Of a stretch of DNA of 38,282 nucleotides, positions 1-38,282 are shown piece after piece. Under the pieces are notes generated by a model. It worked only from the letters and a program-made list of their open reading frames with translations, had not been told where the DNA came from and made no database searches. This DNA is from a virus: positions 1-38,282 of IMG/VR virus record IMGVR_UViG_3300036834_000075; one strand, 5' to 3'. A program made the translations under genes and the position numbers. Every line of letters begins with the position of its first letter. Position 1 is the stretch's first letter.

Positions 1-297
1 GACGCGGGCGGTGTCGTACATCGTGCCGACGCGGGCGGTGTCGTACATCCTGTCGACGCGGGCGGTGCCGGACATCCCGCCGACGCGGGCGGTGCCGGAC
101 ATCCCGCCGACGCGGGCGGTGCCGGACATCCCGCCGACGCGGGCGGTGCCGGACATCGTGCCGACGCTGGCGGTGCCGGACATCCTGTCGACGCTGGCGG
201 TGTCGTACATCGTGCCGACGCGGGCGGTGCCGGACATCGTGCCGACGCGGGCGGTGTCGTACATCGTGCCGACGCGGGCGGTGCCGGACAGAGTATC
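1..297. repeat. 27-bp in-frame tandem repeat array, left part
   Basis: Eleven head-to-tail 27-bp units, the last diverging at its 3' end (271-297). On the plus strand each starts gacgcgggcggtg or gacgctggcggtg. The variable positions are the middle (tcgtac versus ccggac, giving MYDT or MSGT on the minus strand) and the last six bases (cctgtc, cgtgcc, cccgcc, giving DR, GT, GG). Units at 55-135 are three identical copies, which suggests recent slippage or unequal exchange. The units are contiguous with no spacers. Confidence 0.95.
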
Positions 298-453
298 TAT
301 TGTGGACTGCCCAGCGACGTTGACGACCTTGCCGTTGGTGGAATCGATGTTCAGCCACACCCCGGCCGGCGAATCGATGACGACGATGGTGACCGTGTCG
401 TCGGCGAGTGCCGCGTCGAGTTCTGCTTGGCCGGTGACGGTGCGCTCGTTCAC
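1..453 (-). CDS. N-terminal part of a 9-residue-repeat protein, cut by the contig edge
   Basis: Starts at GTG 453, overlapping the TGA of the gene before it (450-452). Residues 1-52 form a small non-repeat head (begins MNERTVTGQAELDAALADD). After that come about ten 9-residue repeats of the form [Y/S]-[D/G]-T-A-R-V-[D/G]-[R/T/G]-M, which run off the left edge without a stop. The same repeat in the same frame enters at the right edge (37423-38254), so the two pieces are inferred to be one gene. Short V/A-rich repeats of this kind are commonly predicted to form beta-solenoids. No function is assigned; a surface or tail role is possible but unsupported. The start and frame are secure, the true length is unknown. 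Confidence 0.8.
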   Translation of the reverse strand, partial: MNERTVTGQAELDAALADDTVTIVVIDSPAGVWLNIDSTNGKVVNVAGQSTIDTLSGTARVGTMYDTARVGTMSGTARVGTMYDTASVDRMSGTASVGTMSGTARVGGMSGTARVGGMSGTARVGGMSGTARVDRMYDTARVGTMYDTARV

Positions 454-731
454 GAGCGTTCTCCTTGCGTGTCAGGGATTTCAGGGATGTCTGCGATGGC
501 TTCGGCGGCCTGTTCGGCAAGGGCCGCTCGGCGGATGTTGGGCACCGTCTCGGCGAGCGCGCTCCAGTCCTCGCGGGACCAGTCGGGCAGCCTTGGCGGC
601 AGGTCCGCCGGCTGGCTCGTTAGCGTCGGGGGATCCCATGGAGCGGGTGCGCGTGCGGCCAGGACGGCGACCACGACCACACCGAGCAGCAGGCCCATCG
701 CCGCGCCGCCGACGATCCAGAAGGCGGTCAT
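450..731 (-). CDS. Small single-pass membrane protein
   Basis: 93 residues. ATG at 731 overlaps the stop of the preceding gene in an ATGA arrangement (728-731). A hydrophobic segment at about residues 3-26 (FWIVGGAAMGLLLGVVVVAV) is a clear transmembrane helix. It is followed by a Pro-rich soluble tail and a predicted helical acidic C-terminus. The stop overlaps the GTG of the repeat protein by 4 bases, so the two are probably translationally coupled. No family recognised; phage early-region membrane protein of unknown role. Confidence 0.75.
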   Translation of the reverse strand: MTAFWIVGGAAMGLLLGVVVVAVLAARAPAPWDPPTLTSQPADLPPRLPDWSREDWSALAETVPNIRRAALAEQAAEAIADIPEIPDTQGERS

Positions 732-1036
732 GGGGTCACCGTCCTCGGCGCGGGGCGGAACTGTTCGACGGCGCCCCGAATCCAGTCGGGCTGCGCACCC
801 AAATCCTTGAGGTGTCGCCGAATGACGCTTCGCGACTGGTCGGCGCCCGGGTATCCAGCGAGGTGCACGGAGACGCTCTTGGTTTCGCCGGTGTCGGTAT
901 CGAGCCGGTAGTTGATCAGCAGCCCGATAGGCGTCAGCGGCCTCTTGCCGGCCGGTGTGTAGTGCACGTCGGCATTGGCGACGTGCAGGTACACCTCGCG
1001 GCTGTCGAAGATCCACGGATCGGTCAGTTCGGCCAC
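728..1036 (-). CDS. Hypothetical soluble early protein
   Basis: 102 residues beginning MAELTDPWIFDSREVYLHV at GTG 1036, which overlaps the end of the upstream membrane protein gene by 13 bases. A longer open frame exists upstream, but it would lie inside the previous gene. The central part (GLLINYRLDTDTGETKSVSVHLAGYPG) looks like beta strands. The C-terminal part (RSVIRRHLKDLGAQPDWIRGAVEQF) looks helical. Tightly packed within the leftward early operon. No family recognised. Confidence 0.65.
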   Translation of the reverse strand: MAELTDPWIFDSREVYLHVANADVHYTPAGKRPLTPIGLLINYRLDTDTGETKSVSVHLAGYPGADQSRSVIRRHLKDLGAQPDWIRGAVEQFRPAPRTVTP

Positions 1037-1539
1037 GATGCCGCCTTCGGTGCCGGCTCGCGGGTGGCCAGCAGGTACACGGCCAGGCCGACCAGTACGA
1101 CGCCGGCCACGCCGATGCCGACGGCCAACGCGGGCTGGATCTGCCAGAAGATGGCGGCGGTCAGCAGCACGACGAGCGAGCCGATTACCACCAGCAGCAG
1201 GACCGCGAAGAACGCGGTCAGGCAGTCCAGGAAGTCGCCGAGCCGGCACGCCAGCTGGTGCGCCTGGTCGGTGCGCCACCACCTGACCGGCGCGGCCAGC
1301 TCGACCGGCAGCTCGGCGGCCGGTCCGGTCGGGAGTTGGCCGGTGACCGGCGGCCACTCGTACGCCCGGTGGCGTCCGTGAGGCACCGTGTCCTCGGCGG
1401 ACACGTAGTGGCGTCGGCCGTCTCGGTCGTGGGTGCTGTACCAGGCCGAGTCGCAGCCCTGCTCGGCGACGGCGTCAATGACGAGATCGGCGTTCGGGTC
1501 GTCGAGGGTGTGGACGTGGTCGCCGATGTGCGCGGTCAC
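1024..1539 (-). CDS. Two-helix membrane protein with soluble N-terminal domain
   Basis: 171 residues. ATG 1539 overlaps the stop of the LuxR-type HTH gene (1536-1539). Residues 1-90 are soluble and acidic, with a Trp-rich segment. Two hydrophobic helices follow, roughly residues 108-133 (LTAFFAVLLLVVIGSLVVLL and on) and 138-160 (PALAVGIGVAGVVLVGLAVYLL). A short cytoplasmic-looking tail ends the protein. Early-operon position and topology would fit a phage membrane protein such as an exclusion factor, but nothing in the sequence proves a role. Confidence 0.75.
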   Translation of the reverse strand: MTAHIGDHVHTLDDPNADLVIDAVAEQGCDSAWYSTHDRDGRRHYVSAEDTVPHGRHRAYEWPPVTGQLPTGPAAELPVELAAPVRWWRTDQAHQLACRLGDFLDCLTAFFAVLLLVVIGSLVVLLTAAIFWQIQPALAVGIGVAGVVLVGLAVYLLATREPAPKAASWPN

Positions 1540-1754
1540 GGGATGATTCCCTGTTGCAGAGCCAGGAACACGGCGTTCTCTCGGCTGTTCGCGTCCAGCA
1601 CCTCGAAAATGTGGGTGAGCGTCTTGGTGATGGTGGTGCGGTCCAGGTGCAGGATCTTGCCGATCTGGCGGCTGGTGCAGCCGTCCGCGACGAGGACCAG
1701 CACGGTGATCTCGCGGTCGGACAGCTCCTCAGCGGGCGCGGTGGGGGCGGTCAT
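1536..1754 (-). CDS. Stand-alone LuxR/GerE-type HTH DNA-binding protein
   Basis: 72 residues. ATG 1754 overlaps the stop of the upstream gene (1751-1754). Almost the whole protein is a LuxR C-terminal HTH: LSDREITVLVLVADGCTSRQ, then IGKILHLDRTTITKTLTHIF, then a dimer-type helix with LDANSRENAVFLAL. There is no receiver or ligand-binding domain. Such single-domain GerE proteins are transcription factors. In this early operon it could control later phage genes or a host promoter; the target is unknown. Domain call firm, role inferred. Confidence 0.85.
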   Translation of the reverse strand: MTAPTAPAEELSDREITVLVLVADGCTSRQIGKILHLDRTTITKTLTHIFEVLDANSRENAVFLALQQGIIP

Positions 1755-2209
1755 CTCAGCGCCGCCGATCCGGCCGTGACGGGCACCCGCTGGTCGTCGA
1801 CGGGCGCCTCGGCGGTGTCGACGTCCACCAGGGACAGCAGCAGCGCCACCGGCAGCATCGCGCCGACCGTGGTGACCGCGTTGACCTCGACCAGGTCGCG
1901 TTCGTTGCCGTCCAGGAGCGCGACTACGCCAGTGGTGGTGCCGTCGTCCATGCCGCCGGTCGCCAGCAGGTGCAGGTCACTGGCCGAGGCCGCGCGGACG
2001 GTGACGACGGGGTTGGTGAGGGTCGGCAGCCAGCGGACTAGCGCGCCGAGGTGTCCGGTGTCGTCGTCGGTGGGGTAGATCTGCACGATCGGCTCGCGCC
2101 TGCTGGGGTAGATGCTGGTCACGGTCTCGCCGAGGCCGTGTCTGCGCAGGTGCCGGTTGAGGGAGGTGAGGTAGCGGGTGAGGGTTCCGGTATCCTGGGT
2201 GTCGATCAT
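1751..2209 (-). CDS. Hypothetical early protein
   Basis: 152 residues beginning MIDTQDTGTLTRYLTSLNRH. ATG 2209 has GGAG upstream (gtggagcctcac before the start in mRNA sense). An in-frame extension to 2323 is rejected because it lacks such a site and is Arg-rich shadow sequence. The protein alternates helices and strands (IVQIYPTDDDTGHLGALVRW; VVALLDGNERDLVEVNAVTT) and has no membrane span longer than about 15 residues. It is the first of a stretch of overlapping genes that continues to the left edge. No family recognised. Confidence 0.7.
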   Translation of the reverse strand: MIDTQDTGTLTRYLTSLNRHLRRHGLGETVTSIYPSRREPIVQIYPTDDDTGHLGALVRWLPTLTNPVVTVRAASASDLHLLATGGMDDGTTTGVVALLDGNERDLVEVNAVTTVGAMLPVALLLSLVDVDTAEAPVDDQRVPVTAGSAALR

Positions 2210-2271
2210 GTGAGGCTCCAGTCTCGATCGGGTGTGCGGTCCGGCGTGTGCGCGCCGGGCCGCGCTGCGTT

Positions 2272-2364
2272 TCAGTGGCCCGCGTGTGCGCTGTGCTCGC
2301 TGGCCGGGTACCAGCACCGGCAAGTCGGGCAGTACATGTCAGGCGCGATGTCGTCGTTGCTCAC
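2272..2364 (-). CDS. 30-residue putative zinc-binding mini-protein
   Basis: GTG 2364 overlaps the TGA of the gene upstream (2361-2363). The protein contains YCPTCRCWYPASEHSAHAGH at its end: a C-x2-C pair followed by H-x2-H-x2-H, which looks like a tiny zinc knuckle. Actinophages carry many small proteins of this kind. Evidence is the stop/start overlap and the metal-ligand spacing; length is short, so moderate confidence. Confidence 0.55.
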   Translation of the reverse strand: MSNDDIAPDMYCPTCRCWYPASEHSAHAGH

Positions 2365-2519
2365 TTGGTGCTGCCGTCGGGGTTGGTGGGCTGGCCGTGG
2401 AGGTGCCGGTCGGCCGCTGCTTGGGTGGCATCCGATCTCGCCTCCTCGTGGGGCTTGGTGTAGGTCTTGCTCGGGTCAGCCGGCGGTTTGGTGCTGCCGG
2501 TAGGTTTCGGGTCAGCCAT
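2361..2519 (-). CDS. Small hydrophilic, probably disordered protein
   Basis: 52 residues, begins MADPKPTGSTKPPADPSKTY. ATG 2519 is preceded by an AGGAG about 13 bases away. Very rich in Pro, Thr, Lys and Ser, without hydrophobic core, so likely unstructured. Sits between the 70-residue gene and the 30-residue zinc protein in the leftward early operon. No known family. Confidence 0.5.
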   Translation of the reverse strand: MADPKPTGSTKPPADPSKTYTKPHEEARSDATQAAADRHLHGQPTNPDGSTK

Positions 2520-2585
2520 GGGAGGTCTCGCTCCTGTTGGTCAGCGGCCCGACGTTCCCGGCAAGGAGCGGCGGGCCGCGCTCGG

Positions 2586-2798
2586 TTACTTCTGGGGTCT
2601 GGACGCCACGTACGGCGTGTTCGTGGCCGGTGCCTGCCGGTGCTTCGGGATGAACAGGTCACGGCCGAGTCCGAGCGAGTTCGTGAGCCGCGTGTGGCGG
2701 CGTTCGCGGCGGCTGGTGCCGGTGTGCTGGACCAGGTAGCGCACGGTCGGCCGGGGGGCTTTGAGCACGGATTCGGGCGTGTTGTTGTGGTGGGCCAT
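2586..2798 (-). CDS. Small basic early protein
   Basis: 70 residues, begins MAHHNNTPESVLKAPRPTVR. ATG 2798 has a good GAGGAG 7-8 bases upstream. Basic throughout (TSRRERRHTRLTNSLGLGR), which would suit nucleic-acid binding, but no motif is recognised. Encoded between the 31-residue coiled-coil gene and the 52-residue gene. Confidence 0.6.
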   Translation of the reverse strand: MAHHNNTPESVLKAPRPTVRYLVQHTGTSRRERRHTRLTNSLGLGRDLFIPKHRQAPATNTPYVASRPQK

Positions 2799-2814
2799 CG
2801 GGATCTCCTCGGAT

Positions 2815-2910
2815 TTACTTCTGCTGGGCCTCGCGGTCGCGCTGTTCGTCGGCGCGCTTGTTGAGTTCCTCGAGGTTCTTCTGGGCCTCGTCGGCCTCCC
2901 GGCCGCTCAC
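2815..2910 (-). CDS. 31-residue charged helical mini-protein
   Basis: GTG 2910 overlaps the TGA of the HTH gene upstream (2907-2909). The sequence SGREADEAQKNLEELNKRAD continues as an uninterrupted run of Glu, Lys, Arg, Asp, Gln and Leu, typical of a single amphipathic or coiled-coil helix. Support is the overlap and the coding-like base pattern. Confidence 0.5.
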   Translation of the reverse strand: MSGREADEAQKNLEELNKRADEQRDREAQQK

Positions 2911-3173
2911 GACGCGGTCCGCAGTCGCCGGCCGGGCGCCTCGCCTTTGATCCAGGCGTCGACGTCGTCGACGTGGATGCGCCACCTGCCGCGCGGCCGG
3001 TGACCGCGTAGGCCCTGCTTGTGGCGGCTGGATTCGTAGAGGCGCAGGGCGTCGTAGACGTACTGGTAGTGGTGCCGGGACCGGGCGGCGGCTTCGCGGA
3101 CGGTCATCCACGGGTCGACGGGCGCCGGCTGCCGGACGGGCTGCTCGTCGACGGTCTCGGTCTCGGCGGTCAT
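2907..3173 (-). CDS. Excisionase-family helix-turn-helix protein
   Basis: 88 residues. ATG 3173 overlaps the TGA of the Cro-like gene (3170-3172). Residues about 23-76 form a winged HTH of the excisionase/HTH_17 type: MTVREAAARSRHHYQYVYDA as the HTH, then a wing with GRWRIHVDDVDAWIKG. Members bind DNA as recombination directionality factors or as phage regulators. Placed as second gene of the lytic-direction operon, it is a good candidate for the excisionase, in competition with the gene at 6805-6999. Confidence 0.75.
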   Translation of the reverse strand: MTAETETVDEQPVRQPAPVDPWMTVREAAARSRHHYQYVYDALRLYESSRHKQGLRGHRPRGRWRIHVDDVDAWIKGEAPGRRLRTAS

Positions 3174-3415
3174 CGGGCCACTGCCGTGGTGACGTCCGTC
3201 GGCTCCAGGAGCGCTGTGATCTCGACGCCGAGCACCTCGGCCAATTTGCGAAGTACTGGCGCGGTCGGCGTGCGCTGGCCGCTTTCGTACTTGCCGAGGT
3301 TTGACCTGTCGACGCCGGCCTGATCGGCCAGATCCTGGATCAGCAGACCTTTGAGTTCTCGCGTCTCGGTCAGGAGCCTGGCGCTGAAGGGGAGTGATAG
3401 ACGTTGCCTCGCCAT
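3170..3415 (-). CDS. Cro-like XRE-family DNA-binding protein
   Basis: 81 residues from ATG 3415 (MARQRLSLPFSARLLTETRE). A longer frame to 3547 would overrun the divergent promoter region and is rejected. The body is a single XRE/lambda-type HTH: LKGLLIQDLADQAGVDRSNL, then GKYESGQRTPTAPVLRKLAE, then a C-terminal helix. First gene of the leftward (lytic) operon and divergent from the larger HTH protein at 3567, as Cro is to CI. Which of the two represses is inferred from operon membership: this one leads the replication and late genes, the other leads the integrase. Confidence 0.8.
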   Translation of the reverse strand: MARQRLSLPFSARLLTETRELKGLLIQDLADQAGVDRSNLGKYESGQRTPTAPVLRKLAEVLGVEITALLEPTDVTTAVAR

Positions 3416-3431
3416 GGCGCAACCGTACGCG

Positions 3432-3460
3432 CTATGACACGTCTTGACCAGTATTGACAA
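3432..3460 (-). promoter_or_regulatory. Candidate leftward early promoter
   Basis: Minus-strand TTGTCA (complement of 3455-3460), 17 bases, then TCATAG (complement of 3432-3437). The -35 box is 5/6 to consensus, the -10 box weak. It would drive the Cro-like gene at 3415. The -35 box overlaps a candidate operator half site. Confidence 0.4.
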
Positions 3461-3526
3461 GCCGATAAAGGTCACAAGCCGGTCGATGCTTGCCAATGGG
3501 GACTTTTGTTGCCTAATATTGACCCA
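3452..3526. promoter_or_regulatory. Candidate operator half sites of the lysogeny switch
   Basis: A CTTG-N-CAAT motif occurs as CTTGCCAATG on plus (3489-3498) and CTTGTCAATA on minus (complement of 3452-3461). A partial copy GGGTCAATAT lies on minus (complement of 3517-3526). TGACACG also repeats at 3435-3441 and 3526-3532. The copies overlap the -35 or -10 boxes of both predicted divergent promoters, as expected for binding sites of the two HTH proteins. Seen by eye; no footprint. Confidence 0.4.
3490..3519 (+). promoter_or_regulatory. Promoter for the repressor/integrase arm
   Basis: TTGCCA (3490-3495), an 18-base spacer, then TAATAT (3514-3519). This is the best sigma-70-like promoter in the window and lies in an unusually A/T-rich patch. 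Transcription would start near 3526, about 40 bases before the GTG at 3567. Confidence 0.65.
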
Positions 3527-3566
3527 TGACACGCCGTGACTCGTCACTCACGAGGAGCTGCCCGAC

Positions 3567-3980
3567 GTGACCCAGCCGCCACCGCTCGATGAAGCCCTTG
3601 ACGACCGGCGCATCGAGTTGGATCTGCAATGGACCGACGTGGCCACGGCGGCCGGCATTAGCCTGAGCACGCTTGGCCGAGTGCGTAAGGGCGTCGGCAG
3701 CAAGAAAGTGCGTCGTGCCGTTGAACGTGCTCTACGTCTTGAGGCTGGCAGTATCGAGCGAGGCATTGTGACGCCCCTGCCTGGCATCGAGCCGACATCA
3801 GCAGATCGCGCCTGGGACGCCCTTCGCCAGAAGTACGAGGCCTGGCGGGTCGAGTACGGTCCGGATCCCGCGTGGGCGATGCTCCGGCGCGAGATCCCGG
3901 AGATGACCAAGCTGCTGGACCAGCAGAGCCTGCGCCACCTCGAACGGCAACAGGATCACCGAATGGGTGACGTCGGGTGA
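3567..3980 (+). CDS. Repressor-like helix-turn-helix protein
   Basis: 137 residues from GTG 3567, with GAGGAG at 3552-3557. Residues about 10-60 are HTH-like: RRIELDLQWTDVATAAGISL, STLGRVRKGVGSKKVRRAVE, with an XRE-type turn (TAAGISLSTLGR). The C-terminal half (DRAWDALRQKYEAWRVEYGP to the end) is helical and could dimerise. No RecA-type autocleavage protease (Ala-Gly/Ser-Lys) is visible, so induction must work differently from lambda CI if this is the immunity repressor. Placed as first gene of the plus-strand lysogeny operon and divergent from a Cro-like gene. Confidence 0.7.
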   Translation: MTQPPPLDEALDDRRIELDLQWTDVATAAGISLSTLGRVRKGVGSKKVRRAVERALRLEAGSIERGIVTPLPGIEPTSADRAWDALRQKYEAWRVEYGPDPAWAMLRREIPEMTKLLDQQSLRHLERQQDHRMGDVG

Positions 3981-4068
3981 GCTCAGGGTTAGAACATCCG
4001 GGTCACTACTAGTCAGTAATCTCGGCAAACGGAGTAGACACCTACGGAAACAGGCGCTCGGGAGTCAT

Positions 4069-4082
4069 CCCCCCCCCCCCCC
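4069..4082. repeat. Run of 14 C
   Basis: A pure C14 homopolymer in the gap between the repressor and the small membrane protein, followed by GCTGTTTTT. Its length is unreliable with most sequencing chemistries. It lies upstream of the chosen GTG (4111), so it does not affect that gene; a frame reading through it from 3967 depends on its exact length. Confidence 0.9.
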
Positions 4083-4110
4083 GCTGTTTTTCGACAGGGA
4101 CGGTGATGAT

Positions 4111-4422
4111 GTGCTCACACTCCGTAAGACCGTACTGATCCTCGCCATCGTGACGACCCTGCTCGTGCCGGTCCTGATCGTCTGGGCGGCGAACGTCCCC
4201 AGCATCGCGCCGGCGGTAATGCCCGACGGTGCCCTCATCGTCGCCGGCGTCACCATCGCCGGCGCAGCCTGGGTGGTATTCGCGCTGCTGTGCGTCGGCA
4301 ACAACCTGTGCCGAAGACTCGACGTCATCAAAGCCGACCAGTCATTCGAGGGCGTCAAACGCGAGCTGACCACAACCGGCCCGATGCCACGTCCGCGACT
4401 ACTGCGCAGGACCGCCGACTGA
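4111..4422 (+). CDS. Small two-helix membrane protein of the lysogeny arm
   Basis: 103 residues from GTG 4111 (MLTLRKTVLILAIVTTLLVP), with AGGGA at 4096-4100. An upstream in-frame start at 3967 would translate the C14 run and an implausible poly-Pro, so it is rejected. Two hydrophobic helices (about residues 7-27 and 40-66) are followed by a basic cytoplasmic-looking tail ending PRPRLLRRTAD. Lying between repressor and integrase, it would be expressed in the lysogen, which would fit a superinfection-exclusion role. No homology recognised. Confidence 0.65.
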   Translation: MLTLRKTVLILAIVTTLLVPVLIVWAANVPSIAPAVMPDGALIVAGVTIAGAAWVVFALLCVGNNLCRRLDVIKADQSFEGVKRELTTTGPMPRPRLLRRTAD

Positions 4423-4432
4423 TCTGTCACCC

Positions 4433-4472
4433 GCTGGCGGGTAGGCCCTAGACCCCGGTCCTACCCGCCAGC
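4433..4472. terminator. 13-bp perfect inverted repeat before the integrase
   Basis: GCTGGCGGGTAGG (4433-4445), a 14-base loop, CCTACCCGCCAGC (4460-4472). It starts 11 bases after the membrane gene stop and ends 31 bases before the integrase ATG. No T tract follows, so it may be a factor-dependent or attenuating terminator, or a protein-binding site controlling int. Confidence 0.55.
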
Positions 4473-4502
4473 CGGCCACAGATCAACAGGAGGAGGTACC
4501 GC

Positions 4503-5753
4503 ATGGCCAGCAAAGAAAGACTGCCCTCCGGCCGCTATCGTGGCATTTACTACGACGCCAACGGCGACAAACAACGAGTACCCGGCACATTCCGGCTCGC
4601 ATCCGAAGCCCTCAACGCGGCCAAGGACGCCGAGGCGATCGCCCGACGCCAGGCCAGTCTCGCCGCCGGCACGCTCCCCGCCACCATCACCTGGAATGAA
4701 TGGTGGGACATCATCCGCGTGAACCGCGAATTCGAGTCCGACACCCCGGACCAAGAAAGGCGTCTCGTCAAGAACCACCTCACGCCACAATGGGGAGACA
4801 CGCCACTCAACAAGATCGACCGCGACGCCGTCCAAAACTGGGTCAACAGCCTCTGCGCACGACGCACCAAGGCCGGAACCCTCTACAGCGCCGCCTATAT
4901 CCGCCGCATCTACAGCCTGTTCTCCGTGACCATCCGCGCCGCCATCAAACACCGGCCACCGGTCCTGCTGGTCTCACCGCTTGTCGAGATCGAGCTGCCG
5001 GTCGTGCGGCGCAAGAAGAAGGCCTTCGTCGCCATGGAGAACGCTCCGAAGCTCAAGAAACACCTCCGCGACGACTACGCCGACGTCGTGGCGTTCGCAC
5101 TGGAAACCGGGCTACGTCCGGGTGAGCTGGCCGGCTTGCACGACGACCAGATCGACGAAGCCGGTCGGCTGCTGTGGGTCACCACCGTCTACATCCTGCG
5201 CGCCCGACGCATGCGCGGGCACCCCAAGGACGAAGACGCCCGCACCGTTCCGCTATCCGCCGCCGCGCTCACCATCTACCGGCGCCGGACCGCAGGCCGC
5301 GACATGCGACGCCCCTGCGGAGTCCAGCACTACCACGGCCAGTGCACCAACGATGTCGTGTTCCGCACGGGGGCCGGCTCGGTCCTGGACGCGAACAAGC
5401 TGCTTGAGGTGATGAAACGGGCCTGCGCGAAGGCCGGCATCCCGGCCGCCTCCGGGTACGCCCTGCGCCGCGGCTTCGCCACCCGGCTCGCCCGCGGTGG
5501 GATCGACTTGTTCGAGCTGATGGACATCATGGGATGGGAAGACCCGGAGCTGGCCCGCGAGTACGTCCAGCAGAGTCCTGGCGCACGCGACCGGCTGATG
5601 GCCGCGCTCGGCGACCCGTCGGCGACCGGCCTGCGTGTCGTCCAGGCAGCGGACGTGGGACTTGATCATGGGCATGGGATTGACCGTGGGATGCCTGCCG
5701 ACGAAACGCCACGTAAGCAGGCTCACTCCAAACGGCCCAGGAAGACCTCTTGA
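4503..5753 (+). CDS. int: Tyrosine-family phage integrase
   Basis: 416 residues; ATG 4503 with perfect AGGAGG at 4491-4496. The N-terminal part has an AP2-like arm-binding stretch (SGRYRGIYYDANGDKQRVPG), then a SAM-like core-binding domain (about 62-150), then the catalytic domain. Catalytic residues seen: Arg205 in ETGLRPGELAGL, Lys242 in GHPKDEDART, Arg322 in GYALRRGFAT, and nucleophile Tyr354 in LAREYVQQSP. The usual box II His-x-x-Arg reads Tyr319-A-L-Arg, and the later His is Trp345, a substitution known in active members. A Cys272-x3-His-x-His-x2-Cys281 cluster between the Lys and box II could bind metal. The enzyme would recombine attP with the host attB. Confidence 0.93.
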   Translation: MASKERLPSGRYRGIYYDANGDKQRVPGTFRLASEALNAAKDAEAIARRQASLAAGTLPATITWNEWWDIIRVNREFESDTPDQERRLVKNHLTPQWGDTPLNKIDRDAVQNWVNSLCARRTKAGTLYSAAYIRRIYSLFSVTIRAAIKHRPPVLLVSPLVEIELPVVRRKKKAFVAMENAPKLKKHLRDDYADVVAFALETGLRPGELAGLHDDQIDEAGRLLWVTTVYILRARRMRGHPKDEDARTVPLSAAALTIYRRRTAGRDMRRPCGVQHYHGQCTNDVVFRTGAGSVLDANKLLEVMKRACAKAGIPAASGYALRRGFATRLARGGIDLFELMDIMGWEDPELAREYVQQSPGARDRLMAALGDPSATGLRVVQAADVGLDHGHGIDRGMPADETPRKQAHSKRPRKTS

Positions 5754-5885
5754 CGTGCCAGTACACTGCGAATGACTGATCGAGACTCACGCCGACTCAC
5801 CGTCACATAACCGCAGATCGGGTGACCTCGTGGACCTCCCTGTGGTCCACAGGAAACCGGATCTGCCAGGAAGGACTGGTAGATC
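5754..5885. other. Non-coding gap after int with a small hairpin
   Basis: 132 bases without a convincing gene. Contains GTGGACC (5830-5836), a 7-base loop, GGTCCAC (5844-5850), a weak terminator-like hairpin. This is the usual place for attP, but no tRNA 3' end is recognisable here. The stretch ends in the AGGAAGG ribosome site of the next gene. Confidence 0.5.
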
Positions 5886-6296
5886 ATGGGACAAATCTGG
5901 GACAACTTCCCCGCCGTGGCACGCATCACCCACCACACCGACCGGTTCATCCGCACCCTCATGCTGTTCATCACCGGCATCTGGGCGAGCAGCCTGCTGC
6001 TGCTGTGGCTCATCCAGGACACGCCCGTCCTGGCTCACCTCAGCACCGGCGTGCACCACCAGTTCGTCGCCGGCGTCACCGTCCAAGCCCTCACCGCGTA
6101 CGCGGTGGTCATCCCGGCCGTGCTGATCCTGCTCATCGCCGGCGGCCTACACCGGCGGGGCGCCCAGCCGCGTCGGACGCGGCCCAGTTCGCCCACCGTC
6201 CGCCGCATTAACCAGCGGGCCGCGATCGTCCTACCGGTGGCCGCGGTGCTACTGGCCACCGTGCTCGGCCTGATCGCGGCCTGGACCGCGCGGTGA
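5886..6296 (+). CDS. Three-helix membrane protein of the lysogeny arm
   Basis: 136 residues; ATG 5886 with GGAAGG at 5869-5874, about 11 bases upstream. Begins MGQIWDNFPAVARITHHTDR. Hydrophobic spans at about residues 24-42, 58-84 and 112-133 (RAAIVLPVAAVLLATVLGLI), separated by a His-containing loop and a basic Pro-rich loop. The stop overlaps the next GTG. It may act with the following gene as a membrane pair. No family recognised. Confidence 0.7.
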   Translation: MGQIWDNFPAVARITHHTDRFIRTLMLFITGIWASSLLLLWLIQDTPVLAHLSTGVHHQFVAGVTVQALTAYAVVIPAVLILLIAGGLHRRGAQPRRTRPSSPTVRRINQRAAIVLPVAAVLLATVLGLIAAWTAR

Positions 6297-6511
6297 TCGC
6301 CCAGCGGCGCGCGTCCGGTCGATCTCGGATGACGGTCGTGCTCTCGTTCGCCGGCCTGGTGCTCACGTTCCTGGTCGCCGTGCTGCCGGTACAGCCGGTC
6401 GTGCTGGTCTACGTGATGGCCGCTCTGCTCGTCGCGGCCGCCGCATTGGGCGTCTACGAGTTGGGTCGCCGTGTGTGCGTGTGGACAAAACGTGGACGTT
6501 CTGGTGGTTGA
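6293..6511 (+). CDS. Small two-helix membrane protein
   Basis: 72 residues; GTG 6293 overlaps the TGA of the preceding membrane protein gene, so the two are likely made together. A basic N-terminus (MIAQRRASGRSRM) is followed by helices at about 13-33 and 36-56, then a basic end (RRVCVWTKRGRSGG). Positive-inside charges put both ends in the cytoplasm. Confidence 0.65.
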   Translation: MIAQRRASGRSRMTVVLSFAGLVLTFLVAVLPVQPVVLVYVMAALLVAAAALGVYELGRRVCVWTKRGRSGG

Positions 6512-6571
6512 CGTAACAGCCGACCGCGGTCAGCCGACCGACGGGCAACAACCGGACTTCGAGAGGACATC

Positions 6572-6754
6572 ATGGCGAACCCACATCCGCCGATGCCACG
6601 CAAGACCGTCACCAAGCAGCGGCAGGACACCAGCCACGGTATGCACCTATTCCTGACGATCATCACCGGCGGAGTCTGGGGGCTGGTGTGGCTCGGGATG
6701 ACTGTGTGGCACAAGATGGGCCCGCGCAAGCGCGTGGTCACGAAGTACAAGTAG
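6572..6754 (+). CDS. 60-residue single-pass membrane protein with T-x-G-x-W-x2-V-W motif
   Basis: ATG 6572 with GAGAGGAC upstream. Soluble basic N-terminus (MANPHPPMPRKTVTKQRQDT), then HLFLTIITGGVWGLVWLGMT and a basic tail. The H-x3-L-T-x2-T-x-G-x-W-x2-V-W core resembles small membrane proteins common in actinomycetes and their phages, and is reminiscent of the superinfection-immunity family; this is memory, not a search. Lysogenic-operon position supports an exclusion role. Its stop codon lies inside the left arm of the terminator. Confidence 0.7.
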   Translation: MANPHPPMPRKTVTKQRQDTSHGMHLFLTIITGGVWGLVWLGMTVWHKMGPRKRVVTKYK

Positions 6755-6808
6755 CCGGACGACGACGGACGTCCCGGGCACTTCACGGCGCCGGGGACGT
6801 CCGGCTAC
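6751..6808. terminator. Bidirectional hairpin containing both convergent stop codons
   Basis: GTAGCCGGACG (6751-6761) pairs perfectly with CGTCCGGCTAC (6798-6808). An inner near-perfect repeat (ACGTCCCGG / CCGGGGACGT) extends the stem. The left arm contains the TAG of the plus-strand gene (6752-6754). The right arm contains the TAG of the minus-strand HTH gene (complement of 6805-6807). Confidence 0.7.
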
Positions 6809-6999
6809 TCGTCACGTTCGCGTTGGTCGCGGAGCTGCCGCCGTAGATCGTCCATGTCCCACCTGGCTTGACCACCCGGAGTGACATAGACCGGCGCGAT
6901 CGAGCCGTCCTGCCACCAGCGGACTAACGTCGCCCGGTGCACGCCAAGGAGCCGCGCGGCTTCACCGCTGCTCACAGGCCGTGCCGGGCGATCAGTCAC
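6805..6999 (-). CDS. MerR/excisionase-like HTH protein, candidate directionality factor
   Basis: 64 residues from GTG 6999. A compact winged HTH fills the protein: SSGEAARLLGVHRATLVRWW (recognition helix), then APVYVTPGGQARWDMDDLRR (wing). Small proteins of this form are recombination directionality factors or regulators. It is the only minus-strand gene within the plus-strand lysogeny arm, convergent with the 60-residue membrane gene and about 1 kb from int. It could be the true excisionase or a local regulator. Confidence 0.75.
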   Translation of the reverse strand: MTDRPARPVSSGEAARLLGVHRATLVRWWQDGSIAPVYVTPGGQARWDMDDLRRQLRDQRERDE

Positions 7000-7131
7000 C
7001 GTGCGACTCTCTCACCCGTTTGCGCTGGTTCTGGCCTTACAGTGACTCTTGCAACTCATCAATACCGATGCGACACTTGCGACCGTGGCGAGGAGCCCTG
7101 CGGCCAAGGCGACACCTGCCGCCCCCGAACG

Positions 7132-7171
7132 CACGGCGGGAGGCGTCAGGGGTGACTCCCCTCCCGCCGTG
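7132..7171. repeat. 12-bp inverted repeat with competing inner hairpin
   Basis: CACGGCGGGAGG (7132-7143) and CCTCCCGCCGTG (7160-7171) are perfect complements. Between and partly overlapping them lies AGGGG-TGACT-CCCCT (7148-7162). The two hairpins are mutually exclusive, like an attenuator. The 7000-7207 stretch otherwise shows no convincing gene. Confidence 0.5.
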
Positions 7172-7207
7172 CCCCGCCGCCGCGTTCCCGAGTGCCACGA
7201 GCGCACC

Positions 7208-7375
7208 ATGGTGATATCCGTCGAGGTCACCGTCACCGAGGCCGAGGCCCTCCGCGACGCCGCATTCACCTGCACCTCCCCGGACCCAAGCCGGCACCAA
7301 GCCGGGCGTCGGGCGCTGGAGAAGATCCGCGCGCAGGCCGAGCGCTGCCATCCCCGGCCGCCGTTACCCTTCTGA
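7208..7375 (+). CDS. Possible 55-residue protein
   Basis: ATG 7208 to TGA 7375: MVISVEVTVTEAEALRDAAF and an Arg/Cys-containing helical end. Third codon positions are strongly G/C, as in real genes here, and the start falls just after a hairpin. The ribosome site is weak. The frame stays open upstream to a TTG at 7049, but that part looks non-coding. Confidence 0.4.
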   Translation: MVISVEVTVTEAEALRDAAFTCTSPDPSRHQAGRRALEKIRAQAERCHPRPPLPF

Positions 7376-7406
7376 CGACGGGCCACGGCTGACCGGGCGC
7401 ACACGA

Positions 7407-7452
7407 AAACGGCCCCCGTGCACCACCGCAATGGTGGGCACGGGGGCCGTTT
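7407..7452. terminator. Strong bidirectional terminator between the two arms
   Basis: AAACGGCCCCCGTGC (7407-7421) pairs perfectly with GCACGGGGGCCGTTT (7438-7452). Five more pairs (CCACC 7423-7427 with GGTGG 7433-7437) follow after one bulged A, around a 5-base loop. A run on one side and T run on the other make it work in both directions. It ends the plus-strand lysogeny transcript and the minus-strand late/lysis transcript. Confidence 0.9.
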
Positions 7453-7465
7453 GGCGCCTGCTGGT

Positions 7466-7708
7466 TCAGGCCGTCGGCGGGGTCTGAGTCGGCACCGTGG
7501 GGTGACCGAACAGCGCCTCGATCCGGTCCTTGCCGACCTGGAACAAGTCGTGCACGACTTGCTTCGCCTCGGCTGCGACCGTCCCGAAGTCGAGGTGCTC
7601 GACCGTGCTCAGGACATCGGTGATGTCCTGATTGGCGGTGTCCAGCGCGGCGTGCACGTCCGCCACCACCGTCGCGGCGGTGGGTTCGGCGGGGGTAGGG
7701 GTGCTCAT
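7466..7708 (-). CDS. Small protein, last gene of the late operon
   Basis: 80 residues; ATG 7708 with GGAGA upstream. The frame is open further upstream to 7843, but this would cross the tRNA-like element, so the ATG with a ribosome site is chosen. Sequence MSTPTPAEPTAATVVADVHA then helical D/E/V-rich segments with KQVVHDLFQVGKDRIEALFG and a Pro/Thr tail. No membrane span. Lies after the glycosidase-like lysis gene and just before the bidirectional terminator. Function unknown. Confidence 0.7.
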   Translation of the reverse strand: MSTPTPAEPTAATVVADVHAALDTANQDITDVLSTVEHLDFGTVAAEAKQVVHDLFQVGKDRIEALFGHPTVPTQTPPTA

Positions 7709-7763
7709 GGTTCTCCGATCGATGGTGCGTTCACGACCGCCGGTCAGCGGCCGAGCATAGGAT

Positions 7764-7887
7764 CTACAGCGGTCGCGGGTTCGACTCCCGCCAGTCACGA
7801 CGGGACGCGTCCCCGACGGCTGTAGCTCAGCGCGGTAGAGCACCCGGCCCGGAGCGCACCCCGTTGAGACGGGGGAAGCGGCCGGGT
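7764..7887 (+). other. tRNA-like element with T-arm placed before the D-arm
   Basis: In order: a perfect T-arm (GCGGG 7775-7779, loop TTCGACT, CCCGC 7787-7791); a 3'-acceptor-like CAGTCAC; a hairpin-forming linker with palindrome GGGACGCGTCCC; a 5'-acceptor-like ACGGCTG (7816-7822); TA and a D-arm (GCTC 7825-7828, GAGC 7838-7841); then a perfect 8-bp stem ACCCGGCC (7842-7849) / GGCCGGGT (7880-7887) enclosing hairpin CCCCGT-TGAG-ACGGGG. CAGTC and GGCTG can pair (one G-U); two outer acceptor pairs fail. A competing 7-bp pairing exists, CTACAGC (7764-7770) with GCTGTAG (7819-7825). It could be a circularly permuted tRNA-like RNA, two decayed tRNAs, or an attP core copied from a host tRNA 3' end. 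It lies opposite the minus-strand late genes. Confidence 0.45.
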
Positions 7888-7915
7888 CGGCGCCGTTAGG
7901 CGGTAGGTGCCGGCA

Positions 7916-8845
7916 TCACACCCGCCCGGCCGGCGACTGAGTCTGTGGGCCCACCGGTGCGGCTGACGCCGGAGCAGCGGCCTTGGCCAGCAGTGCCACC
8001 AGCGCGGCCGCCGTGGCTGGCCCGATGTTCGCGGCCGCGAACGCCGCGTCCAGCTGGGCCTGGGTGACCTGCGGGGCGCCCTCGGTCTGGATCGCGACCG
8101 TCAGCTGGGCCACCGTCGCCTTCATGTCCGCGTCCATCGCGGCCAACTCGGCCGCGTGGTCGGTGGCGTCCTGGGTGGCTACGCCGGCCAGGACCGCGAG
8201 CACGCCGGTCTTCGGGTCTGTCAGCCGCTGCAACATCCCCTGGCTCTCGACCATCCGGCCGAACAAGCTCGTGTCGGAGACGCCCTGGGGCATGCGTCCT
8301 GGAACGGCGGCGTCGGTGGACGGGCCGCCGCCGAAGACGAATGCGGCGAGGTTCTGCTCGATCGGGTTGGTCATCGATCCTCCTTGGTCGACGCCGGGCC
8401 AGTGGTCGGCCACGACGGATCGGTCGAGCGGGCCTGGATCGGCGTACTGCTTCGCGATCGCACCGGGCGGTAGCACGTCGAGGTTGTCCCAGTGCGCCAA
8501 CCACCACAGCGGCAGTGGCTCGTGGATCGTGTTGAATGCGGCGATCACCTCGGCCTGGTTGGATTCCGAGCAGTACGCCACCGGCCACAGGAAGCCGTCG
8601 AGACGACGCTGGTGTGCCCAGGCGGCGGCCTGCGCGGCCGTGGCGTCCCCGTTCTCGCGGTCGATGACGTGACCGTCCCGGGTGGTCCACCGCGTGGCGA
8701 TCCGCACGTGCACCGAGTTCGGGAACATCGCGATCTCGTCGGCGGTCCAGGCGAACGGGCCGTCGATGTAATAAGCCACGAGGGCGATCGAGTGGTCCAT
8801 CCCGGCAGCGTCGGAGTTGATGCCGTCCTGCATCTCCCGGGTCAT
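7916..8845 (-). CDS. Glycosidase-like lysis protein with C-terminal Ala-rich domain
   Basis: 309 residues. ATG 8845 overlaps the stop of the NlpC/P60-like gene (8842-8844). Residues 1-158 resemble the glycoside-hydrolase-like TIM-barrel domain of actinophage lysis and tail genes: IALVAYYIDGPFAWTADEIA, HVIDRENGDATAAQAAAWAH, GFLWPVAYCSESNQAEVIAA, ending DRSVVADHWPGVD. A perfect AAGGAGGA then precedes an in-frame ATG at 8374 (MTNPIEQNLAAFVFGGGPST). This start gives a 152-residue Ala/Gln-rich helical protein. Either one fused protein or a full-length plus a short form is made. The full-length protein probably cleaves host peptidoglycan. Confidence 0.75.
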   Translation of the reverse strand: MTREMQDGINSDAAGMDHSIALVAYYIDGPFAWTADEIAMFPNSVHVRIATRWTTRDGHVIDRENGDATAAQAAAWAHQRRLDGFLWPVAYCSESNQAEVIAAFNTIHEPLPLWWLAHWDNLDVLPPGAIAKQYADPGPLDRSVVADHWPGVDQGGSMTNPIEQNLAAFVFGGGPSTDAAVPGRMPQGVSDTSLFGRMVESQGMLQRLTDPKTGVLAVLAGVATQDATDHAAELAAMDADMKATVAQLTVAIQTEGAPQVTQAQLDAAFAAANIGPATAAALVALLAKAAAPASAAPVGPQTQSPAGRV

Positions 8846-9345
8846 GCCGTCACCGGCCCGTGCAGCGCCTTGACCAGCGCCATCGGCGTGACGTAGCCCG
8901 GCCACCGACCGTCGGCGAACATAGACAGGCCAGCCCGCCGGTACACCTCGTCGACGAGCTGGGAACAGATCATGTGCCCGCTGTCGGCGACATACCTGCG
9001 CAGGCCCGGCATCGGGATGTGCAGGCGGTGTGTGGCCAGGGCGAAGTAGTCCAGCGCGGAGTACGGCGTCCCGACCAGCGCCCGGCCGGCGGCCACCAGG
9101 TGCCCGCGCTGCTCGTCGGTCAGTGACCAGTCCGACCAGATCACGTTCGTGTCGTCGTATTCGGTCAGCGGCCGGATCCGCGCGCCGCCAGGCTCGGCCT
9201 CGACCAGTTCGCCGTTGTCCAGCACGAGAAAGGCATGCTGGTACTGGCCGAGCCCATCCCCGTTGAGCCACTGTCCGATGCGGATCAGCCGGCCGGCCTC
9301 ACCGCGGATCGCGACGAGGCCGAAGTCACCCGCCTGGGGCGTCAT
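8842..9345 (-). CDS. Permuted NlpC/P60-fold cysteine hydrolase
   Basis: 167 residues from ATG 9345, which lies 9 bases after GGAGG; an ATG at 9354 touches the GGAGG directly and is less likely. Catalytic-type residues appear as His37 in GQYQHAFLVLDNG and Cys127 in SGHMICSQLVDEVY. The order His then Cys is the circularly permuted form of the NlpC/P60 fold (YiiX-like), with an acidic partner near residue 48. In a lysis cassette it would be an endopeptidase or amidase of the cell wall. Followed with overlap by the glycosidase-like gene. Confidence 0.75.
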   Translation of the reverse strand: MTPQAGDFGLVAIRGEAGRLIRIGQWLNGDGLGQYQHAFLVLDNGELVEAEPGGARIRPLTEYDDTNVIWSDWSLTDEQRGHLVAAGRALVGTPYSALDYFALATHRLHIPMPGLRRYVADSGHMICSQLVDEVYRRAGLSMFADGRWPGYVTPMALVKALHGPVTA

Positions 9346-9350
9346 GATGG

Positions 9351-9977
9351 TCATCCTCCGATGGGCAGCAGTGGCGGCGGTGTGGTGGTTGTGGTCGGCG
9401 GTGACGTGCTGGTGCACGTGTAGGTCGGCGCCTCGGCAGGCGAGCCGGTGTCCCGCGTGCACTGGAACGTGGCGCCGCTGGCCGGGTCCTGCCACGACCA
9501 GCCGGCCGGCGGGTCGCCAGGCGCACCCGGCTGTCCGGTCGGGCCCGCCGGACCCTGTGGGCCGCTCGGACCGTCCTGGCCCGGCGTGCCCTGGCTGCCC
9601 GCCGGACCCGCCGCGCCAGTGAGGCCAGTTGGCCCGGTCGGTCCAGTGGGGCCGGGCAACCCTGGCGAGCCGGGTGGCCCCGGGAGACCGTTCAAGCCCG
9701 CTGGTCCCTGCGCGCCCGCCGGACCGGCCACGGCGGACGGCGGCTGCACCACCGGTGTCGCGCCGAGCTGACGGATCTGTTGCGCCAGCTGCTGCGCCGC
9801 GGTAGCGGCCGCGGCCTGCTCGCCGCCGAGCTGATCGCCGTAGTCCTTCTCGGACAGCACAGCCCAGCCCAGCACGAGCATGCCGATCACCAGCAGGGCC
9901 GCCAGGAACGCGAACAGCCGATGCCCGCGATGATCCCGGGCGTCGGCCGCCGCGATCCGAGCTGTCTCATCACCCAC
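9351..9977 (-). CDS. Membrane-anchored collagen-like protein in the lysis cassette
   Basis: 208 residues from GTG 9977 with GGAGG 7 bases upstream; overlaps the end of the holin-like gene. Cytoplasmic N-terminus (1-20), one transmembrane helix (about 21-41), an Ala/Gln heptad-like region (50-70), then 23 unbroken Gly-x-y triplets (residues 85-153; examples [19 protein letters not shown]). After these come a short domain with Cys173 and Cys188 and a Thr/Pro-rich end. The Gly-x-y block should trimerise outside the membrane. Phage collagen repeats are usually in tail fibres; the helix and the position beside holin and hydrolases are unusual. Possible spanin-like or envelope-spanning role, not proven. 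Confidence 0.8.
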
Positions 9978-10206
9978 GGCGACGCCTCCGTCTTCTGTTC
10001 CTGGCTTGCTTGATCTCGACGAGTGCGTTGGCCTCGTCGTCCTGTCTGGACGGTGGCGCCAGCGCCTGGCGGGTGGCGGACTGGGCGGCGTCGCCACGCT
10101 CGCGGTCGGATGTCCGGCGGGCCACGATGAGCATGCCGATCAGGCCGGTCATCGCGGTGACGAGACCACCGACGGCGGCGATGAGCGCGGCAAGTCCATT
10201 GAGCAC
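9970..10206 (-). CDS. Holin-like small membrane protein
   Basis: 78 residues from GTG 10206, preceded by a GGGGGG run. One long hydrophobic helix at about residues 2-29 ([20 protein letters not shown] and on). A charged stretch and a C-terminal run of eight Arg plus Gly ([10 protein letters not shown]) follow. Size, single N-terminal helix, strongly basic tail and position just before the hydrolases fit a class III-like holin or an antiholin. Confidence 0.65.
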
Positions 10207-10219
10207 ACGCCCCCCTTAT

Positions 10220-10693
10220 TCACACGGTCGAGTACACCGAGGAACCACCCTCGGACCGGACCGAAATCTTGCTGCCAGCCAACGCCTGCGCGGTTCCCGT
10301 ACCGGAATTGCGGACCAGGGTGGCGCAGAAAATGTCATTCACCGCGACACTGGTCGTGAAGGTGTAGACGATCTCGGCTTCGTACGGGCCACCTCCCGAC
10401 GTCGCGATTAATGGCAACACGATGACCTGCAACTGTGTGCCGGCCACATTCGTGAGCCTGAGCCGGAAGAAGAAGCCATCGCCGCTGACGCTGCCACCGT
10501 AGTACAGCTTCGCGGTCACCTCATACGTGGTGGACGCGGCCAGCGCCAGCGTACCGGTCGTCGCCCATGCCGATTCGACGGTGCCCGATGTCGCGGTAGC
10601 GTTCGTGACCCGCACAATGCCGCCGGCCGTCTGTACGCCACTGGCGCCGTTGAGGGCCGCGGCCGTGGCCTCTTGCCCGGCGAAGAATGCCAT
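10220..10693 (-). CDS. Minor tail / fibre-type beta-rich protein
   Basis: 157 residues; ATG 10693 shares one base with the stop of the tail-tip gene (TGATG). Begins MAFFAGQEATAAALNGASGV. Alternating Ser/Thr/Val strands (TSGTVESAWATTGTLALAAS, TTYEVTAKLYYGGSVSGDG) look like a jelly-roll or carbohydrate-binding module. Position after the tail tip and before the lysis genes suggests an accessory tail protein, possibly for receptor binding. Confidence 0.6.
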   Translation of the reverse strand: MAFFAGQEATAAALNGASGVQTAGGIVRVTNATATSGTVESAWATTGTLALAASTTYEVTAKLYYGGSVSGDGFFFRLRLTNVAGTQLQVIVLPLIATSGGGPYEAEIVYTFTTSVAVNDIFCATLVRNSGTGTAQALAGSKISVRSEGGSSVYSTV

Positions 10694-13458
10694 CAGGCCC
10701 TTCCCAACGCTAGATAGACAGGCTGCGCGACGTCGACTTGTTCGCCCGTCGCGTGGCTTTTCACCACGCCATTGACCGAGCGGGTTACGCTGGAAAACGT
10801 CTGCGGAGATGAGGTGCCGGAGATCGCGCCGACGGACATCACCTCGCCGCCCATCTTGATTTTCACGGGCCAGTCGCCGGCGTTGGTAGTCCACAATGTC
10901 CCGTCGCCGATGTCGACTTGGAACGATGTCGCGGTCGGGCTGATCGTGGTGTCATGCAGTGTGGTGGTGGTGGAGCCCAGTCGCCCCAGGATGGGGTCGT
11001 CGAGGGTCAAGATGTCGTACGGGCTGCCGGGAACGCAGTTGAACACGAAGTCGATCAGGCCCGGGGTGCTGAACGTGTAGGTCTCGGAATAGCCGCGCAT
11101 GATCAGCGACAACGCGTCCGGCGTGAGGCTAGTGGCCACGATCTTATTGGGCATCGTGACCGCCAGCGCGGCCAGGAACAGCGCCCGCCTGGCCGCGCTG
11201 GGCGGGTGCACGAACCGCATCGGCAGCTGCGGATAGCGCGCCGCGTCGACGGTGCCCAAGTGCAGTAGCCAGGACGCCAGGTCGGGCAGTTGACTGTCGG
11301 CGAACGCGTTCAGGGTGGGCCCGATCGGATAGTCACCGATGCCGCCCTGGCCGGCTGGCAGCGTCGAGAGGCGCCCGGTGGTCAGCGCCACGTTGGCCGA
11401 GGACCCGTCCTGGCGGGTCACTGTGATGTCGTTGTGCGTCTGTTGGTCGTCGTCGACCGGTTGCGGCGGACTGGCGAGCTGGGTGGCGTCGACGGTCAGC
11501 GTGGCGGACTGGTTGTAGTGCGGTCCCAGGCCGAGGTACAGCAGTCCGACGCGGCCACGGGTCTCGCACAGCTGTCCCATGTCCAGCGCGGCCGCCTCGT
11601 TCAGCAGATTAAGTAGCGTGTCGACCTTCTGTGGCCCCATCAGCGCCGGCGCGAGTGGATTAGATGTGAAATCGAAATTCACGGTATTCTCGCCGCACAG
11701 TCGGATCATGCGATCGATGGCGGTTTCATCCGCGTACGCGTTGAACTGGGCGGCCAGAGCGAAGATATCGGTGACGACCGACTCAACACTGATCTGTCCG
11801 AACGCGAAATTCCCGCACTGGCTGAAGGGGTTGATCGACACGGCCGCCACAGACGGTGTCGAGTGCGCCGTTAATGTACCTGTGGCGTAGCCGGCCGAAG
11901 CGCCGATTCCGATCGCCAAAATCGAAACCGTATAGTTGATGTCCGACCCAGACACCGCCGCCTGTAGAGATAGCCGGAACGCCACATTGTTGATCGCGAA
12001 GCCGATCGCGGAGTCCAGGATGTTTGTCCCGGCCTGGTCGTACACCTTGAGCTTGAGGTTGCCGCCTGTGGAGAAGCTGACATCCCAGGTCTGGGCTGTC
12101 CCCGTTGTGGTGACCCGCAAAATGGTGGAACCGTCGACGCCGTTGGATGCGAACACCAGACACCGCACCTGCCACGATCCGGTCGCCGCATACAGCGGCA
12201 CAGTGCCCACGAGTGATGACGTCGTCCCGGCCGCCGCCATCACGGGGATCGGTAGCGACGAGGGGAACCCGCTGTAACTGGCCAATGTCGGCGCCCCGAC
12301 GATCGCCATCGGCACCCCGTTGGGCAGACCGGAGGCGATCGACGTGGCGTTCGCGCCGTCCTCGCATGGCCAGTACGCCACCAGTTGTGACCCCAGCGCC
12401 GGGATCGATCGGCGCAGCACCGACTTCAGGACCGGGGCACTGGGCTGCCCGAGGCGTCGCAGCGGGCCGGCCGCGTCGACCTTGACGTAGCGGTCCTGGT
12501 TGGTCTGGTCGGCGCCCTGCACCCAGTCGCCGACCTCGCCGGCGAATCGCGGCACCGACACGATCAGGTTGCTGTACTGGAACACCACCGGCAGCGTGTT
12601 GGTGTTGCCGGTCGCGACACCCGAGCGGACGCCGAAACCGCCAGGGGCATCTGCGACCGGCTTACCCAGCTGGATGTAGTTGCCGAGCACCTGCCAGTCG
12701 TAGGGCTCGACCTTCGCGGCGTCCCACACCTTCGCCCGAATCGACTGCCCCTCGGCCTGGGCGCGCACCCGCAGCGTGTTCCCACCGGCGTGCGTGAGGC
12801 CTGTGACGGGGACGCTGGCGGCCAGCACGGTGCCGTCGGCGTAGAGGATGCCGATGTTGACCTGCTGAGTCGTGTCGATCGTCACCCGGGCCATGTAGTA
12901 GGCGCTGCTGGAGGTGTACCGCAGGATCACATTGGCCGGCTCGACGTTGCCGCCGGTGACGTTCGTGCCGGATAACGCCTGACAGTCCACTCGGACGTCG
13001 ACGTCGAGGTACGTCTCGCCGGTGATCACGTTGAGCCGGTAGGCGTTCGTCGCCGGCACGCTGTGCTGACCGAGACCGCCGGAGACGAACGTGTCAGTGC
13101 CAAGCACGGTGCCGCCTGAACCGAATGCGGTCCAGGCCTGCCCCGGGATGCCGCCGGCGCCGGGTGCGGTTCCCCAACCGGACGCGACGGTCCGGGCGAA
13201 GGAGTCGGTCAGGGTGGTGTGTGTGATCCGGCACGGCGTGTTCTTGCCGATCTGGCCGTAGTACAGGCCGGTCGGGTTGCGGGGATCCCAGTTATTCAGC
13301 CGGTTGTTCAGGGTGAACGCGGCGGTGGAGGGCACGGCCGACGTGGACTCATCGGAGGTGCCCCGGCTGATGGCGAGGTTGTCGCGCGTGTAGACGCTGC
13401 CGGCAACCCATCCGGTTGCCGACCCGGTGTACAGCTCGGTGAGCACGTCGGTCGTCAT
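10693..13458 (-). CDS. Large tail-tip / minor tail protein
   Basis: 921 residues from ATG 13458 (MTTDVLTELYTGSATGWVAG), overlapping the tape measure stop. The first 110 residues resemble actinophage minor tail proteins (TAAFTLNNRLNNWDPRNPTG). The next part is like a concanavalin/LamG-type beta sandwich (YLDVDVRVDCQ, ILRYTSSSAYYMARVTID), and a second comparable one lies near 400-580. The C-terminal third carries the helical insert DTLLNLLNEAAALDMGQLCE and an OB-like end (GGEVMSVGAISGT). As the only large gene between tape measure and lysis it probably combines distal-tail, tail-hub and adhesion roles. Confidence 0.75.
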   Translation of the reverse strand: MTTDVLTELYTGSATGWVAGSVYTRDNLAISRGTSDESTSAVPSTAAFTLNNRLNNWDPRNPTGLYYGQIGKNTPCRITHTTLTDSFARTVASGWGTAPGAGGIPGQAWTAFGSGGTVLGTDTFVSGGLGQHSVPATNAYRLNVITGETYLDVDVRVDCQALSGTNVTGGNVEPANVILRYTSSSAYYMARVTIDTTQQVNIGILYADGTVLAASVPVTGLTHAGGNTLRVRAQAEGQSIRAKVWDAAKVEPYDWQVLGNYIQLGKPVADAPGGFGVRSGVATGNTNTLPVVFQYSNLIVSVPRFAGEVGDWVQGADQTNQDRYVKVDAAGPLRRLGQPSAPVLKSVLRRSIPALGSQLVAYWPCEDGANATSIASGLPNGVPMAIVGAPTLASYSGFPSSLPIPVMAAAGTTSSLVGTVPLYAATGSWQVRCLVFASNGVDGSTILRVTTTGTAQTWDVSFSTGGNLKLKVYDQAGTNILDSAIGFAINNVAFRLSLQAAVSGSDINYTVSILAIGIGASAGYATGTLTAHSTPSVAAVSINPFSQCGNFAFGQISVESVVTDIFALAAQFNAYADETAIDRMIRLCGENTVNFDFTSNPLAPALMGPQKVDTLLNLLNEAAALDMGQLCETRGRVGLLYLGLGPHYNQSATLTVDATQLASPPQPVDDDQQTHNDITVTRQDGSSANVALTTGRLSTLPAGQGGIGDYPIGPTLNAFADSQLPDLASWLLHLGTVDAARYPQLPMRFVHPPSAARRALFLAALAVTMPNKIVATSLTPDALSLIMRGYSETYTFSTPGLIDFVFNCVPGSPYDILTLDDPILGRLGSTTTTLHDTTISPTATSFQVDIGDGTLWTTNAGDWPVKIKMGGEVMSVGAISGTSSPQTFSSVTRSVNGVVKSHATGEQVDVAQPVYLALGRA

Positions 13459-15557
13459 GGCCCGAACACCACCGGATTGCCTCCTCTGGCGCGCACGGCT
13501 TTCTTCAGCCACTGGATAGCGAGCGCGTCGAATCCAGTACCGCCAGGCATGATCTGGAGCACCACCTGTGTGTCGCCGCCAGTACCGGCCGGCGTGCTGC
13601 CGTGCGGGAACACCGCCGCGCCAGCGGGCAGCGCGACCGTCTCGGCGCCACCCTCGCCGACCCGCGCCAAGCCGCCGCGAGTCGTGAGACCACCAGCGGC
13701 CAGGTAGGGCACGTGCTGGATGTCGCCGATCGCGCCGATACCCACAATGCCGGTGACGGCGTTCGCGCCGTGGATCAGGCTGTCAATCCGGTCGATCATC
13801 CAGTTAATGCCGTGAATCACAACATTCACGGCGCCTTTCAGCCCGGAACCCAGCCAATCCCACAGGTGCTCACCAAGATGACCTAGGCCGCCGAGAATGC
13901 CGCCGATATCGCGCACCACGTCACCGAAGAATCCGGTGATGGAATGCCACACGCTGGTCGCCACGCTCGCGATGGCGTGCCACACATCGGACAGGAAACC
14001 CTTGATGTGGTCCCAATTAGTGATGATTAGGATAACGATCGCCGCGACCGCGATAGCGATAGCGATGAACGGATTCGCGGCCAGTACCGCTTGCAGTGCC
14101 ATGAAGCCGGTCTTCACAATGTTGAACACGCCGACCAAGCTCTTGATCAGCATGAAGGCCATGAATCCGTCGACAATCACCGGCAGAATCGGGCCGAGCT
14201 TGGTCAGCGAATTCAGCAGCAGACCGATCGGCGCCAGGATCGGCACCAGTGCCTGGAAGATCTTCCCGAACGCCGGTGCCACGGCGGTCAGCGCCTTGAG
14301 CACGGCCTGGCCGATGAGCGTGGCCAGCTTTCCCAGCGGCGGCAGCAACGGCATCACGGCGGCCAGCAGGGCCGTCAGCCCGTTGGCGATCATGTCCTCG
14401 AACACGGTCGCGATCTGCCCGATCAGGGGCACGAGGTCCACCAGGATAGGTGCCAGGCCGGTCACGAGCTGGGTGATGATCTGTGCGAACACCGGCACCA
14501 GATCGGTGAACGGGCCCATCAGGCTCACTACCGACGGGATCAGTGGACCGATCGCGTCGAACATCCGCACGATCAGCGGCACCAGCATTGTCAGTGTCTG
14601 GGCGAACTGGGTGCCCAGCGACTCGACGACCGGCATCGCGGCCTGTAACAGCCGACCGAAGGCCGCGATCAGCGGGGACAGCGCCGGTAGGAGCCCGGAG
14701 ATCACCGGGCCGAGGAATTGGAACAACGGGATGAGGTTGTTGGTCAGCACCGAGATGATCTGCTGCAGGACCGGCATCAACGCGGCCAGGATCGGGCCGC
14801 CCGCTTGCGCCAGGCCGCCGATCAGTTGCCCGAGCGTGCCCAGGATGCCGGCCAACCCCTTGAAGAATGCCGCCAGCCCCTGAGCAGCCCCGGCCGCGCC
14901 GGTGGTCAACCCCTTGAAGAAGTTCGACAGACCGGTGCCGAGGTCGGCCAGTCCGGACGCCAGGGCCTGGATGATTGGCTGCGCGGCCTGCAGGGCGGCG
15001 ACGATGCCGGGCATCAGGTTCTGGATCAGCCCGATGACACCCTTGGCCAGTGGCTGGATCATCGGCGCGACCAGGCTGAAGACCTGCTTGACCTGGGGCA
15101 GCATCTGGTTCCAGGCCTGCCCGGCATCCTTGGCGACGGCGACGACCTGGGGGACGATCGGCTTGGTGGCCTGGGCGACGCCCTGCTGGACGTGGACGCC
15201 GAGCTGCTTGAACGCGGCGTCGACCTGGGCGTTCTTCTTCACCAGGTCTACGGCGACCGCGGCGACCGCGATCGGTACCGCGGCCAGTGCGCTGCCGGCG
15301 ACCAGCGAGCCGGCGGCCGCGGCGCCGGCGAGGATGCCGAACTTCTTCGCCAGATCGAGCAGGCCGGTGCCGGACCCGGATGCCTGGTTCTGGATGAACT
15401 TCCCCAGCCATGCCCATTGCTGGCCGGTGGCCTGGATGTTGGTGTTGGCTTCCTTGCCGAACTTGGCGAACTCCTCTTTGGACGTTGCCAGGCCGGCGGT
15501 GAAGCCTTCCTTGTCCAGCTTCATGCGGGCGACGAGATCCCCGACGGTGAGCGCCAC
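13455..15557 (-). CDS. Tape measure protein
   Basis: 700 residues from GTG 15557 (MALTVGDLVARMKLDKEGFT). The N-terminal motif with D-x-x-x-F-x-x-G-L is typical of phage tape measures. A long Ala/Val/Leu/Gln-rich helical body follows, with several membrane-like segments (ILAGAAAAGSLVAGSALAAV; FIAIAIAVAAIVILIITNW). The tail end is Gly-rich (YLAAGGLTTRGGLARVGEGG). Placed between the frameshifted chaperones and the tail tip. It sets tail length; at about 1.5 angstrom per residue, 700 residues suggest a tail near 100 nm. Confidence 0.92.
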   Translation of the reverse strand: MALTVGDLVARMKLDKEGFTAGLATSKEEFAKFGKEANTNIQATGQQWAWLGKFIQNQASGSGTGLLDLAKKFGILAGAAAAGSLVAGSALAAVPIAVAAVAVDLVKKNAQVDAAFKQLGVHVQQGVAQATKPIVPQVVAVAKDAGQAWNQMLPQVKQVFSLVAPMIQPLAKGVIGLIQNLMPGIVAALQAAQPIIQALASGLADLGTGLSNFFKGLTTGAAGAAQGLAAFFKGLAGILGTLGQLIGGLAQAGGPILAALMPVLQQIISVLTNNLIPLFQFLGPVISGLLPALSPLIAAFGRLLQAAMPVVESLGTQFAQTLTMLVPLIVRMFDAIGPLIPSVVSLMGPFTDLVPVFAQIITQLVTGLAPILVDLVPLIGQIATVFEDMIANGLTALLAAVMPLLPPLGKLATLIGQAVLKALTAVAPAFGKIFQALVPILAPIGLLLNSLTKLGPILPVIVDGFMAFMLIKSLVGVFNIVKTGFMALQAVLAANPFIAIAIAVAAIVILIITNWDHIKGFLSDVWHAIASVATSVWHSITGFFGDVVRDIGGILGGLGHLGEHLWDWLGSGLKGAVNVVIHGINWMIDRIDSLIHGANAVTGIVGIGAIGDIQHVPYLAAGGLTTRGGLARVGEGGAETVALPAGAAVFPHGSTPAGTGGDTQVVLQIMPGGTGFDALAIQWLKKAVRARGGNPVVFGP

Positions 15558-15586
15558 CGACTCACCGCCCCCGCGCTATTCAGTTG

Positions 15587-16224
15587 TCACAACGAGTCCA
15601 TGAAGTCCTGGGCGGCTTGGCCGGTCAATGTGGTTGGTTCGTTGTGGACGGTGATGCGCCACACAGACTGTTCCGACAGGCCGCCGAGCAGCCAGCGGAA
15701 TTGGCGGCTGCTCAGCTCACCGATTTCTTCCGGCGCGTACCCGTATTCGCGGCGGAAGTCGGCGACGATGAGCGCCCAGTACTCGCGGACTTGCCGGTGC
15801 CAGAGGGTGCCCGCCGGTCGCTTCGGTTGGGCACCGGCCGGGCTTTTCCCGCTTCCGCCGCCCGGGCCTCATCGGCGAGTTCCACGGCCCGCGCGAACGT
15901 AGTCTCGGTGCCGGTGGCGTTCGCCATGCCCCAGGCGATGATGACCTGCAACATCCGCGTAGTGGCGCCGTTGGTGATCCAGGTGTCGAGGTGGTCGGCG
16001 CCGAACAGGTCGACCAGCAGCGGCCGGATCTCGGCGATGTCCTGGGCGTCCTGGAGTAGCAGTGCCTGCTGCTCGACGCGCAGCGGCATATCGGTGGGCA
16101 CCACGACATCCACGCCGAGGATGCGCGCCGTGGTCGGCGTGGTCGCGGCCTCGTGTGAGCGCCAGAACGCGAGGAAGTCGTCCTGCTCCAGTTCGTCGTC
16201 GACCGCCTTGTCGATGGCCGTCAC
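15587..16224 (-). CDS. Tail assembly chaperone, long form by -1 frameshift
   Basis: Shares GTG 16224 with the short form. At GGGAAAA (complement of 15844-15850), in zero frame as GCG-GGA-AAA, a slip of -1 gives GGG-AAA. Translation then continues SPAGAQPKRPAGTLWHRQVR, EYWALIVADFRREYGYAPEE, to a TGA at 15587, about 212 residues. The second frame has no good start of its own and carries the conserved-looking helical G-T domain. Gene order major tail protein, chaperone pair, tape measure is the standard place for this recoding. Confidence 0.85.
15712..16224 (-). CDS. Tail assembly chaperone, short form
   Basis: 170 residues when no frameshift occurs; GTG 16224 overlaps the stop of the major tail protein (16221-16223). 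Begins MTAIDKAVDDELEQDDFLAF and stays acidic and helical (EQQALLLQDAQDIAEIRPLL) until the slip site near residue 127. After that the zero frame is Arg/Ser-rich and looks non-conserved. Chaperones of this kind coat the tape measure during tail assembly. Confidence 0.82.
   Translation of the reverse strand: MTAIDKAVDDELEQDDFLAFWRSHEAATTPTTARILGVDVVVPTDMPLRVEQQALLLQDAQDIAEIRPLLVDLFGADHLDTWITNGATTRMLQVIIAWGMANATGTETTFARAVELADEARAAEAGKARPVPNRSDRRAPSGTGKSASTGRSSSPTSAANTGTRRKKSVS
15844..15850 (-). promoter_or_regulatory. GGGAAAA slippery site
   Basis: Minus-strand G-GGA-AAA fits the X-XXY-YYZ rule for -1 frameshifting, and lambda-type phages use GGGAAAG at the same place. The downstream frame is open for 85 further codons. 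Confidence 0.85.
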
Positions 16225-16676
16225 GGCGCGCTGGTGAGGGTTGTCGCGGCGGTGCGGGTGAGCTTCGCGCCCCAGGTCGCCATGTCGTTGTTCTTGCCGC
16301 CGACCGCCGACGGGTCGACGGTGGCCGTCCACACCTTCCACTGGGGATCGGCCGAGCCATAGCGAAACCGGACGCTGCCAAGGGAGGCCTCGCCGGTCTG
16401 CACACCCAGGAAGTCGACGCGGGCCTGCCCGGCGTCCTGCACACCGGTCTGGGTGTCGGCGATGCGCAGGCCGGCGATAGTGATCATCGCGCCGCGCTGC
16501 ATGACGCGCTGCTCGTAGTTCCCGGCGCTGTCGAAGGTGGTGGTGTCAGCCGTCGCCGAGTTCGCGCTCGGGTCGGCCGAGAAGTCGTTGATGCCGGCCA
16601 CACTCAACCAGGTGACGCCGTCGGCGGCCTGGACCTGGAAGATGATGGAGCGCGCCGGGAGCTTGGCCACGGCCAT
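16221..16676 (-). CDS. Major tail protein
   Basis: 151 residues; ATG 16676 has AGGAG about 7 bases upstream. Sequence MAVAKLPARSIIFQVQAADG, then TTTFDSAGNYEQRVMQRGAM: a beta-sandwich tail-tube pattern with the typical 'defined tag then tested by insertion' strands (MITIAGLRIADTQTG). Its position between the tail terminator and chaperones supports the call. It would form the tail tube hexamers. Confidence 0.82.
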   Translation of the reverse strand: MAVAKLPARSIIFQVQAADGVTWLSVAGINDFSADPSANSATADTTTFDSAGNYEQRVMQRGAMITIAGLRIADTQTGVQDAGQARVDFLGVQTGEASLGSVRFRYGSADPQWKVWTATVDPSAVGGKNNDMATWGAKLTRTAATTLTSAP

Positions 16677-16685
16677 GGTGATCTC

Positions 16686-17123
16686 CTATTCCCGCCCGCC
16701 GGCGGTGTTCCTGATTTCCATGCGGAAGTTGACGGTGTACTCGTGCCGGCCGCTGAGATCCCGGCCGATGTAGGTCGGGCCGGACTGGGTGCCGACGCAC
16801 AGCAGCAGGTAGATCCCGCCGGGCAGCGTGGTCTCGTGCAGGCCGTGCAGGGCGGTGTAGACGTCCCGGGCGGTGCGGGCCGCGTCGGTGGCATCGGTGT
16901 CCAGGCCCCGCACCCGGACCTGAATGGACGGGGTGTCGTAGCCGAGCTTGCTGTCGGCTTCCGGGCCGCCGTACTCGGCCACCGCGATCGCCTGGACCGG
17001 CTGCTCAGGCAGTGCGGCCAGGAAGATGTTCCCGGTGGTGTCCGCCGGCGAGTAGGTGCCGACACCGGCCAGGGCGAGCTGCGCGGCGACCTGTTCGATC
17101 AGCGTCGGGGTGGTGTCACCCAT
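16686..17123 (-). CDS. Tail terminator protein
   Basis: 145 residues from ATG 17123, which overlaps the end of the gp10-like gene. The N-terminal helix IEQVAAQLALAGVGTYSPAD is followed by strands (SIQVRVRGLDTDATDAARTA, LLLCVGTQSGPTYIGRDLSG, YTVNFRMEIRNTAGG). This matches actinophage minor capsid/tail terminator proteins, which cap the tail and join it to the head. Call rests on fold pattern and gene order. Confidence 0.7.
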   Translation of the reverse strand: MGDTTPTLIEQVAAQLALAGVGTYSPADTTGNIFLAALPEQPVQAIAVAEYGGPEADSKLGYDTPSIQVRVRGLDTDATDAARTARDVYTALHGLHETTLPGGIYLLLCVGTQSGPTYIGRDLSGRHEYTVNFRMEIRNTAGGRE

Positions 17124-17487
17124 CGTTGGCCCGCCGGATCCGCTCGGCCACGATCTCCATCATCGTGTCCGCCTCCTCGAACAGCGGCTCCTCCAGGAAC
17201 TTCGCCTGCCGGCCAGGCGCGTGGTCCAGGGTCAGGTCCTCGTGCTGGCGCACGGCATAGTCGTAGTCGTCGCGGTCGTTGCGGGCCGAGTACGTGACGA
17301 TGCCGATCAGCTCGGCGTCGTCCACTTCGGCCGTTCCGGAGCGCATCAGTGTGCCCTCCTCGATGGGCACCAGCTCGTTGGAGACGCCGAGCAGGTGTTC
17401 CATCGCCAGCTTGAGACCCGCGCGGGCAGCCCTGGTGTTGATCGTGTCGATGTCGTGGCCGTACCACTCGACGCTCACATCGGCCAC
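17116..17487 (-). CDS. HK97 gp10-like head-tail joining protein
   Basis: 123 residues from GTG 17487. MADVSVEWYGHDIDTINTRA, ending in a long helix ADTMMEIVAERIRRANDG. The pattern PIEEGTLMRSG then YAVRQHEDLTLDHAPGRQ-KFLEEPL is characteristic of the gp10-like family (a Tyr-x-x-x-x-x-His-E segment and a K-FLE-P motif). It lies between the stopper and the tail terminator, as usual. Confidence 0.78.
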   Translation of the reverse strand: MADVSVEWYGHDIDTINTRAARAGLKLAMEHLLGVSNELVPIEEGTLMRSGTAEVDDAELIGIVTYSARNDRDDYDYAVRQHEDLTLDHAPGRQAKFLEEPLFEEADTMMEIVAERIRRANDG

Positions 17488-17502
17488 GCCACCACCGCCT
17501 CG

Positions 17503-17817
17503 TCAGGTCAGGTACAGCGTCAGGTGATTGGGCGTGGGCAAGAAACCGCCGTCGGCGTTGTCGACCGTGATCACGGTGGCGGATCGGCCGAACACCGTGA
17601 CCCGTGAGTGCACCGGGGCGACCACGCTGGGCCGGCAGTAGACCTGCGTCTCGCTGATCACCTGGTCCTGGTCGGCGCCACGGACCAGCTTGCGCTTGTC
17701 GATCGCCAGACATCGCACCGTGACCGGTGGCCCGTACAGCGGGCCCTTCGCCGAGGTGCCCTCGTATGGCTCGATGACCGCCTTGTGCTGCAACAGGAAC
17801 CTCGGGATCACGGCCAT
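17503..17817 (-). CDS. Head-tail stopper / connector
   Basis: 104 residues from ATG 17817, beginning MAVIPRFLLQHKAVIEPYEG. Short beta strands (SRVTVFGRSATVITVDNADG, then PNHLTLYLT) form the SPP1 gp16-like stopper pattern. The start overlaps the end of the adaptor gene by 10 bases. It would close the portal channel after packaging. Confidence 0.7.
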   Translation of the reverse strand: MAVIPRFLLQHKAVIEPYEGTSAKGPLYGPPVTVRCLAIDKRKLVRGADQDQVISETQVYCRPSVVAPVHSRVTVFGRSATVITVDNADGGFLPTPNHLTLYLT

Positions 17818-18257
17818 GACTGTTCCCAGGCCTGGATCTGCGTGACCACGTTCGGCCGGGCCATGCAGATCTCCAGCTCGATCAGGGCCTGCGGCGCGAG
17901 CTGCACGCCGGTGACCGTGGTGGTGTCACCGCGGCCGCCACGAGCGAGCGTCAGGCCGCCGATGCTGACGTTGGCGAACGAGCCGGCGACACCCAGCTCG
18001 TCGCCGGTTTCCAGCCACCACACGGCCTGTGCGCAGGTGGCTCGCTTGAAGCCGGTGATGTACGGCTCCATGCTTGGCAACCCGGTCGAGTCGGTCGGGT
18101 AGATCGACGTCTTCGTGGCCTTGGCGATCGTCATCGACGCACTGGTCAGCAGCCGTGTCGCCTCGGTCCCGGTCGGCAACTCGGACTGCACTTCGGCCGG
18201 CGCGTACGCCACCAGGTCGGCCAGGGTGGCGTAGACCGGCACGAACGCGCTGGTCAT
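17808..18257 (-). CDS. Head-tail adaptor (connector complex) protein
   Basis: 149 residues from ATG 18257: MTSAFVPVYATLADLVAYAP, EATRLLTSASMTIAKATKTS, then a Trp/Glu-containing helix (AQAVWWLETGDE). The helical head with an 'ATLADLxAYAP' start is typical of gp15/gp6-type adaptors, which dock on the portal. Located directly after the head proteins. Confidence 0.72.
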   Translation of the reverse strand: MTSAFVPVYATLADLVAYAPAEVQSELPTGTEATRLLTSASMTIAKATKTSIYPTDSTGLPSMEPYITGFKRATCAQAVWWLETGDELGVAGSFANVSIGGLTLARGGRGDTTTVTGVQLAPQALIELEICMARPNVVTQIQAWEQSWP

Positions 18258-18259
18258 GA

Positions 18260-18607
18260 TCAGCCCTGCAGGACGTAGGCGAGGATTGCCGCGCCGGTGG
18301 CCGAGTAGTCGACGTAGACGTTGCCGTCAGCCTGCTGCTCGGTCGACGCCTCGTTGATGACGACGTAGGCGCCGATGCCGACGGTGACGACCTTGTCGGC
18401 GACAGCCGTGCCGTCGACCAGCTTGCTGCCGGTCGTGGCCCGGACGGTGGCCGTGATCGAGCCGGCCGAGCCGTTGTTCACGACCAGCTTGTTCGCGCCG
18501 CCGGCATAGGTGAACTGCTCGCCGTTGGCCGAGTCGACCTGCCATGGGGTGATGGTGGCGCTGGGCTGCGTCTTGGCGTTGACGGCGGTACGCGCGGTGC
18601 GTGCCAT
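18260..18607 (-). CDS. Small beta-rich head protein, possible decoration
   Basis: 115 residues from ATG 18607. MARTARTAVNAKTQPSATIT, then alternating strands (EQFTYAGGANKLVVNNGSAG, SITATVRATTGSKLVDGTAV, KVVTVGIGAYVVINEASTEQ). Ig-like or beta-sandwich appearance, no helices. Lies between capsid and connector genes; a capsid decoration protein is the best inference. Confidence 0.55.
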   Translation of the reverse strand: MARTARTAVNAKTQPSATITPWQVDSANGEQFTYAGGANKLVVNNGSAGSITATVRATTGSKLVDGTAVADKVVTVGIGAYVVINEASTEQQADGNVYVDYSATGAAILAYVLQG

Positions 18608-18610
18608 GGA

Positions 18611-18871
18611 TCAGACCTCCGGGGTCTCGTCGGGCGCCTTGTCCGCGCCGCTGTCCGGTGTGGACGTGGTGATGCCGGTCGCTGCGGCTCGGTCCGGTTC
18701 GGGTGCCAGCTCGACGGCGCCCTGGTACTGGTCGACGAGATGCCAGGGTGTGGACTCGTCGGCCGCCAGGGCGGACATCTGCTCGTCGTAGCCGGACGGA
18801 TGACCGGCCGGCAGCGTGACGGTGCGCTCGATGACGTCGCCGGCACCGTTGCGCTTCTCGTAGGTGGGCAT
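18611..18871 (-). CDS. Small hydrophilic head-region protein
   Basis: 86 residues from ATG 18871 (MPTYEKRNGAGDVIERTVTL) with GGAG upstream. The frame extends to 18910, but that would cross the hairpin, so the ATG with a ribosome site is used. Contains DESTPWHLVDQYQGAV and an acidic disordered end (DSGADKAPDETPEV). No family recognised. Confidence 0.65.
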   Translation of the reverse strand: MPTYEKRNGAGDVIERTVTLPAGHPSGYDEQMSALAADESTPWHLVDQYQGAVELAPEPDRAAATGITTSTPDSGADKAPDETPEV

Positions 18872-18887
18872 GATGCTCCATTCAGGA

Positions 18888-18926
18888 CGGTGCCCCCGGC
18901 CGTCTGTCAACCGGCCGGGGGCACCG
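18888..18926. terminator. 15-bp perfect inverted repeat within the head operon
   Basis: CGGTGCCCCCGGCCG (18888-18902), a 9-base loop, CGGCCGGGGGCACCG (18912-18926). It fills the gap between the genes at 18935 and 18871. No T run follows, so it more likely slows transcription or protects mRNA ends, setting a step in expression after the capsid genes. Confidence 0.65.
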
Positions 18927-18934
18927 AGATCGGA

Positions 18935-19510
18935 TCAGGTGGCGACGACGAGCGGCACCTGACGAGCCGCCGTCGGCGTGGCCAGGGTGGCCGTGGCCGT
19001 GGTGGTCAGGGCCGAGCCGGAGGTCTGGCCGATGGCCGTCTCGCCGGTGACCAGGGCCTTGGCCGCGCGGGTGCCGATGAGGCTGGGCACCGTGGTGGCC
19101 GCGACCATGCAGGCCGCCCAGTAGATGCCGCTGGCGGCGATCTTCTGGGCGGTCCCCAGCGCCAGCGTCTTCCACGTGTCCGCTGCCCAGGCCGCGGATA
19201 CCTGATCGGCGCTCTGGGATAGCAGGGCCGGGGTGGCCGCGTTGGAGTACAGCGCGAACCACCAGTGCGTGAGCGTGCCGCCGGCGGTCGCTCCACTGAG
19301 GAACGACAGGTTGGTCACCGTGTCGCCGGCACGCAGCCACAGGGGGACCGCCGTCATGATGCCGGTGGCCAGACCCTCGGCGACGTCGTCGAGCGGGAAC
19401 CGCGGCAGGTTCGACCGGTAGTACTGCTGGGTCGGATCCACCGGTGGCGCGCTGTTGAGGTGGCCGAGAGCGTCGCGCGGGATGCCCTGGTAGAGGCCGA
19501 GCTGGCTCAT
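18935..19510 (-). CDS. Beta-rich virion surface protein candidate
   Basis: 191 residues from ATG 19510. MSQLGLYQGIPRDALGHLNS; central strands with AGDTVTNLSFLSGATAGGTL, THWWFALYSNAATPALLSQS, then TWKTLALGTAQKIAASGIYW. Similar 'AGDTVTN-L-F-SGA-A-GT' proteins are found near the capsid genes of actinophages. Probably a capsid fibre or decoration protein; not certain. Confidence 0.6.
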   Translation of the reverse strand: MSQLGLYQGIPRDALGHLNSAPPVDPTQQYYRSNLPRFPLDDVAEGLATGIMTAVPLWLRAGDTVTNLSFLSGATAGGTLTHWWFALYSNAATPALLSQSADQVSAAWAADTWKTLALGTAQKIAASGIYWAACMVAATTVPSLIGTRAAKALVTGETAIGQTSGSALTTTATATLATPTAARQVPLVVAT

Positions 19511-19902
19511 GAGGTCGGTCCTTCCTGGCCGAGCTGCGCGGCCAATTCCTTGAGCTGGTCGCGGTTGAGTGAGGCGACCTGATCCTCGGTCACCCGGTCC
19601 TTGCCGATGGCCAGCACGTGCGCCCGCCAGACCTCGACCTTGGCGTTGCCGGGCGGTGGTGTGATCGGGTTGTTGTCGTTGTCCTCGACCCCGTCGGTGG
19701 CCGGGTCGGCCATGGCGGTGACGAGCGCGGCCGCCTCGGCGTCGAGGTCGGTGACGCCGTAGCCGTTCTGCCGGCAGTAGGCCAGCACACCGGGGACACC
19801 GACGGTGGTGTCGTCGACCTCGGCGACGCCGGCCCGGAAGTGCGCCGGGCCGATGTCGGTGGTCACGCCGGGCGCCGGCGTGGTCAGTCGGAACTTGGTC
19901 AC
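19507..19902 (-). CDS. Hypothetical head-region protein
   Basis: 131 residues from GTG 19902, stop overlapping the next start. MTKFRLTTPAPGVTTDIGPA, HFRAGVAEVDDTTVGVPGVL, AYCRQNGYGV; the C-terminus is helical (VASLNRDQLKELAAQLGQEG) and resembles a short SAP/HeH-like motif. Sits directly downstream of the major capsid gene. Role unknown, perhaps a head-completion protein. Confidence 0.6.
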   Translation of the reverse strand: MTKFRLTTPAPGVTTDIGPAHFRAGVAEVDDTTVGVPGVLAYCRQNGYGVTDLDAEAAALVTAMADPATDGVEDNDNNPITPPPGNAKVEVWRAHVLAIGKDRVTEDQVASLNRDQLKELAAQLGQEGPTS

Positions 19903-19903
19903 G

Positions 19904-20968
19904 TCACTGCACCTTCACGTTCCGCAGGACACCGCACGCGCGGGTGTTCTTGATGACCAGCGCGCCCGGTCCGATCTCGATCTCGCCGGTCTTCACCGCG
20001 CCGGCGATCGAGAAGTCCGGCAGCCAGCTCTGCACGAGTGGGGTGCCCGCCGTGGTCGCGCCGTGGAAGGAATCCAGGCCGAACGTGACCGCGTAGATGT
20101 CGGTCAGGCCGGTCACCGCGCCGGGCACCGACCGAGTCTGGATCGGGATGATCGGCGCCGACCCGTCGGGCAGGTCACCGACGTCGATGAGGACCCAGTC
20201 GCCGTACATCTGGATCTCGCGACCCAGATCGTCCTTGGTGGACGTGAACATCGCGGCCCACCGGGCGAGTGCCCGGATGCGGGTGATGCTCTTGGTGTTG
20301 CCCATGATCGCCTTGACGCCCGGCGGGAGTGCGCCCGGCTCGCCCTGGTCACCGCCGCCGATGTGGCTCGGGACGATCGTGGACAGGAAGTCGTCCAGGA
20401 AGTCCACGGCCAGGTTGGCGTTGGCCTGCGTGTTGATCACCGCCGGGTCGAAGTGCAGGATGTTGTTGGCCGCGTCCTGCACCGCGCTGGATCCGGTCGC
20501 CGGCGTGTACTCGGTGTTCGTGCCGGTGAGGGTTTTGCTCAGGCCGTCGAAGCCGTTCACGTCCACGGCGCTATCGCCGAGGATGATCGCCTTCTGCAGG
20601 TTGGTCCGTGTCGCCGTCAGCAACTGTTGCATCTGGAACGTGGTCTCGTTCGTGGACGCCTGACCGAGGTTGGCCAGCACCCGATCGACGTTGAACGCGC
20701 CGCCCATGGGCTTGAGGTTCACGGTCTTCTGCGACCGAGTCGCCTGGCCGGGGGTGTACTCGCTGTTGAGCGCACGGAACGCCGAACTGGCCGCCGTGGT
20801 GAGCAGCGTCCAGCCGTAGGTGAGGCTGCCGCCACCGGTGCCGGGCGTGACGGTGTCGTCCCACACGATGTGGTCGAACAGCCACGAGTACCGGCGCAGG
20901 TTGTCGATGACGTTGTAGTCGATGTCGTTCTGGGTGTTGATCTGCGCCTGCGCCAGAGTGACGGGCAC
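19904..20968 (-). CDS. Major capsid protein (HK97 fold)
   Basis: 354 residues from GTG 20968 with AGGAGG 6 bases upstream; the longer open frame to 21313 would overlap the scaffold gene and is rejected. Begins MPVTLAQAQINTQNDIDYNV. Typical capsid elements: RRYSWLFDHIVWDD, TRSQKTVNLKPMGGAFNVDR, FQMQQLLTATRTNLQKAIIL (spine helix), AIMGNTKSITRIRALARWAA, ending DIYAVTFGLDSFHGAT. Follows the scaffold gene. No separate protease is seen, so the scaffold is probably removed without cleavage of a delta domain. Confidence 0.88.
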   Translation of the reverse strand: MPVTLAQAQINTQNDIDYNVIDNLRRYSWLFDHIVWDDTVTPGTGGGSLTYGWTLLTTAASSAFRALNSEYTPGQATRSQKTVNLKPMGGAFNVDRVLANLGQASTNETTFQMQQLLTATRTNLQKAIILGDSAVDVNGFDGLSKTLTGTNTEYTPATGSSAVQDAANNILHFDPAVINTQANANLAVDFLDDFLSTIVPSHIGGGDQGEPGALPPGVKAIMGNTKSITRIRALARWAAMFTSTKDDLGREIQMYGDWVLIDVGDLPDGSAPIIPIQTRSVPGAVTGLTDIYAVTFGLDSFHGATTAGTPLVQSWLPDFSIAGAVKTGEIEIGPGALVIKNTRACGVLRNVKVQ

Positions 20969-20985
20969 GGTGTCCTCCTGTGTGA

Positions 20986-21660
20986 TCAGCCGCCGCGGCC
21001 GTAGTGAGCCTGGATCGCTGCGCCCAGGCCTTTCCGCGCCTGCGTTGGCGTGCCGCCGCTTCCTGGCTGCCGGTCGCTGCCGGCGCGCGCTGGTGCGGTG
21101 GGTGCTGTGGTGGTGGTCTTGAACTGGGGATGCTTCTCGACGTAGGCCTTGATGTGGGCGTCGAGCTTGGTGCGGAAGTCCGGGCTGCGCGGGTCGTCCT
21201 CGGTGAACTCGTCGAGGCTGTCCACGAATGCCCTGCTGTCGAGCAGCTTGTCGCCGTCCACTCCGGCCGCCTGGGCCGTGCGGAAGACGGACAGCTCCAC
21301 TCCGGTGGTCCACGCGACGGCGCGTTCCTGCTCGATCTGGGCCGCCAGGGCCTCAGTGTCGGGCGGTGCGTCCTTGCCGTCGGGGGTGAAGCCGGCCGCC
21401 TTGAGGATCGCGTCACGCTGCTGCTTGGCCGCCAGGGCCTCGGCTGTCGCGGTCTGCTTTCCCGTGCGATGAGTCGCGGCTTCCGCACGGGTGTCCGTGA
21501 TGATCTTCTGTGCCCAGTCGGGCAGCGAGGAGACGTCCTGCGTCTGCGGCGCTGCCGGCGGTGTGGGCTGGTTCTGCGGTGGGGTTCCGGTCGGCGCCTG
21601 GCCGCCGGTTCCCGTGTCGGCCGGCGCGCCTGGCGCCGTCGACGGGTTGGGCTGACTCAC
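20986..21660 (-). CDS. Scaffolding protein
   Basis: 224 residues from ATG 21660. A Pro/Gly/Thr-rich disordered start (MSQPNPSTAPGAPADTGTGG) is followed by a long helical charged middle (DWAQKIITDTRAEAATHRTG, QTATAEALAAKQQRDAILKA) and a Gly-rich basic end (KGLGAAIQAHYGRGG). Composition and position directly before the capsid gene are the classic signs of a phage scaffold. Confidence 0.82.
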   Translation of the reverse strand: MSQPNPSTAPGAPADTGTGGQAPTGTPPQNQPTPPAAPQTQDVSSLPDWAQKIITDTRAEAATHRTGKQTATAEALAAKQQRDAILKAAGFTPDGKDAPPDTEALAAQIEQERAVAWTTGVELSVFRTAQAAGVDGDKLLDSRAFVDSLDEFTEDDPRSPDFRTKLDAHIKAYVEKHPQFKTTTTAPTAPARAGSDRQPGSGGTPTQARKGLGAAIQAHYGRGG

Positions 21661-21685
21661 TGTAGGTCCTCTCGGGACGGTTGCG

Positions 21686-21862
21686 TCAGGACTTCTTGCC
21701 GGCGGCCGCCATCATCTGGAACGCGGACCTGCCGTACTTTTTCCTCCCGATCTTGGCGGCCAGGCCGTCCGGATCGGTCGCGCCCTTCGCCGCCAGCTGA
21801 GCGGCCAGGGCCTTGAACCGGCCACCCGCGCCCGGCGGGACAGCCTTCGCTGCGGATGCCAC
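21686..21862 (-). CDS. Small basic protein between MuF and scaffold
   Basis: 58 residues from GTG 21862 with AGGAGG upstream. MASAAKAVPPGAGGRFKALA, AQLAAKGATDPDGLAAKIGR, ending KKYGRSAFQMMAAAGKKS. The 'AAKIGRKKYGRSAFQKMAAAGR' type end is common in small actinophage head-region proteins. A good ribosome site and coding-like codon use support it. Confidence 0.7.
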   Translation of the reverse strand: MASAAKAVPPGAGGRFKALAAQLAAKGATDPDGLAAKIGRKKYGRSAFQMMAAAGKKS

Positions 21863-21878
21863 AGCGCACCTCCTGGTG

Positions 21879-23018
21879 TCAGCGAGCGACGCCGATCTGC
21901 TCGCGGTTCGACTGGCGGAACAACGTGGTCGGCGCCGTCGCGATGTGCTCGCGGATCTGCGCCTGTAATGCCCGGACCGTCGCCCGGGCCGCCTTGGCCG
22001 CGACCGGATCGAGCGCAGCGGCCGCCTGTGTCTTGGCCGCCCGGACCTGCCGTTCGAGCGAGCGCAGCTTCACGCGCGCCTTGTCGCCCTCTGGATCCGC
22101 GGTAGTGCCCAGAATCGGCACCTTCGTCGCGCCGGGAATGAACGCGTTGATCGTGTGCCGGCAGTTCGGGTGTAGCAGGCCGGCCGCGATGGCCTCGTCG
22201 ACGGAGCCGTAGATCCGCACGACGATCATCTCGTCGGAGACCGCTGACTTGACCCGCGTGAGGATCTTCCGGTCGCCGCCGTGGGCGGTGAGGACTTTGC
22301 CTTCCCACGGCCTGCACTTCGGGCACTCCTGCGGTGCGTTGGACACGATCCGCAGGTCCACGCCCATCGCGTCGAGCTGGTCGGAGTGGGCCTGCACCAC
22401 GGCATGCGTAATGGTCGTGCGGGTTGCCATCTCGACGTAGCTGGCGAGCTGCCAGCGGCGGCCCGCATTGTCGACGAACCCGGTGATGCCCTGCCCGAGC
22501 AGCTCGGACCACGCTTTCTGCGCGACCTGTAGCCGGGTCCGGGTACCGATCAGGCCCGGACCGGTCGCGGCCGCCTTGGCCACCACCTCGCGGTAGCTGT
22601 CCAACGACCAGCGCAGCACACGCAGGTGGGTGCCGAGCAGCGTGGATCGCAGCGCGAACGCCAGGACGTTGAGCGCCGACGGGTTGATGCCGGCCCGCTT
22701 GATCTCGGCGATGTCCTTGGCGCCGAGATGACCCAGCTTCGCGATCTCGTCCACAGCGGCATCGCCACCGCGCCGGAACGCCAGCGTGAGCGTCTGGTGG
22801 ACCTGCTCGGTGGTGTCGGTGGCCAGCGTGTGCAGGATGCCGTTCACGCTCTGGCGTAGTGCGCCCAGCGCGGCGAGCTTGGCGTGATCCCAGCCGGGCT
22901 TGTCGATACCCGCCTTGAGCCGGTCGCCGATGTTGGTCGCGATCTCCTGCTGCGCTGCGGCATACATGTCGACAAGTGCCTGGCTGACATCGGCCGCCAG
23001 GGTGCGGTCGGCCGGCAC
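21879..23018 (-). CDS. MuF-like minor capsid protein
   Basis: 379 residues from GTG 23018. An all-helical N-terminal half (LAADVSQALVDMYAAAQQEI and on) is followed by a MuF-type domain: TTITHAVVQAHSDQLDAMGV, APQECPKCRPWEGKVLT, LLHPNCRHTINAFIPGAT. The Cys-x2-Cys and HPNCRH ligands are family marks. A charged helix ends the protein. These proteins bind the portal and are injected or line the head interior. Follows the portal gene. Confidence 0.85.
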   Translation of the reverse strand: MPADRTLAADVSQALVDMYAAAQQEIATNIGDRLKAGIDKPGWDHAKLAALGALRQSVNGILHTLATDTTEQVHQTLTLAFRRGGDAAVDEIAKLGHLGAKDIAEIKRAGINPSALNVLAFALRSTLLGTHLRVLRWSLDSYREVVAKAAATGPGLIGTRTRLQVAQKAWSELLGQGITGFVDNAGRRWQLASYVEMATRTTITHAVVQAHSDQLDAMGVDLRIVSNAPQECPKCRPWEGKVLTAHGGDRKILTRVKSAVSDEMIVVRIYGSVDEAIAAGLLHPNCRHTINAFIPGATKVPILGTTADPEGDKARVKLRSLERQVRAAKTQAAAALDPVAAKAARATVRALQAQIREHIATAPTTLFRQSNREQIGVAR

Positions 23019-23021
23019 CGG

Positions 23022-24755
23022 TCACTGCCCGACGTACGCGGCCGGACTGATCACCGGTGGCTCGGCCGGCGTGAGACCTTCGGGGACGAGATCCGGCTCG
23101 CCGTCGGGCGACTGGTCGACATAATGCGGCACCCACAGCGGGATGTGCTCGTCGGTGTCGGTGTCGACCTCGCTCGGCATCCCGGCCGCCGTGGGCATGC
23201 CGCCGGGCGTGCCGATGGTGTCCGGGTTCGCGACGGTCATGCCCTTCTCGCCCATGATCCGCTTGACCTCGTTGCGGACCTCGTCGGCCGACCAGTCCGG
23301 GTGCAGCATCTCGACCATCGTCTGCGTCGAGGCGGCCTCGGCCTGGCGCAGCGCGAGCAGGGTCGCCGCGAGCGCGTTCGGGTCTTCCTGCACGACGTCG
23401 GCGAACTCGACGTCGGGCCGCAGCGGCGTGCAGTCCCAGCCGAATGCGGCGACGCCGACCTTGAGCAGGATCTGGAACAGGTCGATCAGCTGCGGCCGGT
23501 AGTACGCCAGCTTCTTCTTCCTGGTGATCAGGCTCTTGCGCTCTTTCGCGGCCACCTCGGTCGCGGTCATCGCGACGTCGCCGGTCAGGCCGAACGTCTG
23601 GCCGCTGTAGCCAGCCATGCCGACCGCCATCGTGATGATCTCCTGCACAGACTGGCTGTGCTCGGCGACACGGATCGCGAACTGCTGGATGGTGATCTGC
23701 GGCGGGGTGCCGGGCAGCATCGAGAAGCCCTCGTACGCTTCCTGCTCGGCGTCCCACACGGCACCACGGCCTGGTCCCCGGTCGCGCAGGTACTGGTCGG
23801 GCACGATGACGCGCCCCTTGCCGAGCCGGATGTCGCGCATCCAGCTCGACATCGTCTCGTCCAGAGCGTCGAACAAGCCCTCGACGCCGGCGTAGTCCGA
23901 CCGTCCGAAGTGGGCGGCGGCCGGCTGATCGCGCCACATCCGGTTCGGCCTCATGTTGGGCACGTACTTGACGGGCAGCTGGTCGATGCCGAGCGGGATC
24001 GTCTGACCGTCCGAGCCGACCATGTCGCCGAACTCGCCGACCTCCGGGTAGTTGGCCAGCGGCTGCGGACTGCCCAGGTTGACCATGTCGCCCTTGTAGA
24101 CGCCCTGCAACAGTACGGCTTGCTCGCCGGCCATCTCGTACCGTTCGAGGTGCCGCACGACGTTGCTGGCGTCCTGCGACAGCACCCGCCAGAACGTCAC
24201 CGCCGAGAGCCGGCCGAACTTCCACTCCGGAACGGCAGCATCGGCGTGGATGGCGTTGATCCACGGCTTGTCGGACAGCGCCTTGTCCCAGATCACCCGG
24301 TAGTACGTGCCGCCGAGGCCTGCGCCGACCTCGGCGCCTTCGAGCAGCGACGTGTAGAACTCGTCGTCCACGAGCTGGTCGAGGTAGTCCTGGGTCTTGT
24401 CCAGGCCTGCGCCGGCGTTCTCCGGCAGCATGACGTTCGGCGGCTCGGCGAACAGCAGCGCGGCCGAGGTGGACGCGATGTCGCCGGCGAGCGGCACGTG
24501 GATCTTGCTGCGTTTCTCGCCGAGCGGTACCGGCTGCCCCCAGAACCAACGGGCCAATGTGCCGACCAGGCCGCCGCGGAACTGGCTGGGCCGGACATGC
24601 GGCCGGTTGGTGACGCGCTGGCTGATCTGGGTGTAGTAGGCGCCCAGCTCGTCGGGATCGCCGCTGTACCAGGCGGACCAGGAGACGAACCGTTCGTAGG
24701 CGACGGCGACCGGCTTCGGTGGCCACGGCGTCTTGCCACCGGCGGGCAGCGGCAT
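23022..24755 (-). CDS. Portal protein
   Basis: 577 residues from ATG 24755, sharing one base with the TAA before it. An open frame continues to 25409, but that part covers other small genes. Begins MPLPAGGKTPWPPKPVAVAY. Portal hallmarks: SRGG-like RPSQFRGGLVGTLARWFWGQ, KIHVPLAGDIASTSAALLFA, PWINAIHADAAVPEWKFGRL, DETMSSWMRDIRLGKGRVIV, then EVAAKERKSLITRKKKLAYY (stem/crown helices). The 12-subunit portal is the DNA entry pore. Confidence 0.88.
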   Translation of the reverse strand: MPLPAGGKTPWPPKPVAVAYERFVSWSAWYSGDPDELGAYYTQISQRVTNRPHVRPSQFRGGLVGTLARWFWGQPVPLGEKRSKIHVPLAGDIASTSAALLFAEPPNVMLPENAGAGLDKTQDYLDQLVDDEFYTSLLEGAEVGAGLGGTYYRVIWDKALSDKPWINAIHADAAVPEWKFGRLSAVTFWRVLSQDASNVVRHLERYEMAGEQAVLLQGVYKGDMVNLGSPQPLANYPEVGEFGDMVGSDGQTIPLGIDQLPVKYVPNMRPNRMWRDQPAAAHFGRSDYAGVEGLFDALDETMSSWMRDIRLGKGRVIVPDQYLRDRGPGRGAVWDAEQEAYEGFSMLPGTPPQITIQQFAIRVAEHSQSVQEIITMAVGMAGYSGQTFGLTGDVAMTATEVAAKERKSLITRKKKLAYYRPQLIDLFQILLKVGVAAFGWDCTPLRPDVEFADVVQEDPNALAATLLALRQAEAASTQTMVEMLHPDWSADEVRNEVKRIMGEKGMTVANPDTIGTPGGMPTAAGMPSEVDTDTDEHIPLWVPHYVDQSPDGEPDLVPEGLTPAEPPVISPAAYVGQ

Positions 24756-25012
24756 TACACCGTCACCTCGGCGTTCAGGTTGGCGCACGCGCCATCGGGC
24801 AGCGTCGCCTCGTCCCTGTGCTCGACGACCCGCTTCACCGGTCCGTCGACCTCGACAAGGGCACCGACGGGCCACACGAGGACTCCGGTGGGACATGTGG
24901 CTGGCGACGCCAGCAGAGTGGTGTCGACCAGTGCGACGCCACACCATGCGCACCGCTGCCGGAAGTGGACGCCTACCCAGACGTCGTTCCCGGCGATGTG
25001 GACAACGCCCAT
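24755..25012 (-). CDS. Small protein with Cys-x2-Cys, between terminase and portal
   Basis: 85 residues from ATG 25012. MGVVHIAGNDVWVGVHFRQR then CAWCGVALVDTTLLASPATC and beta-like end DGACANLNAEVTV. The Cys-x2-Cys plus a later Cys suggests one metal site. The last base of the stop is the first of the portal ATG. No family recognised. Confidence 0.6.
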   Translation of the reverse strand: MGVVHIAGNDVWVGVHFRQRCAWCGVALVDTTLLASPATCPTGVLVWPVGALVEVDGPVKRVVEHRDEATLPDGACANLNAEVTV

Positions 25013-25015
25013 TGG

Positions 25016-25180
25016 TCACACCTTCTTCCGGATCGACTTGCGGTCGGGCAGCGTCTTGAACGGCTTGACCGCCTTGTTGGCCTCGGCCCACCGACGTGGC
25101 CAGCCGCCGGGCTGGCTGCCGAACTTGGCCATCGCAAAGCGCCACTGGGCCTTGCTGGAGAACGTGTGCGGACCGGGCAC
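25016..25180 (-). CDS. Small basic protein upstream of portal
   Basis: 54 residues from GTG 25180, with GGGAGG 5 bases upstream. MPGPHTFSSKAQWRFAMAKF, GSQPGGWPRRWAEANKAVKP, ending DRKSIRKKV. Rich in Lys and Trp. Similar 'FSSKAQWRFAFAK' mini-proteins are frequent in phage head regions. Unknown role. Confidence 0.6.
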   Translation of the reverse strand: MPGPHTFSSKAQWRFAMAKFGSQPGGWPRRWAEANKAVKPFKTLPDRKSIRKKV

Positions 25181-25197
25181 AGTGACCTCCCGCCAGG

Positions 25198-25458
25198 TCA
25201 GTGCAGGACGATCCGCGGCTGCGCGTCGGCGATGCGCTGGCTGAGCGACTTGCCGGGCACGAACTTCTCGTAGGTGGCCTCGTCCGCCTCGTCGACCTCG
25301 ACCCGGACGAGGCCACTGATATCGACGCCGAGGGCCGCGAGTTCGTCGAGCACGACCGCAACGATCCCGTGGCGGCCGCCGAGACCCTCTCCGGGGATGC
25401 GGCGAACAATCAGGTCGACCAGCTCCTCGCGGCCGAGGTACCGCCGACGCTGCGCCAT
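25198..25458 (-). CDS. Hypothetical small protein
   Basis: 86 residues from ATG 25458 (TGATG overlap with the gene upstream). MAQRRRYLGREELVDLIVRR, HGIVAVVLDELAALGVDISG, then acidic and basic parts. Helical, no motif. Belongs to the run of four small genes between large terminase and portal. Confidence 0.6.
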   Translation of the reverse strand: MAQRRRYLGREELVDLIVRRIPGEGLGGRHGIVAVVLDELAALGVDISGLVRVEVDEADEATYEKFVPGKSLSQRIADAQPRIVLH

Positions 25459-25763
25459 CAGACGCGCTCCGGCCAGTGCCACGTGCCGCCACGGTACGAC
25501 CGCGCCTCGATCTCGACGCCAGCGTCGTCGTGGCCGATGTCGCCCTCGTGGTGATGGACGCCGCGATTGAAGAACATGCCGGTCGGGTTGAGTACGGCCA
25601 AGTCGACGTGCCCGATGAACGTCTCGTCGTCGGGCTTCGGCGGCTGGTACTGATCGACCGCAGTGACGATCGCGGCCCGACACTCCGACTTGTACTCGCC
25701 GCCGGGCGTGCCGTAGCTGACGTAGTGGACGATGCGGCCGATGCTCGGCCTGGCGCTGGCCAT
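25458..25763 (-). CDS. Phage protein of the 'GRIVHYVSYG' type
   Basis: 101 residues from ATG 25763 (TGATG overlap). MASARPSIGRIVHYVSYGTP, YKSECRAAIVTAVDQY, HVDLAVLNPTGMFFNRGVHH, ending SYRGGTWHWPERV. The ends 'GRIVHYVSYG' and 'GTWHWPERV' are a recurrent, mostly uncharacterised actinophage family, probably an SH3-like beta barrel. Function unknown. Confidence 0.7.
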   Translation of the reverse strand: MASARPSIGRIVHYVSYGTPGGEYKSECRAAIVTAVDQYQPPKPDDETFIGHVDLAVLNPTGMFFNRGVHHHEGDIGHDDAGVEIEARSYRGGTWHWPERV

Positions 25764-26041
25764 CAGGCGTCGTCCTTGGGTGCCTCGACAGCCGGCACCC
25801 ACATCGGCCGAACGGTGATGTTGAGGTTCAGGCTGGACTGGTCACCGTGACCGCTGGCCTCGACGACGAAGTTCAGCACGTGGCTGGGGTGTGAACTGTG
25901 GCCGCTGATGCTGCCGAGCACCTCCTCGGCCAGGAACGACCGAACGGTCAGGCCGAGGTCGCCGGAGTGGGTCAGGTCGGCCGCGTCGAGCTGCTTCCGG
26001 ACCTGGTCGGCGGTCCCGACGGCCGAGAGTGAGAACGTCAC
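25763..26041 (-). CDS. Hypothetical small protein downstream of terminase
   Basis: 92 residues from GTG 26041 with GGAGGAAG upstream. MTFSLSAVGTADQVRKQLDA, then LTVRSFLAEEVLGSISGHSS, SHVLNFVVEASGHGDQSSLN, NITVRPMWVP. Alpha/beta, with a His/Ser-rich middle. Proteins of the 'TFSxSAxGT-DEVRxQL' kind are common in actinophages. Role unknown. Confidence 0.65.
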   Translation of the reverse strand: MTFSLSAVGTADQVRKQLDAADLTHSGDLGLTVRSFLAEEVLGSISGHSSHPSHVLNFVVEASGHGDQSSLNLNITVRPMWVPAVEAPKDDA

Positions 26042-26063
26042 TGCTTCCTCCTGGGTTGTGGGT

Positions 26064-27353
26064 TCAGGCGGCCAGGTCGTAGTGGAGCTGGCTGCGCCAT
26101 GCGAACTCGGTGGTCTTGATGCCGTACCGGCCGCCGTCCAGCGAGTGGTCGTCGGCCTTGATCGGCTTGTCCTCGCCCTCGGCGGCCGCCTTGTCGTCCC
26201 AGGCGTAGCCGCCAACCTCGTCTGTCCACCCGGTGCACGAGCTGTGCACGATGAGGTCGTCGTTGCCCAGCAGCGACGAGACGAGCCGGATGCCGTCGAG
26301 CACCGAGTTGTCGGCGAGCGTCGGCATGAGGCCGTCGTCGTAGAGCTGCTGCACGAACGACGCGGCCGAGGGGTCGACGCACGTCCATTCGGGCCGCACG
26401 CCGACCAGTCCGGGCGAGTGCGGCACCGGGTAGCGGGCCAGCCAGTCGCGCATCTGGCGGCTGTACTGGACGTCGGTGAGCTGCCGTCGGCGGACGCGGC
26501 TGTCGTAGCGGTACTCGCCGGCCAGATACAGCCGCGGCCGCACGATCGGATCCTTGGGCGCGGCCGCGGTGCCGATACCGAGCAACAGCGCCGCGAACGG
26601 GTTGACGGTGCCGTAGTCGACGCCGAGCGCGACCCAGCGGTTGATCGGCGGCAGGATGTCGACGACATGCCGGTCCGGGTCCCACATGTCGTAGATGGCG
26701 CCTTCGGCCTGTACCCACTGGCCGAGGATGAAGCGCCGGTACCACAGGCCGACGAACTCGCGCTTGAGGTTCGCGACGTAGACCGGGTCCAGGGCGTGGT
26801 TGTCGTCGATCTTGAAGTGCCAGTAGTTCAGGTCCAGTTCGCCGCGCCGCTTGATGAACTTCTTCATCAGCCAGTGCCCGGGGTTGTCCGGGTTGGTTGT
26901 GCCGAACAGCTTCGCGCCGGGAACGCTGAGCCGGGCCAGCAGCTGGTCCCAGACGTTCTCCGGCATCAGGGTGACTTCATCGACGTAGGCGCCGGCGGCG
27001 GTGAGGCCACGGACCCGGTTCTCGGCGGACTTGTCGTTGAAGGTGATGACCTCGACCTGGCGGCCGAGGATCGTGGCCGTGCCGGCGCCGCGGGTGTACT
27101 TGATCAGCCGCGCGGCTGGTCCGGTGATCGCTGGATTCTGGAGCGGCCCGAAGATGTTCCGGGCGACGGTGTCGAACGTCTTGCCCATGACCAGCAGGTC
27201 GCCGTCGCGTGGTGCGGTGGCGACGTAGGTGAGCCACCGGATGAGGCTGCCGATGGTCTTGCCGGAGCGGACCGAGCCGTCCCACAGGTTGATGCGCGCG
27301 GTGGACTGCGCAATGGACTGTTCCTGCTTGAGGGACAGTCGCAGTTCAGCCAT
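26064..27353 (-). CDS. terL: Terminase large subunit
   Basis: 429 residues from ATG 27353, overlapping the small-subunit gene by 8 bases. ATPase: Walker A GSVRSGKT (residues 26-33) and Walker B AYVDE (122-126), then coupling motif GTTNPD near 151. The nuclease domain begins with GVDYGTVNPFA (Asp246), and a later acidic DGGRYG motif lies near the end. This motor packages phage DNA through the portal. Confidence 0.93.
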   Translation of the reverse strand: MAELRLSLKQEQSIAQSTARINLWDGSVRSGKTIGSLIRWLTYVATAPRDGDLLVMGKTFDTVARNIFGPLQNPAITGPAARLIKYTRGAGTATILGRQVEVITFNDKSAENRVRGLTAAGAYVDEVTLMPENVWDQLLARLSVPGAKLFGTTNPDNPGHWLMKKFIKRRGELDLNYWHFKIDDNHALDPVYVANLKREFVGLWYRRFILGQWVQAEGAIYDMWDPDRHVVDILPPINRWVALGVDYGTVNPFAALLLGIGTAAAPKDPIVRPRLYLAGEYRYDSRVRRRQLTDVQYSRQMRDWLARYPVPHSPGLVGVRPEWTCVDPSAASFVQQLYDDGLMPTLADNSVLDGIRLVSSLLGNDDLIVHSSCTGWTDEVGGYAWDDKAAAEGEDKPIKADDHSLDGGRYGIKTTEFAWRSQLHYDLAA

Positions 27354-27855
27354 CGCCGTCGGCCGGCGTGTCGCCGTGCTTGCCGGTGAGGTTCTCGAAC
27401 AGCGAGCCGAGCAGGCTGCCGACCTGCTCGATGGAGCCGTCACCGTCGTGCTGGTCCAGGCGCAGGCTCTTCTCGATCGCGATGCCGTAGGCCTGCATGA
27501 TCTTGGCCTGGTCGGCGAACAGCGGCTGGTCGACGTCCACGGTGTTGTAGGTGTTGTCCTTGCCGCCGAACGAGTGCAGGGTGCACGGCGCGAACAACTG
27601 GAGCCGTAGCCGCTTGGCGTCGGCCAGGAGCGCGTTCATCTCCTCGGCTCGCCGAGCCTTGGCGTCGATGACCTTCGCCGCAGTGGCGGCCTGGACGGTG
27701 GAGCGGTCGAAGGACAGGCCGAGTGCGGCCGCGGCCTTGCTGATGGTCGAGCCGGAGCGGCCGAGTTCGGCGGCAATGTCGTTGCGGCTGCGGCCGGCGG
27801 CGTGCAGTTCGGTGATGCGGCGGCGTTCGGCGGTCGTGAGCGGTCCGGTGGCCAC
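27346..27855 (-). CDS. terS: Terminase small subunit
   Basis: 169 residues if GTG 27855 is used, which lies 8 bases after AGGAGG; GTG 27864 directly touches that site. N-terminal HTH of the resolvase/Trp-repressor style: LTTAERRRITELHAAGRSRN, DIAAELGRSGSTISKAAAAL. A helical oligomerisation part and a C-terminal region with DKAIMQAYGIAIEKSLRLDQ-like helix follow. Binds the packaging start site and recruits the large subunit. Confidence 0.85.
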   Translation of the reverse strand: MATGPLTTAERRRITELHAAGRSRNDIAAELGRSGSTISKAAAALGLSFDRSTVQAATAAKVIDAKARRAEEMNALLADAKRLRLQLFAPCTLHSFGGKDNTYNTVDVDQPLFADQAKIMQAYGIAIEKSLRLDQHDGDGSIEQVGSLLGSLFENLTGKHGDTPADGDG

Positions 27856-27900
27856 GGCGCTCACCTCCTGCGCGAGCGGCTGAGGCGACCGGTCGCGGTT

Positions 27901-28140
27901 TTACTGGCCTCGATCAGCCCCCGGTTGATCGTGCGGATGGTGTCTGCGGCAGACGTGCCACTGTCCGTCAGGGAACCGGCCGATGCGTGGACACCCGGGC
28001 TGGTGGCAGTTGTGCTTGCGCCACAGGATGCCGCCGATCACGGCCAGTTCGATCAGGCGTTCGATGATGCTGCCGGGTCCGGACCAGAACCCGTACCAGG
28101 TGCTGGTGACGTCGACCTGTGCGTACAGCCAGCCCCCCAT
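27901..28140 (-). CDS. Membrane-anchored small zinc-binding protein
   Basis: 79 residues from ATG 28140 with GGGAGG upstream. MGGWLYAQVDVTSTWYGFWS, a hydrophobic helix about 25-40 (IIERLIELAVIGGILW), then a metal cluster C-H-Q-P-G-C and V-C-R-R-H-H. The 'CHxPGCxRxGRxxxGxxxVCxxHH' pattern recurs next to terminase in actinophages. Function unknown; first gene of the late block. Confidence 0.7.
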   Translation of the reverse strand: MGGWLYAQVDVTSTWYGFWSGPGSIIERLIELAVIGGILWRKHNCHQPGCPRIGRFPDGQWHVCRRHHPHDQPGADRGQ

Positions 28141-28160
28141 GTCGACCACCTCCCGACATG

Positions 28161-28200
28161 ACTCGACCCGACCGGTCGATCGCATCCGGTCGGGTCGAGT
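28161..28200. terminator. 15-bp perfect inverted repeat before the late block
   Basis: ACTCGACCCGACCGG (28161-28175), a 10-base loop, CCGGTCGGGTCGAGT (28186-28200). Lies in the only sizable gap (28141-28309) between early and late minus-strand genes. It may end early transcription, or serve as a regulator site or packaging-related palindrome. No T run follows. Confidence 0.6.
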
Positions 28201-28270
28201 GCGGGAGCCGATCCCCGCGCCATGGCAGTGGTAGTCGCTGGCTGTGGGCAGGCTTCACCCAAGCGGGGTC

Positions 28271-28300
28271 AGTATGGAGATCACCCTGCGTGTTTGTCCA
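28271..28300 (-). promoter_or_regulatory. Candidate late promoter
   Basis: Minus-strand TGGACA (complement of 28295-28300), 18 bases, CATACT (complement of 28271-28276). Placed after the gene at 28310 and upstream of the late block, with the 15-bp inverted repeat between it and the first late gene, as an antitermination-controlled late promoter would be. Weak boxes, so tentative. Confidence 0.3.
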
Positions 28301-28309
28301 GCGTGCTGC

Positions 28310-28588
28310 TCAGCGCGGTGTGTCGGTTGTACTCGTAGCCAGAATGGCGCGGGCGACATCGAGTGGGTGGCCGAAGTGATGGTTGGCGGTAGCGGCCAGC
28401 TCCAGCCAGGCCGCAAGCGGTTCGGCCACAGCAGGATCTAGCGCGGCGATCCACACGCGCGGGTGGCCGTGTGGACCCAGATCGATCGCCCGCCACGGCC
28501 CGGGGGTTGCCGGAGCGGCCAGTTCGCGTAGTCGTGTGGCGGCAGCCCGGAGCACGTTTGCCGGGTCGGTGTTGTCCACGGGCGTCAT
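28310..28588 (-). CDS. Small phage protein with TPGPW motif
   Basis: 92 residues from ATG 28588. MTPVDNTDPANVLRAAATRL, RELAAPATPGPWRAIDLGPH, WIAALDPAVAEPLAAWLELA, ATANHHFGHPLDVARAILAT. The 'LRELA-x-TPGPW ... W-DPAVA-PLA-WLE' layout is a widespread actinobacterial and actinophage family without known function. Confidence 0.75.
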   Translation of the reverse strand: MTPVDNTDPANVLRAAATRLRELAAPATPGPWRAIDLGPHGHPRVWIAALDPAVAEPLAAWLELAATANHHFGHPLDVARAILATSTTDTPR

Positions 28589-28597
28589 CCTGGCATG

Positions 28598-29230
28598 TCA
28601 GGCCGCGCCGGCGTGGCGTGCGGCGCGGATGTCGGCGGCGAGCTGTTCGAGTTGTTCGGGCGCCCAGTGGGCGCCGCAGGCCTGGCAGTCGGCACCGGTC
28701 GTGTTGTCGACAAGCAGCGCGGGGACGCGGACCTCCTCGCCGCTGTGCTCGCGGTAGGCCACGGTGGCGTGACAAGCCGGGCAGGCCTCGGCGAGGTGCC
28801 AGCGGGGGCGCGGATCGAATTGATCGGCGATGGCGCGGCGCCAGTGCTGGAGCCATCCGGTGAGCCAATCGATGTCGCCGGGCTCGTGCCATTGCTCGGC
28901 GAGTGCGATCGCGGCGCGCAGGTGGTCCTCGATGGACGGCTGGCTGTGTTCGAGCGCCCGGTCGTGGGCGTCGACGGCACCGGTGGTGATTTCTGCGAGT
29001 AGGTCGAGAGCGCCGGCGTCGATGGGGATGCGTGTGCCGCCGCCGGCGCTGTGGCCAGTTTCGCCGCTGTGGCCGCTGGCGTCGCGTAGTTGGTCGAGCA
29101 GGCTGGGCGCGGTGTGGGTGCTGGTGTGGCCGCCGTCGCGGAGGATCTTGCGCTGGACGGGGTCGAGCAGGTCGTGTGCGGCGGTGCGGAGGTCCTTGAG
29201 GGCGGCGCGGGTGGTGCGTGGGGTGGCCAT
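28598..29230 (-). CDS. DUF-type protein with C-terminal zinc ribbon
   Basis: 210 residues from ATG 29230. MATPRTTRAALKDLRTAAHD; helical body including AIALAEQWHEPGDIDWLTGW; then a zinc ribbon CPACH and CQACGAHW about 40 residues apart. This combination is common in actinophages, where it is thought to act in DNA metabolism or regulation. Lies in the middle region between replication and late genes. Confidence 0.75.
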   Translation of the reverse strand: MATPRTTRAALKDLRTAAHDLLDPVQRKILRDGGHTSTHTAPSLLDQLRDASGHSGETGHSAGGGTRIPIDAGALDLLAEITTGAVDAHDRALEHSQPSIEDHLRAAIALAEQWHEPGDIDWLTGWLQHWRRAIADQFDPRPRWHLAEACPACHATVAYREHSGEEVRVPALLVDNTTGADCQACGAHWAPEQLEQLAADIRAARHAGAA

Positions 29231-29536
29231 TCAGGCCTCCTCGTCGGTGTCGTCGTCATCGATCGCGTCGATGTTCTTCAGGCCGCGGCGTAGGACGCCT
29301 TCGGCTTCCCAGCGGGGCATGATGTCGTGGGCCATGACGATGACGTAGCCGCTGCCGAGGTGGTTTCGGGTGCCGGCCAAGACGATCCAGTTGACGATGA
29401 CCTCGCTGTCGTCGAGCTTGTCGGCGGCGTGCGCCCGGACGGCGGCGTCGAGTGCGGCGCGTGTGGCCTTCTCGTCGACCTGGACCGGCTTGGCGGCTTC
29501 GTCGAAGGGGTCGACGAGCGTGTTGGGGTCGCTCAT
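29231..29536 (-). CDS. Hypothetical acidic protein
   Basis: 101 residues from ATG 29536. MSDPNTLVDPFDEAAKPVQV, then KLDDSEVIVNWIVLAGTRNH, LGSGYVIVMAHDIMPRWEAE, ending IDDDDTDEEA. Contains a three-strand sheet pattern and a very acidic tail. Members with 'W-V-AG-R' occur in actinophages; no function known. Confidence 0.65.
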   Translation of the reverse strand: MSDPNTLVDPFDEAAKPVQVDEKATRAALDAAVRAHAADKLDDSEVIVNWIVLAGTRNHLGSGYVIVMAHDIMPRWEAEGVLRRGLKNIDAIDDDDTDEEA

Positions 29537-29853
29537 CTGCCGGCCTCCCGGAGTGCGTCGCGTGCGTTGGCCGCGGCTGCGCGCATGCGGTCCTTGATCG
29601 GGTTGAGTGCGGGGCTGGGTGGTAGTGCGCGGAGTGTGGCGGCGGTGGCGAGCATGAGTTCTTGGGTGATGCCGGCGTGGGGGTGTTGGGCGGCGAGGTG
29701 GCGTTCGGCGATGTCGACGATCTGGCCGAGGGCCGCGGCGGCTTCGGGGGTCATAGGGCCACAGCTGTGGACGGCGATCGCGCGGGTGTCGCCGTCCGGG
29801 GTGGGGATGTCGACGACGTGGCAGTGGTCGAATCCGGCCAGGTGGTCGTTCAT
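29533..29853 (-). CDS. Hypothetical protein
   Basis: 106 residues from ATG 29853, inside an open frame reaching 30126 whose upstream part overlaps another gene. MNDHLAGFDHCHVVDIPTPD, then AVHSCGPMTPEAAAALGQIV, DIAERHLAAQHPHAG and a helical end. The stop overlaps the next ATG (29533-29536). No family recognised. Confidence 0.65.
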   Translation of the reverse strand: MNDHLAGFDHCHVVDIPTPDGDTRAIAVHSCGPMTPEAAAALGQIVDIAERHLAAQHPHAGITQELMLATAATLRALPPSPALNPIKDRMRAAAANARDALREAGR

Positions 29854-30098
29854 GGCTGGGTCTCCGTTCGGGTGTGTTGAGCCGTGTCGGCGGCTTGGAT
29901 GCGGCTGTCGTGTGGGTCTCGGCTGGCGCGGCCGCGTGCCCAGTGGCTGGGGCGTGTGCAGGGTTGGCGGGGTTGGGCGTGGCAGTGGGGGCATTCGACG
30001 AGGAGTGGGTTGGCGGTGATTTGGTCTAACGCGACTTCGCCGTCGGTGAGCCAGGTGAACAGGCCGGTGCCGCCGCTGTGCGGCTTGCGGCGCGTCAC
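29850..30098 (-). CDS. Small zinc-finger phage protein
   Basis: 82 residues from GTG 30098, overlapping the stop of the preceding gene (30095-30097). MTRRKPHSGGTGLFTWLTDG, then VECPHCHAQPRQPCTRPSHW, ARGRASRDPHDSRIQAADT. The C-x2-C ... C ... H-x12-H layout is the phage 'DNA-binding zinc finger' type also found fused to modification proteins. Confidence 0.7.
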   Translation of the reverse strand: MTRRKPHSGGTGLFTWLTDGEVALDQITANPLLVECPHCHAQPRQPCTRPSHWARGRASRDPHDSRIQAADTAQHTRTETQP

Positions 30099-30529
30099 GG
30101 CGGAGCCTGTCGGCGGGCCGCGACACGGGAAAGTTCGACTCGGGCGGCTTCTCGTGCGCGGATGTGCTCGGCTGAGCGTCGTGTGGGTCGGCGTTCGCGC
30201 CGGGTGCGCAGCGAGAACCGGTCGCCGACCATGGTCATGATCCGGTTGCGGGTGGTTTCGTCCGCTGGAGCAGCGGCAAGGAGTGCGGGCTGGTAGGGCG
30301 GTGGCATATCGGTGTCGCGCCGGCTTCGGAGGCGTTCGGTGATGTGGCCGGGCATGAGGAACGCGGTGGATTCGGCGTAATGGGCGTGTAGGGCGTCGAG
30401 CGCGGCGTCGAAGGTCCAGCCGGCTCGGACGGACGCTTCGGTCCAGGCGAGGACGGCGGCCTTGGCGGGGCGCCGGTTGTCGTAGGCCATGGCGGCGGCC
30501 AGGAGTTGGCGGATCTCGGTTTCGGTCAC
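30095..30529 (-). CDS. Replication-linked helical protein
   Basis: 144 residues from GTG 30529, overlapping the initiator stop. MTETEIRQLLAAAMAYDNRR, AVLAWTEASVRAGWTFDAAL, DALHAHYAESTAFLMPGHIT, ERLRSRR. The 'LL-AMAYDNR-P ... AHYAESTxFLMPGHI' arrangement is seen beside initiators of actinophages, where it may load the helicase, by analogy with DnaC-type loaders. Basic C-terminus. Confidence 0.7.
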   Translation of the reverse strand: MTETEIRQLLAAAMAYDNRRPAKAAVLAWTEASVRAGWTFDAALDALHAHYAESTAFLMPGHITERLRSRRDTDMPPPYQPALLAAAPADETTRNRIMTMVGDRFSLRTRRERRPTRRSAEHIRAREAARVELSRVAARRQAPP

Positions 30530-31299
30530 TGGTCACCTGCCGGTTGAAGTGCGAGCGTTTGGGCTGTTGGGGCGTCTCGAAGGAACTCGGCGATGCGGTC
30601 GTCGGTGCTGGGCGCGGTGGGTCTCGTGGTGCGGTGGTCGCGGTCGGTCTGGGCTTTGCGCATCCAGTAGCGCCAGGCGGCTGGCCAGTCGCGTTTGGCG
30701 GCGGTGCGTCCGCTGGCGGCGGTCCAGTAGTCGCGGAACTGGTCGGTCTCGGCGCGGCCGACGGATGGGGTGTGTTGCCTGGCCCAGGCGATCATGTCGT
30801 CGGTGGGCGCGAAGTCGTCGGGGATGCGGGTGCCTTTGGCTGCCCCCGTGGGGGCCCGCGAAGCGGGGGGGTTCTTTGTCTTTTGTTCTTTAGTAGTAGG
30901 AACAGGAACAGGAGACGGGTGACTCTCCGGGTGACTGTCACCGTGACTCACGCGTGAGTCACGCCGTGACGCAACATCATCTGAGCTGCGGTAATTCGCC
31001 TGGCGACGTCGCCAGGCTTCCCGTTTCGCTTCCACATAGGCACGTGTGCACTCTCGTGGCCACACGACGAATTGGAAGCCGCCGCGAGCACGCCGCCATA
31101 CCCTCGCGCGGACCAGCTCCTCCGGCGCCGTGTCCACCTGCGTGGTCAGCGAGGGCAGCTTCGAACTCGACACGAAACCATCGGTGGTGTGGCGTGCGGA
31201 GAACGAAGCGGCCCGCGCGTACAGCGCGATGCCAGCGTCGGATATGCCGTCGTAGAGGGGGTCGTCGTAGAACTCGTCGGGGAGCGGGAAGTGGGTCAT
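30526..31299 (-). CDS. Replication initiator protein
   Basis: 257 residues from ATG 31299. MTHFPLPDEFYDDPLYDGIS, GIALYARAASFSARHTTDGF, VSSSKLPSLTTQ: a winged-helix initiator N-terminal domain. A low-complexity linker (about residues 112-142, with repeated Ser-His) follows, then a C-terminal helical domain (PDDFAPTDDMIAWARQHTPS, DYWTAASGRTAAKRDWPAAW). The two-domain plan with a low-complexity linker resembles lambda O. The linker DNA contains an origin-like array, so the protein probably binds inside its own gene. Confidence 0.78.
   Translation of the reverse strand: MTHFPLPDEFYDDPLYDGISDAGIALYARAASFSARHTTDGFVSSSKLPSLTTQVDTAPEELVRARVWRRARGGFQFVVWPRECTRAYVEAKREAWRRRQANYRSSDDVASRRDSRVSHGDSHPESHPSPVPVPTTKEQKTKNPPASRAPTGAAKGTRIPDDFAPTDDMIAWARQHTPSVGRAETDQFRDYWTAASGRTAAKRDWPAAWRYWMRKAQTDRDHRTTRPTAPSTDDRIAEFLRDAPTAQTLALQPAGDQ
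30842..30971. other. Candidate replication origin inside the initiator gene
   Basis: Iterons: GTGACT at 30919, 30931 and 30943, exactly 12 bp apart; an inverted copy AGTCAC at 30957; GTGACG at 30966. Beside them lies an A/T-rich patch at 30871-30900. Two hairpins follow: GCCCCC-GT-GGGGGC (30842-30855) and CCCGC-GAA-GCGGG (30855-30867). The second contains GCGAAGC, the very stable DNA mini-hairpin known from phage origins such as phiX174. Order and placement in a linker-coding region parallel lambda ori within gene O. Confidence 0.55.
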
Positions 31300-31430
31300 G
31301 CCGCTGCGGTCCCTTCTGGTGCTGGGGCCGTACGCCCCGCGTGGGCGCCGTGGCGATTCACGCGGGACCGGAGCCGCTGTTCGGTTTGGTTTCACGCCAC
31401 ACCACCGAGATGGGGGGTGTGGCGTGCGGA
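31186..31430. repeat. Three copies of GGTGTGGCGTG around the initiator start
   Basis: GGTGTGGCGTGCGGA occurs at 31186-31200 and 31416-31430. An inverted 11-bp copy (CACGCCACACC) lies at 31393-31403, forming a perfect inverted repeat with the second. All lie within 245 bp spanning the 5' end of the initiator gene and the gap before it (31300-31391). Confidence 0.5.
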
Positions 31431-31715
31431 ACGGAGGGATGCGAGCAGGGCCGGGACGCCTTCCTGGCGGAGGTCGGCGTACCGGTCGGGGTCGTGGGTC
31501 CAGGCGAGGACGTCGTCGGCGGCCTGGTCCTCGATGCACATGCCGGCCAGGACGACCACCAACAGTCGCGCGGCGCGCAGCTCGTCGCCGGCCAGCTCCG
31601 CGGCGTCGGTGAAGGCCTGCGCGACGGCGCCTGTGTCCAGCGCGTGCACCGCGCGGATGAGCCGGTCGGCGACCGGGATCAGCGCGGTGGTCAGCTCGTC
31701 GTCCTGGACGGCCAC
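31392..31715 (-). CDS. Hypothetical helical protein
   Basis: 107 residues from GTG 31715 with AGGAG upstream. MAVQDDELTTALIPVADRLI, RAVHALDTGAVAQAFTDAAE, LAGDELRAARLLVVVLAGMC, then DVLAWTHDPDRYADLRQEGV and PALLASLRSA. Mostly helix; no motif. The gene end forms one arm of an inverted repeat. Early region, just before the initiator. Confidence 0.65.
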   Translation of the reverse strand: MAVQDDELTTALIPVADRLIRAVHALDTGAVAQAFTDAAELAGDELRAARLLVVVLAGMCIEDQAADDVLAWTHDPDRYADLRQEGVPALLASLRSARHTPHLGGVA

Positions 31716-31717
31716 AG

Positions 31718-32095
31718 CTACTCCTGCTGCGATCCTGCGAGCGCCACCCGCACGCTCTCGCGGCTGGGCAACGGCAGTACGGCGGTCATGGGCTTGCGCA
31801 GGTGCCAGTCGACCAGGGCCTGCACCGGCTCCGGCAGCGAGCGCCGGTTGGTACCGACATAGGACAGCTTGGTCTCGCGCACGCGGTCCTCGGCCTGGGC
31901 CAGCCGGCTCCGCAGGTTCGTGATGTGCGAACTGCGCGCCTCCCTGGCGTCCTGTAGTTCGGCACGTAGCTCGCCGATCAGGCGGTCGGTGTCGCGGCGG
32001 TACAGGTCGTACTCGGCGCCCAGGTCGGCCAGTTGGACGCGGAGCTGGTTCCGCTCGGCTATGACGTGGATCAGCCGTCGGATGATCCGGACCAT
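31718..32095 (-). CDS. Coiled-coil protein
   Basis: 125 residues from ATG 32095 with GGGAGG upstream. MVRIIRRLIHVIAERNQLRV, QLADLGAEYDLYRRDTDRLI, GELRAELQDAREARSSHITN: a long heptad-rich coiled coil at about residues 15-80. A short globular end follows (SLPEPVQALVDWHLRKPMTA). Basic start. Function unknown; recombination or replication accessory is possible from context. Confidence 0.65.
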   Translation of the reverse strand: MVRIIRRLIHVIAERNQLRVQLADLGAEYDLYRRDTDRLIGELRAELQDAREARSSHITNLRSRLAQAEDRVRETKLSYVGTNRRSLPEPVQALVDWHLRKPMTAVLPLPSRESVRVALAGSQQE

Positions 32096-32097
32096 CG

Positions 32098-32244
32098 TCA
32101 GCCCTCCCCGCAGTAGCAGCCGTCGCAGTTGAGGCAGGCGCCGCAACCGTCCTTGCAGCGCTCCCGTTGCAGGCAGCCGCACACGTTGAAGGCGCCGCTG
32201 TCGTCAACGCAGTAGCACTCACCGGGTTCGCAGTTACACGCCAT
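32098..32244 (-). CDS. Cys-rich, metallothionein-like mini-protein
   Basis: 48 residues from ATG 32244, one base overlapping the upstream stop (TGATG). Twelve Cys: MACNCEPGECYCVDDSGAFN, then VCGCLQRERCKDGCGACLNC, DGCYCGEG. Paired C-x-C and C-x2-C spacings with no aromatic core beyond two Tyr and one Phe. Could bind several Zn(II) ions, or be a knottin-like protein if exported, but there is no signal peptide. Between the candidate RecT and the coiled-coil gene. Confidence 0.75.
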   Translation of the reverse strand: MACNCEPGECYCVDDSGAFNVCGCLQRERCKDGCGACLNCDGCYCGEG

Positions 32245-33386
32245 CAGCCGGTCACCTCCGGCGCCTGGTCGAGGTTGGCCAGGTAGGCGTCGAGTGCCCG
32301 GTCGGGCTCGTCCTGGCTGGCGCAGCGGTCGAGCGCGTCGATGATCTGGCCGGCTTCGGCGAGCGTCAGTTGGCTCGCCGACGTGATGGTGCGGCCGATG
32401 AGCATGCCGAGGGTCGTGTGGCGCTCGGCCTCGGTGACCTTGCAGTTGGCCAGGGCGGCGTGGATGCGGGCCAGTTGCGGCTTGGTGACCATGACCAACT
32501 CGACGCGATGGACTGTTGGCTGCGGATCGCTCGTCGGTATGGCGTCGACCGGCTTGGTCGCCGGCTGGCGGTTGGTGATCTCGGTGGGCGTCACGACGTC
32601 GACGGGGAAGGCGTCGGCGACGGTGATGGTGCCTAGCTTGAGTGAGTCGCCCGTGATGGTGAGTTGTCCGACGTCCCAGGCGGTCCAGTTCGCCACCTTC
32701 TTGCCGACTTTCACTTCGAGCCGTGGCAGTTCGATGCCGAACCCGTTCTCGAATCCGCGCACGACACGCGCGATCCGCTGGGCCAGGGTCAATCCGTCGC
32801 CGGGGTTCTCGATGGTGGCCCGGCAGCGGGCCTCGGCGTCTTCGAAAAACCAGGTCGGCACGACGCGACGGATGCATTCCCGCAACCGGCGGGCAGCGTT
32901 GTTCGTGTTCAGTTCGTAGATGTCGCGTTGGTCGGCCAGGCGCTCGGCGACTTTCTGGCCGCCGACGGTCTTGTCGCGGACATGCTGCACGATGACGATC
33001 TGGCTAAACCGGGCGTTCGATTGGAGATCCCAGGCGTAGGCCAGCATTTCGGACTCGCCGGCGATGGGGTCCATGCGCAGCTCGGCGAGTCCGAAGTCGA
33101 CGTTGCCCCAGATGCAGGCGATCTCCTGGGCGAGTTTGATCGTCGGGCCGGTGACGATCTCCTTGCCGCGGGGGTACTGGTAGAAGGCGGAGTTGGCCAG
33201 TGACGGGCGGGCGCAGGCCTCGACCATGGCGCGGATGGCGGCCTGCACGTCGCGCGGGTACTGGCGGGCGATGATGACGGCGGCCTGGACCTGGGCGACG
33301 GCGCGGGACTGTTCGATCGCGGTGCCCTGCCCGACGCGGTCGGGGCCGACCGCCGGGGCTGGTAGCGCCATCTCGGTGGTGCTCAA
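32244..33386 (-). CDS. Candidate RecT-like recombination protein
   Basis: 380 residues starting at TTG 33386, which overlaps the exonuclease stop and lies 8 bases after AAGGAG; an ATG at 33371 is the alternative. Residues 20-210 resemble phage single-strand annealing proteins found after RecE-type nucleases: YPRDVQAAIRAMVEACARPS, AFYQYPRGKEIVTGPTIKLA, CIWGNVDFGLAELRMD, RDIYELNTNNAARRLRECIR. The C-terminal half includes a RecT-distant helical tail (RIHAALANCKVTEAERHTTL, GMLIGRTITSASQLTLAEAG). Annealing role is inferred from the partner gene. Confidence 0.65.
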   Translation of the reverse strand: MSTTEMALPAPAVGPDRVGQGTAIEQSRAVAQVQAAVIIARQYPRDVQAAIRAMVEACARPSLANSAFYQYPRGKEIVTGPTIKLAQEIACIWGNVDFGLAELRMDPIAGESEMLAYAWDLQSNARFSQIVIVQHVRDKTVGGQKVAERLADQRDIYELNTNNAARRLRECIRRVVPTWFFEDAEARCRATIENPGDGLTLAQRIARVVRGFENGFGIELPRLEVKVGKKVANWTAWDVGQLTITGDSLKLGTITVADAFPVDVVTPTEITNRQPATKPVDAIPTSDPQPTVHRVELVMVTKPQLARIHAALANCKVTEAERHTTLGMLIGRTITSASQLTLAEAGQIIDALDRCASQDEPDRALDAYLANLDQAPEVTG

Positions 33387-34264
33387 TGGACAAGCTCCTT
33401 CACTGCGTAGTCGCCGCGTTCGCGGGCGCGTTCGAACTGGATCTCGGCCCACGGTGGAATGCGGGTCAGGACGGGTTTGTCGCTGTAGCCGGGCCACGTG
33501 TCGGTTTCGACGCAGCGGCGGTAGACCTCGATGGCCTTGGCGTTCTTGACGGCGCCGATGGCGAGGGTTTCGGGGTGGATCTGGGCGACGGTCACGACGT
33601 AGGGCGGCGTCTTTTCCTGGAACACCAACAGGAATGCGGCCGAGGTGGCCAGTTCGAGTTCGAAGACGCCGTCAAGGTAGAAGTCGCCCTGCATGTGGTA
33701 GCCGCGGTCCTCGACCGCTTTCTCGATCTTCGCTTGCTCGGCCGAGGCGCAGGTCTTGTAGTCGGCCAGTAGCATCCGGCCGGCGGTGTCGTAGGGCAGA
33801 TAGTCCAGCAGGGCGCGGCGCATGATGCCGGTGCGTCGGTCGCGCCACACCAGGGTCTGCTCGGGCCGGCCGGCGCCGGGGGCGAACAGGGCGGCCGCGT
33901 AGGGATCGGCGAGTAGTGCGGCCGCCATGTCGTCGACGATCGCGGCGTCCTTGGCCAGCAGCGGGATATTGCCTTCCGCGTGCGCATCGGCCTTCGCGGC
34001 CTTGGCGGCGTTGGTTCGCCAGGAGTCGGCGTCGACCACGACGATCTCGGCGCCGACGCCGAGCACCTTATGGTGGGCGGCTTTCCCGAAGTCGAATTCG
34101 TCCTTGTGTTCGGGATGATCGGCGAGCCAACGGAACTTCGCCGGGCACGATGGCGCCAGCAGGCGGCGGGCACCGGTCGAGGACAGCGAGCCGCCCTCGA
34201 CCGGGTCCGCGTGGTAGACGTCCTCGGGTAGGTCGTAGACGCCCGGCTCGGTGATGAGGTCCAT
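33383..34264 (-). CDS. RecE-like PD-(D/E)XK exonuclease
   Basis: 293 residues from ATG 34264. MDLITEPGVYDLPEDVYHAD, SLSSTGARRLLAPSCPAKFR, FDFGKAAHHKVLG; then the catalytic core RALLDYLPYDTAGRMLLADY-KT with the D...D-x-K motif, followed by the helix AEQAKIEKAVEDRGYHMQGD. This is the Exonuclease VIII (PF12684) plan. It would resect double-strand ends and hand single strands to the downstream annealing protein. Confidence 0.88.
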   Translation of the reverse strand: MDLITEPGVYDLPEDVYHADPVEGGSLSSTGARRLLAPSCPAKFRWLADHPEHKDEFDFGKAAHHKVLGVGAEIVVVDADSWRTNAAKAAKADAHAEGNIPLLAKDAAIVDDMAAALLADPYAAALFAPGAGRPEQTLVWRDRRTGIMRRALLDYLPYDTAGRMLLADYKTCASAEQAKIEKAVEDRGYHMQGDFYLDGVFELELATSAAFLLVFQEKTPPYVVTVAQIHPETLAIGAVKNAKAIEVYRRCVETDTWPGYSDKPVLTRIPPWAEIQFERARERGDYAVKELVH

Positions 34265-34791
34265 CAGAACGGCTCTACGTCCGGGAAATCGTCGCCGGCA
34301 GCCCGCGCCTCGGTTGCTTCGTCGGCCGCCGTCATCGGTGAGAGCGCTGGCAGTTCCCACCGATGCACGGGTTCCGGCCGCGACTTGGTTGCAACGGCAC
34401 GCGCCATCACCTCCGTGGTCGGGGTGATCGCGTACACCGAGGCGGGGTTGTAGAGCTGGGTCGCGGCCGGCTCGGTGTTCGTGGGTTCGCCAGGGATATC
34501 CAGGCGCAGGAAGCCCCGGCCGGCGATCTCCTGCTCGGTGAGCCAGCCGGCGAGCCGACGGTGGCCCATCAGCTCAACGATCGCCCACCCGACGAAGCCG
34601 TCGGGCTCGATCGTGGGCGGCCAGTCGGTCGCGGCGAGGGTGTCGTCGCGGCCGCCGTTGAGCCACCGCACGCGGTTGGCAGCCTCGTCCTGATCGCCAT
34701 GGTCACTGTCGGGCTTCCAGTCGCCCGACGGCGCGTGGAAGCCGACCGTCCACAGGGTTGGCTCGGTTTGCATGTAGGTCCAGTTGGTCAT
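34264..34791 (-). CDS. Hypothetical early protein
   Basis: 175 residues from ATG 34791 with AAAGGA upstream. MTNWTYMQTEPTLWTVGFHA, PSGDWKPDSDHGDQDEAANR, VRWLNGGRDDT; end DDFPDVEPF. The 'LWTVGFYxPxGxWxPxSDxxDxxxAAxRVxWLNGG' head is frequent in actinophages without known function. One base of the stop is shared with the exonuclease ATG. Confidence 0.7.
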   Translation of the reverse strand: MTNWTYMQTEPTLWTVGFHAPSGDWKPDSDHGDQDEAANRVRWLNGGRDDTLAATDWPPTIEPDGFVGWAIVELMGHRRLAGWLTEQEIAGRGFLRLDIPGEPTNTEPAATQLYNPASVYAITPTTEVMARAVATKSRPEPVHRWELPALSPMTAADEATEARAAGDDFPDVEPF

Positions 34792-34801
34792 CGACGTCCT
34801 T

Positions 34802-35167
34802 TCAGGACTCGTGTGGGTGGGCGCGGCGCCACGCGGCGAGCTGGTCGACGAGATCGGCCTCGTGCACCAGGGCGTCGGCAGTGATGGCGTCTGCGGCTTC
34901 CTGGTGGACGGCGTCATAGACGGCGTCCGGCGGGTCGTCCGGCAGGCTGGAGGTCGCGATACATCCCGCCCAGGTCAACAGGTCGACTCGGTAGCCGCGG
35001 CGCCGCCACGCCTCGATCAGCGGGCGCCGGATCAGCTCGGTGCCGCCCTCGTCGATCGCCGCCCGGTATTCCTTGACGAACGCGGGGTCCAGCTCGGCGG
35101 TCGCGGCGAACTGGGTCCATGTGCATGCTGGGCAGTCGGCAACCTTGGTCCGGACCGAGGCGGTCAT
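34802..35167 (-). CDS. Hypothetical protein with Cys-x2-Cys
   Basis: 121 residues from ATG 35167 overlapping the upstream stop. MTASVRTKVADCPACTWTQF, then helices FVKEYRAAIDEGGTELIRRP, LIEAWRRRGYRVDLLTWAGC, end AAWRRAHPHES. One C-x2-C near residue 12. No family recognised. Confidence 0.6.
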   Translation of the reverse strand: MTASVRTKVADCPACTWTQFAATAELDPAFVKEYRAAIDEGGTELIRRPLIEAWRRRGYRVDLLTWAGCIATSSLPDDPPDAVYDAVHQEAADAITADALVHEADLVDQLAAWRRAHPHES

Positions 35168-35355
35168 CGGCCACCGCCAGTGAGCGCCGTCAGGTCGTCA
35201 GCGAGCTGGCAGGCACGGTCCTCGTCGAGCCAGAAGATGGTGTAGAAGTTGGGGTTCACAGGGTCGCGCAGGATCAGCCGCACGAGCCCGTTGACCGAGT
35301 CCCGGTCGACGGCGACCTCGTCGGCCGGGACGGGCATCACGATGGCGGCGGTCAC
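35164..35355 (-). CDS. Small hypothetical protein
   Basis: 63 residues from GTG 35355, overlapping the TGA of the zinc-finger protein gene. MTAAIVMPVPADEVAVDRDS, VNGLVRLILRDPVNPNFYTI, FWLDEDRACQLADDLTALTG. Alpha/beta; the 'LVRLxLRDPxxxxxYTxFWLDEDxACxLADDL' layout is conserved-looking. Unknown. Confidence 0.6.
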   Translation of the reverse strand: MTAAIVMPVPADEVAVDRDSVNGLVRLILRDPVNPNFYTIFWLDEDRACQLADDLTALTGGGR

Positions 35356-35804
35356 GTCCGGACTCCCGCGTGCTGCCGGTACCACTCGCCGGCCGCGATC
35401 ATCGCGGCGGCGTGCTTGGCGTCGTCACGGCCGTAGTGGGTGCTGATCGGGCGCCGCAGCTCGTGGGGTAAACGTGACCAGCACCCGCGGCAGGCGTACA
35501 CGTGGTGCGGCACGTCCCGGCCACAGCCACCCGGGCAGCGGTGCGGGCCGCGGCGTTCGGCGTGTGGGGCCAGGGCGCAGCATTCGGCGATGTAGCCGGC
35601 GTTGCCGGCCTGGCGGCGGATCGCGGTGTCGGGCACGAACGGTTCGCCGCACAGCCGGCAGGTGCCGCCGAACTTCGCGGCGAACCAGCCGGGCTGGTGC
35701 AGCAGCTGCGCGCGCTCGGCGAGCACCTGGACCTCGATGCTGCTGTGACCGAGGCAATCGGCGCACTGGCCGGGCAACAGCTCGTGCTTGCACCGTTCAG
35801 GCAT
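35352..35804 (-). CDS. Multi-Cys zinc-binding protein
   Basis: 150 residues from ATG 35804 with AGAGGAAG upstream. MPERCKHELLPGQCADCLGH; FAAKFGGTCRLCGEPFVPDT; then CCALAPHAERRGPHRCPGGC, GRDVPHHVYACRGCWSRLPH. Four Cys/His clusters that could form two or three zinc sites. The 'FxAxFxGxCxxCGxxFxPGT' unit is common in phage and bacterial zinc ribbons. DNA or RNA binding inferred. Confidence 0.7.
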   Translation of the reverse strand: MPERCKHELLPGQCADCLGHSSIEVQVLAERAQLLHQPGWFAAKFGGTCRLCGEPFVPDTAIRRQAGNAGYIAECCALAPHAERRGPHRCPGGCGRDVPHHVYACRGCWSRLPHELRRPISTHYGRDDAKHAAAMIAAGEWYRQHAGVRT

Positions 35805-36183
35805 CTGCGGCTTCCTCTCGTGTGACGTGCAAGGCGCAGGCTGGCCACCAGGCGCGGACATCGGTGCCCGCGCCGTGAGTGACCCGCGACAGGCCATCGG
35901 CCTCCGCGTCCTGATCGGCCACACACTTCGGGTACGTCCGGTTGTGGTAGCGGAGCAGTTCGCGGTAGACGCAGGTGGAGCAGCGCCGGCCGGTGGCGGT
36001 GCGGTCGTCGGCCGGCGCTGCTTCGGGGTGCAGTCCGATCGGGAATCGGACCGCTGCCGTCAGCGGGTGCAGACCGTGTGCGAGGCACTCGGCCTGCCGT
36101 TCCCGCCGACGGACTTCGCGGCTGACCGCCGGACGCGGGGGGAGCACGTCCGGCGAGTCGACCTCGAAGAAGGGGATCGTCAC
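35797..36183 (-). CDS. Small zinc-binding phage protein
   Basis: 128 residues from GTG 36183, overlapping the DUF2303-type stop. MTIPFFEVDSPDVLPPRPAV, RERQAECLAHGLHPLTAAVR; then CSTCVYRELLRYHNRTYPKC and WWPACALHV. The C-x2-C ... C ... C-x2-H set is seen in many actinophages ('RCGSCxHREVxxYHxRxYPKC ... WWPAC'). Function unknown. Confidence 0.75.
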   Translation of the reverse strand: MTIPFFEVDSPDVLPPRPAVSREVRRRERQAECLAHGLHPLTAAVRFPIGLHPEAAPADDRTATGRRCSTCVYRELLRYHNRTYPKCVADQDAEADGLSRVTHGAGTDVRAWWPACALHVTREEAADA

Positions 36184-37058
36184 GGGGCTGTGAGCGGCTG
36201 CGGTGGCAGTCCCATGTAGACCGGCACCGAATCCAGCTGGGCGCGCAGCTCACCAATCACGGCCGACACGACGTCGCGCCGCACATGGTCCGGTCGCAAC
36301 AGCGCGTACCCGATGGACAGCTCGCCGTCGGTGATGCGCCACCGTAGCCGGGCCAGGATGTCCGCGCCCGGCACACCCAGGAACGGCGCGATGTGGACGG
36401 TGAACGCGGCCGGGATGTCCATCTGGCCGTGCTCACCGGCCTTGGCCTTGGTGGTCTCGTCGTACTGGAGTTGCACGTCACCGCTGTCCAGCCGCACGCC
36501 GGACCGGAAGTTGACGTTGCGCTTCGCGTCGAAGGTGCGGGCGATCTCCAGCATGGTCGCCGGGTCCGGCTCGACAACGGTGTGCGCGAGATTCTCGATG
36601 TGCTCGGCGAACCACGCCTGCGTGCCGGGCCGATTGTCCTTGGCCAGCCACGCGGTCCAGTCGGGGTCCGCCTTCAGGACGAGCACGGCGGTGTGGGAAC
36701 GCCAGCCGGGTGACTCGCTGTCGGCGTGGTCGTCGAACAGCGCGGTGATCCGGCCAGAGTCCGGGTCGGCCCACACGGTGGTGTAGGCCAAATCGGCCAG
36801 CCGGTTGACGTACTCGGCGAAGTCGGACGGGTCGTGCAGTTCGGCCTTACCGCGGCTGCGCAGCGGGAAGGCGAGGTGCTTTTCCAGGCTGACGACGTCG
36901 ACGCGCTCGTCCTGGCGCAGGCGCCCCAGGATCAGCGGCTGCAGCGAGTCGACGCTGGTGGTGCGCATGTGGCGTTCGGTATCGCGGCGGCCGAGGTCGG
37001 CGGCCGCGGTGACCAGGTCGGGGATAGCCGGGACGGGCGCAGTGGACTCGCTGTTCAT
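36180..37058 (-). CDS. DUF2303-type (YfdQ-like) phage protein
   Basis: 292 residues from ATG 37058. LQPLILGRLRQDERVDVVSL, HDPSDFAEYVNRLADLAYTT, TALFDDHADSESPGWRSHTA, ARTFDAKRNVNFRSGVRLDS, GDVQLQYDETTKAKAG, HIAPFLGVPGADILARLRWR. These are diagnostic segments of the DUF2303 family. Found near recombination or anti-defence early genes of temperate phages; biochemical role unknown. Confidence 0.85.
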   Translation of the reverse strand: MNSESTAPVPAIPDLVTAAADLGRRDTERHMRTTSVDSLQPLILGRLRQDERVDVVSLEKHLAFPLRSRGKAELHDPSDFAEYVNRLADLAYTTVWADPDSGRITALFDDHADSESPGWRSHTAVLVLKADPDWTAWLAKDNRPGTQAWFAEHIENLAHTVVEPDPATMLEIARTFDAKRNVNFRSGVRLDSGDVQLQYDETTKAKAGEHGQMDIPAAFTVHIAPFLGVPGADILARLRWRITDGELSIGYALLRPDHVRRDVVSAVIGELRAQLDSVPVYMGLPPQPLTAP

Positions 37059-37396
37059 CGGGTGCTGGGCTCCTGGAATAGGGCGTGCTGATTGACGGGG
37101 GACCGGTTGAGGTTGTGGTCGGCGTCCACGAAGAACACCGACGCCGGCGTCGCGAACGCGGGCAGCTTCGAGGCGACGCGGCCGGTGATGGTGATGCCCT
37201 CGTCGTTGCCGGACAAGGGCTTCACGGTCAGCGTGAGAGTCAGAGTGCCGGGCTTGCCGGTGTCAACGACGGCTGCGACCAAGGCGCGCAGCTCGTCGCC
37301 GAGTTGGGTGTGCGTCTTGCCTTTGTTGATCTCGTAGAGCACGGACGCGAACGAGCGCTGCTCCGTGGTGGTTTCCGGTGAGGACTGAGTGGTCAC
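37055..37396 (-). CDS. Phage protein often paired with DUF2303
   Basis: 113 residues from GTG 37396. MTTQSSPETTTEQRSFASVL, YEINKGKTHTQLGDELRALV, AAVVDTGKPGTLTLTLTVKP, ITGRVASKLPAFATPASVFF, VDADHNLNRS. The conserved-looking 'SFAxxLxEIxKGxTHxELxxxLxxLVxAVxxTGKxGxLTLTLxVKP' pattern goes with DUF2303 genes in actinophages. Function unknown. Confidence 0.8.
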   Translation of the reverse strand: MTTQSSPETTTEQRSFASVLYEINKGKTHTQLGDELRALVAAVVDTGKPGTLTLTLTVKPLSGNDEGITITGRVASKLPAFATPASVFFVDADHNLNRSPVNQHALFQEPSTR

Positions 37397-37422
37397 AGGT
37401 GGTTCCCTTCGGTGGTTGTGTT

Positions 37423-38254
37423 TCAGACAGGCAGGGTCGCGGGGACCTGGATCGCGCCGTACGTGATCTCAGCGGCGATACGCCACAACGACTCCAGCGA
37501 ATTCGATCCCTCGAACAGGCAGCTGGCGTCCTCCATGGACAGGCCGAACAGCCGGCGCGCCTCCAGGGAGATCTCCACGCCATCCTCCGTGTAGGACGCT
37601 TTGCCGCTGTCGTTCCACGACAACGGGATCCCTGCGCGCAGTACCACCCCACCGGCCAGACAGCACGCGGTGCCGCACTGGCTTCGCTGCGCCCATATGC
37701 CCTGATTCCATTCCGCGGGATGCGCGGTGATGTACTCCAGCTCGCTCCGCAACAGGCTGGCGTTGATGCCCATGGCGGCGCACCAGTCCTCGCCGGACAG
37801 CTTGTCGAGCTGGGTCATGTCGATGATGTGGCCGCCATCAACGGTCGCTGTGGCCGAGTAGAGGTGGATCGCGACATAGGGTCCTGCGTGGACGGTGGCG
37901 TCATTGTGTACACCTTGGATTGCGGTGGCACCATGGGCATTCTCGACGCGGGCGGTGTCGTACATCCCGCCGACGCGGGCGGTGTCGTACATCCTGTCGA
38001 CGCGGGCGGTGTCGTACATCGTGCCGACGCGGGCGGTGTCGTACATCCTGTCGACGCGGGCGGTGTCGTACATCCTGTCGACGCGGGCGGTGTCGTACAT
38101 CCTGTCGACGCGGGCGGTGTCGTACATCCCGCCGACGCGGGCGGTGTCGTACATCGTGCCGACGCGGGCGGTGCCGTACATCCTGTCGACGCGGGCGGTG
38201 TCGTACATCGTGCCGACGCGGGCGGTGTCGTACATCCTGTCGACGCGGGCGGTG
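37423..38254 (-). CDS. C-terminal part of the 9-residue-repeat protein
   Basis: Enters from the right edge inside the repeats (11 full units) and stops at TGA 37423. After the repeats comes a beta-like transition (ENAHGATAIQGVHNDATVHA, GPYVAIHLYSATATVDGGHI). A C-terminal domain follows: LDKLSGEDWCAAMGINASLL, ITAHPAEWNQGIWAQRSQCG, TACCLAGGVVLRAGIPLSWN, ARRLFGLSMEDASCLFEGSN. Its 'HP-x2-W-x-Q ... CGT-x2-C-AG' plan recurs in actinobacterial and phage proteins of unknown role. Same frame as the piece at 1-453. Confidence 0.82.
37945..38254. repeat. 27-bp in-frame tandem repeat array, right part
   Basis: Eleven full 27-bp units from 37945 and a partial twelfth (38242-38254). All but one have the MYDT form (tcgtac), unlike the left part where ccggac/MSGT units dominate. 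The last six bases vary as cctgtc, cgtgcc or cccgcc. No spacers. The array is cut by adapter sequence. Confidence 0.95.
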
Positions 38255-38282
38255 AGATCGGAAGACACACGTCTGAACTACA
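38255..38282 (+). other. Residual Illumina adapter
   Basis: AGATCGGAAGACACACGTCT followed by GAACTACA. The TruSeq read-1 adapter begins AGATCGGAAGAGCACACGTC and goes on TGAACTCCA; this copy matches with one missing G and one missing C. Not biological; should be trimmed. Confidence 0.93.

Follow-up and report, generated by a model that had tools for sequence, protein, structure and literature searches.

A phased iteron array within the replication initiator gene of a temperate actinobacterial phage, a probable origin of replication

The replication initiator gene of an IMG/VR virus record of 38,282 bp (the whole of this stretch is referred to here as the window) contains an array of short, regularly spaced iterons whose occurrence exceeds chance. 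We regard this array as the probable origin of replication (replicator) of a temperate actinobacterial phage, placed inside the initiator gene as in phages lambda and SPP1, and assign this reading a probability of roughly 0.8. A lambda-like origin at this site had been proposed in a first-pass annotation of the DNA, and the proposal is supported by the protein family of the initiator (PHROG 2447), an adjoining A/T-rich patch, a next gene resembling one annotated as helicase loader and conservation of the array as DNA. The window carries integrase, terminase and tape-measure genes, which point to a temperate tailed phage.

The initiator gene, its predicted domains and the gene that follows it are located as follows.

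30526 to 31299, minus strand: replication initiator gene, 257 aa, ATG start, PHROG 2447 match
31060 to 31299, minus strand: winged helix-turn-helix domain, residues 1-80 (AlphaFold2 model, block pLDDT mostly 93-98)
30961 to 31044, minus strand: long basic helix, residues 86-113 (AlphaFold2 model), the proposed iteron-recognition element
30574 to 30822, minus strand: C-terminal helical domain, about residues 160-242 (PHROG primosomal-protein-like; AlphaFold2 model)
30095 to 30529, minus strand: next gene, candidate helicase loader, overlapping the initiator stop and similar to DelaGarza gp44

The initiator matches the replication initiation protein family PHROG 2447 (E=4e-24) over residues 1-228, i.e., over most of its length, and this family is matched by all members of the family alignment (31/31). 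An additional match, to phrog_3992, covers residues 134-221. In the structural model, residues 86-113 form a single helix, flanked by the winged helix on one side and a disordered linker on the other, and the last codons of this basic helix overlap the first iteron. Pfam and PDB sequence searches with the initiator returned nothing useful, including no significant match to any solved initiator structure, and no O-like PHROG or Pfam match, nor a significant PDB match, was found that would indicate homology to lambda O. The product of the next gene shares 35% identity over 72 residues with gp44 of Microbacterium phage DelaGarza, which is annotated as a helicase loader; PHROG and Pfam family searches gave no match of known function for this product, and its candidate role is taken from the annotation of this one relative. 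Upstream of the initiator (32244-34360, minus strand), an exonuclease VIII-like gene lies beside a gene with a weak RecT-like match.

The repeats themselves are as follows.

30919 to 30970, unstranded: iteron array, with GTGA steps at 30919, 30931, 30943, 30954 and 30966 and inverted GTCAC at 30937 and 30958
30942 to 30963, unstranded: perfect 22-bp palindrome in the central part of the array, CGTGACTCACG/CGTGAGTCACG

Three GTGACT copies at exact 12-bp spacing and an inverted copy, as described in the first-pass annotation, were indeed found, at 30919, 30931 and 30943 on the plus strand and at 30957-30962, respectively. Altogether, six GTGAC/GTCAC pentamers fall within 30919-30970, whereas the 60-bp stretch of the window ranking second in density has three, and full-length windows simulated under a third-order Markov model had at most four. 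No other phased chain of at least three boxes, and no second array, occurs anywhere in the 38-kb record.

The codons of the initiator from about residue 110 on are made up of GTGAC/GTCAC boxes, and the repeats could in principle be a property of the protein, namely a Ser-His linker of low complexity with codons that repeat fortuitously. The window protein does show three Ser-His steps four residues apart. The steps between GTGA boxes, however, measure 12, 12, 11 and 12 bp and those between TCAC boxes on the coding strand 12, 11, 12 and 12 bp, so that the period is not strictly four codons and the reading frame of the boxes shifts within one array. When the same peptide was recoded synonymously 20,000 times, none of the recodings reached six boxes and one reached a phased chain of five. 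With arrays also continuing past stop codons in relatives (see below), we reject an origin of the repeats at the protein level, which in our view has almost no chance of being correct.

Next to the array lie the following elements.

30872 to 30910, unstranded: A/T-rich patch, the most A/T-rich stretch of the record, proposed as the unwinding element
30898 to 30914, unstranded: short tandem repeats of AGGAAC units (CCTGTT on the coding strand), identified from sequence
30842 to 30867, unstranded: two adjacent small hairpins, GCCCCC-GT-GGGGGC and CCCGC-GAA-GCGGG, present but alone not significant

The A/T-rich patch noted earlier is genuine: the most A/T-rich windows of 36-50 bp in the whole record start at 30872-30875, adjoining the array. 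The GCGAAGC mini-hairpin is likewise present, at 30858-30864 within the second of the two hairpins, but it is unremarkable, as the window contains 13 copies of the heptamer on its two strands and 63 perfect 5-bp triloop hairpins, and the fold of the mini-hairpin is no better than those of shuffled sequences (z-score -0.85). It was dropped as evidence in its own right, being at chance level. A terminator-like site at 30855 was discarded as a mechanical match. No switch in GC skew coincides with the array, a result that neither supports nor refutes an origin since most genes there lie on one strand and the record is possibly incomplete.

Relatives were collected by a scan with four N-terminal domains; 80 of the 144 that it yielded were retained. 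A layout in which a winged helix and a long basic helix precede the iterons recurs over about 100 related loci; a C-run tract in most cases, an A/T-rich patch and, at some loci, a hairpin complete it. Matches are present in 38 of the 392 genomes of the family of Saccharopolyspora soli (genome G001, the source of locus L005), and an iteron query matches genes of Gordonia and Mycolicibacterium phages whose annotation is replication initiation protein. Six IMG/VR contigs contain the 20-bp palindrome core, which there lies in the linker behind wHTH-type domains of divergent initiator-type genes.

The first-pass annotation had named relatives that keep the amino acids but not the iterons as an outcome that would refute such an origin. 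The opposite was found: relatives keep the iteron DNA in shifting frames, even past a stop codon, and the encoded residues change. At loci of the TCAC type, the spacings are 11 bp (31 cases), 12 bp (35), 22 bp (3), 23 bp (7) and 24 bp (9), with four others, i.e., 85 of 89 equal 11 or 12 bp or double that, and the boxes fall in more than one reading frame at 20 of the 28 loci. These features indicate a rule of the double helix rather than of codons. In an IMG/VR contig whose N-terminal domain is 64% identical to that of the window (L002), the frame ends with TAG where an array of the same boxes starts; at another locus (L013), the initiator stop codon lies inside the array; and elsewhere (L029, L039, L045/046, L063/069-071) the frame stops ahead of the repeat tract, with arrays or tracts extending through non-coding DNA to the next gene. 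In the coding subset, iteron repeats exceeded a codon-shuffle null (p<=0.05) in 45 of 86 genes.

The elements that accompany the array are also shared. C-run tracts, e.g., (CCCGA)n, were detected at 73 of 100 loci and in 63 of the 86 genes of the coding subset (null mean 14.5, maximum 24); in the window, the corresponding position is occupied by the tandem repeats at 30898-30914. Among loci L026-L105, the C-run units CCCGA, CCCGT, CCCGTA and CCAAC occur downstream of most arrays, non-coding DNA included. The strand opposite these tracts could form G-quadruplexes in the relatives; GGG runs suited to such structures are absent from the window. An A/T maximum no more than 260 bp from the array start is much commoner in relatives than expected by chance (24/81 versus a background of 4.7% at the strictest cut-off). 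At some loci (23/80 at p<=0.05), the tract is followed by a hairpin, most often with a TAAC loop and with stems that are quite different. Hairpins with TNAC-like loops and wholly different stems lie just past the tract at L015, L025, L035, L036, L038, L052-L055, L098 and L100, and such differing stems suggest selection for structure.

The position of the array bears on a further possibility, namely that it is an operator through which the initiator or another regulator controls transcription of the initiator/loader operon, the origin lying elsewhere. Palindromic boxes would fit a dimeric regulator, and in relatives with truncated frames the array or tract stands just upstream of the next gene. 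Moreover, Microbacterium phages MenE and Appa (L020 and L021, about 36-38 kb in the records) have extra small clusters of the same boxes about 10 kb from the initiator, one of those in MenE being near a gene boundary (a gene start), and clusters so far from the initiator suggest that the boxes may have other roles. Against an operator, the array in most relatives lies well inside the gene, at least about 300 bp past the start codon; a promoter scan for sigma-70-like sequences, the type it covered, found none near the array; five or six phased boxes beside an A/T maximum exceed what a simple operator needs; and the protein family is that of a replication initiator. We therefore consider an operator unlikely, and an origin the better explanation of the array.

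If the array is the origin, initiator molecules would bind the phased boxes via their N-terminal part, with the long basic helix behind the winged helix reading the box sequence. At a box spacing of 11-12 bp, bound molecules would sit near one face of the helix and could assemble a nucleoprotein complex. Opening of the repeat tract and the A/T-rich patch beside the array would follow, and a DnaB-type helicase would be loaded by the C-terminal domain and the product of the next gene acting jointly. We infer initiator binding, opening of the patch and helicase hand-over, and with them origin activity at the array, by analogy with lambda and SPP1 (PMC7466680, PMC6316719).

Box types vary from phage to phage. 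Initiators with another N-terminal domain (L003 and L004, about 2940-3035) have GGTGACACCGTGTCA-type repeats in the linker, and the linker DNA of Mycobacterium phage Panchino gp57 (L016) has CTCGCGAG-type repeats followed by GGAACAGGG tandem repeats. We asked which protein segment tracks the box type, using 70 dereplicated loci. The nearest neighbor shared the box type in 54 of 70 cases for the basic segment lying between winged helix and array, in 37 of 70 for the winged helix and in 22 of 62 for the C-terminal domain, compared with about 12, and at most 25, when labels were shuffled. We count this link between basic helix and box type in favor of the origin as well. When neighbors were restricted to those with a dissimilar basic segment, the winged helix dropped to 9/70, a chance-level value; when the winged helices instead had to be dissimilar, the basic segment retained 25/70, barely above shuffles. 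The box labels in this test were assigned partly by hand and relatedness was controlled only in part, and the following code linking helix and box is thus offered as a hypothesis.

RxRM: GTTCG
RxRQ or RxRK, then a small residue: TCACG
RxRQ plus an aromatic residue, or RxRV: TAACG
RxRL..Y: GAAACG
KKxRQR: GGGGAC
AGRxGG: GAAGCA
GNHxRWH...CxxC segment: GATCGGGT

The code was built on a first set of loci, partly by hand, and was then fixed for a second set. There, 26 loci had a prediction, and for 17 of them (one a tie) it agreed with the top-scoring box type; two of the failures were due to His being counted as aromatic. Locus L111, from this second set, has a winged helix close to that of the window (E about 2e-38), yet its basic helix contains KKRGQR and its boxes are GGGGAC; helix and array seem to have been swapped together. 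A broader proposal, which we hold tentatively and at slightly less than even odds, is that a modular replicator is common to actinobacterial phages, that a few key residues of its single long basic helix set the box sequence, that helix and array are exchanged jointly, and that the origin can leave the gene.

The same comparison bears on whether the repeats might simply mark a recombination joint, i.e., the seam at which N- and C-terminal domains of initiators are exchanged, with no role in binding. Similar arrays do precede different C-terminal domains. A joint, however, would be expected to be a single shared sequence, whereas the box type varies and tracks the basic helix far better than the C-terminal domain, and strict helical phasing would not be expected of it. 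This explanation appears very improbable to us.

Should the link between a recognizable array and a recognizable helix hold, origins could be recognized in the sequences of many actinobacterial phages and prophages. The helix-linked arrays would also provide a natural series for how initiator and origin change together, and the link would predict which phage replicons could recognize each other's origins.

Origins inside initiator genes are of an already known kind. Among open-licence papers, we found no published description of the actinobacterial family, of its 11/12-bp arrays or of the link between helix and box, and the annotation tables of the actinophage relatives examined list genes only, with no origin entries. 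In lambda and Stx phages, the origin lies in gene O, with iterons and an A/T-rich tract midway along this initiator gene and a loader-type gene next to it (PMC7466680); the window likewise has iterons and an A/T-rich patch within the initiator gene, which is followed by a candidate loader gene. The lambda iterons are imperfect inverted repeats of about 19 bp, four in lambda and six in Stx (PMC7466680), whereas the boxes of the window are short and 11-12 bp apart; in addition, O-like PHROG families each match at most 2 of 31 members of the window initiator's family. In Bacillus phage SPP1, oriL within gene 38 has direct repeats and an A/T-rich unwinding element, with the gp39 loader downstream, and a second origin is situated about 13 kb away (PMC6316719). 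The window resembles oriL in its repeats and A/T-rich patch within the initiator gene and its candidate loader downstream, but differs in initiator family, host phylum and box sequences and has no second array; the two origins of SPP1 may be compared with the extra box clusters of MenE and Appa. The only mapping study of mycobacterial prophage origins that we found among open-licence papers concerns the RepA prophage replicons of Miko and Jeeves, for which a cis-acting origin was suspected within or beside repA, as in lambda, and no repeated motifs were reported between the tail genes and parS-L (PMC7157519). The window is likewise an actinobacterial phage replicon, but its record has an integrase, unlike these extrachromosomal prophages with parABS (PMC7157519). 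Finally, Appa gp42, Gordonia phage Zipp gp57 and Panchino gp57, annotated as replication initiation protein, RepA-like or HTH, are the same or related initiators, and their linkers contain arrays of the window's or other box types.
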